Shown piece after piece: positions 1 to 64,000 of a stretch of DNA of 64,000 nucleotides. Within the stretch, counting starts at the first letter, position 1. Every line of letters starts with the position of its first letter. Origin of the DNA: Hesseltinella vesiculosa (taxonomy: Eukaryota; Mucoromycota; Mucoromycetes; Mucorales; Cunninghamellaceae); contig MCGT01000041.1 of assembly GCA_002104935.1 (NCBI GenBank), forward strand, positions 69,501 through 133,500, written 5' to 3'. The translations under genes and the position numbers were made by a program. The notes under the pieces are model-generated. The model ran no database searches and was not told the origin of the DNA. It saw only the letters and a list, made by a program, of their open reading frames with translations.

Positions 1-177
1 TGCCACCAATTCTCTTTTTCATTTTTTTTCTCCTTTGTCCGTTTTTTTTCTATTTTGCCTTTTTCTTTCTCTTTTCACTTTCTCAGCTTGGTTGCGTTGA
101 CTTGATCTTTCCTATTGCTTTATTTGCTTACTCTCTCCATTAAAAAAAAAAAAATACATCTTGTAGTGGCAAAACTG

Positions 178-2325
178 ATGGCTCCCAACGCGGTCAAGTA
201 AGTGCTGGCTTGGCTGACCAAGATGAGGTTGTTCATTTTTTTATCTTTATCTTGTCATCATTAGACCAGTGTTTGGTAGTTTGGAAAATCAAACGCAACG
301 ACAGAAACGCTCCAGAATTGAACTTTTGGGCATAGCTGACGAGCGACCCTTTAAGCACATCCGTCCAGCTGGTCCTCACCTACCTGCGAGTGCTTCCATG
401 GTTGAACAAGAAGAAGTTCAAAAAGAAAACGTCCCTCCTGTTTTGGTTCAGTTTGCGCCTGTGGAAACAGCCACTTCATCACCCACCCATTCCCATCATT
501 CACCTTCGCCTTCCACCTCCCCCAGTCGCTTTGTACCTCATACTTATACAACTCAAATCTCTGGTGATACCACTCGCACCAACGGACGTGCTACCATTGG
601 TTGCAAATCTATTGGCAAACCCAAACCTTCTCATGAACACCGCTTGTCGCCTGAACAGCTCAAGCTGCTTAGCCGTCGCATCGATCCTTCATTACCCATG
701 TCCCCTCGAGGCTCACCTTCCAAGCCGGTCTTGCCTGACATCTTTCAAGAGGACATCCCCAAGGAAGTCGTCAAGCCGACCGTGGCTTCGCACTGTATGT
801 ATCAGACCTGTGTGGATTTGTGGCCAACCGAGCCTACCCTCGGTGACCTTGGCTCTGACAACATCAAGAACTTGACCAACATGCTCAAGGTGCGTCTGTC
901 CCAGGCCAAATACCGTTTATTGTCCAAGCTCGAAGACGAAGAACAAAAGCTGGTGGCCGATGCTGCCAAACCTCCAAAGATTAGCCCTGCCTTTGCCCGT
1001 GCCCGCCGCCTGCTCAACGACGACATTGACTACTCCACCTGGCCCACCTTTGAAAAGCATGTCATCACCTTGACCGACAAGCGTACCCGCTCCTTCCTGA
1101 CCGTCGTCGGCAACGCCAAAGGCCTCCACCAACAACGCGAAGCCTATCTCGAACGTCACCATCAAAAACGTCAACTTGAAAATGAACAAGCCAAGCAACG
1201 GCTCAAAATCAGTATCCAACAACGCCTCAAGCCCAATGTCTCCTGCCCCCCTCCTGCTCGTCACCCCTTGCCCTACAACAAAAAAGACCCAGCCTCTGCC
1301 AAACGCAAGCGTCCCGTCCATCCCTCTCTGCCGGCCAAACCCTCCAAGAAAAATACCAAGGACGTCGACATTGCCGAAGGTCGTCAGCAAGCTGCCCTTG
1401 TCAACCCCACCACGATGGAAGATGGTAAATTTCTTTCTTATTTTATCTATCCATCGACGACTCACCCCCCCTCCCTCTTTTTTTTTAAGGCACGCAAGCA
1501 TTTGTTTGCGCCCCCTGTAGCAAACAATACAAGACTCGTAACGGTCTGGCCTATCATTTGGCTCGTTGTGCCAACCGCATTGGTGCTTCTGCCAGCCAAC
1601 CAGCCTCCGAAATACCAACAAAGAAAAAGTCTCGACCCGTGCCCACCCAGCCACAGCAACAGACAACCGAAGACCTGCCAGCCAAACCTACCTCTCCTGA
1701 AATGACCTCACCCATTCCCTCCACTGCATCATCCCACAGCACTGTGCAATGTATCTGTGACCATCCAACCGACGATGACGGCATGATGCTTCAATGTGAC
1801 CAGTGTCAGCTGTGGCTTCATTTGGACTGCGTTGGCGGAAGTGAATCGGTGCTGGAAGATGTCTACCACTGTCCTCGCTGTATTCAAACCACCACTACCC
1901 CAGCCTCCCCCCAACCCATCATGGAAACACCCTTGATCAACCACTCGGCTGCCTTGGACTCATCTGTCTTGATGGCCACCCCTCTTGAGTCCTTGTCCTC
2001 CTTGGCTGTCATGACCCCTTCCAGCTTCCCTCAAGCTGCCACCCCCACCCAGCACCACCCACTCGCCATTTGGGACCATCTCTTATCCTCTGCCCCCGAT
2101 GTCCCTTCCTTGCTCTACTCGGATGCCACGGCCATGACCAGCACCTTGGACGAAGACCTTCATTATGCTGTGGACATGCCTTCCGACCTTGACCATCATG
2201 ACTTGCCTCCCACCGACTGGTTTCAATTTGCTAACTTTGATGACGATTTCCATTGTGATGACGACCATGATAAGAAACTCTCACCAGCCAATGACGATGC
2301 CCCAGAAAACCTTCCAGTCCAATAA
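178..2325 (+). CDS. C2HC zinc-finger plus PHD-finger nuclear protein
   Basis: Three exons (178..197, 265..1424, 1490..2325) give about 671 residues. The first exon encodes only six codons before a GTAAGT donor; the downstream frame continues without an early stop. Residues about 400-420 form a C-x2-C-x12-H-x3-C zinc finger whose first cysteines lie just after the second intron. Residues about 478-526 form a PHD finger (C4HC3 pattern, starting CICDHP and ending CPRC), a fold that usually reads histone H3 tails. The N-terminal half is basic and Pro/Ser-rich with a conserved-looking helical block around residues 290-340; the C-terminus is acidic. A chromatin-associated regulator is inferred. I do not recognise a specific orthologue, and no catalytic domain is visible. 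Confidence 0.8.
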
Positions 2326-4113
2326 TGATCAGCAGCCTCCCTCATATTAGTGTTATAACTTTGCCCTTCACCTCATCTTCCTCATTTGCATATCCCACAA
2401 ACATCCATCATTGTAAAAAAAAAAAAAAAAATGAACAGAAAAAAAAATTCCCCTTCCCCCTCCCAAAAATTCCCCTTTTTTTCAACACAAAAAAAAAAAG
2501 ATTAAACTGAGATTGCTCTTTTCTTTTCAAGAAGGTCATTGAACTTGCAAAGCTTCGTTTTTGAGTTCATTTTAAATAAAATGCCCCCAGGCACTCGTAC
2601 TTTTCTTATCTTGTTAAGCATGTCTTTTGGCATTCCACCTAACGCATCCATGTCTCGGGTAGCCATCGTGACCACTTCACGGTTTGACAATGCCATCCAG
2701 TATGCGTCCCTTGTTGCTTCCATCTTACTTTATGTGCGCGCGCATGGCGGCGTTTAAAATGGAGAGGAGGGGAGGACAATGCGTGACACAATCCTCATGG
2801 AAGTTAGAAAGGGAACGCACTGCTTTATTGTCCTGGTGCATGCTAGACGGTTTGAAATAAAAAAAACACGTAGAGTGTACCTGTGCCAGGGCATGGATGT
2901 TCGTTACGCGTTTCATGCGCCTCATTGCAAGGAAGGTGCTTGTCACTTGGGCTTATGAACAAATGAGGCAAGGTGGGATGACGATCCCTCCTAAATGGTT
3001 GGTAATGCAAGGTTAAAAAGGTGAAGAAACCGAAGCCTATGGATTTAGAGTTTTGGAAAGCCACAATGCTTCGATGGACGGAAAAAAAAAAGGTTTCTGT
3101 TCTACTTGGTCACCTGGTCCTTCTTATTATTATTATTTTTTACTCGCAGTGGTCATCGTTTGTGTGCATAGTGGAAAAAAATAAATCCCTCAAAGCTTTT
3201 TCTTGCATCGACTCCTTAATTTATTGGACCAATGGGTCGTTTTCAACAAAAATAGCAATGGACCAGGTGTGCATAAGAAAAGAACCCACCGCCATGATTG
3301 AACCTTAAAAGTTGGCTGTTGGCCTGACCACCCATTTCAGGCATGGCCCTGGATTTGTTTGTTCAACCTGGTCATTCCCCAAATCCACAAGCAAAACATG
3401 TTGACCATGGGCCGGGACAACCACTGTCCAAATGTAACAACAAAAGAGCGAACAACCAACATGTTTGCTTTCGATTTTCTCCCAGCGAGTTTTATGTGGC
3501 ATGCAGGATCACTTTATGATTCTTTTTTTTTTTGGTCTAGCTTGGAGATGGGGCTCTTGACAAAAAAGAAAATAAAAAAATGTCACACAAACCTGCCAAA
3601 TGAAAACAAGTGATGCCAAAACAATTGGTGCCTTCCTTTGGCAAGTGTCATCATTAGGCAGCATCCGCTCAGCTCAACTTTACGACCTGCTTGGTCAAAG
3701 GAAAAACAAACAGAATACCACGTGGAAAAGAGCCCCATTCCTCTTTTTTTTTTTTTTTTTTTTTCTAAACAGACGGCAAACCAACAGGGTGACCACTTGG
3801 CTTTTCATGCGCTTGTAACACAAATGATTGAAAAGCGTCCACCGATGCTCCTTTGTGCCACCCACGCCTTGTCAAATCCACTGGGCAAAAAAAAAAAAAA
3901 ATGAGAGGATGGTGCATAAAAAAAAAAAAAGTGTATTTCATAAGCGTGGCAATAAAGGAGGAATGAGAACAGGCATACGTTTTTTTTTTTTGTTCGTTTC
4001 ATTGTGAAAAAGTGAAAGGGTAACGAAAGGAGAAAAAAAAGAAGCAAGGCGGGGAGATGGAAAGAGGAAAATATACAACAAAAATCGAGCAAGAGGTGAC
4101 AAAAAAAGGGAAA
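2326..4113. other. Long intergenic region, A/T homopolymers, one coding-like patch
   Basis: No gene is supported here. The stretch holds many poly-A and poly-T runs (for example near 2417, 3750, 3887 and 3917). On the plus strand about 2539-2757 reads open for 72 codons with a protein-like composition, but it has no clear start context, intron partners or family I recognise. It may be a decayed element fragment. The 3' ends of the PHD gene and the minus-strand CSL gene converge on this interval. Confidence 0.5.
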
Positions 4114-7100
4114 CTAAAAGGTATAATGAAGACCTGTGCGATAGACAATGCCATCACCACGGACCAGCAGGATGGGCAAGCTCATCAAGGAGGGGTTGTC
4201 TTGGTCAGGCACAGCCACAGGACTGGCTTGGAGGGCTTGGCGGTCAGGCAAACAGCAGGCCAAGGTCTCGCGAGACTTGTATTCGGTGGCAGGCGCTTGG
4301 ATATCGCCGAACCAAACAAATAGATCACGCGTCATGTTTTCGCCAGAAAGGAGCAGCACCGACGACGACGTAGCTGAAGCTGCCAAGGGCGAAGAAGAGG
4401 TGGCCTGGGTCGAGGGCGACGAAGGTTGGTAGCGGAGCAGCACAGGGAAAGGCGTGATGGGATGGCTGTTGGAGGGACGGGCGAAAGGCTGGTTGTACTC
4501 AGAGTCCAGGCTTGGGGGCAGCCAAAAGGTGTATTTGGCAATGTCTGTGCCGACAATGGTCCACACTGCTGCATCAGACACATCCTCGGTCCAGCAGGCA
4601 CCATCGGATGGCGCGTGTTCGGAGCTGACGCTGGAGCGGCGGTGGTCCACCAGGCTGGAGCGGCGGCCATGCACTGTGGTGGTATCGACATCATTGAGCG
4701 AGTTGACCCGTCGGCGCTGGGTGTCGTTGCTGGTGATGTTGTTGTGGATGGGATGGAAGAGCGAGGGGGGTGGTTGGTGGAGGATGCCTTTGGACTTGAC
4801 GACATCGCACGAGACCCGGCGCTTGCGCACCATCTTGCCTCCGCCGTTGCCGTCGGGCGGGGTGGCGATGCCAAACATGTCGCTCCAGCCGTTGTTGGTG
4901 TTGTTGGTGTTGGGTGGCGAGGTGACACAGGTGCGCACAGTGTTGGTTTTGTGCATGCCGACGACATCGTTCAGGCAGGCCAAGTAGCTGACCGGGTGGG
5001 CGATGTTGGGTAAGGACCATTGCAAGTCTTGGAAAGGTGTGGGGGAGGCGCCAGGCGAGGACGAGTGATGGCGTTTGTTGTTGTAAGCCACGGCTGGATC
5101 GTGGACGATCTGGAAAGCGATCTTGTGCAGCTGTGACACTGGGTCGCCCAAGGCTTCGTCGCCACACTCACCGCCCGAAGGTCCAGACAGGTCGTCCAAT
5201 CGGTTGCCTCCCAGCACCATGCTGCCTTTGTCGACCTTTCGAATGACCATGACTGGGCTGACCAGGCCGGTCGACACGCATTGGAGAACGACGGGTTGGT
5301 TGTAATGGATCGCCATGGGAGGTTCGAGGCCGCTTTGGAGGGCAATGGCTGGAGGAGGGGGGAAGTCGTGATGGAGCGGGTGGTGTGAGATGCGAGGCGT
5401 CATGGTGGCGGCTTGCTCAGGCGATCGGGAGGTATCGACAATCCAAATGACGAACGGATCCCAGGCATTGGTGCGGGCCACGAAACAGGTGCCATTGTTG
5501 GCCTGTTCATTGTTGGAGACGCCAAGGTATTTGGTCGAGACGGTTTGTGAGCGGATGCGGTTGAATAAGGAAATGGTGGTGCCATGATGGATGCATACTA
5601 TTTTTTTCAAAAAAAAAAAAACATAAATCAGCTCACTTTTTTTTTCTTGATAGGACTAATGGGGTGTTGTTTAAGACTTACGTTCCATGTTCTTGACGCT
5701 TTGACGTTTCTTGCTTGGCTTGGAGATCACCTTGATGCCTTTGCTGGGCAGGGTACCCAAGGAAAGACCATTGCCAAGCTGCAGCTTTACCAGGACTTCG
5801 ACACGGCGGCGTTTTTCGTCAGCATCATTGATATGCAGCTGCTTGGAGACGCATTTGGCAATGACGGCTTTGTTTTGTTCATAGGCCTGCAGAACGCCCG
5901 GACCATTTTCCAATGACTGACCCTTGTCATCAAACCATTCTAACAGACCGGTCTGACTGGTGGGTTCGCCTGAGATTTGCACGGTTACTCTGGGTGGACG
6001 TTGGGCATGGCTGCGCTTGGACTGATCTTCGTCCTTCAGCGTCCACCAGGAAGAGGAACCAGATAAAATGGTCGCAGGTGGGGGACACAAAAACCTAAAA
6101 AAATACCGTTCCCCACCAAAAAAAAAAAAAAAAAAAAAAAGTTAAAAAAGTGTGAGTAGGTATGACAAAGGAAACAAAAAAACCACTGGTCCGCACCCCA
6201 GCCGTCAGGGCCTTACCGTTTTTCAGTGCCGTAGCTTTTCTGTGCCACTTTGCTCGTCATAATGGTAATGCAACGTTCACCTGCACAGGCCTTGTCCAAC
6301 AAATAGGCCTGGACCAATGGCTGGAGAAAGTCGGCATGGCGTTTGCCGTGGGCGATGCGAGCATTGATGAGATTGTGCTTGGCTTTGCGTTGCTGTTCCA
6401 GCGTGCGCTGGTCTTCCATCTCATCGTCTTCTTCGGGGATGGAAGGGTGGCGCTGGTCGGTGGAGGAAGTGGTGGAAGGGGAGGACGGAAGGGACCTTGG
6501 GGCTGAAGCACGGCGTCCCGACGGCTTCTTGGCATTGCTTCCGCGACGAGAGTTGGAGGGCACGGCGGCGGTCAGGTCGGAGGAGGACATCCATTGTAAG
6601 CTGTTTGGGGTGGCACTGGAAGGCGAGGCAGAGGGTGGGATGGCCAGCTGGCCAGGCGACACCATGAACTCTTGCATCTGACCATCGTCGTCCAGATTGG
6701 TGGAGCTGGTGAGCGAGTCCAAAAAGGTGTGTGAAAAGAAGACCGGGGTGGTGGGCGAGGTGACGGACGAGACCGGATCTTGGTTAGGCATGGTTTCCAA
6801 GCAAAGGGACATGGCGCGTTGGTGAGGGGCCATGGGCTGCAGTGGCGAGACATCATCCAGCGTGGAATGAGACGAGGAGAAGGAAGAAGGCAAAGATGGG
6901 TCGGCGGGTGGATGGAATGGCATGGACTGCAGAGGGTGGTGGAAAGGCTGGTGCAAGGACGACTGCCATTCCCATTGCATCATGTCCATGGGCTCCGTCT
7001 TGACCTCCGCGGTTGAGAAGGCCGGTCGCTGATGATGGTAATAGTCCATTTCACCCACCGCCACCGAATGACGTCGTCCCATGAAACCCAAATCCAAACC

Positions 7101-7415
7101 AAAGTCGGTTGAAGGCGTGGAAGTGAGAGTGGACGGATTGGACGGTTGGTCAGCCATCATGCCCAATGCTGAGAACGCCGTGGTCGCGGCAGCAGGTTGG
7201 TGTGTAGACAAGATGGGATCCATGGACGCTGCATAATTGTCGGGTGTTGACAACATATCATGCGACCCAGCCGTAAACGACGACATATTCAGACCAGCAG
7301 ACGAGGGTGAGTTGGGAGACGAGTACACAAAGTCAGAGAAACTTGACAGGTCTTGCATTCTTTTTCTAGTGCCAAGCTCTTCCATCGGATTCAACATTGT
7401 GCTGGATGTATTCAT
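4114..7415 (-). CDS. CSL (CBF1/RBP-J/Su(H)/LAG-1) family transcription factor
   Basis: Exons 7415..6217, 6094..5682 and 5597..4114 join in phase to 1031 residues. Diagnostic CSL strings are split by the introns: KVAQKSYGTEKR before intron 1, FLCPPP after it, KPSKKRQSVKNMELC across intron 2, then RSQTVSTKYL. These belong to the Rel-like N-terminal domain and beta-trefoil domain that bind GTGRGAA-type DNA. VIRKVDKG, DPVSQLHK and WTIVGTDIAKYTF mark the beta-trefoil, and a C-terminal Rel-homology/IPT segment follows. The protein is about twice metazoan RBP-J because of a ~390-residue Ser/Pro-rich N-terminus and a ~170-residue insertion inside the beta-trefoil. Fungi lack Notch, so it should act as a Notch-independent regulator like fission yeast Cbf11/Cbf12. 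The long N-terminus resembles the Cbf12-like class. Confidence 0.95.
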
Positions 7416-7474
7416 GGTTTTGCTTTTTCAAAAGGTAAAAAAAAAAGGTGGGTCAGGGGAAAGGTGGTTATAGC

Positions 7475-7510
<36 letters not shown>

Positions 7511-8011
7511 GAAGCTTGCGCTATGTATAAAGACGTTTAAAGTAAAATATGAAAGAAACAACAATCGACCTGCGATGAAAAAAAAAAAGTGTAAAAAAAC
7601 AAAAAAAAAAAAAAAGAACTGAACAGTTTTTAAGAGTGGGCGGTTCGGTCAGCAGTTGCACAGAGCCATTGTCGGACTCTGATTGGTTGAATGCTAAAAC
7701 AAAAAAGCGGGACCAAAAGCAAAGTTTGCCCCACATTTCCTTCCTCCTAATACTTGCACCAATCGTCATGAAATATTGAAACTGCGCTGCAAAGGAGTCA
7801 TGTGGTCGTACAGAAAAAAACTTGGCCCGTTGGCACGGCTCTCCCCCACTTTCTTTTTTTAAAAAATGGTGCTTGATCAAATCACCTTCTCTCACTACTC
7901 CTCCACTGCCTATTGCCAAACTAGAATTGTCTTGTGAAACTGTTTTGCCAAGTGTCACCATCCTCAAGGATTTGAAAGACCGCGAAACTTCTTTTTTTTC
8001 CAAGTCTCTTT
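7416..8011. other. Intergenic: CSL upstream region and ARPC4 3' region
   Basis: About 600 bp between the start of the minus-strand CSL gene and the end of ARPC4. It contains runs of A of about 22, 10 and 14 nt (near 7485, 7578 and 7600). No coding signal survives inspection. An alternative last exon of ARPC4 (7766..7786) would fall here. The CSL promoter must lie in this interval, but I could not define elements. Confidence 0.4.
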
Positions 8012-9199
8012 TTATTTTTGAACAAACAAGAACTAAAAGCGACAATGTCTCTAGGCCCACTTTTTTTTTTTTTAATAAAAAGAAAAACTTGTCAGCCATT
8101 GCAAATAGATTATTAGTGTTTTTGAGCAGTACCTGAAACAAGTAACTTTCAGCCACAAGACGAGCGCGGGTATTGACACTAAGTTTCATTTCCGAGATTT
8201 CCTTGTCTACTTCTTCCATGAAATGTACAATAAAGTCCACAAGTTTGTGTTTGTACATTTGTTCGGTGTGCTTGTTTGTGATCAAAAAGGAGATGTCATA
8301 GCCCTAAGGAAAAAAAAAAAAAGGTAAGTCACCTTTTTGCCCCACACTATCCTCACCTATGGCCACCTCACCCACCCCCTTTTTTTTTCTCCTCTTTCCA
8401 ATGGAGAGTGCTGCGCTTCAGTCTTTTCAAGCCGCATGATCTCTTCTGGTAAAAATGAAGACCGCAATGGTCGCCCCTGCCCTTTTTTTTTCATAAGCAA
8501 AGAGCAATTTACCTTGATGGGTTCACGGCGCAAAATCACAAAGTTTTCAGCTCGAAGCATCATGAAACGCGAAAACTTGTGGCAAAGGATCCGTTCCAAG
8601 TCGTCGGCTTGCTTGACTTTGATACTAACACGGATCGAGTTGACCGACGCCTCAATCAGCACCTTTTCATTTTCATTACGGCTGATCACCAATGGATTCA
8701 ACAGAACCTCCGTAGATTTACTAGGGAGAAATGCACGTCGCCAGCGTCAAAAAAAAAAAAAAAAAAAAAAAAAGACAGGCAGGGGCAGCCCGTCAGTGTC
8801 GATTTTTTTTCAAGTTTCCAAAAGGCAAGCCATCCTTACCCAGATTCCACTTCTGGTACATTGTGTCGTTCTGCTACTTGCGATGCGAAGTTTTCTACAC
8901 ACAAGGCGGCAGTCAGCGATGACCGGACGGCTGTTAAATAAGGTCGAAGAGTGTTGGACTACGAAAAGCACAAGCAAAATAATAATGTCAATCTCCCTAA
9001 TGTAGCATAAAAGACAATAAAAGGAAGCGTCAGTGAAGCATGACCATTTTCAAAAAAGTGCGTTTGTTGTGGTGTCCATCTTTTTTTTTTTTTTTTTGTT
9101 GGGCGAGTCTATACCTTTTTATCCATGGCTATCGAATCAAAGGTCGCCGTCCATCTTTTCACTACAACTTGTTAAAATATTCAAATGAATGCTTACCAT
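8012..9199 (-). CDS. ARPC4: Arp2/3 complex 20-kDa subunit (ARPC4/Arc19)
   Basis: Exons 9199..9197 (ATG alone), 8958..8840, 8720..8513, 8303..8133 and a short last exon give about 173 residues; human ARPC4 has 168. Strong matches are [43 protein letters not shown] and [11 protein letters not shown]. The subunit forms the core dimer with ARPC2 and contacts the mother actin filament in branched actin nucleation. The one-codon first exon uses ATG|GTAAGC and restores MSNTLRPYL, the expected N-terminus. The last exon is uncertain. I prefer 8032..8012 because its 100-bp intron is typical for the window; 7786..7766 also fits the phase. Either choice changes only the last six residues. Confidence 0.93.
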
Positions 9200-9488
9200 G
9201 GTCGTATATTGTTTGGGTAAAGATGAACCAGATGAAAGGTCAAAGGCCGATGAAGAAAAAAAGAAAACGAAAAAAATTGTGCTTGTCTTACCAGCCAATA
9301 AAAAATGTATCTCCGACAATACGAAAAAAATCTCAAAAAGAAATGCTCAAGACAGCTTGCTTTATTATCGTTCAGATGATGCAGATGGGAAACGTAGAAA
9401 AAAAAATAAGAAAATAAGTACATGAAAATACAAAGAAAAGGTATGAAGAGAGAGGGAAGGGGAAGAAGAAAAAAAATGCAAAAGAAGC

Positions 9489-11559
9489 CTAATGACGCTT
9501 CTTGGATCGTTTGGCTTTGAATGACATTTCCATACCACCCATGGCGGTTCTGGACACACGGTGGCCTTCGTTGGCCTTTGCGTTTTTGGAAGACTTCAAG
9601 CGAGAGCCAAAAGATTTGTTTTCTTGTGATCGGAATCGTCGATCAGACTGCATGGCAGGCTTCTTTTTCATCTGGCTGGAAGGTCGAGAGCGGGGAGGCG
9701 CAGGCGCAGGCGCAGCTGGCTCTTCATCACTGGAGGCTTCGTCTAGGGAGCTACCTGCCAGCAAGTCTTCTTCATCGTCATCCTCTTGATCCACATCCAT
9801 GGCTTGGTCATCAGCATCATCATCATCATCGTCCGATTGATCACGGTTGCCATGGCCAAAGGTGGTAGCAGAGCGAGGATGCAACAGTGCATATTCCTTG
9901 GATTCGGTATCGACTTGGAATTCGGGATCAGCAAACAGGTCCTTGAAACGGTCGTCTTGCATAAGCGCATCGGCAGCCTCCTTCTTCTTTGTGTTCTTGG
10001 TATCTTGGCGGAGCTGTTGGGCGAGCTGTTTGTTGACGGCTGGCAGCTTGTCCTTGGCCCGGATACGGGAGGCCCGGTCCTTTTCCAGCTTTTCTCGCAC
10101 CTTGCGCTGCTTGTAGTCGTCATATTCAAAGGGATTAGCAATAAGCTTGGCCTTTTCATACAAGCGCAAGTCGACAAAGAACCCGTGCATGTAGGCTTTG
10201 AGCACATTGGTGCCCATCAAATGCTCCAGACCAAGCGTGGCCAGCTCCTTGCGGGTGACAAACTTGTACTCGTCGTACACATCGCGGTTGGGGTTTTCTT
10301 CCATTTCTTCCGTGAGGTTTTCCAAGAACGAGGCCCAGCGAGGAGCCGAGCCGAGGGCCGGGATGTAGTAGGCCCCCATCTGAATCCCTTCTTGCGCAGT
10401 AAACAGGAGACCCGACTGCTCGCCCACCATGCACACATCATTGATGTCCGTCTCGGGTTCAATCGACGTAAAATGCTTGCCAGAGTTACGATCCCAGATC
10501 TTGACAATCTTCTTATCAGCGACCACGACCTTGGAAGTGTCGCCGCCGCCATGGCCAGCCGCCGCAACGCTGTCGTGGAAGTGGATGGTCTTAATCGGGA
10601 AGCCATACTGGTGATCCTTGACCATGTAGGGCACGCTGGTACGCAGATCGTACAAAAGGGTGTGGCCCGTCGATGTGCCCACCGCCATGTTCAGGCCATC
10701 TTGACGGAACGACAAGGCCGTCACTTCCACCGGCTCCTGCTGGGTCAGCGAGCGGGGCAAGGGCAGCTGATCCAATAAGCCTACCCGGGCTTTGGAGCGC
10801 GGGTCCCACAGCTCCACAGTGCCATTGGCTGAGCCAAAGCCAAACAATTGATGGGCTGGGTTGATTTTCGTGCAGTTGACACCCAGGCTGGCGTCGGTTT
10901 CGATGGAGTTCAGGAAACGGCCCTGCTCAAGATTGAGACGATACACTTCGTTGCCAGCTGCCCCCACCATGAGATCGCAGGAAGGAAAGTGGTAAGCCAG
11001 ACATCGGCCAAATTTGGGCACCCGTGTGCGGTAATGAATGCCGCCTTGGGAATGTAATTCGACGGATCGATCGTTCTGTAGCAAGGCTGATTTCGTCCAG
11101 TCGTCCGACAATAGCTAAGAGAGAATCCGTGAGTTCTTTTTCTTCCATTGCCATGTTTCTCTATCCTAATTTCATTTACCTCAAAGTTGATGGTTTCTGC
11201 ATCGGTGTGGCGTTCAAATTTCATCGACACCTCGGCAAACTCGTAGACTCGCATTTGAGGTTTGTAGGTACCGGTGGCGACAGCAAAATTACCATCGCGG
11301 GTGCATTTAATGGTGTTGGATGCTTCAGGGAATTCGAAATCTTGCAACAGTTCCACTCGTGTGCGGTAATCTGCCAATGAACCAAACGCAAGAGTGAGTG
11401 ATCTAACATTATAGAAAAAAAAGGGGGAGCCTTACCAAAATCCTTTTTCAAAGCTTTCTTTTTCTTTCGTACCAGCCAGTCAGGAATCGATCTTGAACCT
11501 AATCCACCTGATACGGTGTACACCTTGACATTGTTGGCACTGGTCACTGGCAACACCAT
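9489..11559 (-). CDS. ENP2: Ribosome biogenesis WD-repeat protein Enp2/NOL10
   Basis: Exons 11559..11436, 11370..11180 and 11114..9489 join in phase to 646 residues (yeast Enp2 is about 700, human NOL10 688). The N-terminal ~400 residues are a WD40 propeller; KIVKIWDRNSG and the following TDINDVC segment are typical of this family. The middle block (NPFEYDDYKQRKVREKLEKD and RFKDLFADPEF) matches the conserved NOL10 domains. The tail is acidic, then basic with a KKRH end suited to nucleolar retention. Enp2 is an essential 90S pre-ribosome component for 18S rRNA processing. It is transcribed divergently from the peroxiredoxin-like gene with only 215 bp between start codons, so the two probably share a promoter. 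Confidence 0.95.
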
Positions 11560-11774
11560 GATCAATCAATTTCAAATGAAAGGGTGAAGAAGGGAATCTG
11601 CGAGAAGAAAAAAAAAAGAAGAAAAAAGTGGAAGGTGAAGAAAAAGCCACCTGGGTCTTGACACAGCACTGGCGGGGAATGAAACATACCAAGAACTCGC
11701 TGCTTTTTCAATTGGAACCCTCTTTTTCTCTTTTTCCTTCCGTTGCTATTTTTCTTTTCTTTTCTTGGTGCAAC
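11560..11774. promoter_or_regulatory. Bidirectional promoter between ENP2 and peroxiredoxin-like gene
   Basis: A 215-bp interval separates the two divergent start codons. It is rich in AAGAAAAA/TTTTTCTT tracts, which commonly act as nucleosome-depleting sequence in fungal promoters. No TATA box is obvious. The assignment rests on gene geometry. Confidence 0.5.
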
Positions 11775-12737
11775 ATGAAGGCTGTTCATTTACTAGTAGA
11801 TTCATCACAAGAGGACAATGCACAGGATATGCATTGCAAGAAACGAAGGTTTGAACGCCAGCTCGCCAGCAGCCAAATGAGCGCAGGCATCGCGAATCCT
11901 GTTTACGAGCCACAGACCAACATGCTGTCACCCGATTTCAATTGTGCTGCCACCATTGACCCTGCACTTATCACTCAATATGCGTTGACGCAATGCCTAG
12001 GCCGCTACCGATGTCAGTTGTCCTATGTTTTACAGCGCACCAACGCCGTCGTACTTTTCTTCTCTGGTGCTAATAGGTAACACCCTTCGTCAACGTTGGC
12101 AGAATAAAAAAGGGGGGCACGCTGTCTCATCTACTCTCATTTTTCAGCTCTCCATCCTCCTTTTCGGATTTAATATCCATAAGGTAAGAAAAAAGTGGCG
12201 TTTGGCGCCGTTGGCGCCTTTTTGCCGAGGTCTGCCATTGAACGCCGTTGCCTCATTTCTATTTGCCATTTAGTGCTAATATGGAACGCTTCCACAAATT
12301 CCAAGCATTGCCTCTTGTCATGTCTGTAGACGATGAGACTGCCCATCAAGCCTTTTTACAACATCACCAAATGTCACTACCGTTTCCATTGCGTACGGTA
12401 CCACGTTACACCATTTTGTCCGGCATGATTTGAACCAACCTTTTTTTTTTAGTGTCAGATCCCACTCGTTCTGTAACGCGCTATTTTAATGCCCTCGACC
12501 CAAGCACAGGACAGGCAAAAAGGTAAGCATCCACATGTGGTTTTCATTGCGGTTGACCTCCTTTCCCATCAACTGCATAGATCTGTCTTTGTCATTGACA
12601 AGTTTCGACACGTCAAATTCTCATTCATTGTAGCCGACGACAGAATAGTACATTCCATGGACACCATTTTTTGTATTTTGCATATGCTCTTACCCACCCC
12701 CCCTACCTACATTTCTCCAAGAACCCACACTTTCTAA
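11775..12737 (+). CDS. AhpC/TSA peroxiredoxin-like protein lacking the peroxidatic Cys
   Basis: Five exons (11775..12076, 12148..12183, 12274..12392, 12453..12522, 12581..12737) join in phase to 227 residues. The fold is recognisable from NAVVLFFSGAN, then VMSVDDETAHQAFL, LPFPLLSDPTRSVTRYF and SVFVIDKFRHVKFSFIV. These equal the peroxiredoxin strand, the V-S-D-S loop, the L-P-F-P-L-L-S-D block and the F-I-I-D strand. Where active enzymes carry T-P-x-x-C, this protein reads S-S-P-S-S across the first two splice junctions, so the peroxidatic cysteine appears to be serine. The donor at 12393 (GTACGG) is weak but is the only one that restores the block. Peroxidase activity is therefore doubtful; a redox-dead thioredoxin-fold protein is inferred. 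The C-terminal ~30 residues may be spliced differently. Confidence 0.65.
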
Positions 12738-12919
12738 CATTCCCCTGATTCATCCAACACAGTAATAAAAGAGGGCGGGCACTCCTTTGCATAGTTGCTT
12801 TTCCGACGGTCCTGACGAGATTGACCGTTGCAGTTTAGCAGTGGGTGACGTGAGCAGGCGCAAGCATCTTTCTAAAGCGTTTCCATGAACTCATTTTTTT
12901 CTTTTTTTCCTCCAGAAAA

Positions 12920-13391
12920 AAAAATTGCGCCGTTTCAAATGTTCCAGCCAACGCTGGAGATTGGATCACAGTTGGCGTAAAGAAACCAAGATCTGCTAAG
13001 AAAAGAAAAGCTGATGGATACACTAGCTCAGGAACTGTAGCTGGTCACTACATTAGTTTCTTAAAAATCACTCTTGATGAAATGGACAAGCATCCTCATA
13101 TGAAAGGTCATTATATAGTCATGGATAATGCGCCCATTCATACGCATGAAAACATAAGGAAATATATTGAGTATCGAGGATACAAATGTGTGTATCTTCC
13201 CACTTATTCTCCCGAGCTTAATCCAATAGAACAATTTTGGGCAGTAGCCAAGAGCAAGGTGAAGCGTCATAGGTTTTTGCAAGAGATACTTTATCAAAGA
13301 GAATGATGGAAGCCGCCAACAGCGTGGAAAAGATCACTTCAATGGCTTTGTTTCGCATTCTTACAAGTGCTGGGACAAATAATCTAAAAGT
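12920..13391 (+). pseudogene. Decayed Tc1/mariner-type DDE transposase fragment
   Basis: The reading frame from about 12920 to 13306 ends in the DDE_3 signature: a VMDNAPIH block (second acidic residue) and LPTYSPELNPIEQFW (third, the E). After that the frame breaks. LSKRM plus EAANSV continues in another frame from about 13290, and NGFVSHSYKCWDK in a third frame to a stop near 13391. Two small indels are thus visible, and the N-terminal DNA-binding part with the first catalytic Asp is missing. It is a dead relic. No terminal inverted repeats could be assigned by eye. Confidence 0.8.
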
Positions 13392-13543
13392 GGAGCGAAG
13401 TCAAAGATTACAAGTTTGGACGATCTAAACATCATGTGCGTTCAAAAGCAATACCAGCTTAAAAAAATGACTTGCTCTGATAAATACGTGCTCTCGCACC
13501 TTTTCTTCTGAAGAAAAGGAGGAAGATAAAATGATTTATCACG

Positions 13544-13686
13544 CTTATTTATTCTTCTTCGTTTCCAATGTCGTGTTCATTTTCGTTTCTTTTTCTTTTT
13601 GTTTTTCGTACTTTTTGTACTGAACTCGGATGCTGTCGACACTCTTGTAATTCAACAAGCCAATTGCTCTTCCTTCACGCAACAGC
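13544..13686. repeat. Left inverted-repeat arm flanking the PD-(D/E)XK-like gene
   Basis: This stretch is, with few substitutions and one 6-7 nt gap, the reverse complement of 14562..14709. It coincides with the last ~46 codons of the minus-strand gene. The arms start with a TTATTTATTC-type end and stop sharply at CGCAACAG. No target-site duplication is evident. Confidence 0.85.
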
Positions 13687-14543
13687 TGCTGCCAATCCAT
13701 GCGCCTGCCTGCTTTTTTGCGATTTTCTTTTAAATTACTAACGAATTCCATGCGCTGAACATATGTCGATTCTGTGTGCGTGCCACTACTACCCGAAAGG
13801 AGGGCGGGTGCTGTGTGTGTACGGTTGGTATCTGGGTCATCAAAGCTTATGGTATCCCCATACTTGCGTTTCAAAGCGTTGTTTCGTTCTCGGGCTTGTT
13901 GAATGTGTTCAATTAAACGATGCTGCACAGGATACAGGTCAGAAAGATAATCCAGGATGACATCAAAGTCGTGGTTATGCGAATCACACAGCCGAATAAA
14001 TTCATCAGCTAAATCTTCATCTTTTCCAAGTAAAGTTTTGTAATGACTTTCTGCCAGATGGTACAAATGTTGAATGGGGGTGACCGTGTTGTGAGGGGAA
14101 TCTGTTAAAGACGTCGATTGATGAGTCAAAAATATGCCCAAAGCAGTAAGCGGATTGAGAGGCCGTGTTTCGATGGTTTGAAGACTTGTTTTTGAAATCA
14201 GGAAGCATTCAGCTGTCCAAAAGCAGCAAGGAAGATTGTGGGAACAGGCAAGTTTTTTGCTTTCTTCTGCAACCTTGCTGGGTAAACTTGCAATTGAGCC
14301 CGTGCAAATGATGAGAAGAATTGGACGAACTTTGTATCGCTGTTGAGGCTGGAGACAATATCCTATGGCTCGGTTGATGAATTGGTCGTCCACTCGTGAT
14401 TGCACTTCAATAATTATAGGGCGAAGTTGCTCCAAGCTTTTTGGTTCCATGACGACATCCGACCGAGTTCCGTTGTCCCATTCTGATTCTGCTAACAAGT
14501 AATCATCAGTTGTGTCTGCTAAAGCTTTACTGATAATATTCAT
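13545..14543 (-). CDS. PD-(D/E)XK nuclease-like protein of a repeated fungal family
   Basis: A single open frame of 332 residues from ATG at 14543. The N-terminal third shows a restriction-nuclease-like core: an Asp in GTRSDVV, then IIIEVQSRVDD (E-x-Q in place of E-x-K) on the next strand, then a helix with RAIGYC and a hydrophobic strand ILLIIC. The rest is helical with charged, coiled-coil-like ends. I associate such proteins with multicopy, probably transposon-linked families in Mucorales; that is from memory, not a search. The last ~20 residues are frameshifted relative to the second copy of the same DNA at 14562..14709, so this copy may be damaged at its C-terminus. The open frame runs upstream of the chosen start into the other repeat arm, which is not real coding sequence on this strand. 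Confidence 0.55.
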   Translation of the reverse strand: MNIISKALADTTDDYLLAESEWDNGTRSDVVMEPKSLEQLRPIIIEVQSRVDDQFINRAIGYCLQPQQRYKVRPILLIICTGSIASLPSKVAEESKKLACSHNLPCCFWTAECFLISKTSLQTIETRPLNPLTALGIFLTHQSTSLTDSPHNTVTPIQHLYHLAESHYKTLLGKDEDLADEFIRLCDSHNHDFDVILDYLSDLYPVQHRLIEHIQQARERNNALKRKYGDTISFDDPDTNRTHTAPALLSGSSGTHTESTYVQRMEFVSNLKENRKKAGRRMDWQQLLREGRAIGLLNYKSVDSIRVQYKKYEKQKEKETKMNTTLETKKNK

Positions 14544-14561
14544 GACATCTCTGTGACGTAA

Positions 14562-14709
14562 CTGTTGCGTGAAGGAAGAGCAATTGGCTTGTTGAATTAC
14601 AAGAATGTCGACAGCATCCGAGTTCAGTACAAGAAGTACGAAAAACAAAAAGAAAAAGAAAACCAAAACGAAAATGAACACGACATTGGAAACGAAGAAG
14701 AATAAATAA
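14562..14709. repeat. Right inverted-repeat arm, partial inverted copy of the gene 3' end
   Basis: Read on the plus strand this arm encodes the C-terminus of the neighbouring PD-(D/E)XK-like protein in one clean frame (LLREGRAIGLLNYKNVDS to a GNEEE-stop). A TAA stands immediately upstream. It therefore looks like the 3' remnant of a second, oppositely oriented copy, or a terminal repeat that overlaps the gene. Confidence 0.85.
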
Positions 14710-14851
14710 AGTGACTTTGACTAGAATTTCCACCTCAGTGGATGAAACAAGGCTGATATACTGTACTGTACGCAACAAATGAATTGGCTCGCCCAACTCA
14801 TTTTTTCACCTGGCCTGATGGCATTTAATACAAAGGGCGGTGTTTACTTCA

Positions 14852-16562
14852 TTAATCCATGCGCAGGAGCTCAGCTATGACAGCCGTTCCTCTCAAATCT
14901 TGCACCAGGGTGGACATGAATTGGAGGGTGGCCGGTTCTTTTTGCATCTGCTTTTCTTGGTAGATCAGCACACAGATCACATGCTCATCCACCCGCATCA
15001 AGTAATACATGCTTTCGATCTTCTTGTCAAAAAAATGCACTGGCCCAGCCTTGAAATCATTTAATTTCGCATGGCTGCCTTGAATAATTGAGATAAGGTT
15101 CGGCATATGCTCGACTGGTGGTTGCTATAGGCACACACACATACAAAATGAAGACGTGTCAATGAAACCGGTTCGAAGCTTCTCTCCATTTACCTTTGGA
15201 ACACTAAAGATGTAGGGAAACGAATGGATACCTTGCGGTGGGTCGTACGGAGCATCATCAAACACAAACCCCTGGGGGAAGAAGGGCTTATCGGATTTGA
15301 CTTGGTAAATGAGCCCGATGGAGTGGACGCCATGGCGTTTGCGGAAGGTGTTGATGCGGTCAAAGTAATCTGTGCCGATGCCTTTCCACAACGACCGCTG
15401 AGGGTCGTCGTCCACAAGCAAGCGCTCCTTGGCCAGCAACAAGTCATAAAAGTATAGCGTCATCTTGGCATTCAGGTTGTTCATGTACTTTTCGTGCCAT
15501 CGGATTGTTGGCGGCCAGCCTTCGCCCAGTTTTGTTGCCTTGCTCTATCGTTGAAAAAACGAGGTGCGATCAGCTTTACATCCACCATTTCTGATAGCTA
15601 TACTTCTGCGCTAGCAAAGAGCCCAAACGGCCAAGAACTAGAGTCTTTGGTTTCTTGATTCAGTGGTGTTTTCTAAAAAAAAAAAAAAAAAAAAAAGTCT
15701 AGGAGATGATACGAGAAAAATCATCATCATCATCATAGCCAGCGCTCTCACCTCGGGGTACACTTGAGCTTGGCACTGATGTTTCCAATCAGTCAACGTC
15801 TGGCGGCAGTTAAATACATTGATGCAAGCATTTTGGAAAGCATAGTCTGTGATGGCCACATGGGATTGCAGCAGTTTGGTCATGACCCTGAGCTCTTGTT
15901 CGACACTGACGCCCAAAAAGTCCAGGCGAGGAGACAAAGGCAGTCCTGTAAAGTGATCCAGGTCCTTCAAGAGGGCTGGCAACACCATCGCCTGTGAGGC
16001 GGCCAGTCGCTGGTATCTGACAATAAAAGGTATGAGCGCGCGGGTAAAGAGGAAAATGAAGCGTACATGCTGATCAGTCCCTGGCGTACGGTGCAGAGAT
16101 CAATGATGCCTTGGAGAACAGTGGAAATGGTGTCGCGGTCTTCTTGACTGAGTAAAGTGGGGTATATGGCATTGAGCTCTTTACTGGCGTCATCGGCGAG
16201 ATAGGTATACATGGAATTCAACATCTAACCGTCGCTGCATAAGTTTTTCGTCGTCTCTTATTTTTTTCCATGCGGCTGCACGCAAGCTTACGCTATCTTT
16301 TCGCATAAACCATTTCGGCTTCATAAACGACAGCTGGCTGTATAAATTTTCACAATTGATGAGCTTCACAAGTACGTTGCCTAGAGGATGATGCACCTGG
16401 AAGAGTGAGAAAGAAAGAAAGAAAAAAGGTGAATTCATTCGCTGCTTTCTAAGGAGCTAGTCATCAATATACCTTTAGCAGTTTGTTTGCCAGTTTGGTT
16501 GAAGCAGCATAGTCAAACGCACCTATAGCTTGTAACAATGGACCCGGCCTAACATCGACCAT
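14852..16562 (-). CDS. KICS2: KICS2 (C12orf66)-like KICSTOR subunit homologue
   Basis: Seven exons (16562..16473, 16396..16292, 16224..16067, 16016..15752, 15672..15604, 15544..15194, 15124..14852) join in phase to 436 residues; human KICS2 is about 445. Co-linear similarities to the animal protein include a RKDS segment near residue 64, a long helical middle with the W-K of TDWKHQC, and LYFYDLLLAKER. FDRINTFRKRHGVHSIGLIY, then a QGIHSFPYIFSVP segment and MPNLISIIQ, match the C-terminal half, followed by VHFFDKKIESMYYLMR. In animals KICS2 acts with KPTN, ITFG2 and SZT2 to hold GATOR1 on lysosomes and restrain TORC1 when nutrients are low. An extra 5' exon (ending at 16648, encoding ISIIVEGSEAN) may precede the chosen start and would overlap the SEN15 promoter. 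Confidence 0.85.
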
Positions 16563-16753
16563 CTATTCCACAAAGAGACAAGTGGTCAAAAAAAAAGAAA
16601 AAAAACTGGAAGAAGAGAAAAAAAAAATCGAGCCTACCGTTTTTTCTTTTTTCTCCCTCAACACCCATGGACCGATCGTTTCAAGATCATGCACGTGATT
16701 TGCTTCTGAACCCTCTACAATAATGCTAATAGGATTCTTTTTCTCCTGCTGTG
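16563..16753. promoter_or_regulatory. Divergent promoter between KICS2-like gene and SEN15
   Basis: Only 191 bp separate the two chosen start codons. On the minus strand about 16648-16770 is also open in a frame that could splice to the KICS2 exon through GTAGGC..TAG. The region may therefore be a promoter, part of a 5' exon, or both. Confidence 0.4.
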
Positions 16754-17307
16754 ATGCTGCAGCTTGCTGATTTGGAGCCCATTATTAACAGATACCCCAC
16801 CTCCGCGCCCTTTCTTCGCCATGTGTACTTGGATCTTGTACTAAGTACGTGCCTGCCGATCCCTGTTGCTGCCGATCATTAGCACTGATGCACTTTCTTT
16901 TATTCAATTTTAAATGTACCAAGATAAGCAATGGAAACAGGTGGAAATCAAGCCGATCGATTCATTAGTCGCCAACGTCCTGCTCGCCCATGAACCAAAT
17001 ACCCCTGCGGAAGACCGTCTGGTCATTCTGCCGCGTGACCACCGGGAGAAGCTGTCGACCGACGCCATCCAAGCCATTTTTGAAAAACTCAACACTGCCC
17101 ACCTCGACGACGACAGCACGCACCTGCATCAGCTCAAGTATGTGCCCTTTTTTCATATGCATTCTCCTCGAACCACCATCAGCCACCAATTGACCTATTT
17201 TTCTTCATTTATTTAGGAAGCTCACACTTGCCATTGTTGGTAGCGACTCTACTGTACTTTATTACCATATCCACAAAGGCCTTGTACCTCCAAAAGAACA
17301 TGTATAG
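16754..17307 (+). CDS. SEN15: tRNA-splicing endonuclease subunit Sen15
   Basis: Exons 16754..16844, 16924..17137 and 17217..17307 join in phase to 131 residues. The order of motifs is that of TSEN15: FLRHVYLDLVL, then KQWKQVEI, LVILPRDHREKLSTDAI, and the C-terminal strands LTLAIVGSDSTVLYY ending HIHKGLVPPKEHV. Sen15 is a structural subunit that pairs with Sen34 in the tetrameric Sen2/Sen34/Sen54/Sen15 enzyme; it has the endonuclease fold but no catalytic triad. It is shorter than human TSEN15 (171) because it lacks the disordered N-terminus. The start codon is internal to MLQLADLEP; an earlier one is possible but not needed. Confidence 0.92.
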
Positions 17308-18504
17308 TAAAAGAAGAGAAATGAGGAGTGAAAGGAGGACCGCACGCAGCAGTTTCGTCGCGGTCTTGTTCATTCCAGCCCGGCCAGCAGTTGTTGAATA
17401 CATACTAGTTACTGTGCATCATAACGGTGATCTTTGGATAAAACAATCCCAAAGCAAATAAAAAATATTAATAATAAAATGAAAAAAAAATGACCGCCCC
17501 TGGTCTAGTTGACGCTTCTTGGTAGCCTTCAACAAGAAAAAAACAGCCCAAATCCCAGCACGGCGCATATGCATAGTTTTTTTTAGCTGGGGATCGGAGA
17601 TGGCGAAGGAGGATCTTTCAACCTTTGGCTGGGCAGCCTTCCTCAATCAATGTGATTTTTTCACCATTGTTTCCTGTTGTGATGGTTTGCACCCACACAA
17701 AATTTTAATTCGTTTCGTTCGTTCAAAGCTGATCTACGACGCGTTTTCCCTTTTTCAGAATCCCTGAGGGTGCTCTGGTCATTTTTGCCAAAAAAAAAAA
17801 AAGTCGCCAAAATCGATCTTTCACCGATGTGGACTGAATTTTCCATGGGAACATCTCTATGGTTAAGCTCCCAGACCCTCTATCGGTTCTTGCCGCTGGC
17901 CTGCACTCCCATAAAAACCTGCGTCCTCGGCCAAAATGTCAGATGTGTTGGGTTGCAAGATGGAAAGCTAGAGATATCTAGAGATACCACAGCAGCCAAA
18001 ATCTGGCTGGAAACCAACCCCGTCCTCAAAAGTGTCCAAAAAATAGAATAGGACGAGTTGCGAATTTTTTCAAATATGGTGCATACGGGCATTTCTACAG
18101 CGGCACCCGTGCAGCTCTTCAATGGTTTAACGATAGAAACGCTTTCTTTGTAGGTACACAAAGGATCTGATCAAGCCAGTCAACTTTCGGCAAGGGTGGC
18201 CAAGAATCTCTTGTGCCTTCTGGGCATAGACCAGTGTCTTGTGACACCGCCGCTCTTTGGTCAGATAGCGGATGACAAAACATGCCAATGCCTGCAACAT
18301 GAACAGGGAGGAGAAAAGTGTGCGAGTCAAGGGCTGAACTTCATGGAGAGCGGGACCTTTATTCACCAGCAAAGTACGGGCATATATAAATAATAATAAA
18401 GAATGGGTGAAACAAAAGCTATTCTACAAAAGAATGGAAAGGTATCGTCGCAAACACCCGTGAGAACAACACGCTCGCATTCGTCACAAACGGCACTGGG
18501 TGAT
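17308..18504. other. Intergenic region with decayed element traces
   Basis: No intact gene. The interval carries a stop-broken coding trace (entered separately at 17880..18052) and a minus-strand open stretch at 18127..18372 with protein-like composition that I cannot connect to any exon. The 3' end of SEN15 and that of the membrane-protein gene converge here. Confidence 0.45.
17880..18052 (+). pseudogene. Possible OrfB/TnpB-type zinc-ribbon relic
   Basis: One frame reads two cysteines followed by GLQDGKLEISRDTTAA. It resembles the end of an OrfB/TnpB/Fanzor zinc ribbon, where a second Cys pair is followed by R-D-x-N-A-A. The Asn is replaced by Thr, upstream catalytic motifs are not visible, and the frame stops at 18052. 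Only a fragment of ~60 codons supports this. Chance similarity is possible. Confidence 0.3.
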
Positions 18505-19305
18505 CTAGCACCAGCGGCCGGTGCGGCGAATGGTGTTTCGCAATGCGATGGTGGTCACCAGAGTCAGGATGCTATTGATGGAGCCAAAGTGCTGCAATGC
18601 TCGTAGTGTGTAGAGGGCGGGTGACTGCAGATAGGCTTGAGTCTGCACCAAGGTTTGGCCCCAAGCAGACAAGGCTAGGACCCAAAGTGCAGTTCGTTCG
18701 GTGGATAGGCGTCGTTCTCGCATGGTCAACGCAGCAAGCATACCCAGGGCCATGTGAAGCACGCCTTGTGCACGATAAGCGTCAGCCAGTAGCGTGACAG
18801 ACGAGGAACGAGCAATGGCGTTGTTAGCTACCGAGGATGAGGTATGGGCCAAGTTGGTATAGCGTTGAACAGCACGTCGGGAATGGCCCCATAATTCTCG
18901 CACAGCAAGGAAATGACCAATGATATTCAACAGTAGGGTCCAGTTATTGTCCTTGAATAAGAACCGGCAGAAAGTCCATGCTAGCGACCGGGCATGACCC
19001 CAGACAAGCCGACGAGTGGAGGGTCGTTGTCGGCGAGTGATGTCATTCTTGTTGTTGTTGGTAGGCGAGGTTAATGGAGGTGATGGCGTGGAAGGTGAGA
19101 GCATAGGTGCACTTTGACGAAGAGATTGTGAACCGCCAGGAAACGAGGTTGTTGGAGACGCATCCCGTTGATCGTCCAACAATGGCAACGAAGGCAACGA
19201 TGGCAACGACGATGAGAACGCACTACTTTCCGTCAGTTGGCTTGAGTCCATGCCACTGCCAACAAGCGATGCTGTGGACATATCCAAAGAAGATGAGTCG
19301 GTCAT
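18505..19305 (-). CDS. Unrecognised multi-pass membrane protein
   Basis: A single exon of 266 residues starting MTDSSSLDMS. The first ~105 residues are Ser/Pro-rich and disordered, then comes a basic patch (ITRRQRPSTRRL). Hydrophobic segments follow around residues 125-145 (TLLLNIIGHFLAV), 185-203 (VLHMALGMLAAL), 212-230 (ALWVLALSAWGQ) and 245-262 (INSILTLVTTIAL). Four membrane helices with a cytosolic Ser-rich head is the likely topology. I see no enzyme motif and do not recognise a family. Codon use resembles neighbouring genes and the frame is intact, so a real gene is likely. Confidence 0.65.
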   Translation of the reverse strand: MTDSSSLDMSTASLVGSGMDSSQLTESSAFSSSLPSLPSLPLLDDQRDASPTTSFPGGSQSLRQSAPMLSPSTPSPPLTSPTNNNKNDITRRQRPSTRRLVWGHARSLAWTFCRFLFKDNNWTLLLNIIGHFLAVRELWGHSRRAVQRYTNLAHTSSSVANNAIARSSSVTLLADAYRAQGVLHMALGMLAALTMRERRLSTERTALWVLALSAWGQTLVQTQAYLQSPALYTLRALQHFGSINSILTLVTTIALRNTIRRTGRWC

Positions 19306-19893
19306 TCGCAATACAAAGGGGAAAAAAAAAGTAGATAGGAAAACAGAAAGACCCCCCCCCACACAAAAAAGCAAATGGCGAAAAAAAATGAGGGGTGGAG
19401 CAAGATTTGGGCGAAAAATGCTGACAAGGCCTCTGCCGCCCTGTAATCGAAAGAAGCTTTTTTGAACATCCGCTTTCACACGTGATGATCGTAACCGTCC
19501 AAGCCTTGCTCTGTTCAGTGCTGCCAAAAGTGTTCACAAACGGTCTGTTAGACCACGTCGAAGAGGAAGAACCTGTAGAGTGATTGGAGATAGAGTAGGG
19601 GGTTAACAAATGCAATTTCCTGTCTCCGTCGTCTTTGAGAAGCGACTCTGTTTCTGGAGCGGACGCTGCTTAACAAAGATTTTTTTTTTTACTGGACAGC
19701 ATAGGTAAAAAGAAAATATTAGATGATGGAAATGGGAGGTATATGGGACCAGGCCCCGCCAAATTATTGACGAGCCTGAAATGTGAAGGGAAAAAAAAAA
19801 AAAAAAAGAGTCATATAAACAATAGAAAATCTAGCAATGGATCGCGCTCGTCAAATAATATAAAATAATACAAAGGGGGGATGCTAAGGTATA
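19306..19893. other. Intergenic, no gene seen
   Basis: About 590 bp containing the upstream region of the membrane-protein gene and the 3' region of the Sel1-repeat gene. A 10-nt C run lies near 19353, and A runs lie near 19791. Nothing else is recognisable. Confidence 0.4.
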
Positions 19894-22082
19894 CTATGCT
19901 GCTGGAGCAGCATAGCCCAGGATGAGCCCATTGGTGGCCAAGTCTTGCTCAGTCAGCACAGATGAAGCTGTGACTGCACCAGAACCAGACACAAAAAAGT
20001 TTCGTACCAAAAGACTTCGTAACCGTTCATGGGAATTACGGCAGCCAGCTAATGAGTGCAGAAAATAAAGTGAGCCAACAGGTCACGGCATTCATTTTCT
20101 TTTCTTTTTTTTTTGTCAGGCTTACCTAGCGATGCACGCTCAAACCAATGGGTAGCGCGTTGGAAGTCAACATCACAGCCGAGGCCATGCTCAAAGCAGT
20201 TGGCCAGATGGAATTGAGCAGCAGTGTGGTTAAGATCGGCGGCACGTTGGAAAAACAAAAAGGCGGTGGCTTCATCCTTGTCGACCCCTAGTCCTTGTTG
20301 GAGATGCATCCCAAGCTTGTCCATGGCACGAGCGTGGTTTTGCTTGCTGGCCTGTTCATACCAATAAACTGCCTGTTGATCATCTTGCGTGATACCGATA
20401 CCACTAGCATAACAAAAACCAAGGTTACACTGAGCCCAGGGGTTGCCTTGCATGGCAGACTTGTGATACCAATGGACAGCTCTGGAGGCATCCTTCTTGA
20501 CACCGAGGCCTTCTTCAAAACAAAATCCCAGAGAGTTTTGCGCCAGCGCATTGCCTTGTTCTGCAGATCGTTTGAACCATTTGACAGCTTCACGTTCGTC
20601 CTTGGTGACCCCGATGCCGTTGCGGTAGCAGTAGCCGAGGGAGAGTTGAGCGGGCGCATGGTTTTCCTCGGCACTCATGTAATACCAAAAGACAGCTTCT
20701 TGATCGTTGATGGTGACACCAATGCCGTTTTGGTAGCAGTAGCCCAAGGAGTGATAAGCAAATATATTGCCACGTTCAGCGGAGCGGCGGTACCATTTGA
20801 CGGCTTCCAGTTCGTCCTTGTCCACGCCAATGCCATTTTGATAGCAGAAGCCCAGGTTGTGTTGTGCGCGAGCATGACCTTGCGAGGCGGCTCGTCGGTA
20901 CCAATGAGCCCCTTGAGCATTGTCCTTGTCTACGCCAATGCCATTTTGATAGCAGTAGCCGAGGTTGCATTGGGCCCAAGGATAACCTTGTTTGGCTGAG
21001 CGTTCGTACCAAAGAGCAGCCAGAGCAAAGTCTTGGGTGATGCCGATGCCGTCTTCGTAGCAGTAGCCAAGTGAGTTTTGTGCAAAGGCATTGCCTTGGT
21101 CAGCTGAGCGCTGGTACCATTTGACCGCTTCTTGCACGTCTTTTTCCACACCAATGCCGTCTTCGTAGCAATAGCCGACGTTGTAGATGGCCACTGTTTC
21201 GTCTTGATCTGCGGCCAAGCGATACCAGCGCATGGCTTCGACTTCGTCCTTGGGCACGCCGTAGCCTTCGCCGTAGCAGTAACCGAGGATGCCTTGGCCA
21301 CGTTCGTTGCCTTGTTCTGCGCTGGCCTTGTACCAAAAAAAGGCAAGCCGTTCGTCCTTGCAGACGCCGATGCCGTCGTGATAGCACACGCCGAGTGCAT
21401 ACTGGCAGGCAGCTTCTTGATAGACCGTAGCGCCCTGCATGATCCATTGGATGGCGGCTGTTTCGCCATGCAGCTGGTTGTAGCGGCGGACTCGTTCGGC
21501 CCATTCTTCGGATTCGGTGCGATCGATCATGACATTCGGTCGGCCGTATTTGCGCAGGAACACCAGGCGAGCCATGCCTAGGCCATCCCACTGTTTGGCA
21601 CTTTCCTGGTAATAGTTTTCGGCCACAATAAAGTCGCGGTCGACACCCATGCCGAATTCGTAGCAAAAGCCAAGGATGCTGGAGGCTTCGGCACAACCGA
21701 GCTCGACGGCTTGTTTCAACAGCGGAATGGCTCTGGTGGGTTGTTGTTTGAGAGGCAGTCGACCAAACAAGTAGCCGTTGGCGGTGTGCAGAAGTTGTTG
21801 GATGGTTTCCGTAGAGCCAGAGCTCTTATCTGCCTGAAGAGAGAAGTCGTCGAGTTGTTGCTTGCAGGCAAAGAGGGAATCATCACTTTCGGATGAAGGG
21901 CGACCAGGGATTGAAAAGGGAGACGAGTGGGGTAAATAAGGGGAAGGATCATTGCTGGTGCTACTGCTGTAGGACGACGACAATGACGTTGAATAGGAGC
22001 TGTGTCGTTTCGTTTGCCATCTGGAAAGCACATGGCGCGATCGTTGGAAAAACTGGGTGAGGTGTATAGAGTTGTGCGTCAT
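19894..22082 (-). CDS. Sel1-like repeat (SLR) protein, 13 repeats
   Basis: Exons 22082..20126 and 20048..19894 join in phase to 703 residues. After ~100 Ser-rich residues the protein is built almost entirely of 36-residue Sel1 repeats. Thirteen loops of the type G-Y-C-Y-x-x-G-I-G-V-x-x-D (for example CYQNGIGVDKD twice) are followed by A-x-x-W-Y-x-x-S-A. Such alpha-solenoids act as scaffolds; yeast relatives Skt5/Chs4 activate chitin synthase and Hrd3 works in ERAD. No signal peptide, membrane span or farnesylation CAAX box is seen, so neither role can be assigned. The tail after the intron (ending YAAPAA) is unrelated to Sel1. Confidence 0.9.
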
Positions 22083-25000
22083 GATTGTCACCAGGGAAAA
22101 AAAAAAAAAAAAAAGAACGGTGGGAGGAGCAGAGAAGAGGAAAATGGGAATGAGTAAAAGAAAGACGGGGTAAGAATAAAGTAAAAGGAATGATAGAAAA
22201 TAAGTGAGGTTGAGCTACAACTAGAGGTATGACCGAGCCCAAGAGTGATGTGATGGATGAAGAGGAAAAAGAAAAAAAAAGTGGAAAAAAGAAGAAGAGC
22301 TGCATGCGGGGACACTTTTTTTTTTTACTAGCGGACAACGAATCCCGCTCGCAGGTGTCCACTAAAAAAAGGAGGGAACAACGCTAATCCTTCCAGCCTC
22401 CTTATTGCCAAGAAAACTGTCAATAAACTAGCCTGTGGCCCAGTTCTAGTCATAACTGCTTTTCCATCCTTGTTTAAAATTAACAGAAAATATAAAGCTC
22501 TTTTTTTCTATTTCGATGCTGCCCCTTGCCCTTTTTTTTATCTTTTATTTATTTATTCCTGGATTTGACTTTCTTTCTTTACCACAGCCCATTGGTCAAG
22601 CGGTAAATGGATCTCGAACAAATAATTTTTTTTTCAGGCACGAAAGTGAAACTTCACCTGACAGATCCGCAAGCTGTAATGAATTAAATGGTGGCATTGG
22701 CCACTTTCCACAGCCTGTGTCACTTTCCCAAAACGTGATTGAACCTGGTGGATCTCTGGATTGACGGGGTTGACGATCACGGAACGGCTGTTTCCCGATA
22801 AACGTCGATGCTAGTTTCAAGAAACAGTTCATGTTGAGTTTACTGACATTGGGTGTTGGGCTGCGAAAGATATGCCAGGAAGCAAGCTGGTCAAGTCTTG
22901 GAAGAGGACCCATTTTTACTGCTGCTTTCGGCAGTCACTATAGCACCTTGGAGGTTGGCAGGCGACATGGTGGCTTTGCAGAGTAGCTTGACAAAGTCAA
23001 AGGCCTTGCACGATGCATCTAGATCCCCCCCCCCAACCGAACAGGTCGCGAGTACAATGGAAGTTAACAGTCCGCCAATGTTTCGGAAATATCTTTGGCT
23101 TCTCCCAGTTTGGTGGTAAGCTCTTGATCATTTTTATCTGTAGTTTGACTGCTTATTCCCTATCTCTTACTGTCACTGCCAACATTGGGTTCGTCATGCT
23201 GGACTCACTTCTCCATCAGGGTCTCAAGGTGCGTGACATGGAGATGTTCCCCGACTATCGGTCACTCTCAGCAAAGTCCCAGGCCCGCAGGGGCAGAACG
23301 CAAAAGTCAAGATGAACAGCCATTCTGCGGTAGAGAATAGGAGACAAGCCCGTCAACAACGTAACCAAATGCCCACCGTCAGTATGTAACGTATCGATTC
23401 CAGCAACGAAAACTTGACGATGATACCAGGGCCCTTTACACGGGCAGGAAGCAATGTTGTGGCTCCCATAGTAACCCCAAATGCCACGCAATCACCCATT
23501 TTTGTGGTTTCAATCCCCGATCAACCATGAATTTGATCCACGGCCCTCACTGGCCAAGGAGTTGCAAAAAACCTCCTACCGGATTTCCGCTTTTATTTAA
23601 GCCGTGAATAATTTTTTTAGTAGGCAACCCAACGGTACAAACTGCTAAATTACTTTCTTGTACGCTCGAAAGTAAAGTCAAGAGCGCGAGAAAGCTAAAT
23701 CAGGTGCGCGCGAAATCATGCGTAGTGCCCGCGAGTCAAATCAAACTGGTTAAAAAAAAAAAAGGAATCGTGCTCCGCATATTAAAGAAGCGCACATAGT
23801 GGCAGATTCAACCAAACTCAAGAAGACCACACGCGTGGAGGAAGATCCTCGACACACTACCGTGAATATCGATACCAATAACCTCCTGATTTCTGGAACT
23901 GACTATGGTATTGTGACAAAGGCCACAACGGTGACGCACACTCTCGAGGACATGGAGAAATTGTAGGCTGGCCAATTCTTCAAGTTACCAAAATCAACAA
24001 AGTCGGTTGCAAAGGATATTGCGTGGAAGACTAGGCAGTTCCAGTTTCAACGGCGACTACAACGTGTAAAGGCAGAAGTAAGAAACGCGCAACTCCTAAC
24101 CACAATGAACTTATTGCTTACTCTTTTTTTTTTTTTTTTTTTTAGATAAGCGCTGGTCGAGAAACATCTCTAACCGAAGCCATCCTCGCGCACAAATCCC
24201 TTGCCTCAGCCATGACTGTCCAGAAACTTAACGGTCCCTTTTCCCAAGCACGCTCCAAAGCATCAAAACTCCTGAATTTTTGCCATCATCCGCAAATCGA
24301 GCGCGAACGTCAACAATTACAATGGCGACAGTCGAACGACTTTGTACAATGCACCATGCTCTGTGAGTGTGAGGCAGCAGCCCCGTCATCAAGACGTGAA
24401 AATTAGGTAAGGATATCATAAAAATAGAGCACAACAACATCTCATTTTTTTTCGTGCTGTGCATCATTGGTGTCCTTCCTTTCTAGAAATTCTTGCAAGT
24501 CCATTCGGTTTCTCTGATTTGCCCATTCATACTGAATTCACCCCAGCTTATGCCATTTTTGATAGTTCGTCTTACGACATCGATTCTTTTGGAATTTGCG
24601 ACTTTTTTGTTTAATTAAAGTGTACAGTATTCAGATTGTGGAAGATTTGGCATCATAGCGAAATCAAGTAGCCAAACTGAAATGACGCCCGAGAAGTAAC
24701 AAAAGTGGATGGTATGCGATTGAGATGGAAATAAATGAAAAAGAGGACCAAAAGGTGAGCGGTTCATTTTCGAGGTCGATTGCGTTGAGGACAGTTCCAA
24801 GTGATATGGCCACCGCCACAAAAGGAGCAAGGCAAGGTGGATGAATTGGTTTGGCAAATTGTACTTTCATGCATTTTTTCTTTATCTTATCTTTGATGGC
24901 CAATGTCAAGTCAAAAAAAAAAGTGCTTTTATATAAAAGTTGGTCCCCAAAAAAAATATTGGAAAAGGCAACGTGAGTAAACAAATACCCCCTTCTAAAA

Positions 25001-25202
25001 CGTGTTTATTGTTGACACCAAGTGGAGTTGCCCAGCAGCCCTCTGGCGGGAACATTTCATAACCTTAAATCTCGGCTGCCCTTGATTGTGTTGTTAGATC
25101 CAGCCATTAAAAAAAAATCCATGAAGAGGATCACGCCAGCATATTTTTTTATTTGAAAAAAAAGGTTCACAAGGGATATAAGGTGGAAGAGACGGGTTGC
25201 TT
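22083..25202. other. 3.1-kb gene desert with degenerate element sequence
   Basis: No intact gene. It holds the 5' region of the Sel1-repeat gene, T-rich tracts, a C run near 23027, and a decayed intron-containing element at 23801..24614 (separate entry). Coding-like scraps between 22740 and 23500 on the plus strand are stop-broken and unassignable. Confidence 0.5.
23801..24614 (+). pseudogene. Decayed, formerly spliced mobile-element protein gene
   Basis: A frame with SGTDYGIVTKATTVTHTLE, a nonsense TAG at about 23962, then KSVAKDIAWKT leads to a good intron (donor about 24078, T23 tract, acceptor TTTAG at about 24146). It resumes at ISAGRETSLTEAILAHKSLA, passes a second plausible intron (about 24368..24486) and ends ILASPFGFSD to a stop at 24614. 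The G-x-D-x-G-I-V strand resembles the first RuvC-like motif of OrfB/TnpB-type proteins that I recall from Mucorales repeats, but I cannot confirm the family. The nonsense codon and absent upstream part argue for a pseudogene. Confidence 0.4.
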
Positions 25203-26596
25203 TTATTCAGGCACAGAGAGCATGTTCATGATCTTCTCGAGCTTAATGTTGCCTCCAAGAGCAGCAATTTCGTCACGGGCTTCACGTTCAATTTTGGCTA
25301 GGAATTGGCGGCAATAGGCAAAGGTATTTGTTCTTTCCAGCAGCTGCAGAGCAAACTGCTTGAGTTCCACAGAGTTGCTACGCTGTTTCAGGATGTTTAG
25401 TAGCTGGCGGTTCGAGGGGTCTGCTCGGATGGAATGGATGATGGGGAAACTGAACTTCCCTTCGGTCAAATCTTCACAAAAGCCTTTGTTGTCAGCATAC
25501 TATTCAAGAAGAGGAAGGGGGGATCAGGATCGTCGGGGTCGGAAATTCGCCATTTTTCCTTTTTTGTACCTGTTTGGATTGGAGGTTCATGTAATCATCT
25601 CGCACCTGGAAATGAATCCCAACTTTGTTGACCAAGGCCGTGTAGTCACTACCGTGAGCAAATAAATCAAATGATGAGACCTCCAAAAATAAAGACGGCC
25701 TTCACATTTCCTTTTTGGTGAGGCTCTTACGTTTGAGATTCACTGGCCGCTTGCATGAGCTTGACTGCCAAACGTAACAGACCCCCCGTTTCTATCAAAG
25801 ATTAAAAAATATCAGTTTGACGCCTCCTTTTTTTTTTTTTTTTTTTTTTTTGGCGCAATGACATACTGTTGTTCACCATTTCAATAAAGCCTTCTTCTGT
25901 TGGACAGGTCAAGGTGTCACGCCAAAAGAGTTCCATGCCTAGTTTCAAGGAGAAAGGAGCAGCTGCATGAGCAAACCTCTTTGTCCCCTCCTTGACTTGA
26001 TTCTTTTTTCTCTTATCACCTTGGCCACGATGCAAATTCAGTAACTCTTCCGTGTAGATTTGTACCATGGCGGGGTTGTTGATGCGGTTGATTTCTTGCA
26101 GGGCCAAAAAGTAAACGTAATTGGCGCAGTTGATGGTTTGTGGGGTGCCATACAAATGATGTGCTGCAGGCACGCCTCGTCGTAACACAGAGTCATCTTC
26201 CACATCATCAATTCTACGCGATAAAAAAAAAAGTGTCAAAAAGCGACACCGCGATCAAGAGCGACTTACAGTAAACTGGCGCTGTGTAACATTTCAATGA
26301 CACGGGTAATGGCGGACAGTTTGTCTTGAGGCACCTTGAGCCAGAGGTTAAAAGCATCGATCATTTTGGATCGAACATCTTTACCAGGATGTGCCAGCAA
26401 GTATTGAAAAGGTTCCAACAGAATCTAAATAAATAAAATGTCAAGCTTCCTGAGGTTGATGGTTCACTTTGTTTCTTACAGATTCATTGTCACGGCCTTC
26501 ATTTTCTGTAAACTGGGTACCATTGCCAACGACGGTCAAGTTCTTGATGGTGTGGACTTCGTTAAAGGAGCCGAGCTTGGTTTGAGTGGTTAACAT
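25203..26596 (-). CDS. carG: Geranylgeranyl diphosphate synthase
   Basis: Seven exons (26596..26480, 26424..26270, 26213..26020, 25938..25867, 25791..25731, 25648..25570, 25499..25203) join in phase to 324 residues. The family signature is complete: [20 protein letters not shown] at the N-terminus, first Asp-rich motif [10 protein letters not shown] (D-D-x-x-D), [27 protein letters not shown], and second Asp-rich motif [10 protein letters not shown]. The end of the enzyme ([12 protein letters not shown]) is also classic. It condenses farnesyl diphosphate with isopentenyl diphosphate to C20 GGPP, feeding protein prenylation and, in carotenogenic zygomycetes, phytoene. The symbol follows Mucorales usage; BTS1 is the yeast equivalent, and paralogues cannot be excluded. 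One intron holds a 22-nt T run beside the 3' splice site of exon 5. Confidence 0.95.
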
Positions 26597-27187
26597 TTGA
26601 TAGGAGGCTTAACAGTAATGAGGAAAGTAAGAGAAGAAAGAAAAAAAAAGCACGACCCACGATCTATTTATAAGCATTCCAGGATCTAAAGCCTAAAAAA
26701 AAAATCCCCTGGTGTGGGTCATTCTCCTTGAAGAAAACAAGGGGGCTCCAACAAGAACAAAGACAATTGACGAAGTATGGGCGTCTTGTTCACATGCGCA
26801 CAAACACAATGTGGTTGGCTTTCTCGCGTACGCATGCATACTGATCACCCCCCCCCTACGTTGCTCTCGATAGCCTCCTTGCCAATGCTTTATTCCATGT
26901 GAAGCGAGAATGTCCAACAGAAAGGACGGTGCCACCGGTTTTCGCCCACTTTCCCGTTTTGTCTAGTGGACAACAGTGCCGCCCATCAACCTTGATAGTG
27001 GGCAGCCGTCACACACAAAACTTTAAAACGCCCAATCTTCCCAAGTAACTCTACCTTCAAGTGTGGCAAAATAAAGGGCACTCTTTGTTCATTGTCCCTC
27101 AAGAGGCAATCGAGATTAAAAAGTGTAACGTGGCTTTAAAGAAATACGCGATTTTTTTTTTATTGTAAAAAGGGACGGATGATAGAT
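26597..27187. other. Intergenic, no gene seen
   Basis: About 590 bp with the GGPP synthase upstream region and the 3' flank of the carboxylase gene. Open frames here are short, and I see no spliceable family match. A C run lies near 26850. Confidence 0.4.
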
Positions 27188-29861
27188 CTATGATTCTTCT
27201 TCAGCAAACAACACCAAGTTCTTGTTTTCTTCGACAAGATCGCCCACGCTGTACAGCACTTGGTCAATGACGCCATCCATAGGAGCACGGATCACATGCT
27301 CCATCTTCATGGCTTCCAAAACAACGATGGCGGCCCCCTTTTCGACCTTTTCACCAGGTTTGACCATGACTTGGGAAATCTTACAAGGCATGGGTGTCTT
27401 CACCGAGCCAGTGCCACTTGAGCCACCGGCAGCTCCTGCAACATAACTTGGAGTAGGCAGAGTGAATTCTGTACGACCAAACTAAAAAAAACAGGTTCGT
27501 CATTTGTTTGCCCTGTGCCCCGTGCCCCTACGGTTCCATTTCCTTACTTGATCAAAGATAATGACGTTGTCCTTGTAGTTTACGACGTTTGTCTTGGTTT
27601 GCTTGTTGTCCAGGGTGGAGACCAACAGACCTTCACTATCCAAGTAGCCATCGACGCCTTCAAAGGAGTGCAAGGTTGTGCCATCGTGTTGCACTTGAAT
27701 GTCGACAAGATGAGGTGACTTGTCGGAAGCCTTGGCGCTGGTAGTCAGTTGCACGTTGTATTGCTTGCCATCCAATTCAAAGGTGGTGGTGGTGGTTTCA
27801 CGGGAGTTCATGCGGAAAGGACGTTCCAGGCTAGCCCATGGTGATTTGGTAGTGTTGGCTTTGCGTTGCAGATCCAGTTCTTGTAGGCGCATGGCGGTGG
27901 CAGCCAAAGCCAAGGTTTCTGGCTTGGGAGCTTCGGGGGGTGGGAATAGATCAGCTTCAAATTGCTACGTGTTCATGCATGCAAAAAGAAGGAGGCATCG
28001 TGATCAGTTTCCCCGCACTCTTTTTATTATTATTTTTTATTCCTTTACCTCAATGAAGCCAGTTTCGACTTCGCCTTTGACAAATTCAGGATGAGAAGCC
28101 ACCTTGTGGATGAAGTCAATGTTGGTGGTCAAGCCCACAACTTGGTATTCTTCCAAAGCACGGCGGAAACGGCGCAGAGCATCCGTACGGTTTTCACCGC
28201 GGACGATCAATTTGGAGATCATAGGGTCATAATGCACGGAGATATCGTCACCTTGAAGGAAGCCGGTTTCCAAGCGAAGATCTTCCGAGGGGGTGGGGGT
28301 GCGCACGCTGAACAAGGGGCCGGTGTCAGGAAGGAATTGGCTAGTTTTTTTTTTTTTTAAAAAAAAAAAACAAAAGTGAGTGGTGTCGTTCAAACAAGGG
28401 TAATAAAAGCTTACTTGGCGGGGTTTTCAGCATAGACACGAGCTTCAAAGGCATGGCCAGTCAAAGCCAATTGATTTTGTAACAAAGGCAGGCGGTTACC
28501 CGAGGCAACTTCAAATTGCCAGTGGACAAGGTCGGTGTTGGTGACCATTTCAGTGACAGGATGCTCGACTTGCAAGCGGGTGTTCATTTCCATAAAGTAG
28601 AACTGTTTGTCAATGTTGTCCATGATGAATTCCACCGTCCCGGCATTTTCGTAGCCGACGGCTTGAGCGGCCGCCACGGCCTTTTCACCCAAAAGTTGGC
28701 GCACTTCTTCGGTCAGGCCGGGTGCAGGAGCTTCTTCAATCACTTTTTGATGACGACGTTGAACGGAGCAATCACGTTCGAACAAATGCACGGTGTTACC
28801 CAGCTGGTCAGCAAACACTTGGACTTCGACGTGACGAGGACGCACCAAGTATTTTTCCACCAACACCTTGTCATCCCCAAACGATTTGATAGATTCACGG
28901 CGCGATGATTCCAGCATTTCTTCAAATTCACCAGCATGACGCACAATACGCATGCCCTTACCACCACCACCTTTAACAGCCTTGATCAAGACAGGGTAGC
29001 CGATCTTTTCCGCTTGTTCCTTCAGGAACTTGACATCTTGGTTTTCACCATGATAACCAGGCACCACAGGCACGCCTGCCTTTTCCATAATGAACTTGGA
29101 TTCGCTAATGTCCCACAAAAGAGATGAGTCAGATGTTTTTCCATTGTCACGCTCTGTTTCTTCACTCCAGCTCTTTTTACCTTTTGGATCCCATTGCTCG
29201 CATGGCATCACCGGAAGGGCCAATGAAAGCAATGTTTTCGGCCTTGACACGATCAGCAAAATCAGCATTTTCTGACAAGAACCCATAACCAGGGTGAATA
29301 GCCTATCCACCACCAACTTGTCAGTCCCTTTTATGACGTTTGAGATTTCATTTTACCTGGGCACCAGTCATGTTGGCGACCTTGAGGATTTTGTTGATAT
29401 CCAAATAACTTTGGGCAGAGGCTGCAGGGCCAATCAAGAAAGCTTCATCAGCCTAGAAATAAAGTGTAAGATGGCTATTTTAACCACGGCTTGACAATAC
29501 CATTTTGACGTGTTCCGCATGAGCATCAGGTTCACTGTACACAGCCACGGTTTTGATACCAAGTTTTTTGGCCGTACGCATCACACGACAAGCAATTTCA
29601 CCTCTATCGACACAGGTTAAAACAATCTCACCAAAAACATCGTCATGTTCTTGTTTACCTGTTGGCAATCAGCACCTTTTCAAACAATGGCTTTCGTTCT
29701 ATTTTTATGGAAATGAATGGGGTGTTTCTTTAGACCTGTCAAAAGTGTCTTGTTGAATAATTACCAGCCATCGAAGAATAGTAGGCTTGAGCATAGACAA
29801 ATGTCTTTGTGGTGCGGGTTTGGGTGGAAATAAACGATCTAGCATGGACAAAGCGAAACAT
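27188..29861 (-). CDS. Methylcrotonyl-CoA carboxylase alpha (biotin-carboxylase) subunit, mitochondrial
   Basis: Nine exons (29861..29765, 29698..29659, 29603..29501, 29452..29357, 29302..29181, 29104..28415, 28340..28049, 27964..27548, 27481..27188) join in phase to 716 residues. The first ~35 residues are Arg/Ser/Thr-rich without acids, a mitochondrial presequence. Biotin-carboxylase motifs follow: [30 protein letters not shown], the ATP-grasp loop [11 protein letters not shown], and [16 protein letters not shown] linker BT-type domain and a biotinyl carrier with EAMKMEH (biotin Lys) near the C-terminus close the protein. Co-linearity with human MCCC1 ([33 protein letters not shown]) favours methylcrotonyl- over propionyl- or acetyl-CoA carboxylase. 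It works in leucine catabolism with a beta subunit not in this window. Confidence 0.93.
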
Positions 29862-30096
29862 GGTGATGAAAAAAAAAAAATCTAGTCAGGAAGAAAGAAA
29901 AAAGGCACATTCAAAATTTTTTGATTTTTCTGGTTCGACCCGTGAGAAAAAAAATCCTGGCAGACACACCCCGCATTCCCATTTCAAAGCCAAGCTCTTT
30001 ATGGTGTGCTCGTTTTGATCATCTTTTTTGACAGCTCTTCTCTTTTTTTTTATAGTGACAAGTGGTTTTTATTTGATACATTGCGTTGGCCATCGC

Positions 30097-30464
30097 TTAT
30101 TTCTTGCCGCTCTTCTTGATACCACCGCCCACTAAAAAAAAAAAAAGATGAGTGCTTGGCCAGGCAAAAACAAACGAACTCCTTACAGAGAGGACCCTTG
30201 CCAGAGGCCTTGGCTTGCATTTCTTTCAACTTCTTGGCTTCTTCTTGTTGCTTCTTCTTGAAAGCGATGTCTTCCTATATACAATCAACAAATATGTGAG
30301 CTGGATCTGGACTACGCTTTTTTTTTTCTTTTCTTTTACATCATCCATATCATTCTGCTTCTTTTTGGCAGTCTTGAGAGGCTTAAGTTTACCACCTAAT
30401 AAAAAGCCACGTAAGCGTCCGATGATCAGTTTCCAATGGATGCATTACCTTGACGACCAGACAT
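30097..30464 (-). CDS. TMA7: Translation machinery-associated protein TMA7
   Basis: Four small exons (30464..30449, 30395..30340, 30274..30187, 30131..30097) join in phase to exactly 64 residues, the usual family length. It begins MSGRQGGKLKPLK and ends GGGIKKSGKK, with the coiled, Lys/Glu-rich middle (AFKKKQQEEAKKLKEM) typical of TMA7/CCDC72. The protein associates with ribosomes; its molecular role is not well defined. This gene is a good calibration of the splicing rules in the window because every junction is forced by the conserved sequence. Confidence 0.95.
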
Positions 30465-30972
30465 GTTTAATAAGGAACTGTTGGGAGAAGAAAAAAAAAA
30501 CAGCCCCCAGCTGATTTTTTCCTTTTTTTTTTTTTTTAAATCACAGCAAGCCACCACGTAAGTGTGGCAAAATCTAAGCAAGCCATCACCACCAACACCT
30601 ACTTATCCATCGCATGAACTTTATATCATTGTTATGATGAAATAACAAAAACGGTGCCATGGGCCACATTTGTTTATCATTTCGTTGATTGGTGTGACCC
30701 CAGTATTGGCACAGTTTCCCGAAAACCTTGAAACCGCGTCTCCCTTTTTTTTTTTTTCTCCCTTGTTCTTCTTGCTTTGTGTCATTTCTCGTCTACTGTT
30801 ACTCTCTGGCTCATTATTATAAGCCAAGTCGACTAGTGTAGGTTTATGTATATGTGACTATGGTAAGAATAAAAAAGAATATATGCAATGCAATAATCAG
30901 TAGCCACATCCTCTACCGTTCATTCGTACTGAATGGTGTTTTTTTTTTCATTGCCATGACCTGCAGACAGCC
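30465..30972. promoter_or_regulatory. Divergent upstream region of TMA7 and the PAM2-repeat gene
   Basis: A 508-bp AT-rich interval between the two start codons with T/A runs near 30522 and 30747. No core promoter motif is obvious. The assignment rests on divergent geometry only. Confidence 0.35.
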
Positions 30973-32873
30973 ATGGTTATTAGCAATTCGGCATCAATGC
31001 TTGTTATCCATGCAAAACTGGTGGACATGGTTAGCTCACACCCTCTGCAACTGATAAAAGAGGGCGATCGCATGGCCTACCGACCCAAACTGTCGACACC
31101 TTTGACGCCAGCCACCGGCACACCTGTCCACCCATCCTCTTGGGAGCCACTTCCACGTCACCTTGCAACGCCTCCTTCCGATTCAAATCAATATGTGTTA
31201 CCAGATGCCGCCATCTCCGACAGTCACCCCAAAATCAATCATTCCCTGCCCTTCAGTCCTCCCAGCCCATCTCAGTCAGACACACCTGCCTTGTCCGTTG
31301 ATTCACCTGTCTTTGTACCAGCCTCCAAACGTTCATCCCCCGTCACCCCAGCCATCAACCCCCACGCCCCTGTTTTTGTCCCATTCACAGCCCGAGCGCG
31401 AGTCCCTCTCTTTGTCCCTGAGAGACTGACAGAGTCTTCCCCCGTCACCCCAGCCATCAACCCCCACGCCTCTGTTTTTGTCCCATTCACAGCCCGAGCG
31501 CGAGTCCCTCTCTTTGTCCCTGCGAGACTGACAGAGTCTTCCCCCGTCACCCCAGCCATCAACCCCCACGCCCTGTTTTTGTCCCATTCACAACCCGAGC
31601 GCGAGTCCCACTCTTTGTCCCTGCGAGACTGACAGTGTCTTCCCCCACACCTACCAACGCCAATCATGTCAAAGCAAGCATCCTGGTCGATGCCGATTGC
31701 ATACCAGAGCCACTTTCGCCCTCCCTGACCGACCCTCCCGACTCTTGCTCCAATTCCTCATCTTCCATTGACCAGCAAACTTCTCGCTCCTCGATCAACG
31801 TCCACGCAGCCCCATACGTTCCTGTTGCCTCCGTCGATTCTCCTCCAGCACCTTCACCCACCAAAGTCGAAAATAGCTCATTCAACCCAAAAGCCACCCC
31901 CTTTGTGTTTCTTGGTGCGAAGCAGGAGACATCGTCCTCATCTTCCATTGACCAGCAAACTTCTCGCTCCTCGATCAACGTCCACGCAGCCCCATACGTT
32001 CCTTTTGTCTCCGTCGATTCTCCTCCAGCACCTTCACCCACCAAAGTCGCAAATAGCTCATTCAACCCAAAAGCCACCCCCTTTGTGTTTCTTGGTGCGG
32101 AGCAGGAGACATCGTCCTCATCTTCCATTGACCAGCAAACTTCTCGCTCCTCGACCAACGTCCACGCAGCTCCATACGTTCCTGTTGTCTCCGTCGATTC
32201 TCCTCCAGCACCTTCACCCACCAAAGTCGCAAATAGCTCATTCAACCCAAAAGCCACCCCATTTATGTTTCTTGGTGCGAAGCAGGAAACCTCAACCCGA
32301 GAGGAGGGCAAGGCGCCGTTGGTCAACGCCGATGATGAACAGGGGGATCCATCACCTGCTTTCAAATTCAGTACCCATGCAGCTTCATTTTTACCCAGCA
32401 CCATACTCTCCACAACCCAACCACCTGCCCTTGTTGATGTTTTCAATAACGTAGCTACGGCACCATTGATCGGCATTGACAACAATCAATCAAGCCATCA
32501 CCTGCCTTTGACATCGCCCACTGCCACCCATTCTTTCCAGATCGACAACGACCGCGCAGAGTTTGTCCCTGAGTCCTCGGTATCGTCGGCTTTGTCTATG
32601 ATTCCCAGCGATACCGACCTCTATGAACCAAGTCTGCCCTCATTCATATCTTTGCCGACTCCCACAAGAATCAAGATTGTCGCACCAGCCTCGGACAGTT
32701 CAACGGATGGCTGTGCAACACCGACGCCTTCACCTTTCGTACTCAAACCCGACTGTCCTCCCTTTATCCCAATGCCACAGGAACTCTCCCAAGAATCATA
32801 CGATAACCCGGTCGAGATCACCCACGGTTCCCTTGAATCAATTCATACCCCTCCCTCCAGTTATTTTTTCTAA
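30973..32873 (+). CDS. Pro/Ser-rich protein with many PAM2-like motifs (one frameshift)
   Basis: Two abutting frames (30973..31572 and about 31573..32873) make one ~633-residue protein if a single missing base is allowed at about 31571-31573; the repeat register proves the join. The sequence is low-complexity but punctuated by short blocks of the pattern [LIF]-N-x-x-A-x-x-[FY]-x-P. Examples are INPHAPVFVP, INPHASVFVP, INVHAAPYVP (three close copies), FNPKATPFVF (three copies), FSTHAASFLP and LKPDCPPFIP. That is the PAM2 consensus that binds the MLLE domain of poly(A)-binding protein. A role in mRNP or PABP regulation is inferred. No globular domain, signal peptide or TM is seen. An alternative 3' exon (about 32890-33095) is possible. 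Whether the frameshift is biological or a sequencing error is unknown. Confidence 0.6.
31336..31641 (+). repeat. Three tandem 102-bp coding repeats
   Basis: Three near-identical 102-bp units (34 codons) start near 31336, 31438 and 31540. Each encodes SSPVTPAINPHA-x-VFVPF followed by an RARVPLFVP block. The third unit lacks one C and so shifts frame. Spacing is exact, indicating recent unequal crossover or slippage. Confidence 0.9.
31753..32295 (+). repeat. Three tandem 180-bp coding repeats
   Basis: Three 180-bp units (60 codons) begin near 31753, 31933 and 32113 and differ at only a few bases. Each unit carries two PAM2-like blocks, INVHAAPYVP and FNPKATPFVF, separated by a Ser/Pro linker. 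Substitutions are scattered and keep the motif residues. Confidence 0.9.
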
Positions 32874-33812
32874 CTCCCACCAGCCTCTCCCATGTCCTAT
32901 CTACATCTGGCATATCACCGCTCAAAAGTAAAGACCATAAGCGAATCTCCCTTTCATTGCAGGTACGGCACCGGATTTCCTCGATGTGAAGCCCTTTTTC
33001 TTGTGCATTCCCGAGAAGAAGAGACGCACGGCCCAGAGCAACACTTGATCGCCGCCAGCCAATCGGAAGCTCCGATTGTGCGAACTCTTTTCTAGTGCAT
33101 GTTCTAGTTCTTCTCGGCTCGCTGAGAGAGTTGACATTTTAACCATGGTCAACCCTCATCATTTTGAATGCGTGTGTAAAATTTGGGGTGAATTGATGAA
33201 TGCAATATTGCACTGTGATTTTTGATCAGATCACCTGGGGGTCCCCTGTGGAAAATGGTCTTTTTTTTAGCTGGGGAGTCGGAGGTGCCAGCACAAAAGT
33301 GATAAAAAGTTAGCTGGGTGACCTTTAGCAATAGACCTAATTTTTTCAGAACCATCATCATCCATGCATTCCCGCACCTATATAAAATTTCATACCGTTA
33401 TAATCACCCAAAAGTGCTGTATAACGTTTGCGTTTTTTTTTAAAAAAATTGGCTTCAATTCCAGACCAGGAATTTTTTTAACAGCTAGAGGTTCGGGGGT
33501 TCAATTTTTTTTCCTGGTGGTGTGCACACAGGGTGGTCTTCAGTGAATGTAAAGTTCTCCAAAAGCCCAAAGTCCAGCCCATCATTTACAAACTGATCGC
33601 ATGTCACCAACTTCTTCTTTCGACGCTGTTCCTGTTTCAAAGTCGCACTCCCCACTTGGCTTGACAACAGCAGCTCAAAAATGTCGGCCATTAGAAAAGG
33701 CCACTTTTTTCTCTATGGACACTGTTTGACTTGCAACGCACAAGAAAAAGGAATTCGCATGCATTTCGCCCGATCGATCTTCATCGAGAAAATCCGGTAA
33801 AATACACTTTTT
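32874..33812. other. Intergenic region with a solo repeat and an unassigned frame
   Basis: Contains the solo arm of the fold-back element (33150..33447). On the minus strand about 33485..33691 is open from MADIFELLL for 68 codons with protein-like composition but no partner exon or family. A plus-strand exon continuing the PAM2 gene (32890-33095) is also conceivable. Confidence 0.4.
33150..33447 (+). repeat. Solo diverged copy of the fold-back element arm
   Basis: Matches the left arm at 56353-56650 in order and spacing: CATTTTG, ACTGTGATTTTTGATCAGAT, GGTCCCCTG, TTTTTTTTAGCTGGG, AGCTGGGTGA, CCATCATCAT, AAAATTTCA and ATCACCCAAAAGT, ending in a T/A run. It is substantially diverged (many substitutions), and no inverted partner lies nearby. 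Confidence 0.85.
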
Positions 33813-35417
33813 TTAATATGGGCGCTTGGTGGCAAAGTCTCTGGCTAAATTTCGGATGGCCGCAATCGATCCAAACACCAACCCCGTCAGGCCCATGACG
33901 ATTGTCAATAAACAAAAACCTAATTCATACCATGATTTGTTCTTCAGTCCTGTCAGTTTCAAATAGCAGATGATCGGTAGCAAGAACACAAGCCCACCTA
34001 CAGCCCGGAGCAACATCGAAAAAAAAAAAAAAGGTGTGAGCCGTTGCTTCAGACAAGTGACTGTCTCGTTACAGTTGGATACGGCACCCAGAAGCCCCAT
34101 AAAGTCATCAAAAAAGGGTGTGACAATGGCAATGATACACAGGCCACACATGGTGAGGGTGCGAATGGCTGCACGCGCACACCATGCACCTACCTTGCCC
34201 AGGCGATGCTCGTTCAGGCGCAGCGATGTTTCCAATTCCAAGGAAAACGATGTGGTGTAAATCGGAATGGCCAGGATCACATGAATCGTCATGACAACAA
34301 TGGCAATGATCTGGCCTGGGCCTACAGGCAAGGAGTTGTAAATTGGCGACTGTGAGTCCACGCCAAATGTGAAATACGCCGGCACGCTAGTCATGAAATA
34401 AAGTAACGTGCAGGTCGTCAACCCAGCTGTCAATGCATAAGACCATTGTTGTGGGTTCCGCAACGCATGCTCCACGTCTTGGCGAAAGCAAAAAGGAGGG
34501 AGGGTGAGACCCAATTTGAACTCCGTTTCGGCTCTCATACTTACGTGGGTAGGTATTGTTCCCTCCAAAAGAAAAGGCAATGGTGGAAAGAGCGCTTGGG
34601 AAACCAGACCAAATGACTGTATGACGTATAACCGTGTGCTCGGGGTGCTGTGCATAGTAAATCGGAGACTCGATCATGATGATGAACACTGCCACCATCG
34701 TACAAACAGCCCCGATGGACGATACCACCGTCACTTCATGCAGCGTTTTTAAAATCAAGGATGGAATCAATAAAAATGTACCAATCACAATCGTCCAAAG
34801 TTCGTGGCTCAAGGAGATGTTCTACACCATGGACAAGACAAAAAAAATCAACAAGGATTCTTCCTGTGATCACGACACTGTATCCTTTTTCTTACTGAGT
34901 GCATGGTAAGCGCTTTCATATTACCAGCAGCCAAGACGAGGTAAAGGGCAGGACAACCAAAAAGATTTAAAAAGTGGAGAAAGGCGCTGATGGCATAACC
35001 GGTTCTGCCAAAAGCAGCACGGCCAACGGCTTTGAAATTGGTCAGTCGCTCGCCAGGCTTATAATACAGACACCGGATGAGCACTATGCCAGAGTAGACA
35101 GCCATACCATACGCTAGCAACAGGATCAGCATCCCCAGCCATCCACCCTCCGCAAACGCCTTTGCCAACCCAAGGGTTCCTGTGCCTGCTACCACCTGCG
35201 TTACATGATGTTAGGATGATAGGATGTTTTTTTTTTGAAAGTGGCTTGCACTGGCGTCAAATCTACTTACGCATGTCACGTTAAAATACGCAATGAGGAA
35301 CCCACCGTTTCCACGCGCCTGATCTGGCGAGATGTACTCCTCCTTCAAATTGCCAGCATTTGCTTTTTCGCTATTGTCGGACGTCGATATCACCGATGCT
35401 GTTTCGTCTTCTTTCAT
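33813..35417 (-). CDS. Amino-acid transporter, AAAP (Aa_trans) family
   Basis: Exons 35417..35271, 35195..34896, 34821..34545, 34477..34073 and 33997..33813 join in phase to 437 residues. A short acidic cytosolic N-terminus (about 48 residues) precedes VVAGTGTLGLAKAFAEGGW, the first helix with the unwound G-T-G-x-L-x-L-P-like motif of the family. About 10-11 hydrophobic helices follow, with FGGNNTYP in the middle and PVGPGQIIAIVVM late. The layout matches vacuolar AVT and SLC32/36/38-type proton-coupled carriers. The substrate cannot be read from sequence. One intron contains a 15-nt T run between donor and acceptor, and its removal restores SNCGLVFLLP. Confidence 0.9.
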
Positions 35418-37266
35418 TGCCTTCCCAACGACGTTGACAGGGCAGCAAAAAAAAAAAAAAGTGATGTGAGAAAAGAAAGAGACAACGAAAATCCCAAATG
35501 GAATAGAAACAATAAAAATACGCGAGCCTAATTAATAAAAATGTGGAGAAACCTGAATATGTGGAGGGTGAGTTTTTGTACAGCAAAAAAAAAAAAAAAA
35601 AATTGCCCGATGATGGCCCTTCCCCAGATTCCATGTATGGCTGTTTTTCTTTTTTTTTTTTTTTTACATATACAAACACATCATTGTTCAAGAACTGGGA
35701 TTTCTCCCTCTTTGACACAAACAAAAACAAAAACTTCCATCAGGTCTGTGAAGGCTCATCATGACATCATACTCATGCTCCTCACCGCCCATTGGTCGGA
35801 CACTGTGCCACTGGCTCGCTTCTATTTTTTATTCTACGTGATCGACCTGACCTGAGCTGGCTCGCTTCTATTTTTTATTCTACGTGATCGACCTGAGCAG
35901 CCACGCTGCCAGATGGGTGTTGTCCCCAGGCTCCTTTTCAATAACACTTTTTTACTACATCACCCACCAAGACCTACCCCTATCCGTGCATTCATGGTTC
36001 TCGACGGTAAGTACGCACAGCCAGTGATCGTGATCTCATCGTCTTTGGCTACCATCGCCAACACATTGCCCACTTCATTCTAAAATGGTGAGGCACTGAA
36101 GGCAAACAGATGTCCTCAAGGCGTCGCTGTCGGAGATGAAAATAGGCCTTTTCACTTTTTTTGATTGGCTGGGAGATGGGCGATGACATGCCGACATGGT
36201 TTGCGTTGATTTCCTTCACCTTGATGAGTTTCTGTGTCCATGAGAATTTGGCGCATCTGCTTTTTTTTAGGATGTGTGACATCCACCCACCAATCGCAGC
36301 CATATTTTGCAAGAAGCCAGTAAATGATAGGACATGTCTATGGCTAAAAGCGCCGTCATCCCAGATGCCGTGGTGAAAAAAGGGAGACAGTTCACCTCAC
36401 GCTGGCAATGTGTAAAAACCACGCCGAATTAAAAATCTTGCCGAATGAAGTCCGGCACTATGACCACTGCAACAAAAGATCCTGTCAATCAAATACTGTT
36501 GGAGTGAAGTCATCCTCACCCACCTTTCCGCATATGGAGAGTGTCGTCGTAGCTTTTAGTCACATTCAAGCTCCGGCGATACTCACGTCGAAAAAGGAGA
36601 TGCCCATCAAAGCTCTACCTTTTTCAGTGAGAAAGCGCAGCCACAGATCCTTCCTGCGATGGCGCGGCAATACTAGTCCGAGCAGTTGCCATTGCTCAGT
36701 TTGGAACAGTTTTCAAAAAAGGTTGGCGGCGGACATGGAATTTCCAGGCAGTGACAAAAGCATTGCCTCACCCGAAGGCAAAGGGTGTTACCGGAAAAAC
36801 CGGAGCACTGGTTCAACGAGTGGCAGTAGAACCGTGGAAAATACTGCAGATCCTCATGTTAACACTGTCATTGGCAACCGCTTCAGAGTAGGCTAGCGAA
36901 CAAGATGTCTGGGAACTACCGGCGGTCGTCCGCCTCTTTGTCTCAGGCGATACAATAAAAGGGATGGAGGGTCTAGATGCTTTTGGAACTTCTCCACAAC
37001 CCCAAAGAAAGAAATAAAGAAGCCTCCCATCACCCACGTTTTTTTTTTTTCTCGTTGCACAAACGCTTGGTGGTACCAAATTTTTTTTTTCAAAAATCTT
37101 TCCGCAAACTCCTTGGCCAATCGCTGGCATCCCTACTGTACGTTAATGAGGGTTGATGTTGTCCAAAAAGAGGTCAAGCAATTTTACCCATTCTTCTTTC
37201 TCTCTTTATTTTCTTGCTGGGCAGGTGTCCTCTTTTTTTTTTTTTTTTTTTTTTTCTTTAATTAAT
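35418..37266. other. Intergenic region with short duplication and a coding-like relic
   Basis: Holds the upstream region of the transporter, several homopolymers, a 46-bp tandem duplication (separate entry) and, at about 36637-36895 on the plus strand, an open stretch of ~85 codons (AIAQFGTVFKKGW..HPKAKGVTGKTGAL) ending in TAG. It looks like decayed protein sequence, but I cannot name the family, and upstream DNA in that frame is stop-broken. Confidence 0.45.
35811..35896 (+). repeat. 46-bp direct tandem duplication
   Basis: Two copies of a unit beginning CTGGCTCGCTTCTATTTTTT and containing CTACGTGATCGACCTGA follow each other with a 46-bp period. They are essentially identical, so the duplication is recent. 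It lies in non-coding DNA upstream of nothing obvious. Confidence 0.9.
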
Positions 37267-39122
37267 ATGGTGACGCTTTCACCCTATGCAGCCCGAGTCG
37301 TTGATCGAATTAATCTAATAGGCACATGGCTGACAGTTGTGGTCTGTATTCGCAATTTTATTATTTGTTACCGTCAATACAGTCGTACTGGAGGTCGAAT
37401 GTAATATCCAGACAAAAAACAAAGAGTCAGCCCTGATTGTCTATTTTGTCCATAGTCATTTGTTCAACATGGCTCAAGTTGCAGTGAATTTTTTCCATCG
37501 TGTTCTGTACGGCATCATTCCATTATTTGAAATTACTACTTGTGCCTACTTCCCATTACTTGTTTCGTATGTCCCGAAAGAATTTTAGCTTCAAGATTGG
37601 CTCACTAAACCTTTTTTTTTTTTTTAGGCTGTGGCATCTTGGTTAGTGAGCTTAATGATGGTTGCACGCTTGCAAATTCTCACAAAATCTCGTTTTTTTT
37701 TTTTCCTGATCCGGTTGACAATCTGTCATTTTACCATTGACGTGGCATTTTAGCCTATGTTCTGTTTTACATTGGTAAGAATCCAAGACCCTGTTCCTCC
37801 CTGAAAAAAAAAAGCCATTTCTCCGCATGGAGAAAGAAAATGTGGTTCGAATCATGCAGGGCAATCAATATAGGAGTGCCACGAAAAAATATTTTTTAAA
37901 TGGCCGCCCCGAAAACGCAAAAAAAAAAAAATTTGATTTTTATTTTTATTTTTTACAGTGATGTTCCAACGGCTGATCATTTTGGAGGCAGACAAGAACT
38001 CGTTGTGGATCAAGATAGTGGGTATTCTGCTTATTCTGATCCGATTTGCTGATTGGCCGTACGAATTGGCGGCACGTGAATTGGGTACCACCCAACCAGA
38101 TGTCATGGAAGGTGATACGTGCTGGGCACAATGGTAAAAAAAAGAGAATGAGACACCGACACCAATTTATTTTCTTCTCTCTTTTCTTTACTGAAGGGAT
38201 ACGGGTGTGCTGATTTTGAATTTTGTGGGCGATGCTTTGGCCAACCTGTTCCTCAGTGGAATGTTTGTACGACGGCTTTTTTCCCATATGAAATCTACGG
38301 CTAACAAAGGCAGCCCACAGAACCAAATGATTGAATACATCGCCAGGAAATCTTTGGTGTGTTTGATTTTTACCTTTTTTGTCAACCTCGCGATGAATTT
38401 ATTCAAAGTGACCAACTTCTTGGGAACTTACTCTGACGTGCGTTCTCCTCCCTTTTATTTTTATTTATTCCTCGAACTTATTTTATTTTTCCTAGGCATT
38501 CACGGTGTACTTTGAAATAATTGAATCCACATTGTTAGTAGAGGCCTTGCGCGTGGACGAGCAGATCCGGTCGGCAGTCGGCTGCTCGCATTGTGGCCGG
38601 TCCAACCAAGGCTACGATCAGCATGACCGAAAGAATGATGGCGCTGGCGCCGGTGGCACCACTACGACTACCAATCGTCAACGTAGCAAATTTACCTCGT
38701 CCTTTGATTTTGTGCCTTTGGAAGAACGGCAGGCCGGCTCAGACCCCTTCAAAAGATCCCCAAGCATCGATCGGCCTCCACAGGCGCAGCCGACGCTGGC
38801 CTCCATGGACACTCTGAACACTTATCTCTTTTCGCCTGGGGCAGCTTCACAGCCGACGCGGACGCCCGCCAACATCGCAGCCACCGCCAGCACCCAGTCT
38901 GAAACAAGCATCCAGTCTGAAAGAAGCATCCCTCCACAACCAGCACATGACCCATCCAGTTTCATCACCTCTCCCTTGACGGCTCGTAAAAAAGTGACGG
39001 ATGCCCCCTTGGTTGGCTCATCGCCTACGCCATCCTATCAGCAACATACGCCACTGGACACTCTTTCCAACCCACTCATTCACCATCGCGAATGGCACAA
39101 TAATGACTACAGAATGTTCTAA
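37267..39122 (+). CDS. Unrecognised seven-helix membrane protein
   Basis: Seven exons (37267..37400, 37456..37566, 37628..37641, 37754..37774, 37959..38133, 38197..38437, 38496..39122) join in phase to 440 residues, including 14- and 21-bp micro-exons. Hydrophobic segments: LIGTWLTVVVC, GIIPLFEITTCAYFPLL, AYVLFYIG, IVGILLILI, VLILNFVGDALANLFL, SLVCLIFTFFVNLA and FTVYFEIIESTLL, suggesting seven helices. About 185 disordered cytosolic residues follow, with Ser/Thr/Pro clusters and two repeats of TQSETSIQSE type. The architecture is receptor-like, but I see no diagnostic GPCR motif and do not recognise the family. The micro-exons make the middle of the model less certain than the ends. Confidence 0.7.
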
Positions 39123-39312
39123 GCCCTTTTTTCATTTGTAAAATAAATGCATCCGTAAGCCATGTACAGGAGGTGTGGCTGAGGCTGGAATGATATCACT
39201 TCGGCTGTAGAAATGTGTTGCATGGGAAGAGGGTGTGTGGTGGGGAATCTAAAACAACAGTTGATGCATGATGATAATTAAAAAAGAGGTGGATGATGTC
39301 GTTGGTGGAGAC

Positions 39313-39767
39313 TTATTGGTTGGCAGGGGTCTTTTTGTTGGCTTGCTTGGCTTTCTTGGATTCGGCTATCCGGAGGGCTCGCTGTTTCTTCTTTTCCTCC
39401 TCGGCGTCCTGGCGTTGACGTTCGATTTGGTTCAACAGCTCTTCCTTGAATGGCCAGCTGTTGGGAATGCCGGGATCCTTGGGTTTGCCTAGATCAAAAA
39501 GAACAAATCATCAGCAAACGGTGTCCAACAGAGTGTTGATGCTTGTCTAAACACAATGGCTGCCAATATTATAAAACAGCGATGGGGACTTACGTTTGAA
39601 ATGAGGATTCTTCTTGGCTTTCTTTGCCTCCTTCTTGTTGTGTTGTTTGACCTTGTCAGCAATGCGATAGCGTTGCTTCATAGTGCCACGCTTACTCTTG
39701 TATTCTACAATGAAAAACATAAGATCCTTTCTATTGTCATTGGTAGACACTTACTTTTAGGAACCAT
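39313..39767 (-). CDS. Stand-alone Grn1/Nug1-type N-terminal domain protein
   Basis: Exons 39767..39755, 39704..39594 and 39488..39313 join in phase to 99 residues. [19 protein letters not shown], then [19 protein letters not shown] and [10 protein letters not shown], are the conserved basic N-terminal module of nucleolar GTPases (Grn1/GNL3L, Nug1), which binds pre-60S particles. The [10 protein letters not shown] box is especially characteristic. A TAA stops the frame after a short Lys-rich coil, so the circularly permuted GTPase domain is absent. A plausible donor beyond the stop was not found, so this seems to be a complete short gene rather than a missed splice. Confidence 0.8.
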
Positions 39768-40168
39768 GGCTGCAAAAAAAAAAAAGTGAGAGAGAGAAGA
39801 GGGGGGTGGAGAAAAAAAAAGGTCTTTTTTCAATGGTGTTTCACCAAGCCACCAGCCCGGCGAAAAAGGGTTGCTGAGCGTTGGCTCTGATTGGCCCTTT
39901 TTCCAACTTCGATCGTCTCGTTTGTTTTTTCACTCCCTCTTTTTCCACATCAATTCTCTTTTTCATCTCTTTTATACAACAACGTCCCACCCATCCTCCC
40001 TTGTATAGGTAACATTTGAATCTCTCTCTCTCTCCCTTTACTTAGTTTTCCCTTGATAGTGATCCCATCTTTTTCTTGTCGTTTTTTTTTCTCCTCGTTT
40101 GTTACTTTTTTACTCCTTTAGACAATAACGTCATCCCATCCGCTTGAATTCCATCTCAAGAAAACATC
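39768..40168. promoter_or_regulatory. Divergent upstream region of the Grn1-like gene and DHH1
   Basis: About 400 bp between start codons. It includes a CT-rich tract with (TC)n near 40020-40036 and T-rich stretches close to the DHH1 start. Pyrimidine-rich leaders of this kind are common upstream of highly expressed fungal genes. No specific factor site is claimed. Confidence 0.4.
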
Positions 40169-41868
40169 ATGTCTCTTCAACCGCTAAGGTAATGGATGAA
40201 TAAGGATACCATGAAAGAGAATGAAGAAAGCAAAAAAAAAAAAGAAAAAACCAGGGTTTGGACAATGAAGAGTAGAATACTCATCTCTGCTTTTTCTTTT
40301 ATTCAATGATATTAGCCACGAACACGATGACTGGAAAAAAACACTTGCGCTACCACCCAAAGATACTCGCCCTCAAACAGAGGATGTGACTGCCACCAAG
40401 GGCAATGAATTCGAAGATTACTTTTTGAAACGAGAACTGCTGATGGGGATCTTTGAAGCTGGTTTTGAACGGCCCTCACCTATTCAAGAAGAAGCCATTC
40501 CTATTGCCTTGACTGGTCGCGATATCCTTGCTCGTGCCAAGAACGGCACGGGTAAGACCGCTGCCTTTGTCATCCCCACCTTGGAAAAGATCAACAACAA
40601 GAAATCCAAGGTCCAGGCTCTCATCCTCGTCCCCACCCGTGAATTGGCTTTGCAAACCTCGCAAGTATGCAAGACCTTGGGTAAACACTTGGGTATCCAA
40701 ATCATGGTCACCACCGGTGGTACCACTCTCAAGGACGATATCATGCGTTTGGCTGAAACCGTGCATGTTGTGGTTGGCACCCCAGGCCGTATTCTTGACT
40801 TGGCCTCTAAGGGTGTTGCCGACTTTAGCGAAGCCTCCACCTTTGTGATGGATGAAGCTGACAAGCTCTTGTCGCCTGAATTCACCCCCATCATCGACCA
40901 GCTCATCTCCTTCTTCCCCAAGGATCGCCAAATCATGCTGTTCAGTGCCACCTTTCCCATGATCGTCAAGACGTTCAAGGACAAGTACTTGGTCAAGCCC
41001 TATGAAATCAACTTGATGGATGAGCTGACCTTGCGCGGTGTCACCCAATACTATGCCTTTGTAGAAGAAAAGCAAAAGGTGCACTGTCTCAACACCCTGT
41101 TCTCAAAGCTGCAAATCAATCAATCCATCATCTTTTGTAATTCCACCAACCGTGTCGAATTGTTAGCCAAGAAGATTACCGAACTGGGTTACTCTTGTTT
41201 TTACTCGCATGCCAAGATGCTGCAAAGCCATCGTAACCGCGTGTTCCATGATTTCCGAAATGGCGTCTGTCGTAACTTGGTCTGCTCCGGTAAGCCTGTC
41301 CTCGCCCTCACACCCATCCCGACACTCACTCTCTTCCTTAAAAGATCTGCTGACTCGTGGCATCGACATCCAAGCCGTCAATGTGGTCATCAACTTTGAT
41401 TTCCCCAAGAATGCTGAAACTTACTTGCATCGTATTGGTCGTTCCGGCCGTTTCGGTCATCTGGGTCTCGCCATCAACTTGATCACCTATGAGGACCGAT
41501 TCAACCTGTACAAGATTGAACGCGAACTTGGTACCGAGATCCAACCCATTCCTCCCAGCATCGATCGTCAACTGTACGTTGCTCCCAACGCCTTGGACGA
41601 TGCCCAAGTCCAGCAGCCCAACCGCGAAGCTGCCATTGCCACCCGTCAGCAACAGCAACAGCGTGAAGCCCGTGACCAAACCTCTCAACAAATTCCCCAA
41701 CACCAATCACAGCAACAGCAGCAGCAACACCAACAACACCATTATCACTATCATGATCAGTCCAACGGCCGTGGACGAGGTGGCTACCGTGGTCGTGGCG
41801 GATATCGTGGTCGTGGTGGCCCAAGACAACAACAACAACAACAACAACGTCCTCGACCCTTGCCTTGA
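40169..41868 (+). CDS. DHH1: DEAD-box RNA helicase Dhh1/DDX6
   Basis: Exons 40169..40188, 40316..41289 and 41345..41868 join in phase to 505 residues. All helicase motifs are intact: Q motif [13 protein letters not shown], Walker [25 protein letters not shown] in [13 protein letters not shown] in FSATFP, then RGIDIQAVN and [30 protein letters not shown] is diagnostic of Dhh1/DDX6 rather than eIF4A or Ded1. The protein promotes decapping and translational repression and assembles P-bodies. The C-terminal extension is Gln/His-rich and then carries RGG-type repeats ([16 protein letters not shown]), both favouring condensation and RNA binding. A short first exon of six codons is a plausible regulatory splice. 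Confidence 0.97.
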
Positions 41869-42465
41869 TTGCTCTGAAAACAAACAAAAACGAAACAACA
41901 ATGAAAAAAAAAACCCCAAAAACCTTCTCGCATCGATCTCGTCCTTGCGCTCTCCACTATTTTTTTTATCCCCTCTTTTTTTATTACCTTGCACCTTCAT
42001 CGTATAGGACACACCAAACAAAAAATTTCCCCCATCGCTTGCCTTCCAATGATCTTGTCTCTTTTTTTTTTCCTTGTAAATAGTTTTTACCCGTCCCCAT
42101 CCCCTTCACCTCTCTCTCGCTCAACAATGAACCAACCATTCCACCTCCTTGTGCCACTTTTTTTTTTTTTTTTTTTTTTTTGTGAAACTTGTATGATCCC
42201 TTTTTTTTTTTTTTTTTTTCCCTTACCCTTATCTTTTGCAGAACATTACTTGTTGAAGCTAAACTATTCCTTACAGCCTACCCCTCTTGAACAACTGAAA
42301 TCATGACATGAAATAAAGCAAATGACTGGCGGTGATCTAAAAAAGAGACGACGGGGACCGGTGACCAAGATTCTACTCCCATGTCATAAGTTTAATGCAT
42401 CATTGAACGATGACATGTTTCATGCATGAACACCCTTTTTCATGTGACACTACAGATGGAAATGT
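41869..42465. other. Intergenic between convergent DHH1 and RCH1, T-rich
   Basis: The DHH1 3' side contains very long T runs (about 42160-42181 and 42201-42219). No gene is seen. Both neighbours end here, so 3' UTRs probably fill much of it. Confidence 0.45.
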
Positions 42466-44120
42466 TTATTCAGCATTGGTTCGGCGACGCGTGTTAAAAG
42501 TCGGTAGGCTTTCGGCTTCGCTGATCTGTGACACTTGCAAAGTCATGTTGTCTTCATCTTTTCCGTGCTGAATCCATTTTTTCAAAAGGGGGACCTGGAA
42601 GTTACCAATAAACAGCCTCAATTAAAAACAAAAACAAATCAATTAAAATGTCTTGGCCATTGAAACGTAAACATCTTACTGCGAGATATGATACAAAAGC
42701 AATGGTAGAGATAAAACGCCCACCACACCACTGCTTGTGCTAGAGTACAGCACATTGATCAATGGAATCCCCATCGACACCGTCTTGGTTGCACCGCAAT
42801 ACTGGTTAAAAAAAAATGAACGATGAGACGCTGCCCCTGATTTTTTTTTTATCAATTATACCATGATCGCCACCGCATCTTCTCTCGAAAAACGCCACTT
42901 GTCCAACCAAGCAGGCTCTTGCCATCGCTTAAACGGCCAGGGGAGACGCGCAATAAAGAGGCAAAAGGCGCAAGCAAGCAGATAGAGTGATATATCCACA
43001 AACAAAATGGCCACAATGTCGACACCCGATAGGGAATAAAAGGCTCGGGTGGCCACGCCATCGCACACCACAGACCAGACCATGATCAGGAGGGCAATGC
43101 TGTTAATGATGCTGAACTTTAATTTCTGGGCCAACTTTTTCACAATCTCGGGGAAAACAAATCGGATCACTTGACCCACCACCAATGGCACCAACACCGT
43201 CAGGCCTAATTGGAACAAAATGCTTGTGTAATCAGGCTTTCCACGAGCACTCCCCGGAGGAAACATCACACTGTCATCCCCAAATACTACTGGGCTGGTC
43301 AATATATAATATAAAAAAAGGTGTTTCAGTTCATCTTACAGGTCATCAAAGCTGGTGAAATAAAAATGCCCAGGATGTTTCCGAGGGCTGCATTTACAAT
43401 GGCTGTAAAAAAAAAAAAAAAAAAAAAAAAAAGCTGATCCGATTACTTCCTTGATCTGCCATGCATAAGATCTACATTTTTTTTTTCCACGAGGGAATTA
43501 CCGGCGCTGTCATTGCCACCGGCGTTTCTTGTCATCACGGAATTGGAAGACACTGTGGTGCTGGTGGACAAGGCTATGATCCAACCCTGGTAGACCATCT
43601 GGTCAATGTCGGCATGGACTGCAATAAAAAATCGGATCACCCCCCAGGCAAAGAAAGGAAGTACAATGAAGCTGATAAGCTGGACTGTCAGATGCAGACG
43701 CCACCGGACGATGTTCCTGAGCATGACTTTGACATCCAATCCTAAGCCAGACAGCAAGAAAATCACGATCACAGCACCCCATTTCACACTGTATTGCGCC
43801 TGCACAGCACCATGTGTCTTGCCCACAAACGGAAATGCCCAGGCCAGTCCAAACATCAAGCCCAAGCCTAGCAGGAACCAATAGCTGACAAACAATTGCC
43901 AGGCCACCCGGCGTACCCGTTGCCACAGGGTTGGTTTGGTATAGTCTGCGGCTGCGCTCTTTTCACTCGTGGGGTATAGGCTAGCGTCTCGGCTGGCGGC
44001 CTCATGGGGTGATGTTGATTCCTGACTCGATCGCAATGTACTTGCGGGGGTCTCAGACCCCGATATGCGATAGCTCCCTACCGGTACACTTGACAATTCT
44101 ATCTCTTGTGTCTTTGACAT
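42466..44120 (-). CDS. RCH1: SLC10A7/RCH1-type membrane protein
   Basis: Exons 44120..43502, 43402..43340, 43289..42862, 42801..42680 and 42616..42466 join in phase to 460 residues. About 75 Ser-rich cytosolic residues precede ten hydrophobic helices. SGLGLDVKVMLRN, STTVSSNSVMTRNAGGN and AIVNAALGNILGIFISPAL are the hallmarks of the SBF-like SLC10A7/Rch1 branch, and YCGATKTVSMGIPLIN is the second crossing motif. Yeast Rch1 is a plasma-membrane negative regulator of calcium entry, and human SLC10A7 has a related role. The third exon acceptor uses the second of two nearby AGs (GCCCAG); the first would introduce a stop. The tail is acidic and short. Confidence 0.92.
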
Positions 44121-45173
44121 ATAAGGTGAAAGAAAAGAAGAGAAAGAAGAACAAGAAAAAAAAAACCCCCCCTTTTGAATGCTCTGTCCCTCTCGATGAC
44201 CAGGTTTGGACATTAAAATTGGAGATCCGAAGGGAAGCCGTACACTGTATATTTTTTAGTGTACCCGAAAGCCATGTCTTCTGACAATGCTCGCCTGTGC
44301 AAAATCATTCTGGTTATCACCAAACGGACAAGGATGGAAAGTCCTAATTTACAAATCATGCCAAGACATACCAGTAGCAAGAGTCCATCACACCAATGTT
44401 GCCAAGGCGACATTGACTCACCTAATTGCGCACAGGTTGCATGATCCTCGGAATCCACGACCGGGAAAAAATAACACCGAACCTGAAAGATACCACCACC
44501 ACCTGATTTCAATTTGACTTGACATCGATTCACCTGGCGTGCCCGCTCTTTTTTAAACTTTCCACCGTGGCTTGGAAGGATGATAAATAAGCGTCTGCCT
44601 GATCTCAGCTGTGCCATTGCAGTGCACATTTCATTTAAAAATGAGGGTGCTGTCTTAAAGTGCCAGCCATTCAGTGGTAAACTCACTCAGAGCCGTGTAG
44701 GCTGAGGAGGGCCAACGCTACTTTCTCACTACCCTGTCTGAATTTGAAAAGAGCAGGAGAGCAGGCTGGGTAGGAAGAGATCAGCTAGCCAGGGCACGGG
44801 TCAGCTGGAGCTTGAAGAAAATGATGCAGATCGGCGTGTTTTGTAGGGATCACAAGGATGAGGCTGTCGTTTTTTGAAATCACTTTGCTCAACATTTTTG
44901 CAGCGAAAAAGGAGGCCATTTATTGTACACACAGGCGGGTGTTTATCCTCCATTTGAAGGGTAAATTTTAAAAAAAAATAATAATAAAAGCAATTCCCAG
45001 CGTTTATTGACGACATACGGCTTCTTTATCATTGCCATGGCCAGTAAAAAAAAAAAAAAGTTTACAACATGAGAAAGATCAACTAAAATGTACACATCAT
45101 CGCAGAAGGGTAGTTGTGTTTTCCATGACACAACGCGGGTAACCTTGTAAAATGACTGGGCTCTAATTGGTGG
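44121..45173. other. Intergenic, no recognisable gene
   Basis: About 1 kb between RCH1 (starting here, minus strand) and the OPY2 3' end. One long minus-strand open stretch (44213..44686) starts from MSLPLNGWHF but has no family similarity I recognise and a composition close to chance. A short poly-A run lies near 45045. Confidence 0.4.
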
Positions 45174-46553
45174 TTAAGAAGGCGGCTGTGGGAGCTGTGA
45201 GACGTTGGGCAAATCATTGTCAATGACGCTATGCCGATCATGAAAGGGATCCGAGGTCAGCGGTGAGGTGGCGTCTGACTTATTTAATGTAGCGCTGGAA
45301 CCAACAGTACTTGATTCAGGCGTTAGATCCATGCTCTTTTTCGAAGGCAGGGCTGTCAGGGACATGTGCTTGGCTTCGACACTGTCCTGGGCGACATCGA
45401 GAGTGGTAAGAGGTATGGCGGTGATGGTTGCATCGAGATCAGAAGACGGTTCTCGCTGATGTGTCCTTGATGGCAAGGTGTTGGAGCGCGACAGACCAGA
45501 ACGATTGGACCGGACTGAATTGTCCCTGGTCAGGATGGTGCGTACCGAGCCGCTACGACGCAGGGCATTGGAAGGCTCGGCATCGGATTGTCGGATGGTA
45601 TTCACTCGCATGATCTGAGGTCGTACACGAGTCACTTGGAAAGCCTGGGCAGAGCGCTGAGCTTGTTGGATCTGGCCAACCTGAGTCATGACGGCCGAGC
45701 CGCGCTGACTTGTGCCGCTGACGCTACTGTGATCATCGTCATCATCATCCACTTCGAGCTTGGATTCTCGGACATCGAGCACCTTGGATTGGTGAGCGTC
45801 TTGAACTTTGGACTGGCGTTCGTGGAGTGGTGGCGGAGCCAAGTGCTGTTGTTGGGGCATGTCTTGATAAGGTGTGACTTGTTCGCTGAGTGACGATGGC
45901 TGATACGACATACGATAGCCTGGTATACCAGATACCATTTCTTGGACTTGATTTTTCGAGATGGCGGACCCTGCATGCACCGATGGTATAAACGAATTGC
46001 CCTGCATAAAAATAAAAATCAACAAATCGAAGCTTGCATGTTCGCTTCGTTTTCCTCTTACAGATTTGTTGGATCGAGCCATAAAGTTAGGGAGATGCCG
46101 CTTCTTTCGTCTTTGGTATCGGAATAAGAATACAATGACAATGGCCAAGACTACAGCACCGCCCACAAGGCCACCGACGATGCCACCAATAAGTGAGCTA
46201 TCGGCGTCTCCGTTGCTGGTGGTGGGGCTACTTGCACCGGGTAAGCCCAAGACGCTGTTGCTGACACACGACGACGAGGGGCAAACGCCACAGTTTCGCA
46301 TGGTCCCAAGCACACATGTTGTTCCTGTTGAGCATGCAGGTTGACAAATGGCCACACAGTTACTCGGTGTACAGTTAGCGTCTAGTTGAAACAAAAAAAA
46401 AAGGATAAGCCTATAGGCATCAAAGTTACTTTTCGTGGGCTTGCCTGTGCCTGTCGAGCTAGCGCTGGGGATACCGCTCGATGTTGTGCTGTTGGATGAT
46501 TGGGCGTAGACTATGGCAGACCATAATGAGAGACACAAAACACGGTAGTGCAT
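45174..46553 (-). CDS. OPY2: Opy2-type plasma-membrane anchor
   Basis: Exons 46553..46430, 46381..46062 and 46001..45174 join in phase to 423 residues. A signal peptide (MHYRVLCLSLWSAIVYAQ) is followed by a Ser/Thr-rich stretch and one compact Cys-rich module (NCTPSNCVAICQPACSTGTT, then CGVCPSSSC) matching the extracellular Opy2 domain. One membrane span (GGIVGGLVGGAVVLAIVIVF) ends in RYQRRKKRH. The ~270-residue cytosolic tail has an acidic DDDDD patch and many Ser/Thr. In yeast Opy2 docks Ste50-Ste11 at the membrane for the HOG osmostress and filamentation pathways. The Cys spacing supports the family; the tail is not conserved. Confidence 0.8.
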   Translation of the reverse strand: MHYRVLCLSLWSAIVYAQSSNSTTSSGIPSASSTGTGKPTKSNFDAYRLILFFLFQLDANCTPSNCVAICQPACSTGTTCVLGTMRNCGVCPSSSCVSNSVLGLPGASSPTTSNGDADSSLIGGIVGGLVGGAVVLAIVIVFLFRYQRRKKRHLPNFMARSNKSVRGKRSEHASFDLLIFIFMQGNSFIPSVHAGSAISKNQVQEMVSGIPGYRMSYQPSSLSEQVTPYQDMPQQQHLAPPPLHERQSKVQDAHQSKVLDVRESKLEVDDDDDDHSSVSGTSQRGSAVMTQVGQIQQAQRSAQAFQVTRVRPQIMRVNTIRQSDAEPSNALRRSGSVRTILTRDNSVRSNRSGLSRSNTLPSRTHQREPSSDLDATITAIPLTTLDVAQDSVEAKHMSLTALPSKKSMDLTPESSTVGSSATLNKSDATSPLTSDPFHDRHSVIDNDLPNVSQLPQPPS

Positions 46554-47868
46554 CACGTCCAATCTAATCAAGATGTATTCAAAAAGGAAGGGAAGGCGAT
46601 ATTAAAAACTATGAAGGGAGGATCGAATAAAGAAAGTAAAAAGAGAATAAAAAAAAATATAAAAAAAAGTCTAGAACCAAAAAGGAACAGCGGGATTTGG
46701 ATAGCACAAAATTCCAACTTGATGTCACACAAATGCCAATTGCACTGGGCAAGACAAGGTAATCACCATTTTCATGTTACATCGTCATGGCAGAAATGGC
46801 AATCTTCCATTCCAAGAAAAAGGGTTTCATCTCGATTCATCAATGTTCAGAAGGGAAAGGCATCCAATCCATTTTGCAAAAAAGCAGGTTGTCAGGATTG
46901 ACTACAATGAAATAAAAAAGGAGGGGGGAAGAGTCACGTTGGTGTGTGGGGAAGACTGAGCTTGAGAGGGATTAGTGTTAGCCCCTATGAAGTCCCGGAA
47001 ACGGTTGCAAAAGGAGATCAAGTATCGCAGCTGCTTGTTTTCAGTGTTCATATATAGGAGTGCCATCTTGTCTCAACATTGCCCAAGCATGTATGCCACA
47101 GAGATCAACTCTCAGGCAAGAACGGGATTTGAAATCGATGGCTGTTCGATCTGGCTGACATTCACCAGGTTCATTTGCTTGGAGCGACGCTCAATATCCA
47201 CCTTTTTTTCCTGATAAAAATCATCAAAAGTTTGAACCGACTGACACCAAATTTTGCATATGAGTAGAGTGATGAATATTAGCGCGGAGACCGGGAAGAA
47301 ACGAGATTGCTTTTAATACACTTAATTTTGTTCATTTTGAAAAGAGAGCAGAGGTTTAATTGACGGTCAGACCGACAATTGCCTGGGCACGACGCTTTTT
47401 CATCAGGACGGAAGTTCAAGATGAAAAGGACGTGAAAAAGTGGGAACGGGAAAATGATGGGAAGCAGAAAAGACGTGAAAGTATTATGCGGCGGGAAACT
47501 TGAACGAGGCTTATTGGTTTTGTCTCCCTTGTCATTCTATCCTCACTCAGCAGCCTTCACGATCTCAAACTGCATACAGCACTTTTGACTGGCTTACTGG
47601 CTCTGTCGACGCTGACTGGAATATTCTTGCCCACTAAAAACATCCTGGAAATCCAATATTAGTCTTCTTCATTGTTGGCAAAAAAAAAAAAAAAAAAATG
47701 AGCTAGAGAGTGGCATCAGTTCAAAAAAAAAGATCTTGGTCGTCAACAAACCAGGGCCATCGGCCATTGAAAAAAGTGGCTATTTTTTTTGTTTCCATCT
47801 CTTCTGCTTTTTTTATTTTTTGAGCTTCTCTTTCTTGTCACCTCTGCTGTATTTTTAATTATTTTGCT
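46554..47868. other. Intergenic, no gene seen
   Basis: About 1.3 kb separating divergent OPY2 and the CS/Sel1 gene. It carries A runs near 47682-47699 and no spliceable coding signal. Both promoters must lie here. Confidence 0.45.
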
Positions 47869-49834
47869 ATGGCCGATTCCGATGAACAACTTCAAGTGAA
47901 CACGTACATTTGGAGCCAAAGCAATGACCAAGTCACCATTTCATTCTTGGTGCCAGAATCTGCAAGACCAAGAGATCTCGATATCAAGATTGAATCCCAA
48001 TACGTCAAGGCAGGGCTGAAGGATCGAGAGCCTGTGTTCAAGGTAAACAAGCGGCAGGATGGAGCCCAATGGGGGTCTTTTGAGATATGAATAGTAGAAA
48101 TGCCAGCGAGAAGTGGGTGGGGAGAAGCGAACCAGGCTGACGCTCATGGTTTATTATGACTCTTACTTTTTTTACAGGCGAAATTGTTTGCACCTATTAA
48201 CCATTTTGATTCCATGTGGCAATTGGAAAAAAATTCGGCTTCTCCTTTTTCGTCATTGACTGCTTCGCCGTCGCTATCCATTGCCTCGTCGTATGCATTC
48301 ATGTCACCTAGTCACTCGCCCAACTCGTCCATGATTTTGCCGGCCCCTGTCCTGGACTCCGGCTCCCTGGACGCTTCTTCGTCTGCGCAAATGGCCGATC
48401 TTTTACTACAAACCGCAGCCCTGGGAACGAACCAATACAGTGAATCCACCACGCCTCCTTCATCCTCGGATGTGCCCGATGAAATGCTGTCGTCTCCATC
48501 GTCTCCCGTCATGGTCATGTCTCCCACGTCCTCGGTGGCTGTCACACCACCTCAGCTGCCTTCTGGCTCGTCCAGCCATCACCAACACTCACACCATCAA
48601 CCCTCTACAAAGTATCGTATCCTGACCATCCATTTAGAAAAGGTCGAAGACGGGCTTGAGTGGGCTATCCCAGTGGCCTCTGGCTGGAAGTCTGAAATGG
48701 AATTGGACATGACCAGTGCCTACCACCTGGCAAGCTGGCATGAATCTCGCATGGGAAATTTCCAGGTAGTCATCATGTGCACGACCTTGACTTTCAACAC
48801 TTGATTCTCACCTTTTATTTTTATTGAATGGTCAGCGAGCCCTGGATTACTATTTGCATGCCGCAGAACGGGGCCATACAGCGTCCATGATCAAGGTAGC
48901 AGCTCTGTATGAGGTAAGCGATAGAGACGAGTTGCTGACGCATGGCTCACGATTGGATAACGTCTAGGCTGACGAGGAAATTGCCCCCAATGCCACAAAG
49001 TACGTGGAGAAAGACTCCAAAAAAGCATTTGAATGGTACAAGCGCGCAGCCGATCTTCCCATGCCTGCCATGCAAGGCTCTGGCCCTGACGCTCTTGCCT
49101 GCTATGTAGTGGGCACATTGTATGGCTCAGGGTCGCCTGAAGCCGGGGTCGAAAAGAATTACGAACAAGCCTTGCATTACTACAACCGCTGCATGCTGAT
49201 TACCGCGCCTTATATTGACTTCAACTTTGGATTGTTGGATCAAGAACATATTCCCAAGTCCCAGCTTCGCAACCATGCTCCTCAAACCCGAAACGAACGA
49301 TACTTCAGCAGCTCAGCCTTCCAAACCGGCCTGGTGTATTTGTATGGATCCAAGGCCGAAGGGGAAACAGTGGCGTCTGTCACTGACGTTGATGTCAATG
49401 CCCCTCTTGCCATCCGGTACTGGCGAGAAGCAGCTGTGCTAGGTCATGCGCAGTCTTGTTTCAACATCGGCATCGTGCTGGCCAACGGCCTTGGCGTCGA
49501 CCAGGACCTCTGGAATGCTGGCAAATGGTTTGGACGTGCTATCAAGCTAGACAACACACAACGCTTGACACCTCCTGAGGGCGTGCCTGTGATTTCCGAC
49601 TGGGATGCCTCGCGCTCCGACCAAATCGACACGTTGACCTCCAACTCACCATTGTCCGAAGCTGATCGCACCAATAACAAAAAAAAGCAACGCAGAAAGA
49701 AACGCCGAAGCAAGAAGCAGAACAAGGACGATGACCTGCTCGTCTGGGCGATGATCTTGGGCTCTGTCACGGCTGTGGCTGGCGTTGCATGGTACTGGTA
49801 CCATAGAACAAGTGCCACGAAATCTAGCACGTAA
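47869..49834 (+). CDS. CS-domain plus Sel1-repeat tail-anchored protein
   Basis: Exons 47869..48042, 48178..48765, 48836..48913 and 48968..49834 join in phase to 568 residues. Residues about 8-58 and 205-245 form a split CS/p23-like beta-sandwich (NTYIWSQSNDQVTISFLVP early; YRILTIHLEKVEDGLEWAIP late) interrupted by a ~135-residue Ser/Pro-rich insert. Sel1-like repeats follow (ALDYYLHAAERGHTASM, then AFEWYKRAADLP, YWREAAVLGHAQSCFNIG and ANGLGVDQD). A very basic KKKQRRKKRRSKKQNK patch stands before a single C-terminal helix (LVWAMILGSVTAVAGVAWYW) and nine residues, a classical tail anchor. A co-chaperone or adaptor at ER or mitochondrial membranes is inferred. I know no named orthologue. Confidence 0.8.
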
Positions 49835-50287
49835 TACCATCCTCTTTTATTTCATGCGTCGCTGAAGAACCAATAGGCAGTCGATTGCATTTAAAATGGT
49901 CGTTTGTTACCAGAGAACACACACATTAAACACATTAAAAAAAGACGGGCTGTGAGTTCCGGAGGCGTAGCTGCGCAGTCGTTCATTCATGCACTCCCTT
50001 CTTCCATCTGTGACTTCCTCGGCTTCTCTTGTCGCATTCCCGCGAATGTCTCTGTAACAAAAGCCGAGTTGCTGTGGTCAATAGAACTATCTTGCACAAC
50101 CCTCGATTGTTCTCCGACAACCAAAATCGGTATATTGCCCCATTCGTGTAACAACATCTAGGCCAAGGTTAAAAAGTGTGGCTGTATCCCAAATTTAAAC
50201 CTTTTATTTCATTCCCATCTTTTTCATTTGCTTCTCTTGCTTGTTTTTTTTTTTTTTCTTTCTTTCACCAACGTAGGGCTAATAAAA
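49835..50287. other. Intergenic, no gene seen
   Basis: About 450 bp between the CS/Sel1 gene and the first kelch gene. A T14 run lies near 50246-50259, shortly upstream of the kelch start. Nothing else is recognisable. Confidence 0.4.
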
Positions 50288-52629
50288 ATGCGGCAACTGC
50301 TGACAACCGTTTTTGCTGTTCTAGCTGCCATTTCCTATGCAGCTGCTGATTCCATGACACCCCGCCTGCTGCAACGTAATGCTATTGCCTTTTTGCCCGG
50401 ATCACTGATTTTTTATTTCTTGAAGGATGCCACCTGATAAACCAAAAGCAACGCATCGTCTGCTATGGCGGCTCGACCGGTTCATCCGACGTTTGGAACC
50501 ATTTTAATCCTACAAGCGACTTTTTCCAATTGAACGTAACTGCTCCCCTGACACCAAACCAAGCCCTCTCTTCTTGGTCGCCCATGCCAGCTTCCCCTGA
50601 TTTTGCTTTGGAAGCAAGAGCCGAATTTGGCATGGAGTAATACAATTGTGCCACCTTGGAATTTGTGTCTTTCTTCTAACTCTATCTTCTTGCCAGAGTC
50701 GTCAATGACACCCGTATCGTCATCGTCTGTAAGCACTCAACTTGGTTGCTAGAAACAAAAAATTAAACTTGAATAATGATTTTTTAGCTGGTGCTGGTCC
50801 ATCGCCTGCTTACACGCAATCTGGCCTTGTGAATGTCACCGTGTATTATGACACAATCGCCAACCAATGGGGTCACTACGGCCAATCTGCATTCCCCCTG
50901 AACTTCTCCTATGCCAATGGCACGGACGTTATGGAAACCTTCTCCAACGTCTTTACTCAACTGTACGGCCAGATCGTTCTACCTGAGAGTTGCTCATTTT
51001 TATGTCTTTTTCCATAGGCAAGGCGTCGGTGCTAACGTTCTTAACATGAATGGGTCCAATACAATCACATACCCTATCATCGTCAATGGTGGGATGAGGT
51101 AACTCAGACGTGATCATTCGTCGTGTCACTTGAGATGAACCCGCTGTCTTTATTCGCTCCCAGATTGGACAACGCCTCCTTCCTCACTACTGCTGTCACG
51201 TCCAATTATAATGGCATCCAACCCATGGTAAAGCGAACAATAGAAAAAGGCCGCTGTTTGAAATGGCATATTAACTGAGCCAATCTCTGTTAAAGGACCC
51301 TCAATGGAACACCATCAATGTTTGGGGTATTCTCAACAACAGCACAATGACACGCCTCAGCTTCTGACCTTTTTCCTTCATAGGTGCCGACAGCCCTTTC
51401 GGTGGTTTTGGTCGCACTTTCCGTGAGGTAACCTTCCTGCGAGTTCATTTTCAAATTTGCTCATTCCTTCGTGTTCCTACCTTTTTTTTTTTTACATCGA
51501 ATAGGAAGCCATCCGTTCCGAAAACGATCGCATCTTCTTCTTTGGCGGACTTCAATTCAACCCCACCGACGCTTACAACAATTATGATAATTCATCTAAA
51601 GCCATCAGATTCGCCGATGTTTTCTTCCTTGATGTCGCGTCTGGTTACTTTAATGACTCGTGGTTAGGGTTGTCGGAAGTGATCCCTAATAACCGTTATT
51701 GGCACACTGTCACTTTGAGTAAGGCTTTCGAGCACTCTAGGCATGCCGCTCATATTTTTTTTTGTAGTCCCTGGTAAAAACGAAATCATCATGTATGGCG
51801 GGACCTGGGGAGGCGTAGGTAAGACGATTGACAGGAAAAAAGTAAGCTACTCGCTCTAACATGTTTCTTTTGACCATGACACAGCTTGCAACGACTATGC
51901 CTACACGTTTGACACCAACTTGATGAAATGGAAGGCCATCGTTTTCCCCCAACTCAACGACAACAGCTGCAGTGCCCCCAACGCGAACTGCGGTGGTCCC
52001 CGCTTTGGCCATTCAGGTACGATATATCAAGCAACAAATCACGACATAACATTCGTGTCCTGATCCTTTTTTTTTTTTTTTGTCCACATAGCTATCCTTG
52101 TCAAAGATGTATTGTATATTATGTTTGGTGCTGACGGCAGCAGGAGTTTGCAAAACAATGTGGTCATGTTGAATATCACAAGTATGATGTGGCTCGGAGC
52201 TGATGCTAACAGCACATATTCCGCGCAAGCTGCAAATGGGAACGGCACATCCAGTGATACTTCATCGACAGGTTTGTCTGGGGGCAAGATTGCTGGCGTC
52301 GTTGTTGGTGTGGTCGCAGGGGTAAGAATGAAACATCAAGAGGTCACACTCACTCAGCTTGTTTTTGTCGTCTTTTCTTTTTTGTGCAGGTTGCTCTGCT
52401 GGGTGCTGCCGCTTTCTTCTTTCTCCGTAGAAACCGCAGAGAAGAAGTGCCTGAAGCCCCTGCTATGTTCAACACCAATAATGCTCCCGGTATGAACGAC
52501 AACATGAGCATTCCCTCACCTCTGTCCAGCCCTACTATGACTAACAACTTCACTGTCCAATCTCAAGCTGCTGACGGCACAATTCAGCAATCCCACGTCG
52601 TCGTCAAGCCTTTTTCTTCGTCGGGATAG
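50288..52629 (+). CDS. Secreted-kelch single-pass membrane protein, paralogue A
   Basis: Thirteen exons (50288..50375, 50426..50636, 50697..50728, 50788..50962, 51018..51098, 51164..51227, 51296..51326, 51384..51427, 51505..51718, 51768..51818, 51885..52016, 52092..52321, 52390..52629) join in phase to 530 residues. A signal peptide (MRQLLTTVFAVLAAISYAAA) precedes a kelch/galactose-oxidase-like propeller with blades ending IVCYGGSTG, RIFFFGGLQ, EIIMYGGTWGG and LYIMFGADG. N-glycosylation sequons are frequent. A membrane helix (IAGVVVGVVAG..LLGAAAFFF) is followed by basic RRNRREEVPEAPAMF and a short tail ending VVVKPFSSSG. A surface adhesin or sensor is inferred. It pairs tail to tail with paralogue B at 53330..55412. 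Confidence 0.88.
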
Positions 52630-53329
52630 TCAGAACTTTTCTCTTTTTCTGTAATAAAATGTCACATTTTCCTATAGTTACATCTCTGCAGTTATTTACA
52701 TTGTTGCATAGTTGGATGGGTGGGTCAACTTTTTCATTTGCAAGATAGCCGAAAGGGCGATTAGCAGCTTCATTGTCCTTCACCGATGAACCGATCCTCC
52801 AGCACAAAAAGGGTACTTGTGCCTAATCTGCGGTCGGATGGGCTTCGTCAGGAATGAGCGAGACCGAGAAAGCAGTTTTTTAATTCTAATGTCAGATCAT
52901 GGGAAGAGAGAGAGGCTGAAAAGGACGTTGAGAAATTTGAAGGGGCAAAGAATAAAAAATTGGATCGCCGTGTTCAATTGCCGCTCAGCCCCTCCCCGGC
53001 CGGTGCACACATGTGGTGGTAATGGCAGCTGGTCATTTACAGTACAAACCGTTTTATGTCCTGCCAGTTTCACTGCCGCCGCCCCCCCCCCCCGTCAGCT
53101 TTGACAAAAGTTGCTCAAAAACGCCGTTCACTTGGAATGGCACCTTTTCGGAGACTGCTGCTTGAATTGCACAAGAAAGTCATGCTTGTCCACAAGATTT
53201 ACTTTTGCATGCACCTGAAAATAATTTGGCGGTTAGCATGATTTGATTTGCCTGCTTAAAAGATTTATTCAAGGCTCAAATGATGGTGGAAATCTGGTGA
53301 TAAAAATATAGGGATGTGTGGGTGCGGAT
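52630..53329. other. Convergent 3' regions of the two kelch genes
   Basis: A 700-bp interval between two tail-to-tail stops. It contains a C10 run near 53084 and no gene. Despite the paralogy of the flanking genes I see no obvious inverted repeat between the two 3' flanks. Confidence 0.4.
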
Positions 53330-55412
53330 CTAGTACTCGGCATAGGGTTTGACCATGCTGTATCGGTCTTGTCCATGGACAGATTCCATGGGCTTGACAG
53401 GGCCCGTTTCCATGGGCTTGACAGGGCTATTAAAATAGGTTGACCCTGAGTTGACTGATTGAGGGCCAGTAGTGCTCATTTGAGTAGGTGGAGGAGGTTG
53501 GTTGTTCATCATTTCAGGTTGGTGGTCGAGTTGCTGGAACAAAGCAGGTGCCTCCGGAATTTCTTCGCTTCGTCGACGTCGGATACAAATGAAGGCGACA
53601 CTGGCACCGATAAGCAAACCAACCTAAATATTGGAACAGAAAGAAGGGCATGAGATGGCCATAGTTAATTTTTGTGGGCTGCTTGCTTACACCGACAACG
53701 ACACCCACAGCAATGCCAGCAATGGTGCCAACGGACATGCCAGAGCTGCCGCCAGGCACTCCGCCACCACTACTGCCTCCATTGGATTGAGAATTGTTGA
53801 CGCCTGCGTCGAGGAAGGTCCAGGAGGTTGTGTTCAAAATATCCACGCGATTCAGCAAGTTCCCGCTAACATCAGCGCCAAACATAATGTACAGCAAGTT
53901 TTTACCGACCATCACGGCTACGCAAATAAAAGAGCAGGTCAGCGGCTTTTGATTTTCGGGGCATGGCAGTGACTTACCAGAGTGACCGTAGCGAGCCTGA
54001 GCACTGGCGCCGACAACGTTGGGCTGGGTCCACTTTAGCGTGTTGGTGTCGAATAAATAGGCAAAGTCAGGACAAGCCTTTCCACTATAGACACCACCAA
54101 AGATGAGGATTTGACCCTTTCCAGGCACTGGGTATAACAAAACAAAAGAGTGAGCCAATCAAAGCAAAATCATAAGAAAAATGATGGATAAACTTACGCA
54201 AGGTAGCCGAATGCCAATAACGTGTAGAAGGAATGTTGCTGGCACTGTTATAGGAAATGTTAAAGTAGCCAGCGGCATTATCCATGTAAGGGAAACTGGA
54301 GAAAGTAACAGCGTCGGACGCAACGTCTTGGCCAGTGTAAGGCATGCCGTTTGTGGAGATGTTGTATTGCATGCCGCCGAAGAACCAAATTCGGTCATTT
54401 TCTGAACGAACGGCTTGGGCTCGGAACGAACGTGGCTGGGCATTAGGGTGATTTGAGCCAGCAACCATGATCTGATTCCAGTTGGAATCCTAAAAAAAAA
54501 AAAATTAAAATAGCAAGTTGTCAGTCGTTGCTGATGGAAAATTGAAAATTAAAAAATCATACATTTGCCGTAAAGATAGGGTAGCTGGAGGTGACAGCAT
54601 CGTTGATGTAGTTGGCATTATCCAGGCGCAAACCCCCACTTAGTTGAGGTGCAGTCGTCCAGGTGGTTGAACCGTTGTGCACAATTGTGGCTACCGAAAC
54701 GCCTTGCCTGTAAAAGGATGAAAAACACCAGTCAAACTTAGTTTGCTAAACCACACGAAAAAGTAGATCGACTGGTTGTGTCACTTACAACTGATTGAAA
54801 AGCGGAGTCACGTTAAAAGGGATAATCTGGCCACTTCCTCCATCCCAAGTAATAGGAATGGTGGACTGCGTATAGGTACCCCATGTGTTGGAGCTAGTAT
54901 CGTACCAAGAGGTGACATTTTTGAGGGAGCTTTGCGTGTAGGTATTGCCACTGCCGGCGCCGCCTATTTTTTTTTAGGAGCAAGGAAAAAAAAAAAAAAG
55001 GTCAAATCATTGTCATTCGATTATATATTAACATACTCATCATGATGAACCGTGTTTCATTGACGAGAACATGAGCAAATTCAGCACGGGCTTCAGTGGC
55101 ATAGTTGGTAGGCTGGGGCAACTTCGTCCAGCTGTTGGTGGCCGAGTTTGGTGATAGGCTCGAGCTGACATTCAAGGTGAATATATCGTTTGTTGGTGCA
55201 AAGTTGTGATAAACATCAACAGAGCCGGTAGTACCGCCAAAGCAGAATATCGTTTGTGAACTAGGAACATAGTCGCATCCTTTAAATAAAAATCAGGGGC
55301 TGTCAATAAAAAATGGGAGGAAACCCTCACCTTGCAACAGTCTTGCAGACATAGTATCAGCATAGGCAGCACCTGATAGTAGCGCTGCAACTACAAGGGG
55401 CTTTAACATCAT
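53330..55412 (-). CDS. Secreted-kelch single-pass membrane protein, paralogue B
   Basis: Eight exons (55412..55331, 55279..55037, 54963..54789, 54707..54563, 54489..54198, 54127..53978, 53917..53691, 53623..53330) join in phase to 535 residues. Signal peptide MMLKPLVVAALLSGAAYA is followed by ADTMSARLLQG, parallel to ADSMTPRLLQR in paralogue A. Kelch blades include IFCFGGTTG, RIWFFGGMQ, QILIFGGVYSG and LLYIMFGADV. The membrane helix (IAGIAVGVVVG..LLIGASVAFIC) is followed by RRRRSEEIPEAPALF and a Pro/Gln/Ser-rich tail ending SMVKPYAEY. At least six splice positions match paralogue A, which has five additional introns, so the two share recent ancestry with intron gain or loss. Confidence 0.88.
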
Positions 55413-56340
55413 GGTGTAAACGAACGCTTGGGGATGAAGCAAAAGAAAGTAAAAGAGAGAAAAAGGGACATCAATTTTTTTTTCATGCTCATTTAATGTC
55501 ATGGCGCATTGCTTGTTTTGGTAATCAGGCGAGGAAAACCAGCCACATTTTGACAGCTCAGTCGTTTTGGTATGCCTCCTGAACGGTGACCTTTTACTGC
55601 CATATCTATTCTCCTTGCCTAAGAGGAAGAGGAGACCAAGAGTGATCGCCGGTAGCTTTTAATCAGCATGCCAACCGAATACATCAGAAGTCGTCACAGC
55701 AACAGTGGCAAGATCAACAATTGGTTCTGCTGTTACACAATGCTGAACTAAAAATTATTAATTGTGCCACAAGAGCGATCCATTGGTGTTATTGAGAGGC
55801 TAATTTGACGAATTTTCTGGTAAAACATGCACTTCTTGAACATTGCTCAAAGGTGGCATCGGCTGTTCGGAAATCCTTTTCCAACCAAGCAGTTGAAACT
55901 CAGGCCACCACCCCATATTAACCTCTTCAAAAAAAAGAGGCGCCTCTTCGTTGGTATGGAGCAACAACATGCAGTTTTTATACTGGACTTTCTGCTAACA
56001 TCACTCGACCAGATGGGCCGTCGGTTAAGCAAAAAAAAAAAAAAAAACTGCCTCCACCTCCAAAAAAAAAGTTGTTACAACGTGAGCAAGTACGAACCGT
56101 GTTTGCCCGACTCAATGCAGCACTTGAATGACGGCCTTTACCACTCCTTGCCTCATCGGACCTTTTGGAAACCATGAATACTGTTGATTTTACCACTAAA
56201 AAAAACAAGATCTTTGCCCGCTCTCCGTCATCATTTGGCGGCGGCTGGGTTTAGTTGAGAGATGCATACGAAATCATTTCTAGCTCATGCTTGCCAGTGA
56301 CCTAGCGCTTCCTTCATTGTCCGAGAGAGTTGTACTTTTC
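55413..56340. other. Intergenic upstream of paralogue B, no gene seen
   Basis: About 930 bp, AT-rich with A runs near 56030-56047. No coding signal with a family match. It presumably includes the paralogue B promoter and reaches the fold-back element. Confidence 0.4.
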
Positions 56341-57398
56341 ATCAAGGTTATTTCTAATCATTTTGCAATGGTGTGCAAAGTTTGAGCCAAGTTTATTTAG
56401 AACTGTGATTTTTGATCAGATCGCCTGAGGGTCCCCTGGCGAAAATAGCCGATTTTTCATTTTTTTTAGCTGGGCGATCCGAGGTGTCAAAACGGAACTA
56501 GTCAAAAGTTGGCTGGGCGATCTTCACCAACCGACCTAGCTTTTGCTGCCCCATCATCATTCGTGCATTTACCCACTCTTGCAAAATTTCACATCGATCC
56601 GATCACCCAAAAGTACTGTGCAGCATTTGGTTTTTTTTTTAAAAAAAAAAGAAGGAAGAGAGAAATTGGATAGGCATGTTCAATCGCCGCACAGTGCCTA
56701 TGATGGCAGGCCAGAGAGCGCAGGGTCACTGGCAAACAGCAAACTAGGCGCTCGCTATTAGAAAAAAAACCAATCGCCCTGACTCCAATGACCAAAGTAC
56801 AACCTTTTCCAAAACAATTCAAAAGGCCAGCATTCAGCAATCTCTAAAACAATCAAATGGTCCGAAGCCCAACTTTTTCCAAAGCAAACCGTCGTCCTAC
56901 CTACTCCAAGGCACTCCAATATCTGTAGTCCTGTTTTGAGGAGGAAGTGTCCAAGTCGCATTCCACCACAGCGATCAAACTCGGCCAAGAGCGCCTACTC
57001 TGCTGTTTGCCAGTGACCCTGCGCTCTCTGGCCTGCCATCATAGGCACTTTGCGGCGATTGAATATGCCTATCCAATTTCTCTCTTCCTTCTTTTTTTAA
57101 AAAAAAAACCAAATGCTGCACAGTACTTTTGGGTGATCGGATCGATGTGAAATTTTGCAAGAGTGAGCACATGCACGAATGATGATGGGGCAGCAAAAGC
57201 TAGGTCGGTTGGTGAAGATCGCCCAGCCAACTTTTGACTAGTTCCGTTTTGACACCTCGGATCGCCCAGCTAAAAAAAATGAAAAATCGGCTATTTTCGC
57301 CAGGGGACCCTCAGGCGATCTGATCAAAAATCACAGTTCTAAATAAACTTGGCTCAAACTTTGCACACCATTGCAAAATGATGAGAATTAGCCTTGAT
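56341..57398. mobile_element. 1.06-kb fold-back (long inverted-repeat) element, non-autonomous
   Basis: Two arms of about 413 bp (56341..56755 and 56988..57398) are near-perfect inverted copies, separated by a ~232-bp unique spacer. Shared landmarks read outward-in: ATCAAGG, ATTTTGCAATGGTGTGCAAA, TTTTTGATCAGATCGCC, AACGGAACTAGTCAAAAG, GACCTAGCTTTTGCTGCCCC, a T/A homopolymer step and GGTCACTGGCAAACAGCA. No protein is encoded in arms or spacer. A diverged solo arm lies at 33150..33447, so this is a dispersed family. No target-site duplication was found by eye. Confidence 0.9.
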
Positions 57399-57849
57399 TA
57401 AATGATAGCTCGAAAATAGAAGCGAGGTGTAAAAAAATATATATACCTGACTCGAAGTCACGATGATAATTTACAAAGCTTTATCCGCCGTGACCCAATG
57501 AATAAGGACATAGTGAAAGCCACTTTTTAAGTGAGCAGTTATCCGCGCAGCATCCAAGCAGTACTGAACACTTGGAAAACAATATTAACAATATAATGAA
57601 AGTCACTTCTTTTGATGGGATTCTATGAAATCGAATTATCCTGCAGCTGTGACACCAGAAATGGATCAACGTAGGATTTCAGGTCAGTTATTGGCCCTTG
57701 TTGTTAAAGTCACGAACAGCCTTCCAAATGTGAAACGGTATGCAATGTCCGAAGATGCGACAGCTTGTTGTGAATACCTACTTTTTGCTCTTTTTTACTT
57801 TCTCACCCCGTTGCGATTCTCTTTTTGTTTCTTTCGAGACAATGATAGT
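57399..57849. other. Upstream region of SWR1
   Basis: About 450 bp between the fold-back element and the SWR1 start, with a short plus-strand open stretch (57625..) that I cannot splice to SWR1 with confidence. The element insertion therefore sits roughly 450 bp from this start codon. Confidence 0.35.
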
Positions 57850-60800
57850 ATGAATGAATCAGATCAAGAAAAAGGTAGGTTCATGAAAAAATGGCCCTCT
57901 GACAAGTGTACCGGCATTCATTGCAGATAGTTAGATTGAATTCTTTTCTTTTTTTTGCGTGCGTGTGTTTGTTTTGTTTACTCTTTGCTAGACGTGACGA
58001 ATTCTGCTCCAATGGCACTGGTTCCACCCACCATCAACCCAGAAAACACCACCGTTCCCGCTACCAGGACACCACTGCAGATGCAAGTGGATGATAGCCA
58101 ATTCGAGTCTGATCCTACTTCAACGACTGGGTCCGGCTCCTCCACAAACGAAGATCGACAGCGTAAACGTGCCAAGCAAACCAAACGCGGCATCCGCATC
58201 CAAGAAAAGCTTAAATCCATCAAGGTTCGATCTCTCTTTGATACCGATGGCGACATCAACAGACACAACATCATCTCTTCTGATGCTGGCAATGGCCGTT
58301 CTGCCCGTGTCAAACGCAAACGCAATCTTGATGACTATGCCGTTGGTCCCGTTGCATCGTCCGCTGAACGGCATTCAATATCCCGAAAAAAAAACACAGT
58401 CCCAGAGTCATCTCGAGCCAGTTCCAGCCGCTCGGCCGACCCGCCAAAACGTGGACGCAAACCAGCCAAAGCCCAACAAGCAATAACAGCTGAAACGCCG
58501 GAATCGATGATCGAGTTACGTCAAATGAGCGCTCTTCTACTCCGTCCCCCTCCGAAAACCCCTCTCGATGCTACACGCAACCAAGCCATCCGTGACCGAG
58601 AACTAAAGATGCAGGCACTCCAGAACCACCGTGATGCCGTTGTCAGCGAACTGGCCAATCTAGAAGTTTACCAAACACTAGTGGATTATCGTCCAGATGT
58701 GTTCAATGCGGACGAACGGGTGATCAAGGTAAGTTCTAAAAAAGCAAAGAGTGACCCTTAGCCTGCTCACTCATTTTTTTTTTTTGGATGGAACGATGTA
58801 TAGTACATCAGCAGCTATAATTTATGGGACCTGGCCAATTCGTATTTGATGGAAAAATACAAACAAGGCGAGCGCAGCATCAAGCTGAAAAAGTTGCACA
58901 AGGACCAGCCCCTGCCTCTGATTCAAATGCTTCAGCACGCCTCGGAGTTAGACACTCTCCTCGCCACCCAAGCAACTTCTTCATCCTCTGTAGCAGCCGA
59001 TGGTACAGCGTCGTCCACGATACCCAACAAGATGCTCCTTCAACGACTGCCTCCCGCCGCCACTCTTTCAGTGTCGTCTGGCACGGGCATCCGTCGTTTC
59101 CATCGCCAATTCCCCACTCTCCACAGCTACCTGGATACGTTCAACGCCTTGGACGATGTAGACGACGCAACGCCAGAAGATATACAAGCCTACATTGACA
59201 ACGAGCGGACCGTTCGTGAGCGTATCGAGCAATTTGAAAACCTTGGTGGTTTTACGACGCAGCTGCAGAAACAGGCTGACCAGCGCCCGCATTTCGAACC
59301 CTCACGCCGGACAACCGACGAACGCGTGCACGACTCTATCATCTCCCAGTATATGGTGGCGGCCAAAAACTTTAGCAAGCACAGCAAGTATCGTGTCAAT
59401 GCTGCCCGTCGGTGTGCCAAAGCTGTGGACAAATACTGGGATAACATCCGCACGCGCGAAGAACGAGTGCAACGATTGGAAATCAAACGTTTGACGAAGC
59501 TGGCAAAGTGGACGGCTCAGCAAGTACGTCACAAGTGGAAAGTGGTTGAACGGATCTGTGAAGCGCGCTACAAGGAACTCTTGAAAGAACAACAAGCCCA
59601 AGAAAGTCGGCGCCATTTGGAGCTCATCTTGGAGCACTCAGAACAAGTCCTTGGTGCACGCAAAGACGAGCTAGGGACCTTACAAGATCGCATGGATGTT
59701 GACCAGGACCAGGAAAATACCCTTTTGCCGCTCATGTCGACAGATGCCTCCACCTCCCTGTCGTCCCCAGAAGCCTTGGATGACTGGTACTCTATGACCG
59801 AAGAAGATGGCCGTACGACCACGGATGCCGATTCGATGTTAGATGAAGAGGACGTCATGGAGGATCATTTTGACGAAGAAGACGAGCTTGACCATGTGAT
59901 TGACGACGCTGCCGAAAGCGACGAGGAAGACGACGAAGATGACAATGATCTGACTGTGGAGCAGCTCATGGCCAAATATGGATACGGGCAAGCGTTATCC
60001 TCTCCTAATGATTCGGCAGATCAAAAGCCCAATACCACGTCGCATCAGCCACCTTTAGCCTCGAAAACCTCTGGCCAGTTTGACCGAGACGCCCCATCGC
60101 CAGCTGCATCCAAACTGTCGACCTTGCTGCAAACCGAACCTCTTGATGAACAAGAATCTGACGATGCCTTCTCCACTTCGTCTCCATCCAATGACGATTT
60201 GATATCTGACGCTGCTACTACCGACGATGAAGAGACTGCTCAAGCCTTGACGGCTGAAGCATCACTCCCTTTGAATGTCCTCTATACACAATACATGTCT
60301 TCTGGAAAATCCGAGATGGAGCAAATCAAGGTAAGACAAAAAGTTATGAGATATGAATATTCCTTTTTTAACGAACAGCTCTCTCTTTTTTTTTTTTTGA
60401 AAGCCACCAACACGGATTGAACCCGACGATGAAGACATATCTGAAGAACCACTGACAAAACGTCGCAAAGTTGCACGGTTGGAAAGCCCGGTGCGTACAC
60501 CAAGTGATATTTATACCCATGGTACAACGGTTCAGCCTGTCCTGTCAGCAGCAGTACCCTCTGTGGAAGAGGAGGATGACGATGAGAGGACAGTGACAGA
60601 CGATGAATCGGACGGAGAGCCAGGCGAGCCCAAGACAGCAGCACTCGTCCCCGTCAGCCAGTCTCGGCCAGTCCCTTCCACCCCGGCTGAGAGCCCTACG
60701 GCAGACGCCAGGCAGCTACCCACTGGCACAACCCTGTCAACAACCAAGGTGAACACCAGGATTCCCTTTTTGCTTCGAGGCACGCTTCGTGAATATCAGC

Positions 60801-63567
60801 ATGTTGGACTGGACTGGCTGATGAGTCTGTACAACCATGGCCTGAACGGGATTCTTGCTGACGAAATGGGTCTGGGCAAAACCATTCAGACGATCGCGCT
60901 GTTAGCTTCCTTGGCGTGTGACAAAGGCATCTGGGGCCCACATCTGGTAGTGGTGCCGACCAGTGTGATTCTCAACTGGGAAATGGAGTTTAAGCGCTGG
61001 CTTCCAGGTTTCAAGATCCTCACCTACTACGGCACCCCCAAGGAACGGAAAGAAAAACGCATGGGCTGGTCAAAGCCAAATGCGTTTCATGTGTGCATTA
61101 CATCGTACCAGCTGGTGCTCCACGACCAAAGTGCGTTTCGCCGCAAGGCTTGGCAATACCTTATCCTCGATGAAGCCCACAACATCAAGAACTTTCGGTC
61201 GCAGCGATGGCAGGTCCTGCTCAACTTTAATGCCCAGCGCCGGCTGCTGCTCACCGGCACACCACTGCAGAACAGTCTGGTGGAACTGTGGTCATTGCTT
61301 TACTTTTTGATGCCGAACGGGGTGTCATCGGACATGCCGATCGGGTTTGCCAATCTCAAGGAATTTCAGGAATGGTTTGCAAACCCTGTGGACATGATGT
61401 TGGAGCACCAAGATGCCAGCCACCAGGAAGAGTCACGTCTGGCCATTCAGAAACTGCACACAGTGCTGAGGCCGTACCTGCTGCGTCGCCTCAAGGCCGA
61501 TGTCGAACAGCAAATGCCAGCCAAGTATGAACATGTGATGTACTGTCGCCTGTCCAAGCGTCAGCGGTACCTCTATGACGACTTCATGGGCCGCGCCAAA
61601 ACCAAGGAAACGCTAGCTAGCGGAAACTTCCTCAGCATCATCAACACCCTCATGCAGTTACGCAAGGTGTGCAACCACCCCGACCTGTTTGAAGAGCGGC
61701 CCATTGTCACCAGTTTCACCATGGCTCCCGAGCTCCAGGAACATACCCAGCAACTTAGCCAATGGACGCGATCGAAATTCTTTTACGATGATCGGCAGGA
61801 CGTCCTGGATGCGCTGAACCTCTTAATTGTGCGGCCGGCGATGGAAATGACGTGGACCCGATCGACAGCGCTTGAGGTCAGGGACTTGGATGCCAGCCCG
61901 GCGCTCCTTTCCCACCCACTGCAACCGATGCACACGGGGCGGAGCCTGCATTCCATGAAAAAGAAATTCCTCGATCTTGATGTGTATGGCAAGTGGCATG
62001 CATGGCAACAGCAGCAGGACCAACACGATCGATGGGCGGCGCTTGGCCGGATCAACCAATTGCGATGTGCGCGCCAGCCTGTTTATGGTGCGGATTTGCT
62101 GACGACCTGCCAAGACCTGTTTGCCACGCCTCACCATGAATTGCTCTTCCCCAGTGTCAACGACCCTGCCACTTACATGGATCGCTCCGACTCGCTCCGC
62201 CGATGTGTGCTTGGCTACGAGGACCGTTTGGCCTGCTCGCTTGACACGATTGAACGGTATGCGTTTGTCACCCCGGCTGCCGTGGTCCAAGCCATCCATG
62301 GGGTCCCTGTTTGCTCGGAGCTGATGGATCAAAATGACAGCCATGCCGACATGTTCGCCAAGGATATTCTGCATCCCATCGATACTCGACTCCGCATTGC
62401 CTTTCCTGACAAACGCTTACTCCAATACGACTGTGGGAAACTGCAGCGGTTGGCATTGTTGCTTCAAGATCTTGCTGCAGGTGGCCATCGAGCGCTCATT
62501 TTCACACAGATGACACGTGTTCTGGACATTCTGGAAGCCTTTCTCAACATGCATGGCTATCGGTACCTTCGACTGGATGGTGCCACCAAGGTTGAAAAAC
62601 GCCAGCTGCTGACCGAACGTTTCAACAGTGACCCTCGCATCACCTGTTTCATTCTTTCGACACGAAGTGGTGGTCTTGGCATCAATTTAACGGGAGCCGA
62701 CACCGTTATCTTTTATGATTCGGATTGGAATCCCTCCATGGTAAGAATATGAATCAGTAGAAAATGGCCATTCTGACTTTTTTTTTTTTTTTTTTTTGCA
62801 TCCTTATTTGTTGTTAGGATAAACAATGTCAGGATCGTGCCCATCGTATAGGTCAAGTGCGAGATGTGCATATCTATCGATTTGTCACACAATTCACGGT
62901 GGAGGAAAACATTTTCAAGAAAGCGAATCAGAAACGGTAAGAAAAGAAAACCCGCAACAAAGTAATAGGCTCATCCTTGGATGTCAACTGTAGAATGCTA
63001 GATAATATGGTAATCCATGAAGGTGGCTTTACCAATGATTACTTTCAAAAGATGGATTGGTGGCGTGATCTGCCCGAGGTCACTGGTCATGCAGCTGAAC
63101 AGCAACTCAGCAACAAGGATCTGGAGCAGGCGTTGCTGGATGCCGAAGAAGATGAGCAGGATGCACAGGCTGCCATTGAAGCTAGAAAAGAGCTGACTCT
63201 TGATGACAATGAATTTACCGAGACGGCCTCGAATGTGGCCACACCGTCCAAATTGACGCCTACACCTACGCCTGTGTCACCCTCCATGTCCCCATCGTCT
63301 CACGGATCAGCACAATCACCAGTCATCCATCCTTCCCTTGCAGGATCGACCAAGATGGTCCCACCGCATCTCAAGAAGTCTAGACACCATGATCGTCCAT
63401 CCCAAACCCCTGAAATGGACCATGAAGCAATGGCGGCGGAGCAAGAAGCCATGGACCTCGATGAGGAAGTCGGACATGTCGATCAATACATGTTGCGTTT
63501 CTGGGAGCGAGAAATCTTTGGCCATTACTTGGGCTTTGGTGGTTTGCCAGAGCCACAGACATCCTAG
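57850..63567 (+). CDS. SWR1: SWR1/SRCAP-type chromatin-remodelling ATPase
   Basis: Six exons (57850..57874, 57992..58728, 58804..60330, 60404..62740, 62818..62936, 62994..63567) join in phase to 1772 residues. An HSA domain lies near residues 450-510 (KYWDNIRTREERVQ..WTAQQVRHKWKVVE), followed by a long acidic region that can chaperone H2A.Z-H2B. The Snf2 ATPase begins near residue 895: ADEMGLGKTIQTIALLASL, DEAHNIKN, LLTGTPLQNSLVELW, then, after the ~290-residue insertion typical of the SWR1/INO80 class, ALIFTQMTRVLDILEAFL, STRSGGLGINLTGAD and QDRAHRIGQ. The enzyme exchanges H2A for H2A.Z. The tail carries GGFTNDYFQKMDWWRDL, a conserved SWR1 feature. The start in a 25-bp exon is inferred. Confidence 0.96.
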
Positions 63568-64000
63568 AAAAATGCGGTTGGGGGTTGAACCAGTGACTTT
63601 TTTTTATGCACGTTCATTGTAGTTTTTTTTTTTTTTACCAATCCATTTTCACATGCATTAAAAGGCATTTCTTTTAATGATTTCTTTTTCAATTCGGGTT
63701 TGAGTTGTTTATGGTTGTCTACCGGACAGTATGATTTCCTACAAAATCATAGGTACATCACCCAAATTAATCAATGATCCGCACTTTTGCAGGCAAATTG
63801 ACCGGAAGGAAAAAATCCTTAGTTTTACAATCCACGTCAGCAAGGTAATACAAAATGCAGTGTTTAAAAATAAGTTTGGGGGTGGAGTGCAATCGATCCC
63901 CCCCCCCTTTTTTTTTGGTGGTGTGTTTGCGGGTTCCGATGTTTTGACGACGTTTTCAATGAGGTTGATTTCCACACCCCCCTTGTTTTTTTTTCGTTTA
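63568..64000. other. Downstream of SWR1, no gene seen
   Basis: The last ~430 bp contain the SWR1 3' flank with T12 (near 63624), C8 and T9 runs (near 63901-63918). A gene may begin beyond the window edge, but nothing here supports one. Confidence 0.4.

Follow-up and report, generated by a model that had tools for sequence, protein, structure and literature searches.

A tandem-repeat gene of Hesseltinella vesiculosa with a cluster of PAM2-like motifs: a candidate multivalent ligand of poly(A)-binding protein

A gene on the plus strand of Hesseltinella vesiculosa (Mucorales, Cunninghamellaceae) carries a cluster of PAM2-like motifs that exceeds chance expectation, and the same genome encodes a canonical MLLE domain. 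The gene lies in a 64,000-nucleotide stretch of DNA (the window; G000:C36:69501-133500) of a genome of 27.05 Mb in 85 contigs, and its deposited product is "hypothetical protein DM01DRAFT_1339909 [Hesseltinella vesiculosa]", a protein of 617 aa without Pfam domains. We give roughly even chances to the proposal that it encodes a low-complexity chain of PAM2-type motifs, a candidate multivalent ligand of the MLLE domain of the poly(A)-binding protein (PABP) encoded by the same fungus. The best reading of the protein is a lineage-specific multivalent PABP ligand, for which we infer binding, disorder, multivalency within one chain and an effect.

Blocks were scored at five fixed positions of [LIF]NxxAxx[FY]xP, with L, I, F, M or V allowed at the first position and an aromatic residue required at the Phe position; the published PAM2 core reads xxLNxxAxEFxP in the motif description of PMC9249222. 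The hydrophobic-N-x-x-A-x-x-F-x-P core of PAM2 (PF07145) is present in the protein when Y is allowed for F. The two open reading frames that cover the gene, ORF A and ORF B, together contain 4 blocks that fit at all five positions, 5 that fit at four and 4 that fit at three. Full fits are INPHAPVFVP (31354..31383), INPHASVFVP (31456..31485) and two copies of INVHAAPYVP (31794..31823 and 31974..32003). Among the blocks with four positions, FNPKATPFVF (31881..31910 and 32061..32090) and FNPKATPFMF (32241..32270) have the final Pro replaced, TNVHAAPYVP (32154..32183) has lost the first hydrophobic position, and FSTHAASFLP (32367..32396) lies outside the repeat arrays. The weak blocks, with three positions, are LSVDSPVFVP (31291..31320), IDNDRAEFVP (32541..32570), IPSDTDLYEP (32601..32630) and LKPDCPPFIP (32742..32771); all blocks are on the plus strand. 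The original prediction counted at least ten blocks that fit the pattern. Nine reach at least four of the five positions, and a frame break splits what would be the tenth, in unit 3 of the 34-aa array, but only four are strict. Of these nine, eight fall within two tandem arrays, three end in F rather than P and three carry Y for the key F. In the deposited chain, taken unaltered, there are likewise 9 blocks at four or more positions (3 strict), spaced by 34, 97, 29, 31, 29, 31, 29 and 42 residues.

Both tandem arrays had been described as exact, 3 x 34 aa and 3 x 60 aa; the arrays are present but near-exact, with 96-97% matches by TRF. The first comprises three 34-aa units at 31336..31640 on the plus strand, which measure 102, 102 and 101 bp, so that the third is one base short (TRF: 3.1 copies x 102 bp, 31336-31646, 96% matches, 1% indels). 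The second comprises three 60-aa units of 180 bp each at 31755..32294, plus strand, with two PAM2-like blocks per unit (TRF: 3.0 copies x 180 bp, 31755-32287, 97% matches). Pairwise ratios of silent to amino-acid-changing codon differences are 0:4, 5:4 and 5:4 among the 60-aa units and 0:2 and 1:3 among the 34-aa units, the last ratio being for the parts after the frame break. A hand count gives 16 distinct codon differences between copies, of which 10 are amino-acid-changing; 3 of the 10 lie in motif cores, which account for 30 of the 94 unit residues, and one of the three, I to T at 32154, is at an anchor position. The copies thus show no sign of motif protection, but the changes are too few for the comparison to inform on selection, and constraint is neither supported nor excluded.

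Because repeat copies are dependent, each array was collapsed to one unit before the blocks were compared with chance, which left 153 + 121 + 192 = 466 residues in pieces that were kept apart. This collapsed sequence contains 4 blocks at four or more positions, two of them strict. Shuffles of single residues ("mono") contain a mean of 0.148 such blocks, and shuffles that preserve dipeptides a mean of 0.233; a count of 4 was reached in 0 of 20,000 and 0 of 5,000 shuffles, respectively. When three positions suffice, the 8 blocks observed are reached in 10 of 20,000 mono shuffles and 13 of 5,000 dipeptide-preserving shuffles. The reversed sequence contains 3, 1 and 0 blocks at three, four and five positions. 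As a background from the same genome we used 771 stop-to-stop ORFs of at least 100 aa (127,182 residues), taken in six frames so that many are not genes, from the window outside this locus and from 26 further stretches, 6 of which had been picked earlier for MLLE or PAM2 matches. Blocks at four or more positions number 24 in these ORFs, with a maximum of one per ORF and none strict; the 67 ORFs with P+S+T+A of at least 40% after rounding account for 2. At the background rate, the Poisson probability of at least 4 matches in 466 residues is 2.3e-6. The blocks therefore exceed both the shuffled Pro/Ser-rich sequence against which the original prediction asked that they be judged and the ORFs of the same genome, and the motif cluster is real, PAM2-like and beyond chance.

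Profile searches lead to the PAM2 motifs of eRF3/GSPT1. A profile built from 12 blocks over 18 columns was searched against 177,635 PDB sequences and found two matches at E<=10, 2rqh_A (E 0.018) and 5lzt_jj (E 0.97), both of which are eRF3/GSPT1 PAM2; the alignments lie on NVHAAEFVP in both chains and, in 5lzt_jj, also on LNVNAKPFVP. A second profile, made from 35-aa pieces, found the same two PDB chains only (E 0.1 and 7.8). Because the blocks of the first profile were picked by pattern (9 of the 12 for a core fit of at least 4/5 and 3 for a fit of 3/5), its result is only partly independent and mainly tests the columns outside the core. Single units did not find eRF3: phmmer returned no eRF3 or PAM2 chain with the 34-aa unit, which matched cadherin-1 at E 2.1, or with the 60-aa unit, whose match was to a sperm microtubule protein (E 7.1).

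A scan of 12 block pieces against Pfam found PAM2 in 2 of them and no other family, the best match having E 0.028 and 14.6 bits; the gathering cut-off for PAM2 (PF07145), 20 bits, was reached by no block piece. In a separate set of 10 pieces, one of which spans the broken unit, PAM2 was again found in 2, with INPHAPVFVP at E 0.028 (14.6 bits) and INPHASVFVP at E 0.055 (13.6 bits). Control pieces rich in P, S, T and A (at least 40%, unrounded) matched PAM2 in 0 of 61 cases and three other families in one piece each. The whole ORFs A and B gave no PAM2 match at E<=10. The PAM2/PABP reading is partly supported: the blocks beat shuffled sequence and their profile finds eRF3, but the Pfam scores stay below the cut-off and single units miss eRF3. 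A sub-threshold match of ORF B to SH3_retrovirus (E 0.0011, 19.3 bits, cut-off 27), in which no single stretch passes, was taken as chance. Across the genome, PF07145 matches three places, all below the cut-off and none at this locus. The best of them (C1:120842-120886, 18.8 bits) adjoins a RasGEF-coding ORF; the ORF with the match contains repeated W-x-G-Y motifs and is possibly part of one gene with the RasGEF ORF.

The interval 30973-32873 had been proposed to encode a single chain. Because the third unit of the first array is one base short, that chain spans two frames. ORF A (30973..31632, plus strand) encodes the N-terminal part, starts at the Met of the deposited model and contains two intact PAM2-like blocks and one weaker block before the frame is lost within the third 34-aa unit and a stop follows at 31632. 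ORF B (31422-32873, plus strand; coding frame after the break 31572..32873) encodes the 60-aa repeats and the C-terminal part, and it is open to 32873, 433 codons beyond the break. The break falls in a C run (31571..31573, plus strand) that reads CCC in the third unit versus CCCC in unit 1. The deposited 617-aa model joins ORF A to ORF B through a 47-nt intron (31480..31526, plus strand, GTCCCA...TGCGAG). This intron is doubtful and is probably a gene predictor's patch over the frame break, because it is confined to repeat unit 2, has splice sites that look poor by eye and puts the start of unit 3 in a different reading frame from units 1 and 2.

Codon usage ranks the frame of ORF A best of six ahead of the break (-0.372 bits per codon; runner-up, -0.626) and the frame of ORF B best after it (31575-32870; -0.352 bits per codon; runner-up, -0.621). 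The training set consisted of two exons, including a stretch upstream of biotin carboxylase homology that is maybe non-coding, and because all six frames score below zero the values rank frames without proving coding. Because each frame is favoured on its own side of the break, ORF A and ORF B look like one coding sequence, former or present. Coding in another frame or on the minus strand was rejected, since those frames, which on the minus strand include ORFs with lengths of 161 and 273 aa, have lower codon-usage scores. Programmed frameshifting was considered and set aside, for no canonical slippery heptamer was seen by eye in the needed frame. The data fit an assembly error, a genuine one-base loss and a genuine intron alike, and an assembly error in the C run is an ordinary alternative to a real frame break; the portion of PMC8298701 that lists H. 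vesiculosa among its species does not give the sequencing platform. If the break is real, the chain may end after two intact blocks, which makes the number of motifs per chain uncertain. Upstream, inspection of the sequence suggests a possible leader intron (30863..30966, plus strand, ATG/GTAAGA...CTGCAG/ACA), absent from the deposited model, that would add three in-frame residues ahead of the deposited start.

At the sensitivity of our searches the repeat protein is an orphan. Among about 5.8 billion proteins, the 434-aa part of ORF B found only itself at E<=1, with the 7,987 candidates that share most words scored, and deposited residues 420-617 and 1-125 found nothing but the protein itself at E<=10; being word-prefiltered, these searches reach only relatives with shared exact words. 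In a search of its own genome the protein returns five overlapping rows at its own locus and a weak match on C27 (E 0.025). The latter is a Ser/Asp-rich low-complexity stretch and was rejected as a paralogue.

Candidate receptors were sought with PF00658 (MLLE), for which the genome gives three matches. The gene on C85 codes for a PABP (best PDB match 6r5k, E 1.7e-120; MLLE E 3.9e-29) whose MLLE, aligned to human PABPC1, retains KITGMLLE. With numbering mapped on this alignment, and out of 18 contact residues given in the structural account of PMC2854688, it keeps 16 (Gln560, Gly563, Glu564, Gly579, Lys580, Thr582, Met584, Leu585, Leu586, Glu587, Lys606, Glu609, Ala610, Val613, Leu614 and His617), the two changes being Phe567 to Tyr and Ile588 to Met. 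C26 (G000:C26:38500-47000) holds another PABP-like gene, one exon of which codes for a canonical MLLE with KITGMLLE, matched over MLLE positions 23-66; its best PDB matches are PABP MLLE structures (E 9e-11), and RRMs were seen by eye. C78 (G000:C78:383500-393400) encodes an Rrm4-type protein with an RRM (one tested) and a C-terminal MLLE whose best match is Ustilago Rrm4 (E 1.9e-12, versus 2.3e-5 for PABP). A region upstream of this MLLE matches the Rrm4 structure 7pze (E 4.2e-9) and has no Pfam MLLE match. Rrm4-type proteins are reported in Mucoromycota in passages of PMC9249222 and PMC12852828, which also describe Rrm4 MLLE3 as preferring FxxP PAM2L, with its acidic stretch and tyrosine, and as not binding PAM2. 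Because the blocks are of the FxP kind while Rrm4 MLLE3 prefers FxxP PAM2L, PABP is the likelier partner.

Among known systems, the blocks resemble PAM2-N and PAM2-C of eRF3/GSPT1, the sole PDB sequences found by the block profiles, in their NVHAAxFVP-like core and A-x-x-F-x-P spacing. The account of eRF3 in PMC2854688 has one overlapping PAM2 pair before the GTPase, whereas the H. vesiculosa protein has about nine blocks that stand apart from one another, and Pfam finds no domain in it. Upa2 of Ustilago maydis is similar in that several PAM2 motifs (here, motif matches by sequence) occur in one fungal protein, and the genome here likewise has a PABP and an Rrm4-type protein. Compared by description only, as given in the Upa2 passages of PMC9249222, Upa2 forms dimers and carries four PAM2 motifs as well as a C-terminal GWW motif; the H. 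vesiculosa protein, unlike it, has about nine blocks, no Pfam domain and no GWW, its one Trp being in the N-terminal part. For its lack of GWW, an Upa2 orthologue was rejected as a reading. PAM2L of Upa1 belongs to the same class of short MLLE-binding motifs, but the description in PMC9249222 gives it FxxP spacing and an acidic stretch, whereas all 9 blocks at four or more positions have FxP, YxP or FxF (acidity judged by eye); a PAM2L-type or Rrm4 ligand was rejected as the main reading for this wrong spacing. The multivalency had also been called unusual. With its four PAM2 motifs (PMC9249222, same passages), Upa2 is a precedent that makes it less singular than implied; papers on proteins in which PAM2 motifs number five or above were not apparent among those listed by searches of an open-licence library.

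As a first alternative, the locus could be a decaying or spurious ORF, an orphan rich in repeats and evolving fast, in which repeat slippage has multiplied an ancestral motif or two. The frame break in unit 3 would then be real, and the product would be at most a short chain that carries two or three motifs and lacks any multivalent function. The one-base-short unit 3 leads the frame to the stop at 31632, no relative appears at E<=1 or 10 in the word-prefiltered searches, and the copies are 96-97% alike, which argues for recent expansion, with most of their distinct codon differences changing the amino acid. We nevertheless hold decay to be less likely than not: ORF B stays open for 433 codons past the break with the best codon usage of six frames, the blocks at 31291 and 32367 are outside the arrays in different surroundings and so are not recent copies, and an assembly error in the C run is an ordinary explanation of the break. 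A second alternative, which we take seriously although we would not give it even chances, is a genuine PAM2-type ligand of low valency, in which one or two blocks of the 34-aa units bind, the rest are weak and copy number is neutral. Pfam PAM2 matches only pieces with 34-aa blocks (2 of 10 and 2 of 12). With all four PAM2 motifs of Upa2 mutated, MLLE binding was abolished and endosomal transport retained, so that the motifs are dispensable for transport in the experiments described in PMC9249222, and in the tethering assay reported in PMC5118804 two or four tandem PAM2 copies were no more effective than one. These two reports temper the multivalency idea. Against this alternative, INVHAAPYVP of the 60-aa units shares 7 of 9 residues with eRF3 PAM2-C (NVHAAEFVP), compared with 6 of 9 for INPHAPVFVP of the 34-aa units.

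The Rrm4-type protein on C78, with its two Rrm4 matches (E 1.9e-12 and E 4.2e-9), raises the further alternative of a ligand for an Rrm4-type MLLE protein in endosomal mRNA transport, like Upa1 and Upa2. We consider this very improbable: Rrm4 MLLE3 takes FxxP PAM2L and not PAM2 in the passages cited above, none of the nine blocks has that spacing, and a single Trp leaves no GWW motif.

If the protein is a multivalent PABP ligand, its mode of action can be sketched. P, S, T and A make up 46-48% of ORFs A and B; the chain is presumably disordered, and its 33 S/T-P sites could accept phosphate. Each block would dock into one C-terminal MLLE domain of the PABP made by the same fungus, and about nine blocks, mostly 29-42 residues apart, could hold several PABPs per chain. 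PABPs coat poly(A) in series. Given this arrangement and blocks about 30 residues apart, the PABPs held could be adjacent on a single poly(A) tail or belong to different mRNAs, whose tails would then be joined. The chain would compete with other PAM2 proteins for MLLE, of which eRF3 is the best studied (elsewhere), and would cluster poly(A) mRNPs. A bolder version, in which recent repeat expansion produced a lineage-specific multivalent PABP scaffold whose PAM2 motifs, about nine, are over twice as many as Upa2's four, and this scaffold cross-links poly(A) tails by way of the MLLE domains of PABP and seeds or tunes mRNP condensates, is speculative, and we would bet against it. Should several blocks bind MLLE together, the protein would be a natural test, outside animals and Ustilago, of whether the valency of a PABP ligand in itself organises poly(A) mRNPs, and it would illustrate a multivalent scaffold arising fast through tandem duplication of a motif-bearing 34- or 60-residue unit. 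If the frame break is real, the locus would instead be a case of such a gene being lost.

The repeat gene is flanked by minus-strand ORFs, a biotin-carboxylase-like ORF on the left (CPSase_L_D2, E 4.6e-76) and an amino-acid transporter ORF on the right (Aa_trans, E 9.9e-20), with a small gene between the former and the repeat gene. At about 30100-30470 of the window, minus strand, lies a small intron-bearing gene, pieces of which we take to resemble TMA7 (translation machinery-associated protein 7). Tandem repeats occur elsewhere in the window as well. A Sel1-repeat protein is encoded on the minus strand at 20052-22214 (12 stretches, E 3.7e-139), and its 36-residue unit agrees with a 108-bp tandem repeat at 20814-21068. 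At 41769-41820 there are 2.9 copies of an 18-bp tandem repeat, CCGTGGTCGTGGTGGCTA, that may code for an RG-rich stretch.
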